From contig PXRT01000013.1 in the NCBI GenBank assembly GCA_003020925.1, positions 146,520-210,519 of the forward strand: DNA of 64,000 bases, given 5' to 3'. Source of the DNA: Halobacteriales archaeon QS_6_64_34 (GTDB lineage: Archaea > Halobacteriota > Halobacteria > Halobacteriales > Haloarculaceae). The notes beneath the pieces are model-generated. The model made no database searches and was not told the origin of the DNA. It saw only the letters and a list, made by a program, of their open reading frames with translations. Both the position numbers and the translations under genes were made by a program. Below, piece by piece: positions 1-64,000 of the stretch (position 1 is its first letter; every line of letters starts with the position of its first letter).

Positions 1-97
1 GCAGGCCGAAGGCCGAGGAGCGCAGCGAGCCCCCCGACCGAAGCCAGCCGGGGCTTTCTGGCTCTCTTCCGCGTTTTCTACTAAACTAAACACTACC
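1..97 (-). repeat. Truncated copy of dispersed repeat family A (about 227 bp), cut by the window edge
   Basis: Reverse complement of the left end of the copies at 53664 and 63057 (ggtagtgtttagtttagtagaaaacgcggaagagag..cagaaagccccggctggcttcggtcgggg). Confidence 0.85.
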
Positions 98-139
98 GTG
101 AAAGGACACACCACGTTTACAGTCCCAACGTACGTTTCA

Positions 140-219
140 TACGGTCGGTTGTAACGATTTACCGGTGATTTGCCGAGGCGGGACCGGCAAATCACGGAAA
201 TGGCTTCCAACCGACCGTA
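140..219. mobile_element. 80-bp palindromic MITE-like element, copy 1
   Basis: TIR TACGGTCGGTTG/CAACCGACCGTA; flanked by direct repeat TCA (137-139 and 220-222); same length as the copies at 18373 and 29931. Confidence 0.85.
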
Positions 220-1059
220 TCACACCTCGGTTTTGACGGCGTCAGCGTACGAATCGGCGAGCCGCGTCGGTTCGGGGAGCTTGTACCCCGCTGCCGTCGC
301 CAGTACGAGGTCGGCGGCCGTCTCGGCGCTCACCTGGTGGCCCGGGCTGACGATGAGCGGGTTGATGGACTGGGCGTCGGAGTCGTACTGACGCGTCTGG
401 ACCGCATAGCCAATGACCGCGCCAGCGGCGGCGCCGTCTGCCCGTCGGCTCTCCGACACAGCGAGGGTCTCGACCGCTGCGTCGGCCTCGATAGCGACGC
501 GGGCGCCCTCGGGGAGTTTCCGGTCCAGTGACTCCTGTGGCTCGCCACACAGTAAGTTCTTGGCGACGCCGACAGTCGGAACGTCGAGCGTGACGCCGAT
601 ATGGGTCGCCAGCCCGGCCTCGCGGTAGTGAATGCGGCCGCTGCCGTCGACGAGGACGGCATCGGGCTCACACGCCAATTCGGCGAACGCGGCGAGGATG
701 GCCCCGCCCTCGCGGAACGAGAGCAGTCCGGGAACGTAGGGAATCTCCGTTTCTTCGACCGCATAGACCCGCTCGACGACCTCGCGGCCGCGCAGGACGA
801 CGACGGCCGAGACCGCCCGGTCGCCGACGAAGGCCTGGTCGACGCCGGCGACGAGGGGCCGGTCGGCGGGCGCAGAAGTCCGTCCGGCCCGTTCACCCAG
901 CGTCGCCTGCCCGGCCGGCCCATCCAGCGAGACGGCTTCCGGGTCGAACGCGAACTCGTCGGTAACGACTGCCGCGTCGGCGATATCGCGCTGCAGGGCC
1001 TCCATCTCGGCGGTCGAGAGCGAGGGGTCGGGAACGAACTCGGGGCGGACGATATCCAT
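220..1059 (-). CDS. nfi: Endonuclease V (deoxyinosine 3' endonuclease)
   Basis: MDIVRPEFVPDPSLS...VAGVDQAFVGDRAVSAVVVL...VLVDGSGRIHYREAGLATHIGV...TVGVAKNLLCG, typical EndoV motifs. Confidence 0.9.
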   Translation of the reverse strand: MDIVRPEFVPDPSLSTAEMEALQRDIADAAVVTDEFAFDPEAVSLDGPAGQATLGERAGRTSAPADRPLVAGVDQAFVGDRAVSAVVVLRGREVVERVYAVEETEIPYVPGLLSFREGGAILAAFAELACEPDAVLVDGSGRIHYREAGLATHIGVTLDVPTVGVAKNLLCGEPQESLDRKLPEGARVAIEADAAVETLAVSESRRADGAAAGAVIGYAVQTRQYDSDAQSINPLIVSPGHQVSAETAADLVLATAAGYKLPEPTRLADSYADAVKTEV

Positions 1060-2006
1060 CAGAAGGGACCGCGACCGCCGGGCCCACCGGGTCCGCCCGG
1101 CCCGCCGGGGCCGCGGCGACCGAACTGTATCTGGCCGGGGACGTGCGCCCGGTCCTTGATTCGCTTGCCGTACCAGAGGCCGATGACGAGGCCGACCAGG
1201 TGGGCCGTGTGAGCGATGTTCCCGCCCAGCAGGCCCGCCCCCTGGGGTGACAGCGTCCCGGCGATGCTGATGATAGCGTAGAAGCCCGTGATAGCCCAGA
1301 TGGGTACCGGAATCAGGAAATACAGGTAGACAGTGAGGTCCGGTTTGATGACGGTGATGAACCCGAGGATAGCGAGTGCCGCACCGCTGGCGCCCAGCAC
1401 CCCATATGCGGGCCCGCTCTGGACGAGCTGGAGCGCAATCTGGCCGAGCCCGGCGAGCATCCCCGAGCCGAGGAAAAAGAGGGTGAAGGTCTTCGAGCCC
1501 ATCTGCCGTTCGGCCAGGCGACCGAAGAAGTAGATGACGATGGCGTTCCCGGCGAGGTGGAACAGTCCGCCATGCGAGAAGATAGACGTGACCCAGGTCC
1601 AGACGAAGAAGACGTTGTCCGGGTGGAGCACGAAAAGGGACCGGTAGGCGGCCGGCGGGAGCGAGCCGGCGGCGACCAGTGCGATTACGATTCGTTGTGC
1701 GACGAAGGTGATAGCCATGACCGCGAGGAACACGAACGTCATGTTGCCACGGAAGTAGCCCATGACGCCGCCGGGACCGGTGTCGAGGCCGAAGCGGTCG
1801 GCGACGCCGCCGGAGCCACCCGAGGACCCGGCGTCTACGGAGTCGTCGAAACCGCTGTCGAACACCCCCTGGGGGTCGTTCCAGTTGTCCAGTCCGGGGC
1901 AGTCGTGGGCCTCGGGCAGCCGGTGTTCGGCGCAGTAGGTCCCCCCGCAGTGCCCACACTGGTAGGGCATGTTCTCCTGCTTGCCACAGACGTCACACTC
2001 CGACAT
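1059..2006 (-). CDS. Rhomboid family intramembrane serine protease with N-terminal AN1-type zinc finger
   Basis: MSECDVCGKQENMPYQCGHCGGTYCAEHRLPEAHDCPGL plus rhomboid core (HGGLFHLAGNAIVIYFFG, GASGA, H in AHTAHLVG). Confidence 0.9.
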   Translation of the reverse strand: MSECDVCGKQENMPYQCGHCGGTYCAEHRLPEAHDCPGLDNWNDPQGVFDSGFDDSVDAGSSGGSGGVADRFGLDTGPGGVMGYFRGNMTFVFLAVMAITFVAQRIVIALVAAGSLPPAAYRSLFVLHPDNVFFVWTWVTSIFSHGGLFHLAGNAIVIYFFGRLAERQMGSKTFTLFFLGSGMLAGLGQIALQLVQSGPAYGVLGASGAALAILGFITVIKPDLTVYLYFLIPVPIWAITGFYAIISIAGTLSPQGAGLLGGNIAHTAHLVGLVIGLWYGKRIKDRAHVPGQIQFGRRGPGGPGGPGGPGGRGPF

Positions 2007-2109
2007 TGTCGACGTTTGGGGTGGGCGGTGCAAAGGGATTGTGTTTGTGTGGCTCACCGACCTGAGACGAGCGAAGCCGGTAAAACCCCCGAGTTCGAAC
2101 GGTAGGGTA

Positions 2110-2565
2110 GTGCAAGAGTTCGAGCGCAAACAACTGCTAGAGCGCATCGAACGGGAGGGTGCGACCGTCGGTGCCGAGATACCCGACGAGATTACCGTCC
2201 AGGACGACCGCATCGACCTGCAATCGTTCGTCTTCGAAATCAAGCGCCGGGAGACGGTGCCACGCGGCGAGCGCGAGCGGGTCACCCGGGCCAAGAAGAA
2301 CCTCCGCCGGGAGCGCCGCCAGCGCAAACAGCGACTGGAGGACGACGACCTGAGCTACGCCGAGGGCGAGGAACTCGTCGAGGCCATCATCGGTATCGAC
2401 CGGGCGCTGAACGCCTTAGAGCAGCTGGGGCCGGCGAACCTGGAGGACGAGGCAAAGGCCCAGGAGACCGCCGACAAGAAGCGCTGGATGTCGTTCCTGC
2501 GGAAGGCGCTCGGTCACGAGGACGCCGATTCGGGCACCGGCCGGGCCAGCAGGGGGCGGCGATGA
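2110..2565 (+). CDS. DUF5788 family haloarchaeal protein
   Basis: GTG start; QEFERKQLLERIEREGATVGAEIPDEITVQ...SFVFEIKRRETVP. Confidence 0.65.
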   Translation: MQEFERKQLLERIEREGATVGAEIPDEITVQDDRIDLQSFVFEIKRRETVPRGERERVTRAKKNLRRERRQRKQRLEDDDLSYAEGEELVEAIIGIDRALNALEQLGPANLEDEAKAQETADKKRWMSFLRKALGHEDADSGTGRASRGRR

Positions 2566-4304
2566 GCCACAACGGCGAAATCGCGAGCCGACTGGCGGAG
2601 TTCGCCGACTTGCTCGACGCCAAAGGGGTGGAGTACAAGCCCCGGGCCTACCGCCGGGCCGCCGAGAACATCCGCGACCACCCCGGCGACATCGAGGGGC
2701 TGGCCGCCGAGGGCGAGAACGCGGTAGGGGAAATAGAGGGCGTCGGCGACGCCATCTCCGCGAAGGTCATCGAGTACTTCGAGACCGGCGAAATCGAGGA
2801 GCTGGGCGAACTCCGCGAGGAGTTGCCCGTCGACATGGCCGCCCTGACCGCCGTCGAGGGCGTCGGACCCAAGACCGTCGGGGCGCTGTACGAGGCACTC
2901 GGTATCACGACGCTCGACGAACTCGAAGCCGCCGCCGAGGCCGGCGAGATTCAGGACGTCAAGGGCTTTGGCACAAAGACCGAGGAGAACATCGTGGAGA
3001 ACATCGACTTCGCCCGCGAGGCCCACGCCCGGACGTTGCTGGGGACAGCCCACCCCTACGGCGAGCAGGCGAAGGCGTTCGTCGCCGACATCGGCGGCGT
3101 CGAGCAGTGTGAACTGGGCGGGTCCCTGCGGCGCTGGCGTGCCACCATCGGCGACGTGGACGTACTCGTCGGGAGCCGGGAGGGCGAGGCCGTCGTCGAC
3201 GCCTTTACCGACTGGCCCGAAGTCGATGGCGTCATCGAGGCCGGCGAGACGAAGGCGTCGGTCCGGGCCGGCGGGCTTCGGGTCGATGTGCGAGTGGTGG
3301 CCCCCGAGGAGTTCGGCGCCGCCCTGCAGTATTTCACCGGCAGCAAGGACCACAACGTCGCGGTCCGGAACCGGGCCATCGAGCGGGACCTGAAGGTCAA
3401 CGAGTACGGGGTCTTCGACGTTTCTGACGTCCCCGACGGCGAGGGCCATCAGCGCGCCGGCGAGCGCATCGCCGGCGAGACCGAGGCGGCCGTTTACGAG
3501 GCCCTCGGCATGGAGTGGGTCCCGCCGGAACTGCGCGAGAATCGCGGCGAAGTGGCGGCGGCCGCCGACGGCGACCTCCCCGACCTGCTCGTCGAGGACG
3601 ACGTCCGGGGCGACCTCCACACCCACAGCGAGTGGTCAGACGGCGGTAACACAGTCGCCGAGATGGCCGCCGGCGCGGCGGAGTTTGGCCACGAGTACAT
3701 CGCGATTACGGACCACGCGACCGGGCCGGGGATGGTCGGCGGCGTCGGCCTCGAGGACGACGACCTGCGCGAGCAAATCGCCGAAGTCGAGTCGGTCGCC
3801 GCCGAGGCCGACGTCGACGTGTTCAGCGGCGTCGAGGCCAACATCACCAGGGACGCCGAGATTTCGGTGGCCGACGACGTGCTGGCCGACCTCGATGTCG
3901 TGGTCGCCTCACCCCACGCGGCACTGGACGGCGACGGCACCGACCGCCTCGTCGCCGCGGCCCAACACCCCCACGTCGACATCATCGGCCACCCGACCGG
4001 GCGGTATCTGAACCGGCGCCCCGGGCTCGACGTCGACGTCGAGCGGCTGGCGACGGCGGCCGCCGACGCCGGGACCGCCCTGGAGGTCAACGCCAGTCCC
4101 GCTCGGCTGGACCTGAACGGCGCCGCCATCAAGGTGGCCCTCGAGGCCGGCGCGACCATCGCCATCGACACCGACGCCCACAGCCCCGGGAGCTTCGGCC
4201 AGATGACGTACGGCGTCCACACCGCCCGGCGCGGATGGGCCGAAGCCGGCGACGTGCTCAACACCCGCTCGGCCGAGGAGCTGCGGGAGTTCCTCGATGG
4301 CTGA
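2562..4304 (+). CDS. polX: DNA polymerase/3'-5' exonuclease PolX (family X with C-terminal PHP domain)
   Basis: HhH repeats, GGSLRRWRATIGDVDVLVG, PHP motif GDLHTHSEWSDGGNT, NASPARLDLN. Confidence 0.93.
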   Translation: MSHNGEIASRLAEFADLLDAKGVEYKPRAYRRAAENIRDHPGDIEGLAAEGENAVGEIEGVGDAISAKVIEYFETGEIEELGELREELPVDMAALTAVEGVGPKTVGALYEALGITTLDELEAAAEAGEIQDVKGFGTKTEENIVENIDFAREAHARTLLGTAHPYGEQAKAFVADIGGVEQCELGGSLRRWRATIGDVDVLVGSREGEAVVDAFTDWPEVDGVIEAGETKASVRAGGLRVDVRVVAPEEFGAALQYFTGSKDHNVAVRNRAIERDLKVNEYGVFDVSDVPDGEGHQRAGERIAGETEAAVYEALGMEWVPPELRENRGEVAAAADGDLPDLLVEDDVRGDLHTHSEWSDGGNTVAEMAAGAAEFGHEYIAITDHATGPGMVGGVGLEDDDLREQIAEVESVAAEADVDVFSGVEANITRDAEISVADDVLADLDVVVASPHAALDGDGTDRLVAAAQHPHVDIIGHPTGRYLNRRPGLDVDVERLATAAADAGTALEVNASPARLDLNGAAIKVALEAGATIAIDTDAHSPGSFGQMTYGVHTARRGWAEAGDVLNTRSAEELREFLDG

Positions 4305-4458
4305 CCGCGAGTGGTGTCGGTCAGCGTGAGGCGGGCATCGACGGCGGCGGCCGGGCGGGAGGTGAGCACATACCTGGCCGTTTGAGGGCTGGCCGCTCAA
4401 GTATCTTCGCTGGCCGACTCCAGAACCCTTGTTACACCGGTGCTGTTAGAGTCGGCTG

Positions 4459-4938
4459 ATGACCCTCTCGGAGGAGGCCCAGGAGCGGCTCGCCGACATC
4501 GTCGAAAACCAGCCGACGAAAAACGGCGAGCTACAGGAGCTGTGGGGCATGGACAGCGGGAGCGAGGTCCACCAGTACCTCGAGTCGACGCTCAAGGAGT
4601 ACTACTACCGCAACGAGAACAGCCTCATCTGTGCCACACCGGAGGCGACGGCGCTCATCGACGGCAAGGGCTCCGAGCGCGTCCGGACGATGACCGTCTC
4701 CCCGCTCCAGGGGACCATCATCGAGGTGCTTGCCGGCCCGGACGAGGAGCCACAGAGCGTCGTCGCGACGCTGCAGGCGGTCCGGACGGCCGGCGATGAC
4801 CCCGAGGTGGACGACGTGCGGTCGGCGCTCCGGAGCCTCGCCGACATGGGCGTCGTCGAGATAGTCCAGAAGACGGTCCCGACCTTCCGGCTGGCCGTCC
4901 CGCGTGCGGACATCGACGTCGGGGTCCGCGACGAGTAG
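4459..4938 (+). CDS. DUF5797 family protein
   Basis: MTLSEEAQERLADIVENQPTKNGELQELWGMDSGSEVHQYLESTLKEYYYRN; haloarchaeal conserved winged-helix-like protein. Confidence 0.65.
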   Translation: MTLSEEAQERLADIVENQPTKNGELQELWGMDSGSEVHQYLESTLKEYYYRNENSLICATPEATALIDGKGSERVRTMTVSPLQGTIIEVLAGPDEEPQSVVATLQAVRTAGDDPEVDDVRSALRSLADMGVVEIVQKTVPTFRLAVPRADIDVGVRDE

Positions 4939-4962
4939 CTCGGTCGAATTTCCGAGGCGCAG

Positions 4963-6021
4963 TTACTCGAGGGCGGACCGACCATCGCCGTCCAGCCCGG
5001 GCCGGCGCTCCCGTCGCCGCCGAGCCAGCAGTCGCTTGGCGGCCGCGCCGGGGCCGCCCTGGATGGGCCACCCCTTCGTTCGCCACACTGGCGGCTCCGG
5101 TTCGAACGACCCACAGCCGGCCCGACACTCGTGTTGGGTTGGCGTCCGTCCTTTGGCCACACAGTAGGGCGAGACGCCGGTCTCGTCGGCGCGCAACTCG
5201 AAGTGCCGGCAGTCCGGCCGCATCGTACCGGCGTAACTTCGCCACCCCCGTGCGTAGGCCCGTTCGGCGATAGCGCGGCGTTTCTCGGCCTTCCAGTCGG
5301 GGTCGGCGTACTCGAAGCGGGCGGCGCTGTAGTCGTCGTCGGGCCGCTCGATGATGTGAGTGCCGTAGCCGCCGGCGTCGAGCGAGCGGGGCTCCCAGAC
5401 GGTCTCGGCGGACCCAGTTCCGAAATCGACTGTCAACACGCCGGCTTCCGGCGGGAAGTCCGCAAGCAGGATAGGTTCGACGCGCTGGCCGGTGGCCCCG
5501 GTCGCGACCCACACCTCGTCGGCCAGCCCCAGGGCGACGTCCCGCTCCAGTTGCCCGGCCAGGTCGCGGGCGGCGCTCGCGGTGAGGTCGGGCTTGTTTT
5601 CGATGGCGACGACGCGTCGAACCCAGTTGGGATACGGTCGATGGCGGCGAATCTCGATTCGCTGTCTCCGTTTTCGGGTGTCGAGGGCGTCCCTGTCGGC
5701 GAGTCCGTGAATCGACTCCCGGACGTAGCGCCAGGGGTAGCCGGGGTCGGGGAGGGCGTCCCGATAGAATGTCCAGTCCGCGGGCGCGTGTCGGAGGACG
5801 TCCAGGTGGTCCGAGTCGAAAGCGTCGATGCCGAAGGCGCCGCGAGCCGCCAGTCCGTCGGGGTCACACTCCAGGACGAGCGTGTCCCATCGACGGTACT
5901 GGGTGCCGAGTTGGCGGGCGACGACGACGGCCGAATCGTCGCGTGCGGGCGTCCACTCGCGTTCGGCCCACTGACAGACGCGCAGTTCGAACGCGAACTC
6001 CGAATCGGGCGACACGGACAC
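4963..6021 (-). CDS. DUF5787 family protein
   Basis: 352-aa ORF, FAFELRVCQWAEREW...PDCRHFELRADETGVSPYCVAKGRTPTQHECRAGCGSFEPEPP. Confidence 0.65.
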   Translation of the reverse strand: MSVSPDSEFAFELRVCQWAEREWTPARDDSAVVVARQLGTQYRRWDTLVLECDPDGLAARGAFGIDAFDSDHLDVLRHAPADWTFYRDALPDPGYPWRYVRESIHGLADRDALDTRKRRQRIEIRRHRPYPNWVRRVVAIENKPDLTASAARDLAGQLERDVALGLADEVWVATGATGQRVEPILLADFPPEAGVLTVDFGTGSAETVWEPRSLDAGGYGTHIIERPDDDYSAARFEYADPDWKAEKRRAIAERAYARGWRSYAGTMRPDCRHFELRADETGVSPYCVAKGRTPTQHECRAGCGSFEPEPPVWRTKGWPIQGGPGAAAKRLLARRRRERRPGLDGDGRSALE

Positions 6022-6162
6022 CGGTTCGTGGCTCGCGTTTGTGAATCTGTCTGTCGTGATATAGATTTGAACAAATTGGTTCTCGACTTATAGATATCAG
6101 GTGTAACCTCGGGTAGCCCTGGAATTTATATATCCATGCCAGAATTATTCATCGCCCCTACT

Positions 6163-6645
6163 ATGAGTGATCAAAACAACGTGGACACGACAAACGCTTT
6201 TTGTCATGATTGTGGCGAATCAATTAAATCCAATGCTGAGATTTGTCCGAATTGCGGTGTAAGACAACAGGCTGACCCCCAAGCAACTACAGGGACGTTT
6301 GAACAGTATACGACAATTCAATGGATTGCAGGTGTAATTCTGGGACTTCTGACATTTCCGATAGGTCTTCTGATTCCTGCTTATTTCTACATCAAATCAT
6401 CAAACGGAACGGCAAGTGAGCAGGGCGCTTGGGAAGCGTGGGCCGTCATTTTGGTTGGAATATTTGGCATCATAGCAGTGGAACTGGGCGGTGAAACTGG
6501 AGCGAAGATAATCCTTGGCCTTCTTCTAGCATTACCGATACTTCTCATCCTGGCAGCCGTGCTTGCAAGCTTCGTTCTGGGGCTTGGTGATGCAGCCCAA
6601 ACACAGTATCTAGTGACGCCTATGTCGAACGTTATCACAGCATAA
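6163..6645 (+). CDS. Zinc-ribbon plus three-TM membrane protein, AT-rich gene
   Basis: MSDQNNVDTTNAFCHDCGESIKSNAEICPNCGVRQ followed by hydrophobic helices; TATA-like atttatatat about 30 nt upstream of the second ATG. Confidence 0.7.
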   Translation: MSDQNNVDTTNAFCHDCGESIKSNAEICPNCGVRQQADPQATTGTFEQYTTIQWIAGVILGLLTFPIGLLIPAYFYIKSSNGTASEQGAWEAWAVILVGIFGIIAVELGGETGAKIILGLLLALPILLILAAVLASFVLGLGDAAQTQYLVTPMSNVITA

Positions 6646-6684
6646 CTGAGAGCTTCCGCTATCACGCATCAATGCCGCGCTGGC

Positions 6685-7119
6685 TCAGTCCTCGGTATCG
6701 TCTTCGCGGTCGTCGAGGAACTCGTGGGCCTGTTCCAGTATCTCGCGGGGGCCGTCCTGCGTGACGGTGTTGATGGCCTGTTCGTAATCGCGCCACTGCA
6801 GGTCGCGGTGCTCGGTCGACAGCTCTGCGGACGCTTCGAAGGACTTCGCGACGAACAGATGTACCGTCTTGTGGATGGTGTTGCCGTTCGCCTCGAACAC
6901 GTAGTCGTAGTCCTCGCGGAACCCGTCTAAAAGCCGGAAATCACCGATTCCGGCCTCCTCTTTCACTTCGCGTATGGCGGTCTGCTGGAGTTCCTCCTCG
7001 CCCTCGACGCCGCCCTTGGGAAACTCCCAGTCCCCGGGGCGGCTCTTGAGCAGGAGGTACTCCCGCCGGCCACGCGTATCGCGAAAGAGGATGGCTCCCG
7101 CGCTCGTGGCCTCTATCAT
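6685..7119 (-). CDS. NUDIX hydrolase (bis(5'-nucleosyl)-tetraphosphatase-like)
   Basis: WEFPKGGVEGEEELQQTAIREVKEEAGI Nudix box. Confidence 0.9.
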   Translation of the reverse strand: MIEATSAGAILFRDTRGRREYLLLKSRPGDWEFPKGGVEGEEELQQTAIREVKEEAGIGDFRLLDGFREDYDYVFEANGNTIHKTVHLFVAKSFEASAELSTEHRDLQWRDYEQAINTVTQDGPREILEQAHEFLDDREDDTED

Positions 7120-7226
7120 TGTGTGATTTTACATCACGGGTACTTAAGAGAATATCGGAGACGAGCGACGGAACGACGCGGCGCGAAAGGCCGGCCTTTT
7201 GGTGGTCGCCGGTTATCTCACACCCA

Positions 7227-7556
7227 ATGCCGTACGTCACGACTCTGACCCTCACGAGTGGGGACCGCCACCGCCTCGACGACGTCGTGGCGGATATCAA
7301 GACTCGCGCCGAGCGCAAGGGGGTGGAGCTGAAAGGCCCGCGCCCGAAACAGCCCCGAAAGCTCCGGGTCCCCCAGTCGAAGACGCTGGGGCCCGACGGC
7401 GGCCGCTTCGACCCGTGGAACTACACCGTCTACGAGCGGACCATCGACATCGTCGGTTACGAGGGGTTCGCCCGCGACGTGGCCGGCGAGGCGTTTCCGC
7501 CGGCGGTCCACGTCGAAGTCGACGTCGAACAGCAGACCCCGCCCGGCAGCGGGTGA
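7227..7556 (+). CDS. uS10/mL48-like ribosomal protein family paralog
   Basis: MPYVTTLTLTSGDRHRLDDVVADIKTRAERKGVELKGPRPKQPRKLRVPQSK, S10-like fold signature. Confidence 0.7.
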   Translation: MPYVTTLTLTSGDRHRLDDVVADIKTRAERKGVELKGPRPKQPRKLRVPQSKTLGPDGGRFDPWNYTVYERTIDIVGYEGFARDVAGEAFPPAVHVEVDVEQQTPPGSG

Positions 7557-7583
7557 TAAGTTCGCTCGTCCCCTCGACCCGGT

Positions 7584-8852
7584 ATGGAGCGGACGCGACA
7601 CGAGCGGCTGGTGGCCCTGCGGCGGGCGCTACACCGCCGCCCCGAACCGGCGTGGCGTGAGTACTGGACGACGAGTCGCATCGTCGACGAAATCGAGCGG
7701 GTCGGCGTCGACGAGGTGCTGGTCGGCCCGGAGCTACTGGCGGCCGATGCCCGGATGGCGGTCCCCGACGGGGAACCGCTCCAGCAGTGGCACGACCGCG
7801 CTCGCGAGGCGGGCGCCCGCGAGGACGTACTGGAACAGTGTGGGGGTGGCTTCACCGGCGCGCTCGCGACCGTCGAGCGCGGCGACGGGCCGACGGTCGC
7901 GCTCCGGGTGGATATCGACGCCTTGCCGATTACCGAATCGACAGCGGAGACACACACACCCGCCGAGGCGGGCTTTCGCTCGGGCAACGACGGGTACATG
8001 CACGCCTGTGGGCACGACGCCCACGCGGCCATCGGCATCGGCGTCCTCGAGGCCGTCGTCGAGAGCGACTTTTCGGGGACGTTCAAACTGCTCTTCCAGC
8101 CCGCCGAGGAGGTCATCGGCGGCGGGAAGGCAGTCGCAGAGAGCGGCGTCCTGGACGACGTGAACCACCTGCTCGCGCTCCACGTCGGGCTGGACCACCC
8201 GACCGGCGAGGTGGTCGCGGGCGTAAACGGCTTTCTGGCGGTCCGCCAGTTCGAGGCGACGTTCCGGGGCGAGTCGGCTCACGCTGGCGCCCACCCGGCG
8301 GCGGGTCGGGACGCCGTCCAGGCGCTCGCGACGGCGGTCCGGAACCTCCACGCCATCCGCCGCCACGCGGACGGGGCGACCCGGGTCAACGCGGGCGTCG
8401 TCTCGGGCGGCACCGCGACGAACATCGTCCCCGAGTCAGCGACTATCGAGGGCGAGGTTCGCGGCGAGACGACCGAACTGATGGAGTACATGGGCGACCG
8501 AGCGGACTCGGTCGTCGAGCACGCCGCCGGGATGCACGGCTGCGAGTCGGAACTGACGACCGTTGCGGAAGCCCCCAGTGCCGAGAGCGACGCCGACCTC
8601 GCGGACGTGGTGTACGCGGTGGCCGAGGGCGTCGACGGCGTCGACAGCGTCCTGCACAGTGCGCCACTGGGCGGCAGCGAGGACGCGACGTATCTGATGG
8701 ACCGGGTGCAAGAACACGGCGGGCAGGCCAGTTACGTCGGCATCGGCACGGACCACCCCGGCGGTCACCACACGCCCACCTTCGACGTGGACGAGCGGTC
8801 CCTCGATATAGGGGTGGACGTACTGGCGGGCGCTATCGGGCAGTTGTGGTAA
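7584..8852 (+). CDS. M20 family amidohydrolase/aminoacylase
   Basis: LRRALHRRPEPAWREYWT...ACGHDAHAAIGIG...LLFQPAEEVIGGGKA. Confidence 0.88.
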   Translation: MERTRHERLVALRRALHRRPEPAWREYWTTSRIVDEIERVGVDEVLVGPELLAADARMAVPDGEPLQQWHDRAREAGAREDVLEQCGGGFTGALATVERGDGPTVALRVDIDALPITESTAETHTPAEAGFRSGNDGYMHACGHDAHAAIGIGVLEAVVESDFSGTFKLLFQPAEEVIGGGKAVAESGVLDDVNHLLALHVGLDHPTGEVVAGVNGFLAVRQFEATFRGESAHAGAHPAAGRDAVQALATAVRNLHAIRRHADGATRVNAGVVSGGTATNIVPESATIEGEVRGETTELMEYMGDRADSVVEHAAGMHGCESELTTVAEAPSAESDADLADVVYAVAEGVDGVDSVLHSAPLGGSEDATYLMDRVQEHGGQASYVGIGTDHPGGHHTPTFDVDERSLDIGVDVLAGAIGQLW

Positions 8853-8975
8853 CGAGCGGGCCTGCTGGCGACACACACTGAACCAACGGTTCGATTGGTT
8901 CGAGTTTTCTCCTCCTGGAACGAACACCAAGAGGCTTTCGCGGTGGCCACGTACCGCAAGACGTGACCACGCATC

Positions 8976-10274
8976 ATGCGCCTCATCCAGCTCGCGCTTC
9001 CCGAAGAGACTGTCCCGGGTATCGAACGAACACTGGAACGTGAAGAGATAGATTACTACTGTACCCCCGAGACTGACACCCGTAAATACGATACGGTCGT
9101 CAATTTCTCCGTCGAGACGCCCGAGGTCGAGCCGGTTCTGAACCAACTCTACGAGGCCGGCCTGAGCGGCGACGACCACGGTATCATCATCGACGTCGAA
9201 ACCGACCTCTTCGAACACGTCCGACGCACCCGCGAATCCGACTCCAAGATGGGACCGAACGCCCGCATCGCGGACGCCGAACTCCGGGCGGAAGCGGACA
9301 ATCAGATAATGGACCTACACTCGTTCGTCCAGATGACCGTCCTGAGCGCCCTCGTCGCGACCATCGGCCTGATTCTGGACTCGGCAGCCGTCATCATCGG
9401 TGCGATGGTCATCGCCCCCCTGCTCGGGCCCGCCCTGAGTTCCACCGTCGGAACCGTCCTCGACGACCAGGAGCTGTTCTGGAGGGGCATCCGCTATCAG
9501 TTCTTGGGCGTCGCCGTCTCCGTCGGGAGCGCCGCGCTGTTCGCCTGGTCGCTCCGGACGCTGTCGATAGCGCCGCCCGGACTGGCCGTCACCGACACCG
9601 CACAGATTGCGGAGCGGTTGTCACCGGACATCCTCTCGCTCATCCTCGCGCTCGCGGCGGGCGCAGCGGGCGTGTTGAGCCTCGCGACGCGGACCAAAAG
9701 CGCCATTGTCGGCGTGATGATAGCGGCCGCGCTCGTCCCGCCCGCGGCGACGTCCGGGCTCGGTATCGCCTGGGGCTACCCTGTCGTCGCGACGGACGCG
9801 GCTATCCTCGTACTGGTGAACCTGCTCGCGGTCAACCTCGCCGGCCTGGCGGTGTTCTGGTATCTCGGCTACCGCCCGCCGACGTGGCTCGGCGTCAGGC
9901 ACGGTCGGAAGACGGTACTCAAACGGTCGACGGTCCTCCTGGTCGTCCTGCTCGCCGTCTCGGTCCCGCTGTGGGTGAACACGAATTCGAAGATTCAGGG
10001 GGCACAGCTGGAAGACCGGATTGAGACGAGCGTTCGTGACGTGGTCGACCAGCCGCGATACGCCGCCGTCGAGGTAGAGGCCGTGCAGGTTCGGACGGAC
10101 CCGTCGGACATCACCCACGAGCCGGACCAAGCCGTCGTCGTCCTGGGTGTGCCTCCCGACGCACACTACCCGCAGCTATCGACGGTCGTCGGCGACGCGA
10201 TTACCGCACAGACAGACCGGGATATCGCCGTCCGGGTGGAGTACGTCCACGTGGAAGAGCACGCAGCGAGCTAA
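8976..10274 (+). CDS. TIGR00341/DUF389 family membrane protein
   Basis: MRLIQLALPEETVPGIERTL...ATIGLILDSAAVIIGAMVIAPLLGP. Confidence 0.85.
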   Translation: MRLIQLALPEETVPGIERTLEREEIDYYCTPETDTRKYDTVVNFSVETPEVEPVLNQLYEAGLSGDDHGIIIDVETDLFEHVRRTRESDSKMGPNARIADAELRAEADNQIMDLHSFVQMTVLSALVATIGLILDSAAVIIGAMVIAPLLGPALSSTVGTVLDDQELFWRGIRYQFLGVAVSVGSAALFAWSLRTLSIAPPGLAVTDTAQIAERLSPDILSLILALAAGAAGVLSLATRTKSAIVGVMIAAALVPPAATSGLGIAWGYPVVATDAAILVLVNLLAVNLAGLAVFWYLGYRPPTWLGVRHGRKTVLKRSTVLLVVLLAVSVPLWVNTNSKIQGAQLEDRIETSVRDVVDQPRYAAVEVEAVQVRTDPSDITHEPDQAVVVLGVPPDAHYPQLSTVVGDAITAQTDRDIAVRVEYVHVEEHAAS

Positions 10275-10283
10275 CGCGCCCAG

Positions 10284-11657
10284 TCAGTACTTCGGCTCGG
10301 CGCCGGTGACCGCGTAGATGTCATCCATAATGGCGTCGCGTTCGCGCTGCCACGCCTCGAAGCCGTCGCGGTCGGTCGGATAGGACTCGTAGTGGCCGAG
10401 CAGCCGGTCGGCGGCTTTCTTCGTCCGATAGAGGTCCCGGATAGTGCCCCAGTGGCCGAAGGTCTTGGCGGCCATCTTGAGTTTGAGGCCCAGCCCCACG
10501 TCGGCCGACCCGTCGTACAGCGCCTCGGCGAGTTTCTCGCCCGGAATCGAGGCGAGCAGCGCCATCAGGTCGTCGATGTCGTAGGCGGTGGTGAAGATAT
10601 TGTAGACGTCGAGCGCGGCGTATCGCGCCCCGAAGTCGTTCATCACGTTGACGTTGTACTCCCAGAGGGCCGCCTCGTCGTCGGTGCGGTCGTCCTCGAT
10701 GGCGTCGATGGCCTGCTCGGCGGCGTACTTGCCGGCGTAGGCCGCGCCGGCGATGCCGCCGCCGGTGGTGGGGTTGACGTGGCCCGCCGCATCGCCGACG
10801 GCCATGTAGCCCGGCGCGACAGCCGAGTCGTACGGTCGCCGCGTGGGCAGGGCTGCGCCGAGCTTGTCGGTGACCTCGGCGCCCTCGAACTCCTCCCGGC
10901 CCCGGAGGTCCCGCCTGAGGTCGTCGACCAGTTCCATCGGCTCCTCGTTCATCTGGAACCCCAGCCCGGCGTTGATTTCCGTGCCCGTTCGCGGGAAATA
11001 CCAGAGGTAGCCCGCCGACCGCTCGGTGGGCTTGAACACGAGGGCGTCGTCCCACTCGACGGGTTCCTCTACCTCGACGATTTCCCGGTAGGCCGAGCAG
11101 AACTGGGAGTAGCGGACGTTCGTATCGAAGGTGGCGTCCTCGAAGTCGGTCTTGTCCTGTAGCAGTGAGAGCGCCCCGGCGCCGTCGATGACGATGTCGG
11201 CGTCGTAGGTGACCGGCTCGCCCTTGCGAATCGCGTCGAGCCCGGTGACAGTGCCGTCGTCGGTCTGGCGCACGTTCTTGACGATGGTGTCGTAGTGAAA
11301 CTGTGTGCCGGAGTCGTCGGCGCCCTCGATGAGACAGCGGCCGTACTCCCACCGGTCGATGACGGCCAGTTCACCGGGCACGGGAATCTCCAGGACCGTA
11401 TCCTCCTGGGGAATCTCGAAGCGGCCGTGGTCGACGTCAGTGTTGGTGAAGGCGGGTTCGAGCCGGGATTTGGGGATGGCCTCGGGGAAGTCGCTGGCCC
11501 CCTTCAGCGCGTCCCCGCAGGCGATGTGGCCCGCCTCCTCGGCGTCCTTGCGCTCGACGACGACGACGTCGTAGCCGGCGTCGGCGACCGTCGCGGCGGC
11601 GTAACAGCCCGACGTCCCCGCCCCGACGACGGCCACGTCGTACTGGTGTGTGGTCAT
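10284..11657 (-). CDS. Geranylgeranyl reductase family FAD-dependent oxidoreductase (digeranylgeranylglycerophospholipid reductase-like)
   Basis: YDVAVVGAGTSGCYAAATVADAGYDVVVVE...APGYMAVGDAAGHVNPTTGGGI. Confidence 0.85.
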   Translation of the reverse strand: MTTHQYDVAVVGAGTSGCYAAATVADAGYDVVVVERKDAEEAGHIACGDALKGASDFPEAIPKSRLEPAFTNTDVDHGRFEIPQEDTVLEIPVPGELAVIDRWEYGRCLIEGADDSGTQFHYDTIVKNVRQTDDGTVTGLDAIRKGEPVTYDADIVIDGAGALSLLQDKTDFEDATFDTNVRYSQFCSAYREIVEVEEPVEWDDALVFKPTERSAGYLWYFPRTGTEINAGLGFQMNEEPMELVDDLRRDLRGREEFEGAEVTDKLGAALPTRRPYDSAVAPGYMAVGDAAGHVNPTTGGGIAGAAYAGKYAAEQAIDAIEDDRTDDEAALWEYNVNVMNDFGARYAALDVYNIFTTAYDIDDLMALLASIPGEKLAEALYDGSADVGLGLKLKMAAKTFGHWGTIRDLYRTKKAADRLLGHYESYPTDRDGFEAWQRERDAIMDDIYAVTGAEPKY

Positions 11658-11788
11658 GCACTCCCGTCCTCCTCGGAGCGCAAAAATCGTTCCGAATGGT
11701 GGCGTTCGAGCACGAGAACTATCTCGACGTTCAACCGATTCACATACCCCGTCACTTTCATACCGACTGGAACAGTAGATACGAACAC

Positions 11789-12109
11789 ATGAGTACCGGG
11801 ATTGAACCGACCATCACGCTCACCGAATCCGACGAGTGGTGGATTGCCCGCGATACTGAAACCGGCGTTACATCGCAGGGGAAAACGCCTAAAAGTGCCC
11901 TCGATAACCTCGACGAGGCACTAGCTGGCTACCGCGGCGAGGGCAATGCTCCCAGCGACGACGAATTGCGTGAACTCGGCATCGACCCCTCGAACAATAC
12001 GTCCGGAAGCATAGACGAACTGGACACGGGGACGCTGCGGAGCATCGGTAAGCAGGCCGGGATGAAAGATTTTGATGCGTTCCGTGATTGGATAGAGCGC
12101 AACTCCTGA
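11789..12109 (+). CDS. HicB-like antitoxin domain protein with C-terminal extension
   Basis: TITLTESDEWWIARDTETGVTSQGKTPKSALDNLDEALAGY, HicB-type RNase H-like N-terminus; no HicA ORF adjacent. Confidence 0.7.
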   Translation: MSTGIEPTITLTESDEWWIARDTETGVTSQGKTPKSALDNLDEALAGYRGEGNAPSDDELRELGIDPSNNTSGSIDELDTGTLRSIGKQAGMKDFDAFRDWIERNS

Positions 12110-12179
12110 TACTGGTGGCTGTAAGTTCGGAAAGATATTCGCCACCGCGAATCCTTTCAGTTTGTTACAGCCATCAGTA
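12110..12179. mobile_element. 70-bp palindromic MITE-like element related to the 80-bp family
   Basis: TIR TACTGGTGGCTGTAA / TTACAGCCATCAGTA; inner arms GGAAAG..ATTCGC/GCGAAT..CTTTC; flanked by TGA (12107-12109, 12180-12182). Confidence 0.75.
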
Positions 12180-12279
12180 TGAGTACACCAACGTTTTATC
12201 AGCAGTCTATGCAGAAACCACGGTTGCTAGCCCGGGGCGTCGATAAAGAGTTTTGACCGGAGCCGGCAAACCCGAGAGC

Positions 12280-12603
12280 ATGACCGACTACACCGTCTCC
12301 TTCGTCGGGACCGGCGAGGAGATAACGGTCTCCGAGAAAGAGACCATCCTCTCGCGCTGTATCGAGGAGGGCATCGCCCAGGAGTACTCCTGTCGCGTGG
12401 GGATGTGTCTGGCCTGTTCGGCCGAAATTCTCTCCGGCGAGGTCGTCCAGCCGGCGGCGCGCGGGCTCACCGACGAGGAGCGGGAACACTACGCGCTGAC
12501 CTGTATGGCCCGGCCCGCGTCGGACCTCGAACTGGACCGCGGGAAGTACCCGCCCAGCATCGAGGGCGACGCGACCGATGCGGCCGTTGCGGACGACGAT
12601 TAG
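12280..12603 (+). CDS. 2Fe-2S ferredoxin
   Basis: CRIEEG..EYSCRVGMCLACSAEILSGEVVQP...YALTCMARP; plant-type 2Fe-2S ligand pattern. Confidence 0.88.
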   Translation: MTDYTVSFVGTGEEITVSEKETILSRCIEEGIAQEYSCRVGMCLACSAEILSGEVVQPAARGLTDEEREHYALTCMARPASDLELDRGKYPPSIEGDATDAAVADDD

Positions 12604-12841
12604 CGGGGCTGAGAGTGGAACGAACGGCCTCGGCACGTGCGAACGGGAAACGAAGTGGCCGGTGAGCAGAGAGACTCCCAGCAGCGCGAGAGGTCCCGTC
12701 CGCTCTCACTGTGTGAGTAACCCACACAGTTTGTCCAACTGATAGAATAGAAGGGCAGGTCATATAAGCACGTGGGCCGTAGGTAACAGTGGCACCTGCG
12801 TCAGCGGACGGCCGTCGACGACTTGACACACTCTCCCAACC

Positions 12842-13444
12842 ATGACCAGCCGTGTATACAGACTCCACTCGACACTCGAACTGCCACTGGAAGACGCGTA
12901 CGATTTCTTCGAGGACCCGGACCTACCGCCCGAAATCGCTGACGTGGATATCACCCGTCGGAACAACACGCTCATCGTGAGTGCCGTCGCGAAAGACGAA
13001 AGCATGAGCAAGTACACCCCGACAGCACAGTTGAAAGCCAGCGTGACCGAGAACCGCGTCTACGAGGAGGACCCCGAAGAGATGGGGCCGCCCGGCGCCG
13101 CCTCGACCGGCTCGGCCGGCGGCGGTCCACAGTGGGGGGCCCTCGAAGAGGAGGAGGAAGAAATCGAGTCCGAACTCGTCGAGTACGCCTGCTTCAAGGG
13201 CGACCGCGAGACGGTGCTCCAGAACACGGCGCTCCAGTACGCGATGTTCGAGGTCCTCTGTGAGGTCGCGAAAGTCGCCGAGAAGGGAACGCTGACCGCT
13301 ATCGCGGCCGTCGACGACGAGCTGGAGGCCGTCCGCATCGTGGACGGCGAGGAACACCCCGCCTCTATCAACGTGGTCGAAGACCCCGCCGACGAGGACG
13401 AGGAAGAAGGCGTCAACTGGCGGGACAACGAGTTCATCTCGTAA
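12842..13444 (+). CDS. Conserved haloarchaeal hypothetical protein (acidic, about 200 aa)
   Basis: Long ORF with haloarchaeal composition, MTSRVYRLHSTLELPLEDAYDFFEDPDLPPEIADVDITRR. Confidence 0.65.
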   Translation: MTSRVYRLHSTLELPLEDAYDFFEDPDLPPEIADVDITRRNNTLIVSAVAKDESMSKYTPTAQLKASVTENRVYEEDPEEMGPPGAASTGSAGGGPQWGALEEEEEEIESELVEYACFKGDRETVLQNTALQYAMFEVLCEVAKVAEKGTLTAIAAVDDELEAVRIVDGEEHPASINVVEDPADEDEEEGVNWRDNEFIS

Positions 13445-13651
13445 GCGTTCTCCCGCGCCCATCGAGCGATTGGCAGTTACCACACCCTTCTACGCAGTGG
13501 CGAGTTCCCCGGACCGTAGAGCGCACGCATGGCGTCCAGACGGGAGCCCATAGCGGACCCAGGACCGTCGTCGGGACAGCATGTCAGTCGCTCACACGCC
13601 TGTTGTGCATCCAAAAAGTTCTTACAACCAGTAATTATATCTCATTACACG

Positions 13652-14629
13652 ATGTCCGAAACAGCTGACTTTCCCGACTACCTCGACGTCGACTACACCG
13701 ACGGCGAGGGCGAGGACCCCGAGGAGTACCCGACCGTCAACCACAAGATAGAGAAGGCCATCGAGGTGACGAAAGGAGGCCTCGAACAGTACGAGAACCC
13801 GGTCGTCATGTGGACCGGCGGGAAGGACTCCACGCTGACGCTGTACTTCGTCAAGGAGGTCGCCGACCGCTTCGACCTCGAAGTGCCGCCGGTCGTCTTC
13901 ATCGACCACTACCAGCACTTCGACGAACTCATCGACTACGTCGAACACTGGGCCGAGGAGTGGGACCTAGACGTCATCTGGGCTCGCAACGAAGACATCG
14001 GCAACTACGTCGAGGAGAACGGGCTCACCCCCGGCGACGACATCCCCATCTCGGAGCTCTCAGAGCACAACCAGCACCACGTCCGCAACATCCTCGAATA
14101 CGAGGAGGACACCTTCCCGTTCCTGCTCGATACCTACGTCGGCAACCACCTCCTGAAGACGGTGGCACTCAACGACGCCATCGAGGAGCACGACGTCGAC
14201 GGCATCCTCTCGGGTATCCGCTGGGACGAACAGGAGTCCCGCGCCGACGAGACGTTCTTCTCGCCGCGTCACGACCCCGACATCTACCCGCCCCACGACC
14301 GCGTCCAGCCGATTCTCCAGTTCGCCGAGCCCGACGTCTGGGAGGCCTTCTGGAACTTCGTCGTCCCCGACACCGTCGAGGGCTACCCCGAAGCGGGCTA
14401 CGTCCCACAGGGCCAGGACGACCTCCCCGAGGGCATCGAGAAGGAGGACGTCCCGGTCTCGCCGAAGTACTTCGCCGGCTTCCGCTCGCTGGGCAGCGAA
14501 GTGTCGACGGACAAGTCCGCCGACGAGCCCGCCTGGCTCCAGGACATGGCCAACACGACCGAACGCGCCGGCCGCGCCCAGGACAAAGAGGACCTGATGG
14601 AGCGCCTGCGCGACCTCGGCTACATGTAA
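13652..14629 (+). CDS. Phosphoadenosine phosphosulfate reductase family protein
   Basis: VMWTGGKDSTLTLYFVKEVADRF PP-loop; DGILSGIRWDEQESRADETFFSPRHDPDIYPPHDRVQPI. Confidence 0.85.
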   Translation: MSETADFPDYLDVDYTDGEGEDPEEYPTVNHKIEKAIEVTKGGLEQYENPVVMWTGGKDSTLTLYFVKEVADRFDLEVPPVVFIDHYQHFDELIDYVEHWAEEWDLDVIWARNEDIGNYVEENGLTPGDDIPISELSEHNQHHVRNILEYEEDTFPFLLDTYVGNHLLKTVALNDAIEEHDVDGILSGIRWDEQESRADETFFSPRHDPDIYPPHDRVQPILQFAEPDVWEAFWNFVVPDTVEGYPEAGYVPQGQDDLPEGIEKEDVPVSPKYFAGFRSLGSEVSTDKSADEPAWLQDMANTTERAGRAQDKEDLMERLRDLGYM

Positions 14630-14677
14630 ATCGGTCGGCTAAACGACCCCTATCGCGGTTTTGCCGTTTTCGACTGG

Positions 14678-14915
14678 CTAGTCGTACGTCCAGTAGTTCG
14701 CCGACCCCACGTCGATACGGACGGCAGTGTTCTCCGCCCAGTCGTCCTCGTCGGCCCCGTAGCGGTCGTTGATTCGGTGCAGTATCTCGCGGCCCTCGTC
14801 GTCGTCCTCGACGACGGTGGCCGGTCCTCGTAGCTCGTGGCCAAGTGGGCAACGTGGACGCCGCTGGTGAGCAGGTCCGCGACTTCTTCGGGTATCGAGT
14901 CGGGTATACGCCAGC
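14678..14915 (-). pseudogene. Pyridoxamine 5'-phosphate oxidase-family remnant (internal deletion plus frameshift)
   Basis: N-terminal piece IPDSIPEEVADLLTSGVHVAHLATSYEDRP joined out of frame to C-terminal piece TVVEDDDEGREILHRINDRYGADEDDWAENTAVRIDVGSANYWTYD*. Confidence 0.6.
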
Positions 14916-14966
14916 TACGGCCTGACGGCCCAAGAAAGGGTTAGTCGGACTACCGTCCTGTGTCGC

Positions 14967-15167
14967 TCACTCGAGGACCCGGTACTGCTCCCCGTCACGT
15001 TCCAGTCGACCGTTGGCAACGGCGATTTTCAGCGCCCGCTCGACCTCGCGCTTGTCGACAGTCGTTGCGCCCATCAGCGAATTGACCTGGGCGCGCGAAC
15101 ACCAGCCCTCGTCCCCTGCAGCGTCCGCGACGGTTTCGACGACGCGGTCCGCGATATCGCTCGGCAT
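14967..15167 (-). CDS. Small haloarchaeal winged-helix-like protein (66 aa)
   Basis: MPSDIADRVVETVADAAGDEGWCSRAQVNSLMGATTVDKREVERALKIAVANGRLERDGEQYRVLE. Confidence 0.55.
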   Translation of the reverse strand: MPSDIADRVVETVADAAGDEGWCSRAQVNSLMGATTVDKREVERALKIAVANGRLERDGEQYRVLE

Positions 15168-15202
15168 AGCCGGAGTGGACGAGCGCCACCCACTTGATTG
15201 TC

Positions 15203-15361
15203 AGGGGGGCTCGCTGCGCTCCTCGGCCTTCGGCCTGTGGTGCTTACGTCGCCCGCCTTCCCGAAGCCAGCCACCGGGAGAGCGAGCTCTCCCGAGCAGT
15301 CGAACGGAGTGAGTGAAGCGCGCAGCGAGTCACAGTAGTCGAGCGGTCGGGGGCTTTCTGG
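15203..15361 (+). repeat. Degenerate family-A repeat copy
   Basis: Shares ggggggctcgctgcgctcctcggccttcggcctg...cagtcgaacggagtgagtgaagcgcgcagcgagt..gtcgagcggtcgggggctttctggct with the copies at 53664 and 63057. Confidence 0.8.
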
Positions 15362-15520
15362 CTGTTGCTCGTCGTGGCGCTGCTTACGACCCTGGTCCCC
15401 GACCGCGCCCCGGCGGGCGAGGGCGGGCTCGTGCTGGCGCTGGTCGACCCGCTACGTCCTGACCGGCGCCGCGCTCTACCACCGGACCGGCGATATCCCC
15501 GGCTCGCTGGCCCAGTGACG
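15362..15520 (+). pseudogene. C-terminal remnant of a membrane protein, frameshifted and truncated at the repeat
   Basis: Frame a: LLLVVALLTTLVPDRAPAGEGGLVLALVDPL; frame b: YVLTGAALYHRTGDIPGSLAQ* with no start codon context. Confidence 0.4.
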
Positions 15521-15525
15521 AGCCG

Positions 15526-17595
15526 CTATCGGGCGTCCTCGATGGCCTCCAGCACTTTGGGGTTCTCGATGCTTGACATGTCCCCGCGTTCTTCGCCGCG
15601 ATAGACGGCGCCGATGGCCCGCCGGAGTATCTTCCCGCTTTGGGTCTTCGGGAACGCGTCGACGAACAGCACCTCGCGAGGGCGGAACGGCTTACCGAGC
15701 CGGTCGCCGACGGTCGTGCTAACGCTCTCTCGCAGGCTGTCTGTGGGGTCGCGGTCCGGTTCGAGGACGACGTAGAGCACGACCGCCGTGCCCGTCGTCT
15801 CGTCGGGAACGCCCACCGCAGCAGCCTGGTTGACGGCGGGGTGGTCCATCGCCGCCCCCTCGACCTCCGCTGGCCCGACCTTCCGACCCGCGACGTTGAG
15901 CGCGTCGTCGGCCCGCCCGTGGAGAAACCAGAGCCCGTCGTCGTCTCGCTGGGCCCAGTCGCCGTGGTTCCACAGGTCGTCCCACCGTGACCAGTACTCC
16001 CCGACGTAGCGCTCGTCGCCGGACCAGAGGGATTTCGTCATCGAGGGACAGGCATCACGGGCGACGAGATAGCCGCGTTCGCCCGTCTCGGCGATTGACT
16101 CGCCGACCTCGTCGACGATGTCGACGTCCATCCCCAGTCCCGGGCCGCCCAGCGTACAGGGTTTGAGCTCCTGGATGGGCATCGGCATCAGGAAACAGCC
16201 CATGATTTCCGTGCCGCCGGAGATGTTGATGATGGGACAGTCGCCGGTGCCGACCGCTTCGTAGAACCACTGCCAGCTCTCGGGGTCCCAGGGCTCGCCG
16301 GTCGAGCCGAGCAGGCGCAGCGAGGACAGGTCGTGGCCTTCGAGCCACTCGTCGCCCTGCTTGCGCAGCGCCCGGATGGCGGTCGGCGAGACGCCGAAGA
16401 CGGTGAGGTCGTGGCGGTCTATCATCTCCCAGTAGCGGTCCGGGTCGGGGTGGTCGGGCGCGCCCTCGTACATGAAGACGGTGCCACCCAGCGCGTGGTT
16501 TCCGAGCAGGGTCCAGGGGCCCATCATCCAGCCGATGTCGCTGACCCAGAAGAAGCGGTCGCCGGGTTTGTGGTCGAACCCGAAGTAAATCTCCTTGGCC
16601 GCCTGCACGAGCGCCCCCGCGTGCGTATGAACGATGCCTTTGGGCTCACCGGTGGTGCCCGAGGAGTACAGCAGCATCGACTCCTGACCGCTCGGCAGTG
16701 ATTTCGTCCCGTAGCTGTCCGGCTGTGAGCCGATGGCGTCGGTCCACCACTCGTCGCGGTGGGTCCAGGTGAGCGTCGCCTCGGGGTCGTCCGCGATGCC
16801 GGCCCGGTCGTACACGACGACGTGTTCGACCCCGTCGCCGTCGACCCGACCCCGGGCCTGTTCGATGGCCGCGTCCGCAGTGTCTTTCAGTTCGACCGTC
16901 GAGCCCCGGCGGTAGAAGCCGTCGCCGGTAAAGAGCACTGAGCAGTCAGCGTCCGCGAGCCGCGTCGCCGTGGCGTCGACGCCAAAGCCGGAGAAGATTG
17001 GCACCGCGATAGCCCCGGCCTTCAGACAGCCATAGAAGATGCTCGTCACCTCGGGGACCATCGGCATGTAGAGGCCGACGGTGTCGCCCGTCTCCACGCC
17101 CACGGACTCGAGATAGTTGGCGACTCGGTTGCTCCCTTCGTGGAGGTCGTGGTAGGTGACCTGGCGCACGTCGCCGGGTTCGCCCTCCCAGATGAGCGCG
17201 ACCTGGTTGCGTACATCGGTGTCGGGCGCCGCGTGGCGGTCCACGGCGTTGTGGGCCGCGTTCAGTTGCCCACGGGGATACCAGTTCGTGAACTGCGGCC
17301 CGTCGAAGGTCTCCGTTTCGCCATCGGCCGTCTCGACGGTGTGCGTCTCCGTCTCGCGGACCGCGTCGTAGTTCTGGAAAAATTCGACCTGAAGGTAGTC
17401 GACGAGTTCGTCCCAGAACCAGTCGACGCCGCTCTCGGGGACACCCTCGATATCCGTCGTCGTCCGTCGCACCAGTTCCTCGTAGTCCTCGATACCGAAC
17501 GTCTGCATGAACTGCCAGACGTTGGTCGATTCCACGAACTCCCGCGTGGGCTCGTGGACGACACGGTCCAGTTGCTCAAGTGACTCGGGGGCCAT
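15526..17595 (-). CDS. AMP-dependent synthetase/ligase (acyl-CoA synthetase, acetyl-CoA synthetase-like)
   Basis: SMLLYSSGTTGEPKGIVHTHAG; FLHGRADDALNVAGRKVGPAEVE; KTQSGKILRR. Confidence 0.9.
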   Translation of the reverse strand: MAPESLEQLDRVVHEPTREFVESTNVWQFMQTFGIEDYEELVRRTTTDIEGVPESGVDWFWDELVDYLQVEFFQNYDAVRETETHTVETADGETETFDGPQFTNWYPRGQLNAAHNAVDRHAAPDTDVRNQVALIWEGEPGDVRQVTYHDLHEGSNRVANYLESVGVETGDTVGLYMPMVPEVTSIFYGCLKAGAIAVPIFSGFGVDATATRLADADCSVLFTGDGFYRRGSTVELKDTADAAIEQARGRVDGDGVEHVVVYDRAGIADDPEATLTWTHRDEWWTDAIGSQPDSYGTKSLPSGQESMLLYSSGTTGEPKGIVHTHAGALVQAAKEIYFGFDHKPGDRFFWVSDIGWMMGPWTLLGNHALGGTVFMYEGAPDHPDPDRYWEMIDRHDLTVFGVSPTAIRALRKQGDEWLEGHDLSSLRLLGSTGEPWDPESWQWFYEAVGTGDCPIINISGGTEIMGCFLMPMPIQELKPCTLGGPGLGMDVDIVDEVGESIAETGERGYLVARDACPSMTKSLWSGDERYVGEYWSRWDDLWNHGDWAQRDDDGLWFLHGRADDALNVAGRKVGPAEVEGAAMDHPAVNQAAAVGVPDETTGTAVVLYVVLEPDRDPTDSLRESVSTTVGDRLGKPFRPREVLFVDAFPKTQSGKILRRAIGAVYRGEERGDMSSIENPKVLEAIEDAR

Positions 17596-17717
17596 AGTAT
17601 GGGAGTTCGTCCCACACAACCAAGTAAGTGCCCGGCACTGGCGGCCAGAACGCGTTGACAAGCACGCCGGTCGGTCCCCCGGAAACCCTTTTGCACCGGG
17701 ACAGCCAAGGTCCGGAC

Positions 17718-18302
17718 ATGTACGTCCGGGATGCGAAAAACCGAGAGGAGGTCTGGTTGCTGGACCACATCGAGGAGATGGGGCTGGACGAGACGAACTT
17801 CCGTTCCCGCGACTACGTCATCGCCATCGACGAACACGACAACCGGAAGGCCGGGTTCGGCCGCATCAGAATCCACAAACCCGACGACGGCGACCCCATC
17901 TGTGAACTCACGAGCATCGGCGTCCTCCCGGAGTGGCGCGGCCAGGGCGTCGGCGCCCACGTCATCGAGCGCCTCGTCGAGTACGCCTCCGACGAGGGGT
18001 TCGACGTGGTCTACTCGCTGACCGGCGCCGACCGCTATCTCACACAGTTCGGGTTCGAACGCATCGACGAGTCGGAACTGCCCGACCGGCTACAGGAGCG
18101 ACTGGAGACCAAACGCGAGAACATCCAACCCGACGCCGTCCCGATGCGGGTGGCCCACGACGACTTCCGGGTCCCGCCGCGCTTTCGCGAGCGGTTCAAG
18201 AACGCCTCGGCCCACGAACCCGAGCCCGAACCCGAAGACACCGCCGAGGACTTCGGTATCGACCCCGACGAAGCGACCTACAAGTACGACACTGGACGAT
18301 AG
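17718..18302 (+). CDS. GNAT family N-acetyltransferase
   Basis: ICELTSIGVLPEWRGQGVGAHVIERLVEYA, GNAT motif A. Confidence 0.85.
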   Translation: MYVRDAKNREEVWLLDHIEEMGLDETNFRSRDYVIAIDEHDNRKAGFGRIRIHKPDDGDPICELTSIGVLPEWRGQGVGAHVIERLVEYASDEGFDVVYSLTGADRYLTQFGFERIDESELPDRLQERLETKRENIQPDAVPMRVAHDDFRVPPRFRERFKNASAHEPEPEPEDTAEDFGIDPDEATYKYDTGR

Positions 18303-18372
18303 TTGTTTCTGGATTTGGTGGGTTCGGGACGGCATCTGTCTCTCCGACGGTGTTTCTTGACCGTCCCTTTCA

Positions 18373-18452
18373 TACGGTCGGTTGTAGATTATTTCCGGCG
18401 AACGTCGACCCCGGGGTCGACCTTGACCGGTAAATTGCTACAACCGACCGTA
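18373..18452. mobile_element. 80-bp palindromic MITE-like element, copy 2 (inverted relative to copies 1 and 3)
   Basis: TACGGTCGGTTGTAG...CTACAACCGACCGTA? right arm GCTACAACCGACCGTA; central GTCGACCCCGGGGTCGAC; flanked by TCA (18370-18372, 18453-18455). Confidence 0.88.
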
Positions 18453-18498
18453 TCAGGCGGTACAAACAGTCGGCACCGCGAACAGAACTGGCTGCTAG

Positions 18499-18972
18499 TC
18501 ACCGAACGTCGATGACTTCGATATCGAAGACGAGCGTGCGCCCCGCGAGTTCGTGGTTGAAATCCACTTGGACGGCGTCGTCGCGCACCGTGACCACGTC
18601 GCCGTGGAGTTCGTTTTTCGCCTCGACGTGGATGCCGACCTCCGGCTCCTGGCCGACCATCTCCTCGAAGGCCTCGGGGTCGTACTCGCGGAGCTTCTCC
18701 GCCTCGAACTCGCCGTAGGCCTTCGCGGGCGGGACCTCGATGGTCTTCTCCTCGCCGTCCTCCATCCCGACGAGGGCCTCGTCGATACCCTCGATGATGT
18801 CGCCCCGACCGACGGTGAACGAAAGCGGTGCGTAATCTGCCGGTTCGTTCCCCTGTGCCGTGATGAGGTCCTCGTGGCGGGCGACGTCCTGTCGCGAGGT
18901 GTCGAAGAGGCTCCCGTCCTCGAACCGTCCGACGTAGTGGATGGTCACCCCATCCCCGGGCTCGATTGGCAT
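18499..18972 (-). CDS. FKBP-type peptidyl-prolyl cis-trans isomerase (SlyD-like)
   Basis: [26 protein letters not shown]...[37 protein letters not shown]. Confidence 0.92.
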
Positions 18973-19113
18973 ACCACGTGTTCTGTACAGGAACGATTTA
19001 AACCCAGCTTTTGCTCGCCGAACCTGCTGGCCGTACCGACATCGAGCCCGACTCGTCGGGGACACGTCGCCGGGTCGCGAACCCTTAAGCCGGCGCCGGC
19101 CTACGCGTTCGGC

Positions 19114-20796
19114 ATGTTCGACCCCGAGGAGCTGGACGAGATTCGCGAGGCGAAAGCCGAGTGGGAGACAGAGAACGTCCAGCCGACCGTCGACCGATTC
19201 GGCGAGCGCGAGAAGCGGTTTAGGACGGACACGGAGGGGCAGGAAGTCGACCGACTGTACACGCCGGCGGACGTGGCCGACCTCGACTACGACGAGGACC
19301 TCGGTTTCCCGGGCCGGGAACCGTACACCCGTGGCGTCTACTCGACGGGGTATCGCGGCCGTCTCTGGACCATGCGCCAATACGCCGGGATGGGGACCGC
19401 CACGGAGACCAACGAGCGGTTCAACTACCTGCTGGACGAGGGCCAGACCGGCCTCTCGATGGCCTTCGACCTGCCGACTCAGATGGGGTATGACTCCGAC
19501 GACGCGATGGCGGCCGGCGAGGTCGGTAAGACCGGCGTCGCCATCGACTCCCTCGCCGACATGGAGACCGTCTTCGAGGGAATTCCCCTGGACGAGGTCT
19601 CGACGTCGATGACCATCAATGCGCCCGCCGCCGTCCTGCTGGCGATGTACATCGCCGTCGGCGACATCCAGGGCGTCGACCGAGCGGACCTTCGGGGCAC
19701 CATCCAGAACGACGTGCTCAAGGAGTATATCGCCCGCAACACGTTCATCTACCCGCCCGAGCCCTCGATGCGACTCATCACCGATATCTTCGAGTTCTGC
19801 GCGGCGGAGACGCCGAAGTTCAACACGATTTCCATCTCGGGCTATCACATCCGCGAGGCCGGGTCGACGGCCGCTCAGGAAATCGCGTTCACGCTCGGGG
19901 ACGGCATCGAGTACGTCGAGGCCGCCATCGAGGCCGGGCTGGACGTCGACGACTTCGCCCCACAGCTCTCCTTCTTTTTCGCGTCGTACAACAACATCTT
20001 GGAGGAGGTCGCGAAGTTCCGGGCCGCCCGGCGGCTGTGGGCGAAGCTGATGGACGAGCGCTTCGACGCCGAGAATCCAAAGTCCAAACAGCTCAAGTTC
20101 CACACACAGACCGCCGGCTCGACGCTGACCGCCCAGCAGATAGAGAACAACGTCGTCAGAGTGGCCTATCAGGCACTGGCCGCAGTGCTGGGTGGCACCC
20201 AGAGTCTACACACCAACGGGAAAGACGAGGCCATCGGCCTGCCCACCGAGGAGTCGGTCCGGACCGCCCTGCGGACCCAGCAGATTCTCGCCCACGAATC
20301 GGGAGCCGCCGACACTATCGACCCGCTCGCGGGCAGCTACTACGTCGAGTCCCTGACCGACGAACTGGAACAGGAAGCCCGCGCCATCATCGAGGACGTC
20401 GACGAACGCGGCGGGATGCGCCGGGCCATCGAGAACCAGTGGGTCCAGCGCCGGATTCAGGACGTGGCCTTCGAGCGCCAGCGCGAGCAGGAGGCCGGCG
20501 AGCGCATCATCGTCGGCGTCAACGAGTTCGAAGTCGAAGAGGAGGGTGAGCAGGACATCGAGGAGGTCGACGAGGCCGTCGAGGCCGCCCAGCAGGAGAG
20601 CGTCGCCAAGGTGCGTAAGGAGCGCGACGACGACGCCGTCGAGGCCAGACTCGACGCGCTGCGGGAGGCCACACAGGGCGAGGAGAATCTGATGCCCTAC
20701 ATCGTCGACGCGGTGAAAGCCTACGCGACCACGGGCGAGGTGTGTGACGTACTCCGGGACGTCTTCGGGGAGTACCAGCCCGGCTCGTCGATGTGA
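19114..20796 (+). CDS. Methylmalonyl-CoA mutase, catalytic large subunit
   Basis: [43 protein letters not shown]...[11 protein letters not shown]; no B12-binding domain in this ORF. Confidence 0.93.
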
Positions 20797-20841
20797 GCGG
20801 GTCGTCAGACGAACTATAACCCGTCCCCGAGAAGCACGCCC

Positions 20842-21231
20842 ATGCAGTTCGACCACGCCGGCGTCGCGACCGACGACGCCGACGGCCTCGCGGCTCTCTA
20901 CGGGACCGCCTTCGACGCGCCGGTCGCCCACGAAGAGGAGTTCGACGGGCTCCGCGTCGTCTTCCTGAATCTGGGCAACGGCTACTTCGAACTCCTCGAG
21001 CCACTGCCCGGTGCCGACGGCGCCGTCTCGACCTATCTCGACCGACACGGACCGGGGCTCCACCACCTCGCGCTCGCGACCGAGGATATCGACGCCGCAC
21101 TCGAGGCCGCGCGCGCGGCCGGCGTCGACCTCATCGACGAGTCGCCACGGCCCGGCGCGTGGGGTCACGAAGTAGCGTTTTGCCATCCGAAATCGACCGG
21201 TGGCGTCCTCGTGGAGTTCGTGGAGCACTGA
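20842..21231 (+). CDS. mce: Methylmalonyl-CoA epimerase
   Basis: FDHAGVATDDADGLAALY...GPGLHHLALATEDIDAALE; glyoxalase-fold signature, downstream of the mutase. Confidence 0.88.
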   Translation: MQFDHAGVATDDADGLAALYGTAFDAPVAHEEEFDGLRVVFLNLGNGYFELLEPLPGADGAVSTYLDRHGPGLHHLALATEDIDAALEAARAAGVDLIDESPRPGAWGHEVAFCHPKSTGGVLVEFVEH

Positions 21232-21382
21232 CAGGTCGCCGCCAGACGGTGGTGTACGGTAACATGCATCATTACGTAAGTTGAACTATCATCCCGATAA
21301 CCGAAGACCGACTGGAGCGAGGTGAGCCACCCGAACGGACCGGCACGACGGTCGGAGGGAAAAGAACTTGTCAGTTGCAAGT

Positions 21383-22354
21383 ATGGGTCAACATATGAAG
21401 GCAATTGTCCTTGCTGGCGGCTATGCAACACGAATGTGGCCAATCACCCGGCATCGACCCAAGATGCTGCTCCCGGTCGGCGAGTCGACCGTCATCGACG
21501 ATATCGTCGACGACCTCGAAAGCGACGAGCGCATCAACGAAATCTTCATCTCGACGAACGAGGCCTTCGCCAGCGAGTTCGAGGAACACTTCGCCCAGCG
21601 GGGGACCGACAAGATAACCATGTCCGTCGAGGACACCGCCGACGAGGACGAGAAGTTCGGTGTCGTCGGGGCGCTCGCACAGCTCGTCGACCGCGAGGGG
21701 CTGGGCGATGAGGACCTGTTGGTCATCGCCGGCGACAACCTCTTTGGCTTCAGCATCAGCGAGTTCATCGACCAGTTCAAGGAGTACGACGACCCGATGC
21801 TTGCGGCCTACGACGTCGGTGACCTCGAGAAGGCGAAATCCTACGGCCTCATCCAGGTCGAGGGCGACGAAATCGTCGACTTCCAGGAGAAACCCGACAA
21901 CCCCAAGAGCACGCTCGTCTCCATCGCCTGCTATGCCTTCCCGGCCGACGCCATCCGCTTCGACGAGTACCTCTCCGGGGACAACAACCCCGACGAGCCC
22001 GGATGGTTCATCCAGTGGCTCGTCGACCACGGCTCCGTGCGACCGTTCAGCTTCGAGGACATCTGGTACGACATCGGGACGGCCGACAGCTATCTCGAGG
22101 CCGTCGAGTTCGCCCTCCAGGGCGAGAACATCGTCGCCGACGATGCCACCGTCGAAAGCTCGAAACTCGGCGACAACGTCCACGTGCTCCCCGGCGCGAC
22201 TATCCGGAACTCCAGCGTCGAGGACACTGTTGTCTTCCAGGACGCCACCATCACCGACTCCGATGTCAGCGACTCAGTCATCGACGTGAAAGCCAGCGTC
22301 CACGACAAAGAACTCGATAACGCGCTGCTGGGCCAGCACACCCGCGTACAGTAG
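21383..22354 (+). CDS. Sugar nucleotidyltransferase (glucose-1-phosphate thymidylyltransferase/GlmU-like)
   Basis: MKAIVLAGGYATRMWPITRHRPKMLLPVGES, C-terminal hexapeptide-like repeats. Confidence 0.88.
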   Translation: MGQHMKAIVLAGGYATRMWPITRHRPKMLLPVGESTVIDDIVDDLESDERINEIFISTNEAFASEFEEHFAQRGTDKITMSVEDTADEDEKFGVVGALAQLVDREGLGDEDLLVIAGDNLFGFSISEFIDQFKEYDDPMLAAYDVGDLEKAKSYGLIQVEGDEIVDFQEKPDNPKSTLVSIACYAFPADAIRFDEYLSGDNNPDEPGWFIQWLVDHGSVRPFSFEDIWYDIGTADSYLEAVEFALQGENIVADDATVESSKLGDNVHVLPGATIRNSSVEDTVVFQDATITDSDVSDSVIDVKASVHDKELDNALLGQHTRVQ

Positions 22355-22367
22355 TACCTCTTTACTT

Positions 22368-22416
22368 CTGGGGGTTTCCTCGCGCGCTCTCCGAGCGCGC
22401 TGCGGGAATCCCCCAG
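22368..22416. terminator. Long imperfect hairpin in a convergent intergenic region
   Basis: CTGGGGGttTCC..GCGCGCTC..GAGCGCGC..GGGAatCCCCCAG. Confidence 0.45.
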
Positions 22417-22424
22417 TCCGCGCT

Positions 22425-22752
22425 CGGGTGTCGTCGACCGAACCGTTCCGGGCGCGTCAGTGAGAAACGGCACCGCCAGCGGGTCGAGCACGCAGATGTA
22501 GGACTGCTCGCGCTCGTCGCCGAGGAAGGCGTGAGCGCCGTCGTCGGTCGTACAGAGGTCCTCGATGCCCGGCGGTTCGCCATCCAGGTCGCGCTTGTGG
22601 TCGCGAAGCGTCGCGACCCAGGCCGCTGCGGTCTCGGGCGGGGCGGCCCCGTAGAGGTCGCCAAGCCCCGCCGCGATATTGTCGGGGAGCCGAAACTGTT
22701 CGAGCGTCAGTTCGAGGCCGAGTCCGCTCGGGTCAATGTTGGTAGCTGCCAT
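22425..22752 (-). pseudogene. Organomercurial lyase (MerB)-like N-terminal remnant, truncated
   Basis: MAATNIDPSGLGLELTLEQFRLPDNIAAGLGDLYG...EQSYICVLDPLAVPFLTDAPGTVRSTTP, then runs into hairpin-derived sequence. Confidence 0.45.
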
Positions 22753-22829
22753 CGCAGTCTTACTTTGTTACCCGAAGTTATTATACTGTGAAGTCCAAAG
22801 TTAAGCAGTAAGTCCACGAGAGCGAAGCT

Positions 22830-23165
22830 ATGGAGGGATTCGACTGTGCGACCGACGACCCGAGGTGTTACTGCTTGTTGGACGACGTGCTGGGCTTGCT
22901 CGGCAAAAAGTACGTCATGGATATCGTCTGTGTCATCGCCATCCACGGGACGGTCCGGTTCGGGATGCTGGAAAAGCACATCCCCGACGCGAGCACCTCC
23001 ACGCTGTCGGCACGGCTAGACGACCTCGAACGGGAGGGGTTGCTCACCCGCCAGCAGTACGACGAGATTCCGCCCCGCGTCGAGTACGAACTGACCGACG
23101 ACGGCGCGGAGTTGGCCGAGCGGTTAGCGCCGGTCCTGGAGTGGGTCCAGGAGCGAAACGGCTGA
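22830..23165 (+). CDS. HxlR family winged-helix transcriptional regulator
   Basis: CYCLLDDVLGLLGKKYVMDIVCVIAIHGTVRFGMLEKHIPDASTSTLSARLDDLEREGLLTRQQYDEIPPRVEYELTDDG. Confidence 0.88.
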   Translation: MEGFDCATDDPRCYCLLDDVLGLLGKKYVMDIVCVIAIHGTVRFGMLEKHIPDASTSTLSARLDDLEREGLLTRQQYDEIPPRVEYELTDDGAELAERLAPVLEWVQERNG

Positions 23166-23222
23166 CTCCGGAGCGGGGGTGTGATACCCAAGGTGTAGAC
23201 GCGACGCACGGACAGCCAGGCG

Positions 23223-25441
23223 TTAAGCCTCGTCGTCGGCGTTGGGTCGGAGGTGCCGGTACGCACCGAAACCGAGGGCTGTGACGCCGGTCGCGGCGCC
23301 GAACCCTGGGCCCGAACTACCGGTCGCTTCCTCGTTCGGCGTGGGGCTCGAGGCCCCGGCCTGCATGTTGTTGCCGCCGCTGCCCCCCGCACCGCTGCTG
23401 CTGTCGTCGGCACCGCTCCCGCCGTCGTCGCTACCCTCGGACTGGGCGGCGAGTTCCTCGGGCTGGAAGACGTACATCCCGTCGTTGGGGTAGCTCCGGT
23501 TGGCGCCGCGCCAGCCGTCCTCACAGCAGAGCACGCGGCGAAGTCCGGACCGACGATGACCGGCTCAAGCGTCGAGACGTTGTAGTCCGATTCGAGTTCC
23601 GCCCGATAGACGACGCCGCCGTCGACGCGCTCCAGCGCGATGTCGCCGCCGTCGTTGCTCGGTCCCGCGAGGTCGTCGTTGAACTCGGAGATACCGAAGT
23701 AGATGTAATCGCCCGGCTGGGCGTCGTCGGCACTGTCAACGCCTTCGGCCTTGTTGAACTCGATGGACGCGCCGGCTTCCTTGCCCGCCTCCCGCGTCTC
23801 CAGGAAGGGGATTCGACGGAGTTCTTCGTCGACGCCGTCCGGACCGTTTGCCGCGTACTGGCGGCCCCATTCGACGATGTCTTCCCGTGGGATGTAATCC
23901 TGGTTGCCGTTCTCGATGACTTCGAGGTCGGCCTGTTTGAGTACGTCCTCGGTGACGTCCTCGCCCTCGCTCCAGTCGCTGTGGCTTTCGAGGTAGTCGG
24001 CCTGTGTCACGTCGTCGTACTCGGCAATCCAGGCTGCAATCTCCCGGTTGCTCGCGTGCCCGAGTTCCAGCCACTCGACTTCGAGCGGGACCTCGGCCGG
24101 TGACCCACCCGACGAGGCCGCGTCGTTCGTGACCTTGATGGCGTACAGCGTCCCCGCGACGTCCATCGGGTCGTCGTAGCTGGGAATCGGCTCGTCGGCG
24201 ACGAACTTGTAGATACCTTTGCTGTCGCCGTCCGAACAGCCATAAACCGTCCGTTCGTCGGGGAGGAAGTCCGGCGCTTCCCAGGACGTCCGACCCATCG
24301 CGTAGTGTTTGACCGGCGTGATGTCTTCGGGGGCGGCGGCCGGGTCCTGAATCTCGACGTGGTAGCCGTACCGGTACGGGTTCGGGTAGGTGTCGCCGAT
24401 TGGCTCTATGGGGTTGTCCTCACCGGCCGGGACCGGGTCGGCACCGAGGTAGTACGCGAGGTACTCGATTCCCGGAAGGTTCCAGTTCCCCTGGACGTAC
24501 CAGCCTTCGACCTCGTCGTAACTGTTGATAGCGTCTTGGACGGCTGCCGGGTTCGGCCGGTTCCAGAACTCCGCTGCAGCGACGAGCCCCTCCCCCGTGC
24601 CCGCCTCCTGGACGTCGCTCATACTGTTCGTGAGATTCGAGCGCGGGTGTGCGTAATGTTCCTCGGAGGAGACCGGCGTCTCCCAGGGCGTGAGGTCGCC
24701 ATAGCAGTTGATTCGGGTCCCGCCGATGTCACGGAACTGGGGCGTGTTGACGGTGTTGATTGCGTTCTCCGCGTCTGCCTCCCACTCCCCGTCGGCGTTC
24801 TGTGAGAGCGGCGTGCGCATGATACTCCCGGGGCTGGTCTCGTCGCCAGTGAACATGTACCCCGCCGTGCCGTCCTCGTTCGTTGTGACGAAATGGTTGG
24901 AGTCGGGGTTCTGTCCGGGGTCGTTGTACGCCACGCCGGCGAAGTTCTCAGACGTGATGGCCTGTCCGTCCGGTGTTTGGACAAACCCCCACCGCTCTGT
25001 CCCACCGTTGATAGGGTCGCCCTCCTGAATCAGATACTCGAACTCGTACGCTGCGGCCCGGGTGTAATCCTGCTCTTCGCCTTCAGGTGGGGTGGGCTCG
25101 GAGAAATCGTCGTTCGAGCCGTCGAACTCGAAGTTGAACCCGCTGTAGTAGCCGATACCGCCCTTGTCCCAGGGCTCGGGGTTGTCCCGGCTCGGGTGTT
25201 GAACACTGTGGAGCAGGCTCCCGTCGGCGAAGACGAACGGCCCGGTCATTTCGGCGCCGAACGCCGTCGTCGAGAACCGCTTGAGATTGCCGACGACGCT
25301 GGGCGCGCCGTCCGTCAGCGTGTCTTCCGGGTCCGTTTCTCTGCTGTCCCGGTCCTTCTGTGCGGTTGCGAGACCAGTCGTCCCGGCGCCGACCGCAGCG
25401 GCGACGGATGCTTTCATCAGGGTACGCCGTGATATGTCCAT
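23223..25441 (-). pseudogene. PhoX/DUF839 family Tat-secreted protein with a frameshift near 23530
   Basis: Tat signal MDISRRTLMKASVAAAVGAG; frame 1 ends ...LEPVIVGPDF|AACSAVR; frame 2 resumes (R)VLCCEDGWRGANRSYPNDGMYVFQPEELA...and a C-terminal TM. Confidence 0.65.
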
Positions 25442-25606
25442 GCAAGCGACAGGTCCGGGCATTCGACAAAAAGCGCTTATAAGATATCTATATTCGGCTC
25501 TGGGCACTACGTCGTCTGGGTAGCGGTACGGAGAGCTAGCAAGAACCAAGAGCCCGACGTAGCACTCATATTTACGTTCATAAACACCGGTCGCGGAACA
25601 GCGAAC

Positions 25607-26017
25607 ATGTCCCAGGTCGCGCCCGGTGAGGAGAGCCGATTGCACCGAGAGTACGTCATGGACGTCCGTGTCCGCGAGCTGTCCGACGGCGACGGGCCGA
25701 GATACAGATTCGAGGCCCCCCGCCACGAGGGTATCACGTTCGAGGACCCGGACGCGGCGGAGCTGTACGCCGACATCTACTTCGACGTCAACGGCTTCGA
25801 GGAAGCCGGAACGGGCGAGCGCGGTGTTCCACCGGTCATCATCCAGGCCGGCCGGGATACCCTCGCCGCGTATTTCCTGACCCAGGACGGCATCGACGAG
25901 CAGTGGGTCGGGTCGTTCATGGGCGTCCAGCCGGGGAAGATTCTGCGGTACAAATCGCGGGTGCAGGACCGGGCGACGAACATCCGGAGCCGAATAGAGG
26001 ACAAAGGACTGGAGTAG
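25607..26017 (+). CDS. Conserved haloarchaeal hypothetical protein
   Basis: 136-aa ORF MSQVAPGEESRLHREYVMDVRVRELSDGDGPRYRFEAPRHEGITFEDPDAAELYADIYFDVNGF. Confidence 0.6.
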   Translation: MSQVAPGEESRLHREYVMDVRVRELSDGDGPRYRFEAPRHEGITFEDPDAAELYADIYFDVNGFEEAGTGERGVPPVIIQAGRDTLAAYFLTQDGIDEQWVGSFMGVQPGKILRYKSRVQDRATNIRSRIEDKGLE

Positions 26018-26018
26018 C

Positions 26019-26732
26019 CTACGCCAGCCAGGCGTCCTCGACGACGATAGTCCCCCGCGTCCCGTCCCACTCGGTCGAGTACTCCAGTTCGATGCGCTGG
26101 TCCATGTGCGGGCCGTCGGTAACCAGGGTCTCGAACTCCCCGCCTTCGCCGAGGATGTGGACGCCGTACTCGTCGTTCAGTGCTTCCAGTTCGTCCAGCG
26201 CGTCGGCGTCGAGCCGGCGCCCGAGCCAGGACTCGTCGAGGCCGTAGGCGGCCACGCGGATGATGCGAATCTCGAAACCGGCATCGAGCATCGCGTCGGC
26301 GAGGTCGCGGGGGTTCTCCTGCCACAGCGGGGCAAAGAGGTTGGCCTCCAGTCGCTCGGCCATCGCCTCGATGCGGCTGGTCTGGTACTCGCTCTCGACG
26401 GCGCCGGCGGTGACACCGGCGACACCGATATCGTCGTCTAGCTCGCCCAGTGCGGCCTCCAGCGGTTCGAGTTCCGCGTCGCCCTGCTCGCCCGAATCGG
26501 GGACGTCGGCGGCGCCGAAGTCGTCGGGTTCGACCTCCAGGAGTTCGATGCCGATGCTCTCGGCTGCGAGGGCGGCGAGTCGCGTCGCCGGGACGTGGTA
26601 CATGTAGGAGTCGCCCTCGGGATGGACCGTCACCAGTCGCTCGACGGGGTAGTCGTTCTCGAGTGCGCGATACAGCGCCCACGAGGAGTCTTTCCCGCCC
26701 GAGAACAGCGACACCCACACGCCGTCAGTCAT
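26019..26732 (-). CDS. Diphthine--ammonia ligase/TIGR00290 PP-loop ATPase
   Basis: WVSLFSGGKDSSWALYRAL; MYHVPATRLAALAAESIGIELLEVE; GEGGEFETLVTDGPHM. Confidence 0.85.
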   Translation of the reverse strand: MTDGVWVSLFSGGKDSSWALYRALENDYPVERLVTVHPEGDSYMYHVPATRLAALAAESIGIELLEVEPDDFGAADVPDSGEQGDAELEPLEAALGELDDDIGVAGVTAGAVESEYQTSRIEAMAERLEANLFAPLWQENPRDLADAMLDAGFEIRIIRVAAYGLDESWLGRRLDADALDELEALNDEYGVHILGEGGEFETLVTDGPHMDQRIELEYSTEWDGTRGTIVVEDAWLA

Positions 26733-26767
26733 GACCGAGCGTAGCCGGCCCGCGTGTAAATCGCTGT

Positions 26768-27889
26768 CTATTCGACCAGTTCGGCCTCGATATCGGTCTC
26801 GCTGACGTAGGCCGCGACGCGGACGCCGACCACGGCGACGAGGATACCCGCGAGGATGAACGTCGCCAGGCGGGTCCCCAGGTCCATCGCGAAGCCGTTG
26901 ACCTCGACGATACCGAAGTTCATCGCCGGGACGCGGAGGGGGCCGAACACGCCCGCTCGTTCGAGGAAGTACGCCGAGAACCCACGGACTACGAGGCCGA
27001 CCGCGACCGCGCCGAAGGGGAGGTTCACGTAGGCGCTGCGGATGCCCTCCCGCTGGAGGAGTTCGTCCAGCAGCCGCCCCAGCGAGGCCGCCAGCGCGGC
27101 GGCGGTCAGCCAGGGGACGCTCTCGAAGAGAAACTGGTTGGCGAGGATAAAGAGGCCGGTCGAGCCGGGCGGCGATATCTCCAGTGCGCCGGCGAAGATG
27201 CCGACGATGGAGAGCCCGCCGGCGACGACGTAGGTCACGAGCGAGACCTGCCCCGAGTAGAGCGCCTCGCGTATCTGGCCCGGGAGCCTGGCGAGGTAGT
27301 CGTCGATGCCGAGTCCCTTGTAGATGAGAAATACGCCCAGGGCGGCGGCAATGGCACCGAGTGCGGTGGTGGGCGCGACGAACTGGAGCAAGAGGGGTAG
27401 CGCCAGCAACGCGATACCGACCGGGACCAGCACGGTGCGGCGGAGTTCCTCGTCGGCGAGGAACTGCTTGAGCAGGTAGTAGGTGGACTCGATGTCACGG
27501 GCCTGCCGGACGACGACGCGGTCGACGGCGTCGACGCGGACGCGGCTCTCGATGATGGGGACCAGCCGCTCGTCGTCGGCGCTGTCGACGACGACTACCG
27601 CCGAATCGGGGTCGTACTGTGCGACGAGGGACTCCGTCTGGCGGGCGATTTCGCGGTCGCTCCCGACCGCGTCGCTGCCGCCGCCGAGGACCGCCACGAC
27701 GGCGTCGTTGCCCTCCGCTTCGAGGTCGTCGGCCACGCGCAGCCCCTCGAGCAGGCAGTTGATTCGGCTGTCCTCGGGGTCGACGATGCCGGTCTCCGTT
27801 ATCGTCGACTCCACGGCAGCCCGACCAACGACCGGACACCTGTCGGACACAGGGCTGTCCCGGTCGATACACACCACCAGCGTTGTCAC
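26768..27889 (-). CDS. DUF373 family membrane protein
   Basis: MTTLVVCIDRDSPVSDRCPVVGRAAVESTITETGIVDPEDSRINCLLEGLRVADDLEAEGNDAVVAVLGG. Confidence 0.85.
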   Translation of the reverse strand: MTTLVVCIDRDSPVSDRCPVVGRAAVESTITETGIVDPEDSRINCLLEGLRVADDLEAEGNDAVVAVLGGGSDAVGSDREIARQTESLVAQYDPDSAVVVVDSADDERLVPIIESRVRVDAVDRVVVRQARDIESTYYLLKQFLADEELRRTVLVPVGIALLALPLLLQFVAPTTALGAIAAALGVFLIYKGLGIDDYLARLPGQIREALYSGQVSLVTYVVAGGLSIVGIFAGALEISPPGSTGLFILANQFLFESVPWLTAAALAASLGRLLDELLQREGIRSAYVNLPFGAVAVGLVVRGFSAYFLERAGVFGPLRVPAMNFGIVEVNGFAMDLGTRLATFILAGILVAVVGVRVAAYVSETDIEAELVE

Positions 27890-27950
27890 AGTGTTGGAGA
27901 GACGGTCGCGAAATAAAAAACTCTCGCGGCAGCGTCCCGCCTGGCCACCG

Positions 27951-28949
27951 TCACTGCCGGAACGAGAACCCGTCGACGTCGCCTTCGAAGGCAGTTGTCA
28001 GGCCGGCCCCGAGCGCGAACGCGACGGCCTGGGCGCCACCGCGAATCTTCGACCGGAGCCCGCGCTGGGGCTCGAACTCCGCGACGGTCACCGGCTCGCC
28101 CAGTTCGGATTCCAGTCGGGCCTCGACGTCCTCCCGGGTGCCGATATCGTCGACGAGTCCGAGTTCGTGGGCTTCCGTCCCGAGGAAGATTCTCGCTTCG
28201 GTGTCCCGAATCGCCGCCTCGTCCAGCCCGCGGCCCTCGGCGACGGTCTCGACGAACTGGTCGTAGTAGTCGTCGATGAGCCCCTGGAGATACTCGCGTT
28301 CGTGCTCCTCGAACTCCTTCAGGGGCGTCCCGGCGTCCTTGTACTCGCCGGCGGTCAGCTGCTCGTAGGAGAGCCCGACACGGTCGGCCAGTTCCTTGGC
28401 GTTGACCCGCGAACCGATGACGCCGATGGAGCCGACGATAGAGCCCTCGCGGGCCCAGAGTTCGTCACAGCCGGCGGCGATGTCGTAGCCGCCGCTGGCA
28501 CAGACGTCCGTCGCGTAGGCGACGGTGGGTCCGTCGAAGGCCACAGCGGCCAGCCGGATGTCCTCGCTCGGGACGATTTGCCCGCCCGGCGTGTTGAGCT
28601 TCAGCAGGAGCGCCTCGGCGCCACGGTCCTCGTCGGCGCGCTCTATCTGCTCGACGATGTCGTCCGCGCCGGGGCTGGTCGGCGGACTGGTGATACTGCC
28701 ACCGCCGCCGTCCCGCGTTATCGGCCCCTCGACTGCGACCTCGGCGACGTTGTGGCTCGGCGCGACCGACCCCGCGACGCTGCTCGCGATGCGGGCCCCG
28801 ACGAGCGCCGTTAGCACCACGAGGACGACCCCGAGCAGGTCGGTGAGGCTGGCGGGAAAGACGACGAAGGCCAGCGCGCCGGCGGCGACGGCGACGGCCG
28901 TCCCCAGGAGGACGACGCCCAGCCGGACGAGAGAGTCCGCCCCGACCAT
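27951..28949 (-). CDS. sppA: Signal peptide peptidase SppA (S49)
   Basis: ALLLKLNTPGGQIVPSEDIRLAAVAFDGPTVAYATDVCASGGYDIAAGCDELWAREGSIVGSIGVIG. Confidence 0.9.
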   Translation of the reverse strand: MVGADSLVRLGVVLLGTAVAVAAGALAFVVFPASLTDLLGVVLVVLTALVGARIASSVAGSVAPSHNVAEVAVEGPITRDGGGGSITSPPTSPGADDIVEQIERADEDRGAEALLLKLNTPGGQIVPSEDIRLAAVAFDGPTVAYATDVCASGGYDIAAGCDELWAREGSIVGSIGVIGSRVNAKELADRVGLSYEQLTAGEYKDAGTPLKEFEEHEREYLQGLIDDYYDQFVETVAEGRGLDEAAIRDTEARIFLGTEAHELGLVDDIGTREDVEARLESELGEPVTVAEFEPQRGLRSKIRGGAQAVAFALGAGLTTAFEGDVDGFSFRQ

Positions 28950-29683
28950 TACTGGAATCCCAGGGGGCGCGCGCTCGTCGACTCCTCGCCGCCCTGTTGC
29001 ATCTGCTGGGCCAGCTGGGCCTTTGCCTCGCCGACCTCTTGGGCCTTTTTCGTCAGTTCTCCCGTGTCGACGTCGACGTCTGCGAGCGGGCCGACGCCGT
29101 GTTCGAGCGCCGCGCCGGCGGCCTCGGGGTCAGGGAACTTCGGGTCGGCCTCGACGACCAGTCCGACGCTCGTCAGCCCCGTGTGGCCCGCCTCGTGGAG
29201 GAGCGCGCCCGTGGGTCCGGTCACCGCCCCGGACTCGGACGGTGCCTCAACGTCGGCGTCGGAAAGCAGCGCCGCCCCGTCGCCGGTGGCGACGCCGTAC
29301 AGCGATGGGGGCCCCTCCCGCTCGGACGGCATCCCGCTGAGGAAAATCGGCGTCACGGCCTCGTTGCCGAACCAGTCGATGATACAGCCGGCAAACGACT
29401 CCGCCGCATCCGGCGAGACCGGCGCGTCGCTCTGGAGGACCAGCAGGTCCCGGTCCGCGTCGGCGTAGATTCGGACCGGGCCGCGAATCGTCGGGTCCCT
29501 CTCGTTGTAGACGGCGATTTCGGGCAGTCCGTTACAGCGGGCGGTCCCGTAATGGACCATGTCGAAGGCGTCGACCAAGTGGTCGGCCGCCAGTTTGCCT
29601 ACCAGCCCCACACCCGGCAGCCCCTCGACGAGCGTCGGCGCGTCGAGGTCGATATCGTCGCGATGTATCTCTACGTGTGCCAT
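28949..29683 (-). CDS. Proteasome assembly chaperone family (PAC2) protein
   Basis: TLVEGLPGVGLVGKLAADHLVDAFDMVHYG; LHEAGHTGLTSVGLVVEADPKFPDPEAAGAALE. Confidence 0.85.
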   Translation of the reverse strand: MAHVEIHRDDIDLDAPTLVEGLPGVGLVGKLAADHLVDAFDMVHYGTARCNGLPEIAVYNERDPTIRGPVRIYADADRDLLVLQSDAPVSPDAAESFAGCIIDWFGNEAVTPIFLSGMPSEREGPPSLYGVATGDGAALLSDADVEAPSESGAVTGPTGALLHEAGHTGLTSVGLVVEADPKFPDPEAAGAALEHGVGPLADVDVDTGELTKKAQEVGEAKAQLAQQMQQGGEESTSARPLGFQ

Positions 29684-29777
29684 ACGCTGATTGTGGTGGG
29701 CTGGCCGCTTCAAAGGCAGGGCTGCTAGGAACTGTTGCAGTTAGTTGCAATCGCGAGATTACTACGAGTGTCTACCG

Positions 29778-30119
29778 CCAGAAAGCCCCGAGCGGCTACG
29801 GTCCCGCGACTCGTTGCGCGCTTCACTCACTTCGTTCGTTGCAGTGCTTACGTCGTCGGGGTTCCCGTAGCCGCTCGCCCCTTTCAGCCCCACCCATGCC
29901 GGCTGGTCAAGCAGCGGCGGGTGGGACTGATACGGATTATTGTAGCGATTTACCGGTATGTGCCGACCCCGGGGTCGGCACAATCCGGAAATAATCTACA
30001 ATAAACCGTATGAAAGGGGCGGCGGGCTGAACGACGGCGGGCGACGCAAGCGCTGCAGGGAGGGTAGCGACCGAAGCGCGCAGCGAGCCCCCCGAGTTCA
30101 GCCCGCCGGGGCTTTCTGG
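29778..30119 (+). repeat. Dispersed repeat family B, copy 1 (259-bp unit interrupted by the 80-bp element plus 3-bp TSD)
   Basis: ccagaaagccccg...cggggctttctgg termini; 342 bp minus 83 bp = 259 bp, the length of the uninterrupted copy at 35083. Confidence 0.88.
29931..30010. mobile_element. 80-bp palindromic MITE-like element, copy 3, nested in repeat B
   Basis: TACGGATTATTGTAGCGATTTACCGG...CCGGAAATAATCTACAATAAACCGTA; central GTGCCGACCCCGGGGTCGGCAC; flanked by TGA (29928-29930, 30011-30013). Confidence 0.92.
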
Positions 30120-30210
30120 TGGTTCAAAGTCCACAAGTTGCCGTGCGTAACGCTTGCGTCTGTTCCTCGCTTCGAAACGCACAAGCGGGGGCCTCGCAAA
30201 CCCCAGTGCA

Positions 30211-31119
30211 ATGCAACCACCGGAGCGATACCGACCCATCGTCGACGACTTCGAGGCGTTCCGGGCGGCCTGCGAGCGGCCGTTGCCGTCGGCGGTTCGG
30301 GTCAACACCATCAAGGCCACTGTCGCGGACGTGCGGGCGGCCCTCGAGGAGACCGGCGTCGCCTACGAGCCGGTCGACTGGCACCCGGGGCTGTTCGTCC
30401 TCCCCGACGCCTCGCCGGGGGCGAACTGGCCGTACTTCCACGGCTGGATTCACGGGCAAGAGGAGGTGTCGGCAGTGCCGGCAACCGTGCTCGACCCGGG
30501 GCCCGGCGAGCGGGTGTGGGACGCCTGTGCGGCGCCGGGAAGCAAGGCGACCCAGCTGGCGGCGCTCATGGACGACCGGGGCGAAGTCGTCGCGACCGAC
30601 AACAACCTCGGGCGCATCTCGGCGCTGCGGACCAACACCGAACGCCTGGGTGCGACCAACATCGCCGTCACCCACGAGGACGCCCGGAACCACTCGCTGA
30701 AGCCCTTCGGCGGGGCCGAGTACGACCGCGCGCTGGTCGACGTGCCCTGCTCCTGTGAGGGGACCATTCGGAAGAATCCCGACGCCTTCGAGGAGTGGGA
30801 CATATCCCACGTCCGGGGCATCTCGGGCGTCCAGAAGGACATCCTCGAACGCGCGGTGCAGGCCACGAGAGCCGGCGGTACGGTGGTCTACTCCACCTGT
30901 ACCTTCGCTCCAGAGGAGAACGAGGCCGTACTGGACCACGTCCTCGAGCGCGAGAACTGCGAACTCGTCGACTTCGACCTGTCACTCGACCACTGCGGGG
31001 GCGTCACCGAGTGGCAAGAATCGGAGTTCGACCCGAGCGTCCGGAAAGCCAAGCGCATCTACCCACAGCTCAACGACACGGGCGGGTTCTTCTGTGCGAA
31101 ACTGGAGGTCGGAGAATGA
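30211..31119 (+). CDS. RsmB/NOP family class I SAM-dependent RNA (cytosine-C5) methyltransferase
   Basis: VWDACAAPGSKATQLAALMDDRGEVVATDNN; DVPCSCEGTIRKNP; TVVYSTCTFAPEENEAVL. Confidence 0.92.
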   Translation: MQPPERYRPIVDDFEAFRAACERPLPSAVRVNTIKATVADVRAALEETGVAYEPVDWHPGLFVLPDASPGANWPYFHGWIHGQEEVSAVPATVLDPGPGERVWDACAAPGSKATQLAALMDDRGEVVATDNNLGRISALRTNTERLGATNIAVTHEDARNHSLKPFGGAEYDRALVDVPCSCEGTIRKNPDAFEEWDISHVRGISGVQKDILERAVQATRAGGTVVYSTCTFAPEENEAVLDHVLERENCELVDFDLSLDHCGGVTEWQESEFDPSVRKAKRIYPQLNDTGGFFCAKLEVGE

Positions 31120-31622
31120 GCAATGACAGCACGAAGTTCACCGGATTGCCGGCCAGTGAGGCGGAGCGCGAGGAATCCGAGCGAGCGACCCGCGCGGAAG
31201 TGCTCGATTTCTGGGACACGCGCTTTGGCGTCCCGCCCGAGACGTTCGCCGACCACACTTTCTGGGAGCGGGGCAAGGGGAAGCTCTGGTGTTACCGCGG
31301 CGAGCCGCCGTCGCCGGTCGACATCGAGGCCCTGGGAACGACCTTCCTCAGGACGCGACAGGAACACTGGAAGCCGACGCTCGAAGCGGCCCAGCGCTTC
31401 GGCGAGCGCGCCGAAAAGAACGTCATCCATCTCTCCGAGGCCGAAGCCGAGACCTTCGTCGCCGGGCACGACCAGGAACTCGACTGGGACGGCGACTGGG
31501 GGTATCTCGTCGTCACCCACCACCTCGCCGGCCGCCGCGAGCCAGTCGGCGTCGGGCTGTACGTCTACGGCGAACTCCGTTCGCAGGTGCCCAAGGGCCG
31601 GCGGCGGGAACTGGAGACGTAA
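31116..31622 (+). CDS. PUA-like RNA-binding protein, partner ORF of the RsmB/NOP methyltransferase
   Basis: Start overlaps the upstream stop (atga); RAEVLDFWDTRFGVPPETFADHTFWERGKGKLW...GVGLYVYGELRSQVPKGRRRELE. Confidence 0.65.
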   Translation: MSNDSTKFTGLPASEAEREESERATRAEVLDFWDTRFGVPPETFADHTFWERGKGKLWCYRGEPPSPVDIEALGTTFLRTRQEHWKPTLEAAQRFGERAEKNVIHLSEAEAETFVAGHDQELDWDGDWGYLVVTHHLAGRREPVGVGLYVYGELRSQVPKGRRRELET

Positions 31623-31639
31623 CGACGACGCGACCAGCC

Positions 31640-33184
31640 CTACGCCGACCGCTCCCGCACCGTTCCGCCGCTCAGTCCGTCCCACTCGATTCGGTAGCCC
31701 AGCCGCGAGAGGACGGCGCTGTCGTCGTCGATACCGTACTCGTCCAGGACGTCCTCGACGCCCGCCAGCGACATCCCGGCCCCGATTTGCTCGGCCAGCG
31801 ACGCCAGCACGGTCGGCCGAATCAGCGTGCGGCCCACTCGCTCGTGGTCCGGGAAGGACTTGTCCTCGATGGCGTCCTCGCTGACGCCGTACTCGCTCGC
31901 CAGCGCCGACAGCGTCACCGCGTCGGCGTCGGGCCGGATTTCCTCGGGAAGGTCGGCGGCGCTCGCAGCGACCAGGTCGTCCTCGTAGGGCCGCAGGGCG
32001 TCCCGGACGTCCTTGACGCGGATGGTCCCCGAGTAGGGAATCGCGCGGTGGTCCCGGGCCTCGATTTGCTCGCCGACGCCCAGCGACTCGTCGACGGCGA
32101 CGAGCATCGTCACGTCCTCGAGGTCGGCCAGCCGGTCCAGCTTCTTCCGGACGTACTCGGGCGTCCAGAAGCCCATCACTTCGAAGAACACCCGAAGGTC
32201 GGTGTCGCCGCTCGCGGTCTCTCGGACCTCGCCGGCCCCGCCGGGGCGCCAGTCGAAGGCGAAGTCCGGGATGACGACGTGTTCGCCGGCTTCGAGCGGT
32301 TCGGGTTCGCGAATCAGCTCCCAGTCCAAGCCCAGCGACACAAAGCGGGCCGCGAAGTCCGCCTCGACGCCGCTGTCGTAGGTCACGTCGGTGACGGGCT
32401 CGACGTCCGGCACGGCGATGTCCGTCTCGGTGAGCCGTAGCTCCCGCTCGGTCCTGCGGTCGTCGATAGTCGCCGAGAGCGTCCACTCGCCGGTCCTGGC
32501 CACGGTCCGCAACAGTCTGGCAAAGCGGGTGCCATAGCGGCGCGTGTTCGAAAAGAGGGCGTCCGGGCCGGTGACGACGACCTCCCGACCCTGTGGCGTC
32601 TTGTGAATCTCGTACATCAGCCGGAGCCGCTTGACCGCCGACACGACGGCCTTGGGGTCCGAGGAGCGCACCCGGACCTCGGTGGCGTCGAACAGGGCCG
32701 TCTGTGCGAGCGAGAGGTTGTACTGTGCGACCAGTTCGGTCGGCGACCAGCGGGGCGCTACGTCAGCGAGTATCTGCCGCTCCTCGAGGTCGGCGTACAG
32801 CGCCGATTCGAGCGCCTTGGCGTCGATACCGAGCCCGTCGGCCGCCCGGGAGAGGGCCGTGCTCCGTTCGGCCTCGGTGACGACACCGACTGCTTCGGCG
32901 GTCTCGAAGGCGCGCTTGCGCGCCCGCTCGGGCGGCACCGGCGCGTGCGTCTCGAAGGTCGCCTCCCGCCCGACGAGTTTCGCGAACCCACGGACGAGCT
33001 TGAAATCGTCGGCTGCGCCCTCTATGTCAGTCAGTGCCGCCTGAAGCGCGGCCCGTGACTCCCCGACGTGGCCCTGGTAGACGCCCAGCACACGGGCCGC
33101 CAGCGGCTCGTGGCTCCCGTCGGCGAACTGCGGGTGGTAGCCGCCGCCGGCTCGTGACACCCGCAGGAGGTCCTTTGTCAGCAC
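31640..33184 (-). CDS. DUF790 family nuclease (Bax1-like)
   Basis: MLTKDLLRVSRAGGGYHPQFADGSHEPLAARVLGVYQGHVGESR...FEVMGFWTPEYVRKKLDRL; two genes from XPB. Confidence 0.85.
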   Translation of the reverse strand: MLTKDLLRVSRAGGGYHPQFADGSHEPLAARVLGVYQGHVGESRAALQAALTDIEGAADDFKLVRGFAKLVGREATFETHAPVPPERARKRAFETAEAVGVVTEAERSTALSRAADGLGIDAKALESALYADLEERQILADVAPRWSPTELVAQYNLSLAQTALFDATEVRVRSSDPKAVVSAVKRLRLMYEIHKTPQGREVVVTGPDALFSNTRRYGTRFARLLRTVARTGEWTLSATIDDRRTERELRLTETDIAVPDVEPVTDVTYDSGVEADFAARFVSLGLDWELIREPEPLEAGEHVVIPDFAFDWRPGGAGEVRETASGDTDLRVFFEVMGFWTPEYVRKKLDRLADLEDVTMLVAVDESLGVGEQIEARDHRAIPYSGTIRVKDVRDALRPYEDDLVAASAADLPEEIRPDADAVTLSALASEYGVSEDAIEDKSFPDHERVGRTLIRPTVLASLAEQIGAGMSLAGVEDVLDEYGIDDDSAVLSRLGYRIEWDGLSGGTVRERSA

Positions 33185-33226
33185 GGCCGACAGTGGGCGC
33201 CCGGACGGTAAAAATCGTGCGTGGGA

Positions 33227-33622
33227 TTACTCCCGAGCCCTGCTTTTCCACTCGCGCTCCTGGCGGCGTTCGGTGATGTGGCGGTCGCCGTCGGCCAGTT
33301 CCTCGCGAACCCGGCGCTCGTAGGCGGTCATGTCCGCGAGGATGCCCGACTCGAAGGTCTCCAGGAGGTCGTAGGTCCAGCGGTCCTCGATGGCGCCACT
33401 GGAGAGCAGTTCGTCGCGCAACTGGTCGGCCAGGTCGGTGTGGCCGGCCTCGCGCAGCGTCGCTTCGGCGTCGTGGAGGTGGTCCATCGCGTGGCCGGTG
33501 GCGTGGTGGACCTCGATGAGGGTCCCGTGGGCCCGCTGGAGCCACTCGACCCCGAGTTCGGCCTCGTGCAGCGCCGACAGCTCCGTCTCGCTGAGCGCCG
33601 GTGTGCCGTCAGAGTCTGTCAT
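33227..33622 (-). CDS. Uncharacterised helical protein between Bax1 and XPB genes
   Basis: 131-aa ORF MTDSDGTPALSETELSALHEAELGVEWLQRAHGTLIEVHHATGHAMDHLHDAEATLREAG. Confidence 0.7.
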   Translation of the reverse strand: MTDSDGTPALSETELSALHEAELGVEWLQRAHGTLIEVHHATGHAMDHLHDAEATLREAGHTDLADQLRDELLSSGAIEDRWTYDLLETFESGILADMTAYERRVREELADGDRHITERRQEREWKSRARE

Positions 33623-33672
33623 AAATCCGACTAGTGGGTCGCGCTGTATAGCTGTGGTGGTGCCATCGGTCG

Positions 33673-35073
33673 CTACCGCCGCCGTCTCGCGACCCGCTCC
33701 TCTGCCGTCTCCTCGGTGACCAGTTCGTACAGTAACGCCCGCAAGCCGTCTTCTTTCGGCCGTAGAACCCGTCCGAGCCGCTGCGTAAACTCCCGCTCGG
33801 AGCCGCTGCCCGAGAGCACGACGGCGACGTTGGCGTCGGGAACGTCGACGCCCTCGTCCAAGACGTTCGCCGTCACGACCCGCGAATAGGTCCCGTCCCG
33901 AAACCGCTCCAGAATCTCGCGGCGCTCGCGGGCGCTCGTCTCGTGGGTGATGGCGGGAATCAGGAACCGCTCGGAGAGCCGGTAGACGAGGTCGGTGTAG
34001 GCCGTAAAGACGATGACGCGGTCCCCCCGGTGGCGGTCGAGGATGTCAGCCAACCTGTCTACCTTCCGCTTTGCGTTCATCATCACCTCGCGGGCGCGCT
34101 GCTTGGCCAGCAGCGCCTCCCGGGCTTTCGGGTCATTACCGGACCGCTTGACCAGTTCCTGATAGTCGCTACCGGAGCGAAGCTGGATGTTCGACTGCTT
34201 GAGGTAGTCGGTGAAGGTGCCCTGGTGGGCCTCGTAGCGCTCCCGTTCGTCGTCGGTCAGCGCGACCGCGATGCGTTTGATGTCGTAGTCGGCCAGATGC
34301 TCCCCGGCGAGGTCGTCCACGGCGACGCGCTGGACGAGCGGCCCGACCAGTTCTTCGATGACCTCGTGGGCGCCGTCGGGCCGTTCGAACGTCGCGGTGA
34401 GTCCCAGCCGCGCGGGGGCCGCGAGCAGTCGAGCGATGTCCCGGTACCCCTCCCCGCCAAGATGGTGGACCTCGTCGAAGACCACGAGCCCGAAGCGGTC
34501 GCCGAGTTCATCGGCCCGCAGATACGCCGAGTCGTAGGTCGCGACCGTCACGCTCTCGACGCGCTGTTTTCCCCCGCCAAGTCGACCGATAGGCCGCTGA
34601 AACTCGGTTTCGAGTTCGCGCTGCCACTGCTCCAGTAGGTCGATGGTCGGGACCACGACGAGGGCTGGCGTTCCGAGGGCGACCATCGCCGCGATGCCGA
34701 TGACGGTCTTGCCACTGCCCGTCGGCAGTTCGAGACAGCCCCGGTCGTCGGCATCGCGCCAGGCATCAAGCGCCGTCTGCTGGTACTCGCGGAGTTCGTA
34801 GGTCGTCGAGAGGGCGACGGAGTCGGTATCGAGGACCCGGTCGTCGTAGTCGACGCCGCGCTCGTCCAGTGCCGCCAGCAGGTCGGCGTACCGGCAGGCC
34901 GGGGCACGGGCGGATTTCGAGCGGTCGTCGTACTCGACGCCGGGCAGGTCCGGGGGGACGTCTCCAGCGAGGCGAACGGTCCCCTCCTCGAACGTCAACT
35001 CCAGCACGGTCGGTGGTTGGGTGACGCCCCCGATAACGGTTTCGCGGCTAGGAACGGTGTGGAACGAAGACAC
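33673..35073 (-). CDS. XPB/Ssl2-type DEAD/DEAH superfamily 2 helicase
   Basis: LELPTGSGKTVIGIAAM; VFDEVHHLGG; VLDEGVDVPDANVAVVLSGSGSEREFTQRLGRVLRPK; start may be further downstream at the GTG (VTQPPTVLEL). Confidence 0.9.
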   Translation of the reverse strand: MSSFHTVPSRETVIGGVTQPPTVLELTFEEGTVRLAGDVPPDLPGVEYDDRSKSARAPACRYADLLAALDERGVDYDDRVLDTDSVALSTTYELREYQQTALDAWRDADDRGCLELPTGSGKTVIGIAAMVALGTPALVVVPTIDLLEQWQRELETEFQRPIGRLGGGKQRVESVTVATYDSAYLRADELGDRFGLVVFDEVHHLGGEGYRDIARLLAAPARLGLTATFERPDGAHEVIEELVGPLVQRVAVDDLAGEHLADYDIKRIAVALTDDERERYEAHQGTFTDYLKQSNIQLRSGSDYQELVKRSGNDPKAREALLAKQRAREVMMNAKRKVDRLADILDRHRGDRVIVFTAYTDLVYRLSERFLIPAITHETSARERREILERFRDGTYSRVVTANVLDEGVDVPDANVAVVLSGSGSEREFTQRLGRVLRPKEDGLRALLYELVTEETAEERVARRRR

Positions 35074-35082
35074 CGCAAACGG

Positions 35083-35341
35083 CCAGAAAGCCCCGAGCGG
35101 CTACGGTCCCACGACTCGCTGCGGTCCTCACTCACTTCGTTCGTTGCGGTCCTTGCGTCGTCGGGGTTCCCGTAGCCGCTCGCCCCTTTCAGTCCCGCCC
35201 GTAGCCGGTTGGCCAAACAGTGCTGGGTGGGACTGAAAGGGGCGGCGAGCTGAACGAAGGCGGGCGACGTAAGCACTGGAACGAACGAAGTGAGTGAAGG
35301 GCGCAGCGAGCCCCCCGAGTTCAGCCCGCCGGGGCTTTCTG
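35083..35341 (+). repeat. Dispersed repeat family B, copy 2 (uninterrupted, 259 bp)
   Basis: Same termini and internal sequence as 29778-30119 with an empty insertion site gggtgggactgaaaggggcgg. Confidence 0.88.
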
Positions 35342-35425
35342 TCTGTTCGCGATGTATCCGATACCGGAGGTTGCTGCTAGTCGGGTTTCTGAATCCTTTT
35401 ATTCGCGTGACCACTCCCTACGGGT

Positions 35426-36118
35426 ATGAGTGAGCAGGACGCAGCCGACGAGGCGACGACATCCGACGACGGGGATGCCGACGTCGACGACGGGGATGCC
35501 GACATCGATGACGTCGATATCGAAGGCGCGCCCGAGGACGTCGACACAGACGAGATAGACCTCGAGGACGTCACAGGCGAGACCGACCAGGAACTCCTCG
35601 AGCGGGTCGTCGACTCCGACCCCGAGGAGATAGCCCGCGAACTCGCGGCGCTGCGGAGCCAGAACGAGACCCTGGAGTCCGAAGTCGAAGAACTCGAAGC
35701 GGAGGCCGAGGAGCTAGAGGACAAACTCAAACGCAAGCAAGCGGAGTTCCAGAACTACAAGAAGCGGATGAAAAAGCGCCGAAAGGAGGAGCAACAACGG
35801 GCCACGGAGGACCTCGTGAGCCGGATTCTGGACGTTCGGGACAACCTCGAACGGGCGCTCGAACAGGACGAGGACACGGATATCCGGGGTGGCGTCGAGT
35901 CGACGCTCCGGCAACTGGACGACGTACTCAACGCCGAGAACGTCGCGGTCATCGACCCCGACCCCGGCGAGGACGTAGACCCGTCGGTCCATCAGGTGCT
36001 GGCGAACGTCGAGAGCGAGGAGCCCCCGGGCGCTATCGCGGACGTCCACCGGCCGGGCTACGAGATGGCCGAGAAGGTGCTGCGCGAGGCACAGGTCACG
36101 GTCTCGAAAGAGGAGTAA
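35426..36118 (+). CDS. grpE: Nucleotide exchange factor GrpE
   Basis: KRKQAEFQNYKKRMKKRRKEEQ...LVSRILDVRDNLERALEQDED; upstream of dnaK. Confidence 0.92.
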   Translation: MSEQDAADEATTSDDGDADVDDGDADIDDVDIEGAPEDVDTDEIDLEDVTGETDQELLERVVDSDPEEIARELAALRSQNETLESEVEELEAEAEELEDKLKRKQAEFQNYKKRMKKRRKEEQQRATEDLVSRILDVRDNLERALEQDEDTDIRGGVESTLRQLDDVLNAENVAVIDPDPGEDVDPSVHQVLANVESEEPPGAIADVHRPGYEMAEKVLREAQVTVSKEE

Positions 36119-36314
36119 GCGACAGCCAGCTGTCTCCGGGCAAGCGAGCGGAGCGGTCTTTCAGGTGTTGCGGTCAGTTTGCGGTGCATGATAACGGCAT
36201 CGGTTAGCGGCCCGTAGTAACGACAAAACCGACAGCAGGCGGCCACTGCTCGCGGTTTGGGAGTCGTCGCATCTAGCAACTTTTAACCGGCCGAATCCGG
36301 TACAACCGGGTAAG

Positions 36315-38213
36315 ATGGCGAGCAACAAGATTCTGGGTATCGACCTCGGGACCACGAACAGCGCGTTCGCGGTCATGGAAGGTGGCGACCCCGAAATCAT
36401 CGTTAACGCTGAAGGCGAGCGGACGACACCCTCCGTCGTCGCCTTCGACGACGGGGAGCGCCTCGTCGGCAAGCCCGCGAAGAATCAGGCCGTAAAGAAC
36501 CCCGAGCAGACGATTCAGTCCATCAAGCGCCACATGGGCGAGGACGACTACTCGGTGACGCTGGACGGCGAGGAGTACACGCCCGAGCAGGTCTCGGCGA
36601 TGATTCTCCAGAAAATCAAGCGGGACGCCGAGGAGTATCTCGGCGACGAGATAGAGAAGGCCGTCATCACTGTCCCGGCGTACTTCAGCGACCGACAGCG
36701 CCAGGCGACCAAGGACGCCGGCGAAATCGCCGGCTTCGAGGTCGAGCGCATCGTCAACGAGCCCACGGCGGCCGCGATGGCCTACGGGCTCGACGACGAG
36801 TCCGACCAGACCGTCCTCGTCTACGACCTGGGCGGGGGCACCTTCGACGTCTCCATCCTCGACCTGGGCGGGGGCGTCTACGAGGTCGTCGCAACCAACG
36901 GGGACAACGACCTCGGGGGCGACGACTGGGACCACGCCATCATCGACTATCTGGCCGACGAGTTCGAGGACGAGCACGGCCTCGACCTGCGCGAGGACCG
37001 CCAGGCCCTCCAGCGCCTGACCGAGGCCGCCGAGGAAGCCAAGGTCGAACTCTCCTCGCGCAAGGAGACCCGAATCAATCTCCCCTTCATTGCGACAACT
37101 GACGACGGTCCGCTGGACCTCGAGCAGAAGATTACCCGCGCGAAGTTCGAGTCCCTGACCGAGGACCTCATACAGCGCACCGTCGGCCCGACGGAGCAGG
37201 CACTGGAAGACGCCGGCTACGACAAGGGCGACATCGACGAGGTCATCCTCGTCGGCGGGTCGACCCGGATGCCCCAGGTCCAAGAGCAGGTCGAGGAGAT
37301 GACCGGCCAGGCCCCGAAGAAAAACGTCAACCCCGACGAGGCCGTCGCGCTGGGCGCGGCCATCCAGGGTGGCGTCCTCTCGGGCGACGTGGACGACATC
37401 GTCCTGCTCGACGTGACGCCGCTGTCGCTCGGCGTCGAGGTCAAGGGCGGCCTCTTCGAACGGCTCATCGAGAAAAACACCACGATTCCGACCGAAGAGT
37501 CCAAAATCTTCACGACCGCCCAGGCCAACCAGACGCAGGTCCAGATTCGCGTCTTCCAGGGCGAGCGCGAAATCGCCGATGAGAACGAACTGCTCGGTGC
37601 CTTCGCGCTCTCCGGCATCCCGCCGGCCCCCGCCGGCACGCCCCAGATTGAAGTCTCTTTCAACATCGACGAGAACGGCATCGTCAACGTCGAGGCCGAG
37701 GACAAGGGCTCGGGCAACAAGGAGGACATCACCATCGAGGGCGGCGCCGGGCTCTCCGACGAACAGATAGAGGAGATGCAACAGGAGGCCGAGGAACACG
37801 CCGAGGAAGACGAGGAACGGCGCAAGGAAATCGAGGCCCGCAACGAGGCCGAGGCCTCGGTGCGACGCGCCGAGACCCTCATCGAGGAAAACGAGGAGGA
37901 CCTCGACGCCGACAGCATCGACGACATCGAGGCCAAAATTGAGGACGTCGAGGAAACCCTCGAAGACGAGGACGCCGGCCGCGAGGAGTACGAGGACGTC
38001 ACGGAGGCGCTGAGCGAGGCCCTACAGGAAATCGGCAAACAGATGTACGAAGGCCAGGCCCAGCAGGCCGCCGGCGGCGCAGGTGCCGGGGCCGGTCCCG
38101 GCGGTGCTGCGGGTGCCGGCGCGGGCCCCGGCGGTGCCGCCGGCGGCGCGGCCGAACAGGGCGAGGAGTACGTCGACGCCGACTTCGAAGACGTTGAGGA
38201 AGACGACGAGTAA
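36315..38213 (+). CDS. dnaK: Molecular chaperone DnaK (Hsp70)
   Basis: [49 protein letters not shown]. Confidence 0.97.
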
Positions 38214-38241
38214 GACGAGCGGTTCGTTTTCTACCGGCCGC

Positions 38242-38757
38242 TCACCCCGTCTCGTTCCCGACAGTAACCGTATCGAGCGTCTCGGTTCGGGTCTCGGGCG
38301 CGCCGAGCAGCCGCCCGGTCCAGACCACCTCGACGGTGTCGCCGGCGTCGAGATAGAACCCGACAGCGCGGTCGGCATCGAGGTAGTCACCGTCGTCGTC
38401 GCTGTCGACGCGGGGGTCGTCGATGCTAATCGAGTCGCCCGCTGAGACGGGGAGCCCGCTCGATTCGTTCGCCCAGCGGAGCCGGGTCGTCGAGTTGGTG
38501 TCGGCGTCGGTGACGACCAGCGCGACGGACTGCGTGCTCCTGCCGGCTAAACTGTCACCGCCAGCGTGAGTGACGGTAACACTCCCCGTCGCGTTGTCGT
38601 AGCTTCCCTCGAAGTCGGCCGTCGGCGTCGCGGTCCGGAAGTCGGCACCGGGGCCAACGACGAGCCCGGCCAGCGCGGCGACGACCAAGACGGCGGCGCC
38701 CCAGACGAAGACGCGTTCGACGGTCACGCCGGCACGGGCATCGGACCTGACACTCAT
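38242..38757 (-). CDS. Archaeal type IV pilin-like/secreted membrane-anchored protein
   Basis: MSVRSDARAGVTVERVFVWGAAVLVVAALAGLVVGPGADF then beta-rich domain GSVTVTHAGGDSL. Confidence 0.55.
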   Translation of the reverse strand: MSVRSDARAGVTVERVFVWGAAVLVVAALAGLVVGPGADFRTATPTADFEGSYDNATGSVTVTHAGGDSLAGRSTQSVALVVTDADTNSTTRLRWANESSGLPVSAGDSISIDDPRVDSDDDGDYLDADRAVGFYLDAGDTVEVVWTGRLLGAPETRTETLDTVTVGNETG

Positions 38758-38871
38758 TTGGCGGACTGTCTCAGGGGGGCAAAATAAGCCCCCCGGTCCA
38801 GTTGTCGTCGTGGGCCGCGTAGGAGACCCGTTCTTTTCAAGTGTCTCAATCCAGTACCACTCACACAACCA

Positions 38872-40017
38872 ATGAGCCAGGATTTCTACGAGATACTGGG
38901 GGTCTCCCGGGACGCCTCCGAAGACGACATCGAGGAGGCCTACCGGCAGAAAGCCCGGGAGTACCACCCGGACGTCAGCGACGACCCGGACGCCGAGGAG
39001 AAGTTCAAGAAGGCAAAGAAGGCAAAGGAAGTGCTGACCGACGAGGAGAAACGGCGGATGTACGACCGGATGGGCCACGACCGCTTCGAGCAGGCCGAAA
39101 AGCGCGGCGGGGCCGGCGGTGGCGGCGGCATGGGCGGTGCCGGCGGCGTCGGCGGGGCCGGCGGCTTCGACATGCAGGACATCTTCGACCAGTTCTTCGG
39201 CGGGGGCGGTCGCGGCGGCCGTGGCGGCTCCCGGCGGCGACAGGGCCAGGACCTCCAGACCCGCCTCAGCATCGACCTGGGGGAGGCCTACAACGGCGCC
39301 GAAAAGCAGATAACCGTCACCCGGCCCGAGACCTGCGAGGACTGCAACGGCAAGGGCCACCCGCCCGACGCCGACAGCGAGACCTGTCCGGAGTGTAACG
39401 GCCAGGGCCAGACCACGCGCGTCCAGCAGACCCCGATGGGGCGGGTCCAGCAGACCGCGACCTGTCGGCGCTGTGAGGGCGAGGGGACGCTGTACGACGA
39501 GACCTGTTCCACCTGTCGGGGCGAGGGGACCGTCCGCAACGAGGCCACGCTGGTAGTCGAGATACCAGCCGGCATCGAGGACGGCCAGAGCCTGCGGATG
39601 GAACGTGAGGGCGCCCCCGGCGAGAACGGCGGCCCCAACGGCGACCTCCTCGTCCAGGTCTCCGTGCGGGACCACCCCGACTTCGAGCGCGAGGGCGACG
39701 ACCTCTCCTACAACCACCCCATCTCCTTCCCGCAGGCGGTCTTTGGCGATACCGTCACCGTCCCGACCCTGGACGGCGAGGTCGAGGTCGACGTGCCCAG
39801 TGGCACCCAGAGCGGCGAGGTGTTCCGGCTCGAAGGCAAGGGGATGCCCCGCCTGCGACGCCGTGGCAACGGCGACCTCTACGTGCAAGTGCAGGTCGTC
39901 ACCCCGGACAGCCTCAACAGCGAGCAGAAAGCGGCCCTCGAAGCCTTCGCCGAGGCCGGCGGCGAGGAGGTCGACGTCGAGGAAGGGTTCTTCGAGAAGC
40001 TGAAGAACTCGCTGTAG
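38872..40017 (+). CDS. dnaJ: Molecular chaperone DnaJ
   Basis: DFYEILGVSRDASEDDIEEAYRQKAREYHPDVS; four CxxCxGxG-type repeats. Confidence 0.97.
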   Translation: MSQDFYEILGVSRDASEDDIEEAYRQKAREYHPDVSDDPDAEEKFKKAKKAKEVLTDEEKRRMYDRMGHDRFEQAEKRGGAGGGGGMGGAGGVGGAGGFDMQDIFDQFFGGGGRGGRGGSRRRQGQDLQTRLSIDLGEAYNGAEKQITVTRPETCEDCNGKGHPPDADSETCPECNGQGQTTRVQQTPMGRVQQTATCRRCEGEGTLYDETCSTCRGEGTVRNEATLVVEIPAGIEDGQSLRMEREGAPGENGGPNGDLLVQVSVRDHPDFEREGDDLSYNHPISFPQAVFGDTVTVPTLDGEVEVDVPSGTQSGEVFRLEGKGMPRLRRRGNGDLYVQVQVVTPDSLNSEQKAALEAFAEAGGEEVDVEEGFFEKLKNSL

Positions 40018-40127
40018 GAGAACCTGTTTCTGTCGTCGGATTTGCTGGGGTACTCTCCGACTGTTCGCGCTCCCGAATCAACAGTCGAATATCACTGCTT
40101 TTGTCCGCCCGAATCCAACGACGTCCC

Positions 40128-40880
40128 ATGCAGCTACTGAGCGAGCTGGTCGCGGCGGGTCGCGAGCGCGACGGCGTGCTCTTTAGGACGTCCGAGCGGT
40201 CGGCGCCGTACAGCTACCACGATTTCTGTACGAACGTCTGGAAGGGCGGCAACCTGATGCGTCACTACGGGGTCCGCGAGGGGATGGCCGTCGCCGTCGT
40301 CGTCGGGCCGAAGAACCCGACCGGCGGGGACGAACCGGGCTACCTGCGGGACTGTCCCGACGGACTCCTGGCCATACTGGCCGCGACACTGGACGGCGCG
40401 GTGGCGGACATCGCTCCCGGAACGTCAGTCGACGCGACGGCGCTCGTGGCCCCGGCGGCGTGGCTCGACCGCTACGAACTGGCGCCGGGGACGAAGGCAC
40501 TGGCCTACGGCGGCCCGAGCGAGGACCCCACCGTCGCCGGCTTCGAGCGGGAACTGTGGAGCGAGAACCCGCTCCAGCCACCGGGCGAGCGAGGCCCCGA
40601 CGACCCCGCGCTGCGGGACGCCGACGGGACCTACAGCCACGGCGACCTGCTCGCGGCGAGTGAGCGCGTCGTCGAAGCATACGACATCGACGACGGGACG
40701 ACCGTGGCGTTGCGGGCGCCGGTCACCTCGGCGGGGGCGGTCGTCGCGGGCGTGCTCGCGCCGCTGCGGGCGGGCGCGACGGTCCGCTTTGGCGACGACA
40801 CAGCAAGTGACGTGGCCGTCGCTGGAGCCGACGCGGACGTTCCGGAGAAGACAGTTATTCGGCCGAGCGATATCCTGTAG
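40128..40880 (+). CDS. Partial AMP-ligase-like (acyl-CoA synthetase N-domain-like) protein
   Basis: SYHDFCTNVWKGGNLMRHYGVREGMAVAVVVGPKN..DGLLAILAATLDGAVADI; lacks the usual SSGTTGxPKG loop. Confidence 0.6.
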   Translation: MQLLSELVAAGRERDGVLFRTSERSAPYSYHDFCTNVWKGGNLMRHYGVREGMAVAVVVGPKNPTGGDEPGYLRDCPDGLLAILAATLDGAVADIAPGTSVDATALVAPAAWLDRYELAPGTKALAYGGPSEDPTVAGFERELWSENPLQPPGERGPDDPALRDADGTYSHGDLLAASERVVEAYDIDDGTTVALRAPVTSAGAVVAGVLAPLRAGATVRFGDDTASDVAVAGADADVPEKTVIRPSDIL

Positions 40881-40944
40881 GGGTGTTGTAGTATGTGCCG
40901 ACGCGAGGGTCGGCGCCATCCGCAATCGCCGACGACGGTCCCTC

Positions 40945-41130
40945 TCAGTGTGAGGCGCGGTACTCGCCGTGTTTGACGCCCAGCAGCAGCGTCACGACGC
41001 CGAACACGAGCAGGCCACCGAGGACCATCATGACGGTACTCATCTGCATCGGACTCATTATCGTCCCGACGGCGAGGACGCCAAACAGGACGAGGAAGGC
41101 TACGGCCGTCTTGGGCGCGTCTAGTTCCAT
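40945..41130 (-). CDS. Small two-TM membrane protein (61 aa)
   Basis: MELDAPKTAVAFLVLFGVLAVGTIMSPMQMSTVMMVLGGLLVFGVVTLLLGVKHGEYRASH. Confidence 0.7.
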   Translation of the reverse strand: MELDAPKTAVAFLVLFGVLAVGTIMSPMQMSTVMMVLGGLLVFGVVTLLLGVKHGEYRASH

Positions 41131-41169
41131 ACGGCTGCGAGTTAGGAACGGAGGCCCAAAGCCGTTACT

Positions 41170-41910
41170 TTACTCGGTTGGCCGGACGAGGTCGGCGAGG
41201 GCGACCAGCGAGCCGAGTATCCAGCCGACCGGGAAGGAGATGGCCAGCCACATGACGACATAGCCCAGCCCCTCCAGTTCGAACGTCCGGGAGAACGTCT
41301 CGGCGAGGCCGATAGGGGCGAGCGCGTTGGCCAGCAGCCACCGGGCCAGGGCGGTGCTGTTCGGGAGGACGACGGCGGCCAGCGTCTTCGAGAACAGCGC
41401 GGCGACGACCGGCGGGAGGAAGATGGCCGTCATCGCGAAGGGGTAGGCAAGCAGGACCGTCGTGGCCCGGCCACCGGCCGACTTGGTCCCGACGGCCAGC
41501 GCGGCCGAGACGGTCGCGACTCCGCCCGCGAGCGCGATGGCGAGGAAGCCGCCGGCGATGAGGTCCAGTTGGAACCGGGCCAGGGCGGCGAGCGCGCCCC
41601 AGACCACGAGCGAGAGCGCGACGACGCCCAGCAGGCCGAGGCTGGTCGCGGTGTGACCGATGTGGCGTGTCTGGAACCGGACGAACGCACCGAGCAACAC
41701 CAGCGGGTAGACCAGTGCGATGACCGGGACCCCCAGTGCCGACCAGGCGCGATAGCCTGCCATGCCCAGCTGGCTGTCCGGCTGCCAGGTCCCCAACACC
41801 GTATCGCCCGCACCCCGCTGGCGGGGATAGACGAGCTCCATCCACGTCTCGTGTAACCGCCGGAGGTCGATTCGGAGCCCGGCAATCACCCCGTCGTTCC
41901 CGACTGACAT
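41170..41910 (-). CDS. Multi-TM membrane protein
   Basis: 246 aa with several hydrophobic helices; no family recognised. Confidence 0.7.
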   Translation of the reverse strand: MSVGNDGVIAGLRIDLRRLHETWMELVYPRQRGAGDTVLGTWQPDSQLGMAGYRAWSALGVPVIALVYPLVLLGAFVRFQTRHIGHTATSLGLLGVVALSLVVWGALAALARFQLDLIAGGFLAIALAGGVATVSAALAVGTKSAGGRATTVLLAYPFAMTAIFLPPVVAALFSKTLAAVVLPNSTALARWLLANALAPIGLAETFSRTFELEGLGYVVMWLAISFPVGWILGSLVALADLVRPTE

Positions 41911-41996
41911 ACTCCCAGTTTATTCCGTCCTGTGGTAAAGCTTTCACGCCACAGTCGAAAAGATACGGAGAGAACGGGTGAGTCCGGTTCGGGCCG

Positions 41997-42839
41997 TTAC
42001 TCCCAGGCGTCGGGGCCGAAGTCCGGGTCGACCTTCCGGTCCTCGTGGTCGATAGCGTCGATGCGGTCGATGTCCTCGGCAGTCAGTTCGAGGTCCAGGC
42101 TCCGCCAGTTGTCCGCGATGTGGTCGCGGCCGGTCGCTTTCGGGATGGCGGTGACGCCTTTCTCCTGTAGCCACGCCAGGCTGACCTGGGCGGCGCTCGT
42201 GTCGTGGTCGTCGGCGATGTCGGTCAGCACGTCGCTATCGAACACCGCGCCGCGAGCGAGCGGCGAGTAGGCGACGAGTTCGTAGTCGTGTTCGGCGGCG
42301 TGGGCCCGCAGTTCCGCCTGCTGGAGGAACGGGTGTATCTCCACCTGGTTGGCAAAGAGCGGGGCGTCCAGAATCTCCATCGCCTCCTCGACGTGGTGTG
42401 GCTCGAAGTTCGAGACGCCGACGTTGTGTATCTTCCCCTGGTCGTAGAGTTCGTCGAACGCGCCCAGGGTCGCCTCGGCGTCGTAGTCGCCGGCCGGCCA
42501 GTGGACGTACAGCAGGTCGACGGCGTCGACGCCGAGGTCGTCTAAGCTTTGCGCTGTCGTCGCATGGACGTCATCGGCCGCGAGGTTCGCGTTCCAGACC
42601 TTCGTCGCGAGGAAGATATCGTCGCGGGTCACGTCGGCGGCGGCGAGCCCATCGCCGACGGCGTCTTCGTTGCCGTAGGCCTGGGCGGTGTCGACGTGTC
42701 GATAGCCAAGCTCCAGGGCGGTCTCGACGCTGTCGGTACACTCCTGAGGGTCGTCGTTCTGCCAGGTTCCGAGCCCGAGCATCGGCATGCCGTTGGCGCG
42801 CGGGACGCTGTCGGCTGTCGGCGTCTGTTGTGACATCAC
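41997..42839 (-). CDS. Aldo/keto reductase
   Basis: MPMLGLGTWQNDDPQECTDSVETALELGYRHVDTAQAYGNEDAVGDGL; VDLLYVHWP; IHNVGVSNFEPHHVEEA. Confidence 0.95.
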   Translation of the reverse strand: MMSQQTPTADSVPRANGMPMLGLGTWQNDDPQECTDSVETALELGYRHVDTAQAYGNEDAVGDGLAAADVTRDDIFLATKVWNANLAADDVHATTAQSLDDLGVDAVDLLYVHWPAGDYDAEATLGAFDELYDQGKIHNVGVSNFEPHHVEEAMEILDAPLFANQVEIHPFLQQAELRAHAAEHDYELVAYSPLARGAVFDSDVLTDIADDHDTSAAQVSLAWLQEKGVTAIPKATGRDHIADNWRSLDLELTAEDIDRIDAIDHEDRKVDPDFGPDAWE

Positions 42840-42939
42840 CGGAACTCAGGCGGTCACGGCTGAAAAGGGGTTGGGAACCGGCCGACCGGACCGGCTGGAA
42901 ACCGACATATTCAGGACAGGCCAGTCCCAACGACGACCT

Positions 42940-43656
42940 ATGACAGACGGTAGTAGGGACGTGTCTCGTCGGGCCTTTATGCGGACGGCGACGGGGGCGA
43001 CGGCCGTCGCGGCCGCCTCCGGTGTGGCCACCGCACAGGAGGGGACGCCGACAGCGAGCGGGACAGCGACCGCGACCGACAACAGTACCGAGGCCGGCAC
43101 AGAGAGCGGCGGCGGCGAAGCCGGCCCGCCGGACTTCGGCGGCTATCTCGACGGCGTCGGGAACTTCGACGGGAGCGTCACGGACGCCCGTGGCCAGGAC
43201 ACCGCGACGGTCGAAGTCGGCGTGGAGGCAAACGGCGGCGCCTTCGGCTTCGGTCCGGCCGCTATCCACGTCGACAACGGCGCGACGGTCCAGTGGGAGT
43301 GGACCGGCGAGGGCGGCAACCACAACGTCATCTCCAACGACGACGGACCGCTCGACTCCGATACCTACACCGAAAGCGGTGTCAACTACGAGCAGACGTT
43401 CGAGGAAGACGGCATCTACAACTACTACTGTGGCCCCCACCAGGGCCAGGGGATGAAAGGGTCTATCGTCGTCGGCACCGACTACCCGACCCAGAGCAGC
43501 GGCGGTGGCGCCGGCGGCGGTACCGGCCCGCTCGGCGTCCCCGGGAGCGCGAAGATGCTCGGCGTCGCCACCTCCGTCGTGATGGTCGCGACGCTCGGAA
43601 TGGCGTACGTCTTCATGCGCTACGGCGGCGACTACGAGACACCCGGCGACGAGTGA
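42940..43656 (+). CDS. Halocyanin-like blue copper protein, Tat-exported, C-terminal TM
   Basis: SRRAFMRTATGATAVAAASG; VQWEWTGEGGNHNVISNDDG; YNYYCGPHQGQGMKGSIVV. Confidence 0.9.
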   Translation: MTDGSRDVSRRAFMRTATGATAVAAASGVATAQEGTPTASGTATATDNSTEAGTESGGGEAGPPDFGGYLDGVGNFDGSVTDARGQDTATVEVGVEANGGAFGFGPAAIHVDNGATVQWEWTGEGGNHNVISNDDGPLDSDTYTESGVNYEQTFEEDGIYNYYCGPHQGQGMKGSIVVGTDYPTQSSGGGAGGGTGPLGVPGSAKMLGVATSVVMVATLGMAYVFMRYGGDYETPGDE

Positions 43657-44169
43657 TCAGGCGGTTCGAATCTCGACCTCGGCGTCCCGTGGCTCGCCCT
43701 CGATGTCGTCGACGACGCGTCTGACGATGCGTGTCGCCTCCTTGCGAACGAGCGGTTTGACCTTCTCGATGACCCAGCCCATAGAGACGAGTCGCGGCAG
43801 GTCGACGGCGCTTTTCGAGGCCGAGTCGGCGTCGTACTCGATGTGGAGGACGACCTCCGTGGCCGCTTCGACACCGGCCGGCGAGTCGGTCGGCATTATC
43901 CCCCAGTAGCCTTCGGCGTCGATGTCCTTGATAATGCGCCAGTCGATTCGCTCGGGCGGCTCGACGCCGGTCACCTCCGAACGGGCCGTGTAGGTGAGTT
44001 TCCACCACGAGAACTCAAGCGCGTATCGCGTCCCGGCCGCGCCGTCGCCGTCCTGTCGCACCCGGTCGAGATACTCCGAGTAGCGCGCATAGCCCGGGAA
44101 ATCGAGGAGAAAATCGTACAGCTCCTCGGGCGAGGCATACACCACCGTTCTGGCCTCGATTTCGTCCAC
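43657..44169 (-). CDS. SRPBCC family protein (coenzyme Q-binding/START-like)
   Basis: ARTVVYASPEELYDFLLDFPGYARYSEYLDRV; GTG start. Confidence 0.75.
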   Translation of the reverse strand: MDEIEARTVVYASPEELYDFLLDFPGYARYSEYLDRVRQDGDGAAGTRYALEFSWWKLTYTARSEVTGVEPPERIDWRIIKDIDAEGYWGIMPTDSPAGVEAATEVVLHIEYDADSASKSAVDLPRLVSMGWVIEKVKPLVRKEATRIVRRVVDDIEGEPRDAEVEIRTA

Positions 44170-44273
44170 ACGAACCAACGCGGTGGTACTCCCTGTAAGC
44201 TTTCGGCCCACCTGCGTCGAGGAATTGCCGGAAGATTCCCACGGTGCATGAAACAGAACAAGAAATATTATTA

Positions 44274-44291
44274 CCCTGTATCCGATACGGG
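44274..44291. promoter_or_regulatory. Candidate operator CCCTGTATCCGATACGGG upstream of the wHTH gene
   Basis: Imperfect inverted repeat just downstream of AT-rich aatattatta and immediately before the ATG at 44293. Confidence 0.4.
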
Positions 44292-44292
44292 T

Positions 44293-44565
44293 ATGTATAT
44301 GAGTGCATCCGACGCCCTCGCCGAGACAGACAAAGCCGAGACGGGGTGGGAGGCCGTCGCTGACCTGCCACCCAGCGCGAAGCTCGTCGCGAAAGTACTG
44401 GAGTACAACGACAGCCTGACCCAGAGCCAGCTCGCGGAGGAGACGCTGTTGCCGCCCCGGACGGTTCGGTACGCGCTGACCCGCCTGGAGGACGTCGGCG
44501 TCGTCGGCTCCCGCTTTTCGTTCTCGGATGCGCGCAAACGCATCTACACGCTCACTATCGAGTAG
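44293..44565 (+). CDS. Winged-helix DNA-binding protein (MarR/TrmB-like)
   Basis: KLVAKVLEYNDSLTQSQLAEETLLPPRTVRYALTRLEDVGVVGSRFSFSDARKRIYTLT. Confidence 0.85.
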   Translation: MYMSASDALAETDKAETGWEAVADLPPSAKLVAKVLEYNDSLTQSQLAEETLLPPRTVRYALTRLEDVGVVGSRFSFSDARKRIYTLTIE

Positions 44566-44682
44566 CGGCGTCGACCCGCTGCAGCCATCGCCCCGGTGTG
44601 CGGGCTTCCCAGCCAGCCCGCCGGCATCGTCACGACACCTGCCGGGACAACGTTGATTAGTACAGCGACGTAGACGTTGCGT

Positions 44683-45756
44683 ATGAAAGTCGTCCTGATA
44701 GGCGTCGGGCAAGCCGGGGGAAAAGTGACCCAGTCCCTCGCGGAGTTCGACTACGAGATGGGTTTCAACGCCGTCCGGGGTGCCCTCGCCGTCAACACCG
44801 CAAAGGCCGACCTCCAGAACCTCGAACTCGATACCGCGCTCATCGGCCAGGACCGCGTGAAAGGCCACGGCGTCGGTGGCGACAACGAACTGGGCGCCCG
44901 GATTATGCAGGAGAACGCGACGGAGGTGCTCGACAACATGGACGGGCGCATCACCACCGAGGCCGAGGCCGTCGTGGTGGTCGCCGGCCTGGGCGGTGGC
45001 ACCGGCTCGGGCGGCGGCCCGATGCTCGTCCGGGAACTCCAGCGCATCTACGAGATGCCAATCTACATGCTCGGCATCCTCCCCGGCGACGACGAAGGCG
45101 GGCTCTATCAGGCCAATGCCGGTCGCTCGCTGAAGACGGCCGCCCGGGAAGCCGACTCCCTGCTGCTCGTCGACAACGACGCCTGGCGTGGCTCCGGTGA
45201 CAGCGTCGCCGAGGGGTACGAACGTATCAACGACGCCATCGCCCAGCGCATCGGCCTGCTGCTCGCCTCCGGCGAGGCCGTCGAGGGCGTCGGGGAGAGC
45301 GTGGTCGACTCCTCGGAAATCATCAACACCCTGCGGGGCGGGGGCATCTCCGCCGTCGGCTACGCCAGCGCCGAGGCCAGCGAGGACGCCGAGGAGAACG
45401 TCAACACCATCACCAGCGTCACCCGCAACGCCTTGCTTACCAGTATGAGCCTCCCCGACGCCACCGACGCCGAGTCCGCGCTCCTGGTCATCGTTGGCGA
45501 CCCCGACCGCCTCTCCCGGAAGGGCGTCGAGCGCGCCCGCCGCTGGGTCGAAGACGAGACGGGCAGTATGAAAGTTCGCGGCGGCGACTTCCCGCTTGGC
45601 TCCGACAAAATCGCTGCACTGGTCGTCCTCTCCGGTGTCGAGCGCTCCGACCGCGTCGACGAGTTCATGGAGAAGGCCAAACTGGCCGCCAAATCACAGG
45701 GCCACGACACCGACCCCGACGAGTACGCCAGCGACGACCTCGACTCGTTAATGTGA
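44683..45756 (+). CDS. cetZ: Tubulin/FtsZ-family protein CetZ
   Basis: MKVVLIGVGQAGGKVTQSLAEF; VVAGLGGGTGSGGGPMLVREL (tubulin signature). Confidence 0.88.
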   Translation: MKVVLIGVGQAGGKVTQSLAEFDYEMGFNAVRGALAVNTAKADLQNLELDTALIGQDRVKGHGVGGDNELGARIMQENATEVLDNMDGRITTEAEAVVVVAGLGGGTGSGGGPMLVRELQRIYEMPIYMLGILPGDDEGGLYQANAGRSLKTAAREADSLLLVDNDAWRGSGDSVAEGYERINDAIAQRIGLLLASGEAVEGVGESVVDSSEIINTLRGGGISAVGYASAEASEDAEENVNTITSVTRNALLTSMSLPDATDAESALLVIVGDPDRLSRKGVERARRWVEDETGSMKVRGGDFPLGSDKIAALVVLSGVERSDRVDEFMEKAKLAAKSQGHDTDPDEYASDDLDSLM

Positions 45757-45819
45757 GGGCCGGGAGCGCGCTCCATCGCGCGACCCGGGGAAGGGCAGGG
45801 TTGCAGAGAGGTGAGTATA

Positions 45820-45950
45820 CCGCTCGCCCACGGCGAGCGGTTTCACCGAATCCGAACAGCGTGAGGATTCGGCCTTTTTAGCGTAGATTTTTGCAAGGGG
45901 GGTGCCCGCAGCGAGCAGCGCGAGCGAGGACACCCCCCGCAGTAAAAAGG
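45820..45950. other. Structured intergenic region with three consecutive perfect stems (candidate RNA or processing/termination structure)
   Basis: CCGCTCGCC-CAC-GGCGAGCGG; CCGAATCC-N11-GGATTCGG; CCTTTTTA...TAAAAAGG enclosing GGGGGGTG...CACCCCCC. Confidence 0.55.
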
Positions 45951-45957
45951 TACTACG

Positions 45958-47298
45958 TCAGACGAGACTGGAGCCGTCGAACTCGGCCCGTTCGTAGTCG
46001 TGGTCCATCAGCTCCAGGATGGTCGGTGCGATATCGTAGAGGTCGGCGTCGCTGATGCGGGCGTCGTCGTCGTCGACGATGAGCGTGGCGTTGTCGAAAG
46101 AGTGCATCCCGTTGCGCGGGCCGACATCGAAGACCTCCTCGCTCCCTTTGAAGCCGGCCTTGAGGTCGAAACCGTGGTTCGGGATGACGACGAGGTCGGG
46201 GGCGATATCGGAGTGGTCGCCACGGAAGGCCTCCTCGCGGGTGACAACGCGGTCGGCGACTTTGTTGCCGTTGGGGCCCTCCAGCGCTTCGAGTTTCGCC
46301 TTGAGGTCCTCGCGTACGTCTTCGTACGCGTCCTCGCTGACCCCGCCGTTGGGTTCGCGTCCCTCGAGATTGATGTAGAATCGGCCCGGAATGAGCGAGT
46401 AGGCTTTCGTGTCCTCGCTGATGTCGCCCAGTTCGGAGTGGTCGTCGTCGAACTCCAGCCACCCTTCCTGCTCGAGCCACTCGTTGAAGTGGACCTCGTG
46501 TTCGAGGGTGGTAAAGCCGTGGTCGGAGGCGACGACCATCGTCACGTCGTCGGCGAGTTGCTCTCGGAGCTTGCCCAGATACTCGTCGACCTGGCGGTAG
46601 AAGTCGAAGAACTCCTCCTGGTACGTGCCGTCCTGTTCGTAGTGTTTGAATAGGAAGTGATTGACCCGGTCCGTGGTCATGAAGACGCCGAAAAAGAGGT
46701 CCCAGTCATCCTGTTCGACGTAGTGGGAGAACGCTTCGTAGCGTTTCTCCAGGGTCTTGTGGGCGTCCTCGATGAACTCGGTCTTGTCGTCGTCGTGGCC
46801 GAGTTTGGCGTTGACGTCGATGCGGTAGTTGTCGGCCTGGAGGTGGTCACGCAGGTCGTCGGGGTAGGCTGCCTTGTCGACGCCCGGGGAGAGAAAGCCC
46901 GAGACCATCCGCTGGACGTTGCGCTGTGGCGGGAAGGTGACGGGGACGTTCAATACGGTGGCGTCGCGACCGTCCTCGGTGATGCGGTCCCACAGTCGGG
47001 TAGCCTGGACGTCCCGACCCATGGGGACGTAAGTGTCGTACGACCCGATTTCGCGGTCTTGGAACCCGTAGACGCCGGTCCCGCCCGGGTTGACGCCGGT
47101 CGTCAGCGCCGGCCAGCAGGCGCTTGACTCCGGCGGCACGATGCTGTCGATGGGGGCGCCGGCGCCAGACTGCTCGAGTTCCGTGAGGTTCGGAAACACG
47201 TCCGGATGCTCGTCGATGAGGCTGTACGGCACCCCGTCGATGCCGAAGAACGCGACACGCGGCGCGTCGTCGCCCTTCAGACGGTCGAATAGTCCCAT
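45958..47298 (-). CDS. Alkaline phosphatase family protein (nucleotide pyrophosphatase/phosphodiesterase-like)
   Basis: MGLFDRLKGDDAPRVAFFGIDGVPYSLIDEHPDVFPNL; CWPALTTGVNPGGTGVYGF; VVASDHGFTTLEHEVHFNEWL. Confidence 0.88.
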   Translation of the reverse strand: MGLFDRLKGDDAPRVAFFGIDGVPYSLIDEHPDVFPNLTELEQSGAGAPIDSIVPPESSACWPALTTGVNPGGTGVYGFQDREIGSYDTYVPMGRDVQATRLWDRITEDGRDATVLNVPVTFPPQRNVQRMVSGFLSPGVDKAAYPDDLRDHLQADNYRIDVNAKLGHDDDKTEFIEDAHKTLEKRYEAFSHYVEQDDWDLFFGVFMTTDRVNHFLFKHYEQDGTYQEEFFDFYRQVDEYLGKLREQLADDVTMVVASDHGFTTLEHEVHFNEWLEQEGWLEFDDDHSELGDISEDTKAYSLIPGRFYINLEGREPNGGVSEDAYEDVREDLKAKLEALEGPNGNKVADRVVTREEAFRGDHSDIAPDLVVIPNHGFDLKAGFKGSEEVFDVGPRNGMHSFDNATLIVDDDDARISDADLYDIAPTILELMDHDYERAEFDGSSLV

Positions 47299-47403
47299 GG
47301 GAATCGTTAGACAGGTCGGGGTCAAGAAGCTTCTTTTCGCGGTCGCGTCAGGGAAAGCGGCAAGAAATCTGGGGTATCGGCTACAGCGTGCCCGGACCGG
47401 AAC

Positions 47404-47529
47404 TCAGGACGACTGGTCCGCGTTCGCCGGCACGACTGTGAGGTGGGCGATACGGGGCGGCGCTGGCCGCTCGCTGTCCGGTCCGGCGTCGAACTCGTCG
47501 GTCGACGGCGATGATCGGTCGGTTGCCAT
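47404..47529 (-). CDS. Candidate 41-aa small protein
   Basis: MATDRSSPSTDEFDAGPDSERPAPPRIAHLTVVPANADQSS*; acidic composition. Confidence 0.35.
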   Translation of the reverse strand: MATDRSSPSTDEFDAGPDSERPAPPRIAHLTVVPANADQSS

Positions 47530-47674
47530 GCGTGTCTGTACCATGGGTTCGGGCGCTGAAAAGATTACCCATGCTCATACATAATCAGCAACAAGTGCCG
47601 GTATTACCGGTAAAAATAGCTGGGCCGTCGTCCCGGAGTCGGCCCGGCCCGGGAGCGCACGTCACCAGTCCGTC

Positions 47675-48208
47675 TCAGTTGAAGTTCTCGTCGTAGAGGT
47701 CCTGTGCGTGCTCGATGGCGTCTATCGCGGCCTGTTTGTCCACCCAGCCCTGCGTTTCGACTTCCTTTCCTTCCTCGAGGTTCTTGTAGGTCGAGAAGAA
47801 CTCGTCAATCTCGTCTTGGGTCTGCTGGGGGATGTCCGCCAGGTCCTCGATATGGTCGTATCGGGGGTCCTCCGTGGGGACAGCGATGACCTTGTCGTCT
47901 TGCTCGCCGTCGTCGTCCATCTTCATCATGGCGACCGGGCGGGCCGTCACAATGCAGCCGGGGAACGTCTGGTCCTCGACGAGGACGAGCACGTCGAAGG
48001 GGTCCCCGTCGTCGTAGTACGACTGCGGAATGAACCCGTAGTCGGCGGGGTAATGGACGTTCGAGTGCAACACTCGGTCCAGCACGACGCCGGGGACATC
48101 CTTGTTGTACTCGTACTTGTTGCGTTCGCCTTTCAGACACTCCACGACGGCGTAGATTTCTTCCGGCGCGTTCGGTCCGGTTTCGAGGTCTTCCCAGAGA
48201 TTTGTCAT
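47675..48208 (-). CDS. ppa: Inorganic pyrophosphatase
   Basis: ECLKGERNKYEYNKDVPGVVLDRVLHSNVHYPADYGFIPQSYYDDGDPFDVLVL. Confidence 0.96.
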   Translation of the reverse strand: MTNLWEDLETGPNAPEEIYAVVECLKGERNKYEYNKDVPGVVLDRVLHSNVHYPADYGFIPQSYYDDGDPFDVLVLVEDQTFPGCIVTARPVAMMKMDDDGEQDDKVIAVPTEDPRYDHIEDLADIPQQTQDEIDEFFSTYKNLEEGKEVETQGWVDKQAAIDAIEHAQDLYDENFN

Positions 48209-48458
48209 CGTCCGCGTGTGCGACGGGGGATTAAAAATGATTTTCGTAATTACGGCGGCGACCGTCGGGCACAAATTACTTATCGGCTGGCCCCAGAATC
48301 GGTGATAGACACCGGTGTCGCGTTAGGAGGTTTATAACACCTGCGCGCTGTTCGGGACTGGTACCCAGTTTCGGGGTCGATTAACTGGCTCCGTAACAAT
48401 TGTTGATTTCCAAGGTATCGACTACCGTCGGCTGATACTACCGGAACATACGCTGGAG

Positions 48459-48472
48459 TTAACAAGTGTTAA
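48459..48472. promoter_or_regulatory. Candidate PadR operator TTAACA-AG-TGTTAA overlapping the TATA region
   Basis: Perfect 6-bp inverted repeat about 26 bp upstream of the padR ATG. Confidence 0.45.
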
Positions 48473-48497
48473 ATAGCTTGATGACATTTGATTTACC

Positions 48498-48857
48498 ATG
48501 TCAGAGGCACAAACCATTGAGAGTAGTCCCGGCGTCGCAAAAGACCTGACCGCGTTCCAGCAGAACATCCTCGTTATCCTCGCCGAAGAGCCCCGGTATG
48601 GACTCGCTATCAAGCGTGAACTCGAGTCCTACTACAGCGACGAGGTCAACCACGGTCGGCTCTACCCCAACCTCGACGACCTAGTCGAGATGGAACTGGT
48701 CGAGAAGAGCGAACTCGATAAGCGTACGAACCAGTACTCCCTGACAGAGGACGGCAAGAAAGCAGTGCTCGACCAGCTCGGCTGGGAGTTCTCGAAGCTC
48801 GTCACCGGCGGCGACCGCGCCGACGAACTCCACGACCTCGTCGACGACCAGGCGTAA
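48498..48857 (+). CDS. PadR family transcriptional regulator
   Basis: FQQNILVILAEEPRYGLAIKRELESYYSDEVNHGRLYPNLDDLVEMELVEKSELDKRTNQYSLT. Confidence 0.92.
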   Translation: MSEAQTIESSPGVAKDLTAFQQNILVILAEEPRYGLAIKRELESYYSDEVNHGRLYPNLDDLVEMELVEKSELDKRTNQYSLTEDGKKAVLDQLGWEFSKLVTGGDRADELHDLVDDQA

Positions 48858-48864
48858 GCGCCCC

Positions 48865-49407
48865 CTACGACCGTTCGGCTTTTTCGACCGCTAACTGAAC
48901 AGAGTCATCCAGCAGCGCCCGCTGTCTGTCCGTCGGCCAGGCGTTGCGCGGGAAGTACTCCTCGCGGAACTCGGCCAGCTCCTCGGGGGTCGCCTCGGCG
49001 ATAGGCTTCGCATAATGGTTCCCCATGAAGTCCGCGAGGGCCCGAGCTGTCGCCGCATGGGCGTCGCCATGCGCTGCTTGCACGCGCTCGACGACGGCCC
49101 GGTTTTGCTCCTCGACCTCCGCCCACTCGTCGGGGTCACCCGGGCCCGAGAGCCGAATCTCGACGCCGCGGTCCGTATCGTCGACGACATCCGGCTGGAT
49201 GACGCCATCTTCGACCCATTCGGACGGGTAACAGACGAGGACGTCGCCGGTGTCGTCCTCCCGGATGCGCGCGTCGTACTCGTATTCCGCGAGCAGGGCC
49301 GCCCGCTGGTCGCGGTAGGCGGCCGCCGCGCCCTCGTCGACGGCCTGGCGGGCCAGTCGCGTGAGCCGTTCCACCTCGTCGAGCCGGTCGGCTGGTATTT
49401 CAGGCAT
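48865..49407 (-). CDS. Haloarchaeal rnhA-operon protein (DUF7108-like)
   Basis: 180-aa ORF overlapping rnhA (ATG at 49407, rnhA stop at 49400). Confidence 0.65.
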   Translation of the reverse strand: MPEIPADRLDEVERLTRLARQAVDEGAAAAYRDQRAALLAEYEYDARIREDDTGDVLVCYPSEWVEDGVIQPDVVDDTDRGVEIRLSGPGDPDEWAEVEEQNRAVVERVQAAHGDAHAATARALADFMGNHYAKPIAEATPEELAEFREEYFPRNAWPTDRQRALLDDSVQLAVEKAERS

Positions 49408-49996
49408 CGTCCAGTGCGTCGTTTGCCAGTTGGTCGGCGCGGTCGTTTATCTCCCGCGGAACGTGTTCTATCTGCCAGTCGTCGACCCCCATCAGCAGCT
49501 CCCGGACCCGCACGCGCCGCTCGCGGAGTTCGGGGTCGTTCGTGTCCCACTCTCCCCGGACCTGCTTGACGATGAGTTCGGAGTCGCCACGGACGTGGAC
49601 CTCGTCGAAGCCGTAGTCGGTAGCGACTTCGAGCGCTTTCACCAGCGCGGCGTACTCGGCCTGGTTGTTCGTCGCACGGCCGATTGTCTCGCCGCCCTCG
49701 GCGACGATACCACCGTCGTCGACCAGTACGTAGCCGACCGAGGACGGACCGGGGTTGCCCCGGCAGGCCCCGTCGAAGTAGACGTGGACGCGCCCGCCGT
49801 CGTTGCTACGCAGCAGCGCGTCCAGCTGTGCGGTGTCACCGCCCTGAACCACTACCTTGTCGTCGTAGGCGACAGCCGTCGCGCCGCCGTACTCCGCTCG
49901 CCAGCGCTCGTGGGCGGTGTTGCCGTCCGCGACGGTGACGCCGGCCGCTATGAGTCGCTCGCGGGCCTCGTCGGGGTCGCACTCGATAACGGGCAT
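49400..49996 (-). CDS. rnhA: Ribonuclease HI
   Basis: VHVYFDGACRGNPGPSSVGYVLVDDGG; NNQAEYAALVKALEVA; VRGDSELIVKQVRGEW. Confidence 0.95.
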   Translation of the reverse strand: MPVIECDPDEARERLIAAGVTVADGNTAHERWRAEYGGATAVAYDDKVVVQGGDTAQLDALLRSNDGGRVHVYFDGACRGNPGPSSVGYVLVDDGGIVAEGGETIGRATNNQAEYAALVKALEVATDYGFDEVHVRGDSELIVKQVRGEWDTNDPELRERRVRVRELLMGVDDWQIEHVPREINDRADQLANDALDDA

Positions 49997-50056
49997 TACC
50001 GGGAGAGACCGGGCAGCGGGCAAAGGGGTTGTGGTCCGGCGGTGCGTACGTCGCTA

Positions 50057-50440
50057 CTATCCGGCGAGGCGCTCGGCGCCGCTCCGTCGGCCCGCCGCGC
50101 CGCCACGGACACGGTCGAGGCCCGCCAGCACGCCGCCGGCCAGCACGACCAGGCTGACGCCGAGCATTATCGTCAGGAACGGGTCGAACGGCGAGAGTAC
50201 CAGCGGCGACACCACCAGAATCAGCCCGGAGATTATCGCCGCGACAACCGACAGCAGGCTCGCTTGCTTCCCCGAGGAGGCCCGGTACGCCGAGTGAGCG
50301 AGCGCGATTGCGGCCACCTCGCCCACGAGCAGGCTCGTCAGGGCCTGCGGATGAGTTACCCGGAAGAACGCGGGCAGGACGATGACGACGAGGCTGGCGA
50401 TGGTCGCGACGAGTCCCGACCACTTCGTGAGGTTTACCAT
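50057..50440 (-). CDS. Small multi-TM membrane protein
   Basis: 127 aa, about four hydrophobic helices, MVNLTKWSGLVATIASLVVIVLPAFFRVTHP. Confidence 0.7.
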   Translation of the reverse strand: MVNLTKWSGLVATIASLVVIVLPAFFRVTHPQALTSLLVGEVAAIALAHSAYRASSGKQASLLSVVAAIISGLILVVSPLVLSPFDPFLTIMLGVSLVVLAGGVLAGLDRVRGGAAGRRSGAERLAG

Positions 50441-50537
50441 GATTAATATCACCTGTTGTTACTCAGTCGAGGCACCTAATAGTTACCCACGTTCGGCAGG
50501 GACACCTTCTTGTTTGACAGGGGCCAACACGGGATAG

Positions 50538-51836
50538 ATGCGACTCGACGAGTTCATCGAGGGGTTCGAACGCGACGAGGCCGCCCGGAAACGACGCCTC
50601 GCCGAAGCGAAGTCCTACGCCATCACTGACCACCTCGAAGACGTCAAGCGGCAGTTCGACGAGGCCCTGCAGGGCGACGCGCTGTTTGGCTCGACGGCCC
50701 CCGAGATTTTCGTCGGGCGCTCGGGGTATCCGAACGTCTCGACGGGGCTGCTCTCGCCGGTCGACCGCGACGCCGCCCCAGCGGGGTACGCCACGAGCGG
50801 CGACTGGTACAGCGAGGGACTGGGCATCGAGGACGTCCTCCAGCGCCGGACGGGGATGTTGAACTCGACGCGTCAGACGCCCGTCGACGCGGTCCAGACC
50901 GGCGGCCGTCGAGGGCGTGACACCGGGAGCGCCTACGACGTGTGGGAGGGCTTTGTCGGCGTCCAGCGCGAGGTCGCCATCGCCGACCATCCGGTCGACG
51001 TGGAGGTCGGCCTGGACGGGAAACCCGACCTCGACGTCTCCTTCGACGACGTGGGAACGCCGACCGGTCCCCGAGTGACGGCGACCGGGGCGGACCTCAC
51101 CGAAAATCCCCACGTCCCAAAGTCCGTCGAGAAGACCCTCGCCGACGACGACTGGCAGGCCCAGGGCGCGATGACCTATCTCTATCGTCGGGGCTTTGAC
51201 GTCTACGACATCAACACCATCCTCTCGGCGGGCGCGCTGGGCCGGGCCAGCGAGCGGTCGCTGGTGCCGACGCGGTGGTCGATTACGGCGGTCGACGACA
51301 CCGTCGGCCGGTATCTCCGTGGCACGCTCAGGAACAGCGACACTATCGACAAGCCGGAACTCCGGTACAACGAGTACATGGGCAACCGGTACTGGGTGGT
51401 CCTCTCGCCGGGCCGCTGGGAGTTCGAGCTCGTCGAGATGAAGTCGCCGGGCAGCGTCTGGAACCCCCGGCCCGAGACGGGCTATTACATGTCGAGCGCC
51501 CACGAGGGGTACGAGGGCCGCACGAGCTACGTCGAGGAGACCGCCGGGGCCTACTACGCCGCCCGCCTGGGCGCGCTGGAACACCTCCAGGAGCGAGGGC
51601 GCCAGGCGAAGTGTCTCGTCCTGCGGGAGATAACCGACGAGTACTGGGCGCCCGTCGGCGTCTGGCAGGTTCGCGAAGGCGTGCGTAACGCCTTCGAGGG
51701 CGAGCCCGGTGTCGGCCAGACGTTCGGCGAGACCCTGGACGCGGTCGCCGACCGGCTACCCGTGCCGATGGGCGCGCTCCGGCGGAAATCCGAACTCGTC
51801 GCCGGGCTGCAGTCACAGCTCTCGGAGTTCGAGTAG
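50538..51836 (+). CDS. nreA: DNA repair protein NreA
   Basis: GSTAPEIFVGRSGYPNVSTGLLSPV; QTPVDAVQTGG; YMGNRYWVVLSPGRWEFELVEMKSPGSVWNP. Confidence 0.9.
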   Translation: MRLDEFIEGFERDEAARKRRLAEAKSYAITDHLEDVKRQFDEALQGDALFGSTAPEIFVGRSGYPNVSTGLLSPVDRDAAPAGYATSGDWYSEGLGIEDVLQRRTGMLNSTRQTPVDAVQTGGRRGRDTGSAYDVWEGFVGVQREVAIADHPVDVEVGLDGKPDLDVSFDDVGTPTGPRVTATGADLTENPHVPKSVEKTLADDDWQAQGAMTYLYRRGFDVYDINTILSAGALGRASERSLVPTRWSITAVDDTVGRYLRGTLRNSDTIDKPELRYNEYMGNRYWVVLSPGRWEFELVEMKSPGSVWNPRPETGYYMSSAHEGYEGRTSYVEETAGAYYAARLGALEHLQERGRQAKCLVLREITDEYWAPVGVWQVREGVRNAFEGEPGVGQTFGETLDAVADRLPVPMGALRRKSELVAGLQSQLSEFE

Positions 51837-52061
51837 GCACGGGCCCGACGTGTGGACCTTTCCTATAGACTGGTAGCCGTCACGTACTGTTCGGTAAGGG
51901 GCACGGACAAGTCAGGCCGGAGAGCGAGGAGCGAAAAGCGGGCGTCGAACAGCCGGCGAGACACCGTCGCCTTCATGGAGTTTTTACCTTTAATTCAGCT
52001 TTTCAGGCCTGCTATCTACCGAACCGACGGGTTTACACCGTCGAATCTGTGAGAGCCGAAC

Positions 52062-52235
52062 GTGCCCTCACAGCCAGCGGACAACTCCCCCAGTGCCGAG
52101 CTCCAGAGCGAGGCCTACCACATCACCGTCGACGGCGGCGCGGACTCGTTCTGTGCGCTCAGCATCAAATCACCCGAAAATGACCGGGCGTGGCTCATCT
52201 CCGATACGGTAACCGACCTCGAGTCGATGCGGTAG
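52062..52235 (+). CDS. Small haloarchaeal protein (57 aa, DUF7331-like)
   Basis: GTG start; PSQPADNSPSAELQSEAYHITVDGGADSFCALSIKSPENDRAWLISDTVTDLESMR*; absent from the supplied ORF track. Confidence 0.5.
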   Translation: MPSQPADNSPSAELQSEAYHITVDGGADSFCALSIKSPENDRAWLISDTVTDLESMR

Positions 52236-52523
52236 TCACTCCGTCGGGACCGCCCCAGTGCCGATGACCGCCCGCACCGCGTCTTCGAACGCCTGTCGGT
52301 CCGGGAAGTACGTCTGGTCGACATCGTCGAGCACTGCAGCCAGCTCCTGTGGCCCATCGGGTGTCCGAACGGTTGTGTCACCTTCGCGGTCGACGACGGT
52401 GCTGTGTTCGATGCCCCACGTGAGCCGTGCGGTCACCCGCGAGAGCGGGGCCCCCTCGACGTCGGGTCCCTCGCCGAGTTCGACGGCCGGCGCTGTCTCC
52501 GCCTCGCTGTCCTCGTCGCTCAT
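52236..52523 (-). CDS. DUF5789 family protein
   Basis: VELGEGPDVEGAPLSRVTARLTWGIEHSTVVDREGDTTVRTPDGPQEL. Confidence 0.7.
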   Translation of the reverse strand: MSDEDSEAETAPAVELGEGPDVEGAPLSRVTARLTWGIEHSTVVDREGDTTVRTPDGPQELAAVLDDVDQTYFPDRQAFEDAVRAVIGTGAVPTE

Positions 52524-52646
52524 ACCGGAACTGTGCCTGCGGGCCCGATTAGTGCTTTCGGAACGCGGGCGCTCCCGGATGCTCGTGCGGGCGCGTCTTG
52601 CGCCTGTCTGACGGGTAGTTTTGGGGAACGGCGCTCTAGTACCGCT

Positions 52647-53609
52647 ATGACCAGTTTGACGGACGTATACGAGGGGGAGGTCGGCCGCGTGGCGACGCGG
52701 CGCCAGCAGCTCGTCGGCGGCGGGTTGTGCCTGGCCGGCGCGGCGGGGCTCGTAAGCGCCATCGCGCTGGCGACAACCGGCCTCGGCTCAACCCTCGGAT
52801 TGGGCGACTACGTGGCCCGTGAGGTCGCCGGCATCGTCGCCGGTATCGGCCTGCCAGCGGTCGTGCTCGGCATCTTCGCCGTGCTCCCGGCCGGCCCCCG
52901 GACCCGACTGGCCGCAGTCGGCGGCGCCGGCGTGGCACTGGTCGGCGTGGCCGCGTTCCAGCAGCTCTACCCGTACAGCTGGCTGGCCGACGCCCCGCTG
53001 CTCGCGCTGGGGGCCAGCGCCGTCTACTTCGCCGGCGTACTGACGACGTTCTGGTGTCTGTTCGCCGCACTGGCGACGTTCAAGACCCGCAACGACCCCG
53101 GCGGCACCGCCCGAATGGCGGTCACCGAGGAAGGGACCATCAAACTCGTCGAGGAGTCGCGCTCGATTCCCGGCCTGGGCGGTATCGGCTTCCTCGGCCG
53201 CGACCCCGACGGCGACGTCGAGACCCAGACCAACCGCCGCGAGACGACCACCAGCGACGGCGGGTCGACCACCCAGCAGGCCGATACGGCGACCCGACAG
53301 CCCGATACCAGCGTCCAGCAAACGCCGTCGGGCGCCCATGGCCCGTCTGAACACGAACTCGACCCGACGTTGGCTAACGCCGGTCCGGAGGCCAGCCCCA
53401 CCACCGACGGCGGCACTGCCACCGCCACCGGACGGGACCCCATCACCGAGACGGCGGCCCACCGGGGCGAACCCGACAACTACTGTGGCAACTGCCGGCA
53501 CTTCCAGTACGTGATGGACGGCGACGACGTCGCCCCCTACTGCTCGTTCCACGAGGAGACGCTTGACGACATGGACGCCTGTCCCGCCTGGGTCGACAAC
53601 GGCCAGTAG
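52647..53609 (+). CDS. Multi-TM haloarchaeal protein with C-terminal Cys-rich (CGNCRHF...YCSFHEE...CPAW) domain
   Basis: TM helices then disordered linker then CGNCRHFQYVMDGDDVAPYCSFHEETLDDMDACPAWVD. Confidence 0.75.
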   Translation: MTSLTDVYEGEVGRVATRRQQLVGGGLCLAGAAGLVSAIALATTGLGSTLGLGDYVAREVAGIVAGIGLPAVVLGIFAVLPAGPRTRLAAVGGAGVALVGVAAFQQLYPYSWLADAPLLALGASAVYFAGVLTTFWCLFAALATFKTRNDPGGTARMAVTEEGTIKLVEESRSIPGLGGIGFLGRDPDGDVETQTNRRETTTSDGGSTTQQADTATRQPDTSVQQTPSGAHGPSEHELDPTLANAGPEASPTTDGGTATATGRDPITETAAHRGEPDNYCGNCRHFQYVMDGDDVAPYCSFHEETLDDMDACPAWVDNGQ

Positions 53610-53663
53610 GGGCGGGTTTCCGGGCTGTTCGAGCGATAGATAAATCATTCGAACACGACGAGG

Positions 53664-53890
53664 GGTAGTGTTTAGTTTAGTAGAAAACGCGGAAGAGAGT
53701 CAGAAAGCCCCGGCTGGCTTCGGTCGGGGGGCTCGCTGCGCTCCTCGGCCTTCGGCCTGCGGTGCTTACGTCGCCCGCCTTCCCGAAGCCAGCCGCCCCT
53801 TTCAGTCCCACCGCGCAGCGAGTCGCAGTAGTCGAGCGGTCGGGGGCTTTCTGGCTGGTGACAGTCTAAATCGCCTAACTAAACACCACC
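53664..53890 (+). repeat. Dispersed repeat family A, complete copy (227 bp)
   Basis: Terminal inverted repeat ggtagtgtttag...ctaaacaccacc around a cagaaagcccc...ggggctttctg core. Confidence 0.85.
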
Positions 53891-53942
53891 CGACGGGGAA
53901 TCCTGGCGTTTAACACAGACGGGTTGCGTACGTGGGATAACA

Positions 53943-54266
53943 ATGGAATTCTGTGACGACTGTGGCTCGATGATGAAGACAGAGGACGATATGTGGATAT
54001 GCGGGAGCTGTGGCTACGAGAAGGCACGCGACGCCAAAGCGGAGAAGAAGGCGGTCACGACACAGGGCCAGAAGTCCTCCGAGGTCGTCGACACCTCCGA
54101 GGTCGACGTCGAGGACATGGGGCCGACGACGGGCGCGCGCTGTCCCGAGTGTGGCAACGAGCGGGCGTTCTACGAGATGAAACAGATTCGGGCCGCCGAC
54201 GAGTCCGAGACCCGGTTTTTCACCTGCACCGAGTGTGAGCACAAGTGGCGGGAGGACGACCACTAG
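53943..54266 (+). CDS. tfs: Transcription factor S (TFIIS/RPB9-like)
   Basis: MEFCDDCGSMMKTEDDMWICGSCGYEK...CPECGNERAFYEMKQIRAADESETRFFTCTECEHKWRE. Confidence 0.96.
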   Translation: MEFCDDCGSMMKTEDDMWICGSCGYEKARDAKAEKKAVTTQGQKSSEVVDTSEVDVEDMGPTTGARCPECGNERAFYEMKQIRAADESETRFFTCTECEHKWREDDH

Positions 54267-54270
54267 AGTC

Positions 54271-54882
54271 GTGTCCCCCGACGCCGCGTTCCCGGTCGTC
54301 CCCGAGACGCGGCTGGCCGACGGCGGCTGGGAACTGACCGACGAACAGGTCGAGACTGTCTTCGAGCTACCGACGGCCAGCGTCGCCGGGGCGACCAGCG
54401 TCTACGACGACGTCCGAACGCGCGAGGCGGCCGAGTCGGCGGCCGGACTCGACCGTCAGTGGCGCTTCTTTTTTGCGACGGCGCTGACTTTCCGGCCGCC
54501 GTTGGCGCCCGGCATTGGCCCGGCGATGATACTGCCGACAGTGCGCTCGGAAGCCGGGTCGACCTTTGCGAGCGAACTGCGCGACAGGGGGTTCGAGAAC
54601 GTCTCGCGGGGCCGCCGGGAACGGGCACGCACCAGGGATGGCGATAGACTGCATCTGCGTAGCTACATGGCGGATTTACCCCTCGATGCGGTCGAGACCA
54701 CGCTGTCGGTTGTCGGCTGGGTCGGCGTCTGGCACGCCGACGGGTTCCGCATCGCCGCAGGTGCCTATCCGGACCGGCCGGTCGGCGAGATTCTCGGCCT
54801 CGAGGACCCCGACGAGCCGCTGGACCGGTCGCCCCAGAACTACCAGGACGAACTGCTCGGCCTCATCCGCGCCGTCGAGTGA
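54271..54882 (+). CDS. Conserved haloarchaeal hypothetical protein
   Basis: GTG start just after the tfs stop; 203 aa, VSPDAAFPVVPETRLADGGWELTDEQVETVFELPT. Confidence 0.65.
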   Translation: MSPDAAFPVVPETRLADGGWELTDEQVETVFELPTASVAGATSVYDDVRTREAAESAAGLDRQWRFFFATALTFRPPLAPGIGPAMILPTVRSEAGSTFASELRDRGFENVSRGRRERARTRDGDRLHLRSYMADLPLDAVETTLSVVGWVGVWHADGFRIAAGAYPDRPVGEILGLEDPDEPLDRSPQNYQDELLGLIRAVE

Positions 54883-55267
54883 GCGCGAGCAGTCCGCCGT
54901 CGGGGACCAGTTCGACCGGTCCCAGGCCGAGCCGACGGGCCAGCCCGCTGGGCTCGGCGTCGGCACCGATGCGGGCGACCGGCACCCCGCGAACGCGGAC
55001 CTCGGCGGTCAGTCCGACCGCAGAGAGCAGCGCCGCCGCGTCCATCACGGGGACCGGCCGCCCTCGATACAGCGAGATGGCGGCGGGCACGGAGGGCAGG
55101 TCCAGCGCCACGAGGTCATCGTAGCCGACGACGCTCGCCCGGTGCCCGTCAAGTTCGATGTCCAGGTCGGCCTCGACCGAGAGTTCGGACCGGTCTTCGA
55201 GGGCGTCCAGCAGCTCCGCGAGGCTCTCGGGCGGGTCACCGTGCTCTCGGCTCGATGTCGTCGTCAC
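54863..55267 (-). CDS. Conserved haloarchaeal hypothetical protein
   Basis: GTG start, VTTTSSREHGDPPESLAELLDALEDRSELSVEADLDIELDGHRASVVGYDDLVALDLPSV. Confidence 0.6.
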   Translation of the reverse strand: MTTTSSREHGDPPESLAELLDALEDRSELSVEADLDIELDGHRASVVGYDDLVALDLPSVPAAISLYRGRPVPVMDAAALLSAVGLTAEVRVRGVPVARIGADAEPSGLARRLGLGPVELVPDGGLLALTRRRG

Positions 55268-55467
55268 TCCTTCTCTCGGGCCCTGACGGTAAGTGTGCCG
55301 TCGACGCGCCAGTAAGCGTGCTCCGGGTCCTCGCCCGTGGTACTGGGGACGTCGACTTCCATGTCCTCGAACTCGTACGTTATCTCGGCGTTTCGGCCGG
55401 TCAATCGGTCGTACAGCCCTATTGCGAGTTCGGGCCACGTCGTCGTCTCGTCGGGGGAATCACTCAT
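55264..55467 (-). CDS. Small haloarchaeal protein (67 aa)
   Basis: MSDSPDETTTWPELAIGLYDRLTGRNAEITYEFEDMEVDVPSTTGEDPEHAYWRVDGTLTVRAREKE; stop overlaps the next start (4 bp). Confidence 0.65.
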   Translation of the reverse strand: MSDSPDETTTWPELAIGLYDRLTGRNAEITYEFEDMEVDVPSTTGEDPEHAYWRVDGTLTVRAREKE

Positions 55468-55566
55468 ACGGATGCCTGTTAGTGTCACTGGGGCTTGAAA
55501 CCACGGCCTGCGGTCCCCTTCGCTCGCGGTTGCACCGTTCGCTTCGAGGCCGCCCTCGGCCCGTTC

Positions 55567-56286
55567 CTACGGTCTTCTCGCAAACGTCAGATAGCCGGTG
55601 TGGCCGACGCCACCGGTAGAGGGACGGGAGCCACGGTCGTCGAAGTCCATCTCCCGCTGGATGGTGTCGAGGGTCTCGATACCGTAAAGCCCCACCTCGC
55701 GGGCCGCGGCGACGACCTCTCGGGTGTTCTCGACAAAGGGGGAGTACACCGCAAGCGAGCCGCCACGCGAGAGCAGCGTTGGTGTGCGCTCGACGACAGC
55801 CGGGGCGTCCTCGGTATCCAGTGTCACCACGTCGAAGCCCGACAGCTCGTCGAGGTCGTCGGTCACGTCGCCGGTCCGGACCTCGACGCTGTTTGCGACG
55901 CCGGCTGTCTCCATGTTGTTGCGGGCCACGTCGGCGAAGTCGGGGTCGATTTCGTAGGTCACTACCTCTGTGCCCATCCGACCCATGTAGGCGCTGAGGA
56001 TACCGGTCCCGGTCCCCGCGTCCAGCACGCGGTCGCCGGCGGCGACGCCGGTCTTGCCCACCACGAGACCCACGTCGCGGGGCATCATCGGCGCGCCGGT
56101 GCGTTCCAGATGGGCAAAGAGGTCCGGCCCGCGCAGCCGCCGGACGGTGAAGGCGGTACCCAGATGGGTCTCGACGACGTCGCCGGGTGCCACGTCTTCG
56201 GGTACCTCCAGAATGCCGAGGTCGGACTCGAAGCGCTCGCCGGGGGCGAGCAGGTACTCGCGGTCCTCGTGGACGAACAGGTACAC
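55567..56286 (-). CDS. tRNA (adenine-N1)-methyltransferase TrmI-like
   Basis: GLVVGKTGVAAGDRVLDAGTGTGILSAYMGRMGTEVVTYEIDPDFADVARNN; VVTLDTEDA; GTG start. Confidence 0.88.
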   Translation of the reverse strand: MYLFVHEDREYLLAPGERFESDLGILEVPEDVAPGDVVETHLGTAFTVRRLRGPDLFAHLERTGAPMMPRDVGLVVGKTGVAAGDRVLDAGTGTGILSAYMGRMGTEVVTYEIDPDFADVARNNMETAGVANSVEVRTGDVTDDLDELSGFDVVTLDTEDAPAVVERTPTLLSRGGSLAVYSPFVENTREVVAAAREVGLYGIETLDTIQREMDFDDRGSRPSTGGVGHTGYLTFARRP

Positions 56287-56287
56287 G

Positions 56288-56671
56288 CTACTCCAGCTCG
56301 TCGACCGCGTCCGCCAGGTCGCCGTCGTTTGCTTCCAAGGCCTCGCGTGCGGTGTCCTCGTCGGCACCGGTCCGCATCGCGACGATTTCGACGTCGTCCT
56401 CGTCGACTGCGCTGCCCGCGCCCGAATCGGCCGAGTCCTCGCCGTCGGCTTCGCCTTCCGCGAGCGCTCGGCTCTCGGGGTCGCCGACGACCTGGTAGGT
56501 CTTCTGGCCCTGGGCTTCCATCAGCTGGACCTCGGCGTCCGTGAAGACGAGTTCCTCGTCGGGGGTCCGGATAATCACTTCCTCGGCATCGATATCCGCC
56601 ATATCGATACCCATCTGTTCCATCATCTGTTTCATCTTTCGCGGGTTCATCCCGCCGCCTCCGCCGAACAT
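56288..56671 (-). CDS. Nascent polypeptide-associated complex protein (NAC)
   Basis: [59 protein letters not shown]...UBA-like C-terminus. Confidence 0.95.
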
Positions 56672-56796
56672 ACCCGAGGCTGGGCGTTCTGGATAAAAAA
56701 GCCCACCGACCCACCGCTGTTCACCGGGGTCACAGACTCGCCACGAGCGAGCCCTTGACTGCGGTGCCCGGACAGCGAGCGCGCCACAGCACCGCG

Positions 56797-57276
56797 TCAG
56801 TCTCCCTCGCTCGTCTTCCGCGGCAGGTCGCCGTACAGCTCGCGGTTCATCAGGTCGGCGACGAACTGCCGGATTTCGTCGCGCAGTTCGGCCTCGTCGT
56901 CGTAGCTGACGACCCGGGCGTCCCAGCGCTGGCTGATGGAGCGTATCATCGCACTGGAGACGGCGTCCTCGTGAGCGAACATGACCCGCTCGCGGCCCCG
57001 CTCGTCTAGGTCTTCGAGCGGGATATCGGGGTCGACCGCGAGGAAGGCGTTGACGCCGGGGTCGGCCCGCAAGGACCCCTGTATCGAGCGGAGCGTCCCC
57101 ATCATCTCGTCGAGCGCTTCGTCCCCAGCAGACGCCGCGGGGAGCGAGACATCGTCTGGGTCGACGCCGTCGGGCACGAGGTCGACCACGTCGAAGGTGG
57201 TGTACGGTCCCATCAGGTAGACGAGGAAATCGCCGTAGGGAACGGACCCGAGCGAGGCCTTGATTCGGGCGTGCAT
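56797..57276 (-). CDS. Conserved haloarchaeal protein (DUF7509-like)
   Basis: [30 protein letters not shown]...[37 protein letters not shown]. Confidence 0.65.
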
Positions 57277-57320
57277 ACCGGAATCACATAGCGATAGTAT
57301 ATAAAGTTCGGCGATACTCA

Positions 57321-57767
57321 ATGTTGATTGACTCAGCAACTGTTATGTCGGTCGGCAAGAGAGCTATAGATAGGATGGGCACCAGCACGCGCGACGAAAA
57401 AACCGAGCCGGCGGAGCCCGCGAACCTCCTCCCCGAGCGGAGCGTCCTCACCTTCGAGGAGTACATGGCGATGCAGCGGGCCATCGGCAACGAGACCCGG
57501 TTTCGGGTTCTCTATCGACTCAAGCGCGACGGTGAGATGAGCGCCAAGGAGCTACGGGAGGCACTGGACCTACCCAGCAACACGCTCCATCACCACCTCG
57601 ATACGCTGGTCGAAGTGGGCCTCGTCGAGAACCGTAAGCGCAACGAACCGACCAGCGAGGGACTCTACTCCTACTATCGGGCGACGGCGCTGGGCGAAGC
57701 GCTGCTCGACCACGGTGTCGAGGAACTGCTCCGCCGCGAGCAGACGTTCGCCGACGCATACGCATAG
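57321..57767 (+). CDS. ArsR-type winged-helix transcriptional regulator
   Basis: YMAMQRAIGNETRFRVLYRLKRDGEMSAKELREALDLPSNTLHHHLDTLVEVGLVENRK. Confidence 0.88.
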   Translation: MLIDSATVMSVGKRAIDRMGTSTRDEKTEPAEPANLLPERSVLTFEEYMAMQRAIGNETRFRVLYRLKRDGEMSAKELREALDLPSNTLHHHLDTLVEVGLVENRKRNEPTSEGLYSYYRATALGEALLDHGVEELLRREQTFADAYA

Positions 57768-58043
57768 TCACTCTTCCCACGTCACCTGGACGCCGTTGTC
57801 CCGCAGGATGACCCGATAGGTCGACCCGTCGCGGATATCGCCCGCCTCGATGTTCAGCGTAATCGTTCTGCCAGTCCGTCCTCGATGGCCGCCGTGAGTT
57901 CGTACGTGCCCGGCCAGCTGATTCTGGGGTCGAACTCCCGGGACGCGCTGGCGTCAAGGGACAGCGTCCGTCGTCTCGCCCCGACAGCCGGCCAGTGCGG
58001 GCGTCGAGAAGACGACTACGCCGAGAAGGGAGCGGCGGCACAT
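57768..58043 (-). pseudogene. Frameshifted small lipoprotein
   Basis: MCRRSLLGVVVFSTPALAGC (lipobox) then stop; other frames carry SREFDPRISWPGTYELTAAIEDG and ITLNIEAGDIRDGSTYRVILRDNGVQVTWEE*. Confidence 0.6.
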
Positions 58044-58051
58044 ACCAGCGG

Positions 58052-58519
58052 TCAGCTGTCGGTACCCTGCCGAACTTTCACGGCCATCCCCGTCTCGAAG
58101 TCGGCCATCCCGCCCCCGGGAAGCTCCGCGCGGCCGACGGCCAGCATGTCGCCGTCCTCGTGGACGACGAGCGCCTCGTCGCCGGGCCGGATGTCGGGGT
58201 CCGCCTGCTGCACGAACTTCGCGAACGCGTTGCGACCCTCGCGGACGAACGGCTCGCTCTCGTCGCCCACTACGACCCGGTGGGCGGGGGCGTCAAACGT
58301 CACAAGTAAGCGCCGGCCGCCGGCCAGCCCGAGGACGAAGCGGCCGTCGGTGGCGTAGGTGGCGATGCGGCCGTCGTCGGCGTGGACCTGGCGGGGCCGC
58401 CCCGAACTGGTGTGGGTGATGTCGATTCGGTCCACGGACGGGAACAGCGCCGCGCCGGCGCCGCGACCGAACTGGTAGTCGGCCCCACGACGGAGGCCAC
58501 GGAACTCGCTGTCGCTCAT
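58052..58519 (-). CDS. PUA-like/DUF7112 haloarchaeal protein
   Basis: FAKFVQQADPDIRPGDEALVVHEDGDMLAVGRAELPGGGMADFETGMAVKVRQG. Confidence 0.7.
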   Translation of the reverse strand: MSDSEFRGLRRGADYQFGRGAGAALFPSVDRIDITHTSSGRPRQVHADDGRIATYATDGRFVLGLAGGRRLLVTFDAPAHRVVVGDESEPFVREGRNAFAKFVQQADPDIRPGDEALVVHEDGDMLAVGRAELPGGGMADFETGMAVKVRQGTDS

Positions 58520-58659
58520 TGCCCGATTTGGCGGCCGTGTGGGTAACCCGCTTTCGGTCCGCGAGCAGCCGCCCGCGACCACGTGGATGTCACTCACTCC
58601 CACGTTGGTGGCCGCGTTTGGGGAAGTTTATACCCGGTGACTCGCTAGAGCCGACCACA

Positions 58660-58854
58660 ATGGCTACAGACAAGCGGAAAGTGTATGCGGGCGTCGCGCT
58701 ACTGGTCGTCAGCTCGGTGCTGATTCTCACGTCGGGCCCGTTTGATATCGACATCTCGACCACCATCGCCGGCGTCATGGGCGCCATCGCGGCGCTGGGA
58801 CTGGCCGCCGGTGCGTTGCTGGTCGGAACTTCCGAGGACGGTCGGGCAGTCTAA
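58660..58854 (+). CDS. Small two-TM membrane protein (64 aa)
   Basis: MATDKRKVYAGVALLVVSSVLILTSGPFDIDISTTIAGVMGAIAALGLAAGALLVGTSEDGRAV. Confidence 0.65.
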   Translation: MATDKRKVYAGVALLVVSSVLILTSGPFDIDISTTIAGVMGAIAALGLAAGALLVGTSEDGRAV

Positions 58855-58894
58855 ACGCAGTTCTTCTAGTTCGTCGTCCGCCCGCGAGCGGCCG

Positions 58895-59392
58895 CTATAA
58901 CAGGAATGTATCGGGCTCTTCGCTCAGGTCGACGAAGCCGTCGACAGCCGACTTGAGGTCCTCGGAGGAGGACTCCTCGAACCCCATCGCTTCGATGCGA
59001 CACCCCTCGTGGCGGACGTACCGACAGACGCGGGCGAAGTCGCCGTCGCCGGTACAGAGCACGATGGCGTCGTTGTGTTTCGCCAGCGTGACCGCGTCGA
59101 GGCTCATTCCCACGTCCCAGTCGGCCTTCTGGGAGCCGTCCTGGAACGTCTTGATGTCCTTGATACGGGTCTCGAAGCCGATGTCGGTCAGGGCCTCGAA
59201 GAACGTCTCCTCCTCCGGGGAGTCGGCGCGGATGACGTAGGCGATAGCGCGGGTGAGTTCGCGGCCGTCGACGGCCGCCTCGAGCAGTTCCGAGTAGTCG
59301 ATGTTGCGCGTGTAGAGACTCCGGGCTGTGTGATAGAGGTTCTGGGCGTCGGCCAGGACGGCCACGCGTTGCCCTGGGTGTGAGACAGTCAT
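58895..59392 (-). CDS. NYN domain protein (LabA/DUF88 family)
   Basis: VAVLADAQNLYHTARSLYTRNIDYSELL; DWDVGMSLDAVTLAKHNDAIVLCTGDGDFARVCRYVRHEG. Confidence 0.9.
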   Translation of the reverse strand: MTVSHPGQRVAVLADAQNLYHTARSLYTRNIDYSELLEAAVDGRELTRAIAYVIRADSPEEETFFEALTDIGFETRIKDIKTFQDGSQKADWDVGMSLDAVTLAKHNDAIVLCTGDGDFARVCRYVRHEGCRIEAMGFEESSSEDLKSAVDGFVDLSEEPDTFLL

Positions 59393-59592
59393 ACGGTGAT
59401 TTCTCACCTGAACCCGGATAGGTTTTCGGGGTCGGCGGAGAGCAAAAATGCTAAGTCGCTCTCGGACGCCCATGTGAGTATGCGACGGCGCCACGCAACG
59501 GTACGGCGGGTACCCAGCGGCGACGGCGTCGTCCCGAAACGCAAGCGCAAGCGGTGACTCCTGGCTCGCGGCGGGCGTGGCACTCCCGTCGC

Positions 59593-59667
59593 GGGTCGTC
59601 GACGCTCGGCGGGCGCGGTTCACCCGCAGGGGGTCGTCGACGCTCGGCGGGCGCGGTGCATCCGCAG
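59593..59667. repeat. Tandem duplication (two 37-bp units, 38-bp period)
   Basis: gggtcgtcgacgctcggcgggcgcggttcacccgcag and gggtcgtcgacgctcggcgggcgcggtgcatccgcag. Confidence 0.9.
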
Positions 59668-59737
59668 AGGGTCGCCTTCTCTTCGGTATCGACTGCAACC
59701 GGACGACTAATCCCACAGCGACACCACACACTCAGTA

Positions 59738-60664
59738 ATGACAGCACTGGACTTCCACGGCGTCTACCCCGCGATGTGTACGCCGTTCCACGACGACGAC
59801 GAGCGCAGTATCGACTTCGAGACACTCAGGCGAGACGCTCAGCGGCTCGAAGCCGCCGGCGTCGACGGCCTCGTTCCGGCCGGCTCCACGGGCGAGTCGG
59901 CGACGATGACCCACGACGAACACATCGAGGTCGTCGAGGCGGTCATCGACGCCGTCGACGACGTCCCCGTCATCGCCGGCACCGGCTCCAACAACACCCG
60001 AGAGGCCCTTTCGCTCTCCCGGCGGGCCGCCGACGCCGGCGCCGACGGGTTGCTCCTGATTTCGCCGTACTACAATAAGCCCGAACAGCGCGGCCTGGTC
60101 GACCACTACGAGACCATCGCCGACGCGGTCGACTGCCCGCAGGTCGTCTACAACGTCCCCTCGCGGACGGGCCAGAACATCGGGCCCGACACCGCCGTTT
60201 CCCTGGCGAGCCATCCGAACATCCAGGCGTACAAGGCCGCCAGCGGCGATATGAACCAGATTTCCGAGATTATCGAGCGCACGCGCGACGAGGAGTTCGC
60301 GGTGCTGTCGGGCGACGACGGGATGACCGTTCCGATGCTCTCGGTCGGCGCGGCGGGCTGTATCTCCGTGGCCGCCAACGTCGAGCCCGAACGTACCTGT
60401 GCGATGGTCGGCGCGGCGCTGGCCGAGGACTACGAGCGCGCCCGAGCGATTCACCACGAACTCGGACCGCTGTTTCGAGAGCTGTTCGTCGAGACCAACC
60501 CCATCCCGGTCAAGGAGGCGATGCGCATTCGGGGATACGGCCCGGCTCACCTCCGCCAGCCGCTGTCCCGACTCGGCGACGAGTATCTCGATGACCTGCG
60601 TGACGTGCTCGCCGCCCTCGAAACGGAGGACTTAGCGGACGCCTACGCGGAGCTAGAGCGATGA
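59738..60664 (+). CDS. dapA: 4-hydroxy-tetrahydrodipicolinate synthase
   Basis: GVYPAMCTPFHDDDERSIDFE; GLVPAGSTGESATMTHDEHIEV; LLISPYYNKPEQRGLVDHYE; VYNVPSRTG. Confidence 0.95.
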   Translation: MTALDFHGVYPAMCTPFHDDDERSIDFETLRRDAQRLEAAGVDGLVPAGSTGESATMTHDEHIEVVEAVIDAVDDVPVIAGTGSNNTREALSLSRRAADAGADGLLLISPYYNKPEQRGLVDHYETIADAVDCPQVVYNVPSRTGQNIGPDTAVSLASHPNIQAYKAASGDMNQISEIIERTRDEEFAVLSGDDGMTVPMLSVGAAGCISVAANVEPERTCAMVGAALAEDYERARAIHHELGPLFRELFVETNPIPVKEAMRIRGYGPAHLRQPLSRLGDEYLDDLRDVLAALETEDLADAYAELER

Positions 60665-61413
60665 CACGGATTGCGGTAAACGGCGCGGCGGGACGCATGG
60701 GACGGACAGTCATCGAGACGGCGGCCGACCGCGAGGACTTAGAGGTCATCGTCGGCTTCGATATCGAGGCCGGCGAGGTCGACGGGGTTCCGGTCGTCGC
60801 CGAGGACGTGGCCGAGGCACTGACCGAGTACGACGTAGACGTTGTCGTCGACTTCTCCGTCCCCGAGTCGACGCTGCCGCTGGCCGGGGCCTGCGTCGAA
60901 AGCGGCGTCGGCCTCGTCGTCGGGACCACGGGCTTCGACGACGACGGCCTGGCCGGACTGGACGCCGCCAGCGAGTCGGTGCCGCTGTTGAAAGCGACGA
61001 ACTTCTCGCGGGGCATCCAGGTGCTCCAGCGCACGGTACGGGAGGCGGTGCGGGCACTCGATGACTACGACCTCGAACTGATGGAGAGCCACCACGACGG
61101 GAAGGTCGACGCGCCCTCCGGGACGGCCAAGACCCTGCTCGAAGTCGTCCAAGCGGAGCGCGACGTGGAACCGGTGTACGGCCGCGAGGGGCATGCCCCC
61201 CGCGAGGACGACGAAATCGGTGTCTTCGCCCGCCGGGCCGGCGACATCCGTGGCGAACACGAACTCATCCTCGCGGGCAACGACGAGGTGTTGTCCCTCT
61301 CCCATCACGCCGAGGACCGCGCCGTCTTCGCCGCCGGCGCGCTCGACGCCGCCGCGTGGCTGGTCGGTAGAGAGCCCGGCCAGTACGAGTTCGGCGAGGT
61401 CATAGACGCGTAA
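60661..61413 (+). CDS. dapB: 4-hydroxy-tetrahydrodipicolinate reductase
   Basis: IAVNGAAGRMGRTVIETA; LVVGTTGFDDDGL; ELMESHHDGKVDAPSGTAKTL. Confidence 0.95.
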   Translation: MTRIAVNGAAGRMGRTVIETAADREDLEVIVGFDIEAGEVDGVPVVAEDVAEALTEYDVDVVVDFSVPESTLPLAGACVESGVGLVVGTTGFDDDGLAGLDAASESVPLLKATNFSRGIQVLQRTVREAVRALDDYDLELMESHHDGKVDAPSGTAKTLLEVVQAERDVEPVYGREGHAPREDDEIGVFARRAGDIRGEHELILAGNDEVLSLSHHAEDRAVFAAGALDAAAWLVGREPGQYEFGEVIDA

Positions 61414-61490
61414 CAGCGAAATATCCACGGTTTCTCACCGAGGCACGACGCCATTAAAAGACGGAGCGACAGTTCGAGGAGGTGAGCGGC

Positions 61491-61650
61491 CTACAACTGT
61501 TCGAGAGTCCACTGCTGGTTCTCGCCGCCGGCGTAACCGTACTGGTGGACGTTCGCACCGTCGCTGGTCGAGGCGTACTCGATGTCCAGTGCCTTCCCTG
61601 TGCAGCGACCCCAGCAGGGACCTCCATCGAGTACGTGGCTGCCGCGATGA
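61491..61650 (-). pseudogene. Ricin-type beta-trefoil (CBM13-like) lectin C-terminal remnant
   Basis: Minus-strand frame: GSHVLDGGPCWGRCTGKALDIEYASTSDGANVHQYGYAGGENQQWTLEQL*. Confidence 0.6.
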
Positions 61651-61730
61651 GTCCTGAGAGTCCGCCGAGGAAATCACGGCCACGAGTCGAACCCCCGACA
61701 GGTAATAGGGTCCGTGAAATATGGTCGTTC

Positions 61731-62561
61731 ATGAGTCTACAAGCAGACGTCGAAGCCCTCTGGGAACGGAAACAGGACGGACTGACGGCGGCCGACACCA
61801 CCGACGAGCATCTGGACGTGCTGGCGGAGTTTCTGGCCGCGCTGGAAGCCGGTGACGTTCGAGCAGCGGAGAAGTCCGGCGGCGAGTGGGAGGCAAATAC
61901 GTGGGTCAAGCAGGGAATTTTGCTGAACTTCGGCCTTCGGGAGACCGTCTCACGTGAGTACGGCGGCGTCACCTACCACGACGTGCTCCCGCTGCGTGAC
62001 ACCGACGACCTCGGTGACCGTGGCACCCGCAACACGCCAGACGGGACGACCATCCGCCGGGGCGCGTATCTGGGCGAGGACTGCATCATGATGTCGCCCT
62101 CCTTTGTCAACATCGGCGCCCACGTCGGTGACGGAACACTGGTCGACTCCTGTGACACCGTCGGCTCCTGTGCTCAAATCGGCGAGAACGTCAAGCTCGG
62201 CGCGAACACGCTCATCGGCGGCGTGCTGGAACCGGTCGAGAACGCCCCCGTCATCGTCGAAGACGACGTCTCCCTGGGGGCGGGCTGTCGGGTGACCAGT
62301 GGCTTCGTCGTCGGCGAGGGCTCTATCGTCGGCGAGAACACGCTCCTGACGCCGCGTATCCCGGTCTACGACCTCGTCGAGGCGGACGTCCTCTACGGTG
62401 AACTGCCGCCCGAGCGTCGCGCGTTCCAGCGCTTCGTCGACTCCTCCATCGGCGAGTACGACCTCATCCCCGGCGGCGCCTACAAGCCCGCCGTAGTGGC
62501 GACCGACATCGAGGAAGAGACCCTGGAAGCGACGGAGCGAGAGGACGCGCTGAGAGACTAG
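61731..62561 (+). CDS. dapD: 2,3,4,5-tetrahydropyridine-2,6-dicarboxylate N-succinyltransferase
   Basis: RRGAYLGEDCIMMSPSFVNIGAHVGDGTLVDSCDTVGSCAQIGENVKLGANTLIGGVLEP hexapeptide repeats. Confidence 0.92.
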   Translation: MSLQADVEALWERKQDGLTAADTTDEHLDVLAEFLAALEAGDVRAAEKSGGEWEANTWVKQGILLNFGLRETVSREYGGVTYHDVLPLRDTDDLGDRGTRNTPDGTTIRRGAYLGEDCIMMSPSFVNIGAHVGDGTLVDSCDTVGSCAQIGENVKLGANTLIGGVLEPVENAPVIVEDDVSLGAGCRVTSGFVVGEGSIVGENTLLTPRIPVYDLVEADVLYGELPPERRAFQRFVDSSIGEYDLIPGGAYKPAVVATDIEEETLEATEREDALRD

Positions 62562-62591
62562 CGGGGAAGCGAACGCAGTGAGCTTCCTCGC

Positions 62592-62993
62592 TTACACCGC
62601 GTTCGCGAGCGCCCGATGGAACGCCCCGACGGAGTCGAACCGGTCGGCGGGGTCGGCCGCGTCTTCGCACGATGGCGCGACCATCATCGCACAGGTCCCG
62701 GCCTCGGGGACGACGCTCCACCCGCCGACGAGTTCGTCGCGCCGGACCTCGAGCGTCTCGAACAGCGGGTTCCAGTAGAGGGCGCCGACGCTGCGGGGGG
62801 AGTCCCAGCGGACGATACACGGGTGGCAGTCGGCCTCCATCTTCGATTTCGCGTAACGGAGGGCCGACAGCTGTGAGTCGTGGGTGGTGTGGGTCTCGCC
62901 CCTGCGTGACCCTTTGCGGTAGTCCTCGACGACCCAGAGGCTCCCCTGCTTGACGAGTTCCAGCGGCTGGCGTCGTGGGACCTCCTGTTCCAT
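62592..62993 (-). CDS. Conserved hypothetical protein antisense within the lysine locus
   Basis: 133-aa ORF MEQEVPRRQPLELVKQGSLWVVEDYRKGSRRGETHTTHDSQLSALRYAKSKMEADCHPCIVRWDSPRSVGALYWNPLFE. Confidence 0.65.
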   Translation of the reverse strand: MEQEVPRRQPLELVKQGSLWVVEDYRKGSRRGETHTTHDSQLSALRYAKSKMEADCHPCIVRWDSPRSVGALYWNPLFETLEVRRDELVGGWSVVPEAGTCAMMVAPSCEDAADPADRFDSVGAFHRALANAV

Positions 62994-63056
62994 GATAGCT
63001 CCAATTCCTGCGTGTAATCGGCTGTTGGTGCAAAAATATGTTTGGGTACCATGCAA

Positions 63057-63284
63057 GGTAGTGTTTAGTTTAGTAGAAAACGCGGAAGAGAGCCAGAAAG
63101 CCCCGGCTGGCTTCGGTCGGGGGGCTCGCTGCGCTCCTCGGCCGTCGGCCTGCGGGCTCGACGTACGAGGCGACGCAAGCACTGCAACGAACGGGGTGAG
63201 TGAAGCGCGCAGCGAGTCGCAGTAGTCGAGCGGTCGGGGGCTTTCTGGCTGGTGACAGTCTGCATCGCCTCACTAAACACCACC
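63057..63284 (+). repeat. Dispersed repeat family A, complete copy (228 bp)
   Basis: ggtagtgtttag...ctaaacaccacc termini and core as at 53664-53890. Confidence 0.85.
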
Positions 63285-63449
63285 TTGCACGGGGCAGGGA
63301 AGAAGTCGGCGGCGTACTGGCCGGTGTAGTCCTCGCCGGTATCCATTCCGGGTGCCGGCTAGTGCATTCGTCTATTCTGGGATAAATATACAGGCCGACC
63401 TCGGTCGGGAGCGCAACCCTTGTTACCGGCCGTCGCCGTTGTTCGGGCA

Positions 63450-64000
63450 ATGAGTCACGACTCGCCGCCGGTCCGCCGCCTCGCGGACTGGGACCACGAC
63501 CGCCTCGGTCGGCTGGCGGCCGACCACGGGACGCCGCTGTACGTCGTCGACCTCGACCGGGTCGCACGGAACTACGACCGCTTCGCGTCGGCCTTCCCCG
63601 ACGCCCACGTGATGTACGCTGCGAAGGCCCACACCGGCCGCGCCGTCCTCGAGACGCTCCTGGAGACGGGCGCCGACATCGAGTGTGCCGCCGCCGGCGA
63701 ACTACAGCGGGCCGTCCAGGCCGGCGCGGACCCGGACACGCTCCAGTACACCGCCGTGAACCCACCCGACGCGGACCTCGACTACGCGGTCGAACTCGCA
63801 GCGGACCATCCCGGCCTCACCATCACCGGCGGCGCCCGCGACACCTTCGACCGCCTCGAAGACCGGGGGTACGACGGTCGGGTCGCCATCCGCGTCAACC
63901 CCGGTATCGGGACCGGCCACCACGAGAAGGTGGCGACGGGGAAAGACGCCAAGTTCGGTATCCCCTACGAGCAGGTGCCCGAGGTGGCCAAAGACATCGC
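63450..64000 (+). CDS. lysA: Diaminopimelate decarboxylase (partial, runs off the window)
   Basis: GTPLYVVDLDRVARNYDRFASAFPDAHVMYAAKAHTGRAVLETLLETGADIECAAAGELQRAVQAG. Confidence 0.92.
   Translation, partial: MSHDSPPVRRLADWDHDRLGRLAADHGTPLYVVDLDRVARNYDRFASAFPDAHVMYAAKAHTGRAVLETLLETGADIECAAAGELQRAVQAGADPDTLQYTAVNPPDADLDYAVELAADHPGLTITGGARDTFDRLEDRGYDGRVAIRVNPGIGTGHHEKVATGKDAKFGIPYEQVPEVAKDI

Follow-up and report, generated by a model that had tools for sequence, protein, structure and literature searches.

An 80-bp palindrome nested in a host repeat, repeat B, of this haloarchaeal DNA (the window, a stretch of 64,000 nucleotides analysed as a whole) is probably a non-autonomous, MITE-like element, fixed in size (78-81 bp; 80 in this case), that folds as one hairpin and is moved in trans. 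We put the probability of this reading at about 0.78. The element occupies one copy of repeat B, the corresponding site in another copy is empty, and two further copies of the element lie elsewhere in the window. These features, all on the plus strand, are as follows.

29778..29927, +: repeat B copy 1 (host repeat), left part, which appears to predate the 80-bp element
29928..29930, +: target duplication TGA, left copy
29931..30010, +: 80-bp hairpin element (TACGG...CCGTA), left arm with TTGTAGCGATTTACCGG, right arm with CCGGAAATAATCTACAA, central palindrome GTGCCGACCCCGGGGTCGGCAC
30011..30013, +: target duplication TGA, right copy
30014..30119, +: repeat B copy 1 (host repeat), right part
35083..35341, +: repeat B copy 2, the same site empty (gggtgggac-TGA-aaggggcgg)
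140..219, +: further 80-bp copy, subfamily TACGGTCGGTTGTAACGATTTACCGG..., with TCA at 137-139 and 220-222
18373..18452, +: further 80-bp copy, subfamily TACGGTCGG..., inner polarity reversed, with TCA at 18370-18372 and 18453-18455

Alignment of the two repeat B copies (29778-30119 and 35083-35341) showed a single clean 83-bp block, as the original prediction had stated, which reads TGA-[80 bp TACGG...CCGTA]-TGA in copy 1 and is represented by a single TGA in copy 2. The sum 342-83 = 259, offered earlier in support, came out partly by luck, because a 1-nt indel at column 121 of the alignment happens to be balanced by where the last base was set. The boundaries proposed at that time, 80 bp plus TGA, were right, but it had been too strong to say that two copies fix them without guessing. 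The block has 3-bp identity at both edges, so that the repeat B pair alone allows four registers, among them 80 bp with a TGA duplication, 82 bp with a 1-bp duplication, and an 83-bp unit beside TGA.

The boundaries were settled by the wider population of copies. Equal TNA triplets were found on both flanks of 134 of the 152 flank-unique candidates (TGA/TGA 67, TCA/TCA 62, TAA/TAA 4, and TTA/TTA 1); all four middle bases were represented, and T and A were invariant. The direction of the triplet with respect to the inner polarity of the element was free (68 vs 47). Since both flanks covary regardless of polarity, the triplet is part of the target, and the data confirmed an element of 80 bp (29931-30010) with a TNA target duplication. 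As the outer T and A never vary, duplicating just N (1 bp) within an obligatory TNA target is formally equivalent; 3 bp is the conventional reading. Rebuilt empty sites showed a palindromic preference, G-N-C-T-N-A-G-N-C, in the stop-codon and intergenic classes alike. An 83-bp unit ending in TGA, inserted 3' of a TGA by a single-strand mechanism (IS200/IS605, PATE, REP/RAYT) with no duplication, would be compatible with the two-copy alignment, and the 80-bp sequence is a hairpin with conserved unpaired bases, as in such elements. However, the middle base varies in concert on both sides (TGA, TCA, TAA, TTA) and the triplet faces either way, against insertion in one direction; on these two grounds the IS605-like unit beside TGA was ruled out, and we regard single-strand insertion as highly improbable.

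Related genomes were compared at the same locus. In the orthologous repeat B copies of genomes G002 and G025 exactly the 83-bp block was missing and TGA was present once, the aligned pieces overlapping by exactly TGA; the unoccupied alleles that had been suggested as a check were thus found. Four copies in the host genome were 100% identical over 86 bp on different contigs with unrelated flanks. In the Halomicrobium-type genome G102, two insertions lie about 1 kb apart, and both sites were empty in its sister G103, with 3/60 and 0/60 mismatches across the two sites. These comparisons of sequence support the earlier claim that the palindrome is mobile, going well past the two-copy evidence offered for it, and the element has apparently been active recently.

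Repeat B itself was absent from the window locus in most other species, which argues that repeat B is the older of the two; the best explanation is that the 80-bp element joined it later, probably in the lineage of the window's genome. Precise excision could in principle also create empty sites, and a single empty allele gives no direction. PIF/Harbinger elements, for example, excise precisely with one copy of the duplication (PMC2836001), so an element ancestral to repeat B might have been lost with one TGA from copy 2 and from the related genomes. Yet copy 2, G002, and G025 are all empty, and the same 80-bp sequence stands in many unrelated flanks. With three empty alleles at the window site in addition to these flanks, insertion is favoured over excision, and an ancestral element is hardly credible, the more so as the repeat that should have lost it is itself missing at the locus in most species.

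The distribution of the element also fits a mobile sequence of MITE-like kind. About 40 places in the host genome (G000, 2.2 Mb, 80% complete) matched it completely or partially, and the stretches around these matches were analysed. Copies were found by the dozen in many species of the host genus and in other Haloarculaceae genera. Exact matches to the arm motif reached 116 in one genome, while control matches were 0. Copies were patchy among close species, with zero in many. A pattern scan of public genome contigs detected copies in Haloarcula mannanilytica, amylolytica, sebkhae, and rara, and in several Halobacteriales MAGs. More distant relatives of the element were present on plasmids of Natrinema, Halomontanus, and Natrialba magadii (Natrialbaceae) and of Halostella (Natronoarchaeaceae). 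Phage records gave no match to the element. When viral contigs were scanned for the arm pattern, 67 stretches came up, almost all of them with a single match, and these were taken as chance.

The element is non-coding, with inverted termini and a hairpin along its whole length. Folded as DNA, the 80-bp strand forms one long hairpin of -28 kcal/mol (z = -8.3, 0/200 shuffles as good). Different genera share the left arm, TTGTAG-CGATTTACCGG, and TGTA(A/G)CGATTTACCGG was present in most copies from outside the family; TGTAGCGATTTACCGG is an arm sequence of the element. Between genera the differences lie in the central palindrome and in the inner part of the right arm, and the outer ends are TACGG or TAGTG. 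Length was nearly invariant (78-81 bp) while the core differed by genus. When segments of 40-160 bp were allowed in a scan of the fetched loci, 135 of 137 TNA-flanked segments with inverted ends measured 76-82 bp, a result biased for this first family, for which the loci had been chosen, and not for a second family described below. Two variants of the usual structure were observed. The copies at L232 (G102) and L236 (G103) are orthologous and occupy the same site with the central core in opposite orientation, so the core may invert between the arms. Half-elements, consisting of one arm or of one arm and the core, stand directly behind TGA at L034, L035, L038, L040, L044, and L045, all in the host genome; they may be decay products or may be retained for a function.

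Repeat B belongs to a multi-copy family of imperfect palindromes of about 260 bp, bounded by CCAGAAAGCCCCG...CGGGGCTTTCTGG. Within the window it occurs at 1-105, 15204-15397, 29774-30125, 35079-35348, 53664-53890, and 63057-63284; almost all of the 32 genomes from the genus carry it, and diverged forms were found on plasmids of many other haloarchaea. The target gggtgggacTGAaa(a/g)gg in repeat-B-like sequence was occupied at three places, L001, L046 (G007), and L180 (a halite MAG), and the repeat-B palindrome may be an insertion hotspot. Palindromes of 78 bp (TACTGCCGGCTGTAA...TTACAGCCGGCAGTA) form a second family, unrelated to the first, with the same TNA duplication and in the same size class; its copies lie at L015:2734-2811, L032:1940-2017, L036:1473-1550, and L043:207-284, and on Haloarcula and Halomicrobium plasmids. 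Two more groups of palindromes of about 80 bp (TACGGGTCGACAGAAG... and TAGTAGAATTTGAAAG...), in different flanks, were seen at L066:656-734, L066:1968-2046, L161:4934-5013, and L185:963-1042, and may be further families of this size class.

Next to the element itself, we looked for its mobiliser. Arm searches in the host genome (80% complete), the host genus, G102, and plasmids, together with a scan of all fetched loci, gave no autonomous parent; the arms listed in G102 were paired at the 79-bp length only. The transposase search covered two Pfam families, PF01609 and PF13359. None of the 30 PF01609 loci in ten genomes had matching ends, the elements there having other ends, several with duplications of about 8 bp, and no PF13359 gene was present in 24 genomes. 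The only long-range pair with true family arms, at L317 and 2.1 kb in length, was rejected as a parent, since it proved to be a different IS that had entered one copy of the element. At this locus (L317:1042-3155, G102) the copy is split by an IS with a PF01609 transposase and the ends GAGGGTGTCATAGAAC; this IS in turn seems to contain another transposase gene.

We infer mobilisation in trans, and the following steps are proposed. The enzyme would be a transposase, most likely a DDE one, that cuts the two strands of the target with a 3-bp stagger spanning T-N-A. The same enzyme would bind the two arms, the left one through the conserved CGATTTACCGG motif, and join both ends. The insertions themselves lie either at sites at which the duplicated TNA restores a stop codon (TGA or TAA) or elsewhere in non-coding DNA. 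The DDE assignment comes from the duplication and the palindromic target; the searches above gave no matching transposase.

The relation of the insertions to genes was also analyzed, with genes called by a simple codon-usage caller, our own script. The duplicated TNA was the exact in-frame stop codon of a gene in 73 of the 134 copies (54%), and 0 copies lay inside called genes. The expected coincidence, with non-coding sites weighted according to the preference seen at intergenic targets, was 15% (p ~6e-26); this and the following p-values are approximate, insertions shared by descent having been collapsed by flank similarity only. Positions 1-60 nt behind stops showed no enrichment. The excess at stops was seen within the motif-matched classes CTGAG (68% vs 22%, p = 3.5e-10) and GNCTGAG (69% vs 36%, p = 8e-4), while at the few full-motif sites it was not significant (79% vs 54%, p = 0.15). 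It held, too, for gene pairs in convergent orientation, in which promoters play no part (35:8 vs 73:96, p = 6e-6). In RefSeq-type annotation a gene ended exactly on the duplication in 6 of the 11 annotated plasmid copies inspected (L318, L320, L323, L325, L327, and L329). The stop bias stems partly from the target consensus GAC TGA G, which reads aspartate and stop. The motif alone does not account for all of it, given the excess in motif-matched classes and between convergent genes, and the remainder may reflect targeting or selection.

The coincidence with stop codons bears on two other readings of the palindromes. They might mainly be a host device, such as a terminator, an mRNA 3'-end structure, or a protein-binding site, selected at gene ends, with mobility accounting only for their arrival. 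The 54% placed exactly at a stop, convergent genes included, would suit such a role, as would the one arm motif kept across genera and families and the persistence of insertions common to several species (for example L056/L059/L065 and L049/L051). However, stop-associated copies were equally frequent before tandem and convergent neighbours (33 vs 35), close species differ in having any copies at all, and the preferred target by itself favours Asp-TGA-G stops. Rfam, in addition, gave no match above the gathering score within the window. We consider a host device improbable. The other reading is that these are distinct, fixed-length (78-81 bp) hairpin transposons of Halobacteriales, whose unrecognised enzyme reads TGTA(A/G)CGATTTACCGG and actively targets stop codons, the stop being rebuilt and the gene left intact; this is rather unlikely. 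For the MITE-like element that we prefer, landing on stop codons would allow a mobile sequence to live harmlessly in a gene-dense genome.

Within the literature collection searched there was no description of the 80-bp family, the nearest being the small mobile repeats of Haloquadratum walsbyi. These comprise SMR-A and SMR-B of about 110 bp and HqIRS41 of 80 bp, and reportedly have inverted termini, no related transposon, no target duplication, and an enigmatic mobilisation (PMC3119063). The 80-bp element resembles them in being very short and multi-copy, with prominent inverted termini and no known related transposon, and, like them, it is nested in another palindromic repeat, SMRs often lying in other mobile repeats and palindromes (PMC3119063). 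Its non-coding length and its termini, unrelated to known transposons, agree with the SMR definition, but the clear 3-bp TNA duplication of 134 copies does not, a distinction drawn from the published SMR description.

With haloarchaeal and bacterial MITEs the element shares its short, non-coding sequence, inverted termini, target duplication, empty sites, and copies throughout the genome. It differs from them in its near-invariant size of 78-81 bp, its almost wholly palindromic sequence, and its coincidence with stop codons. No parent with the same termini turned up in the arm searches or at the 30 PF01609 loci. A T-N-A duplication is made by the IS1031-type group of the IS5 family. The termini TACGG and TAGTG are not known from PIF/Harbinger or IS1031-type families. 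PIF/Harbinger DDE elements (Tourist MITEs) have a 3-bp duplication inside a 9-bp extended insertion preference, as does the 80-bp element (PMC2836001). In contrast to PIF/Harbinger and IS5-type elements, no DDE transposase with matching termini accompanied it, PF13359 being absent in the 24 genomes and the PF01609 elements seen having other ends. IS200/IS605 elements, PATEs, and REPs insert without duplication, in a fixed direction beside a fixed short sequence. The 80-bp element is, like PATEs and REPs, a non-autonomous hairpin in many copies, but unlike IS200/IS605, PATE, and REP/RAYT elements it duplicates its target and its direction is free.

The MITE-like kind is already known; new are the missing mobiliser, the fixed size, the conservation of an arm across families, and the stop-codon habit. 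A tiny element with exact boundaries, a 9-bp preference, and empty and occupied sites paired between sister species is a testable system, and it reopens the question raised in 2011 for Haloquadratum of what mobilises small mobile repeats.
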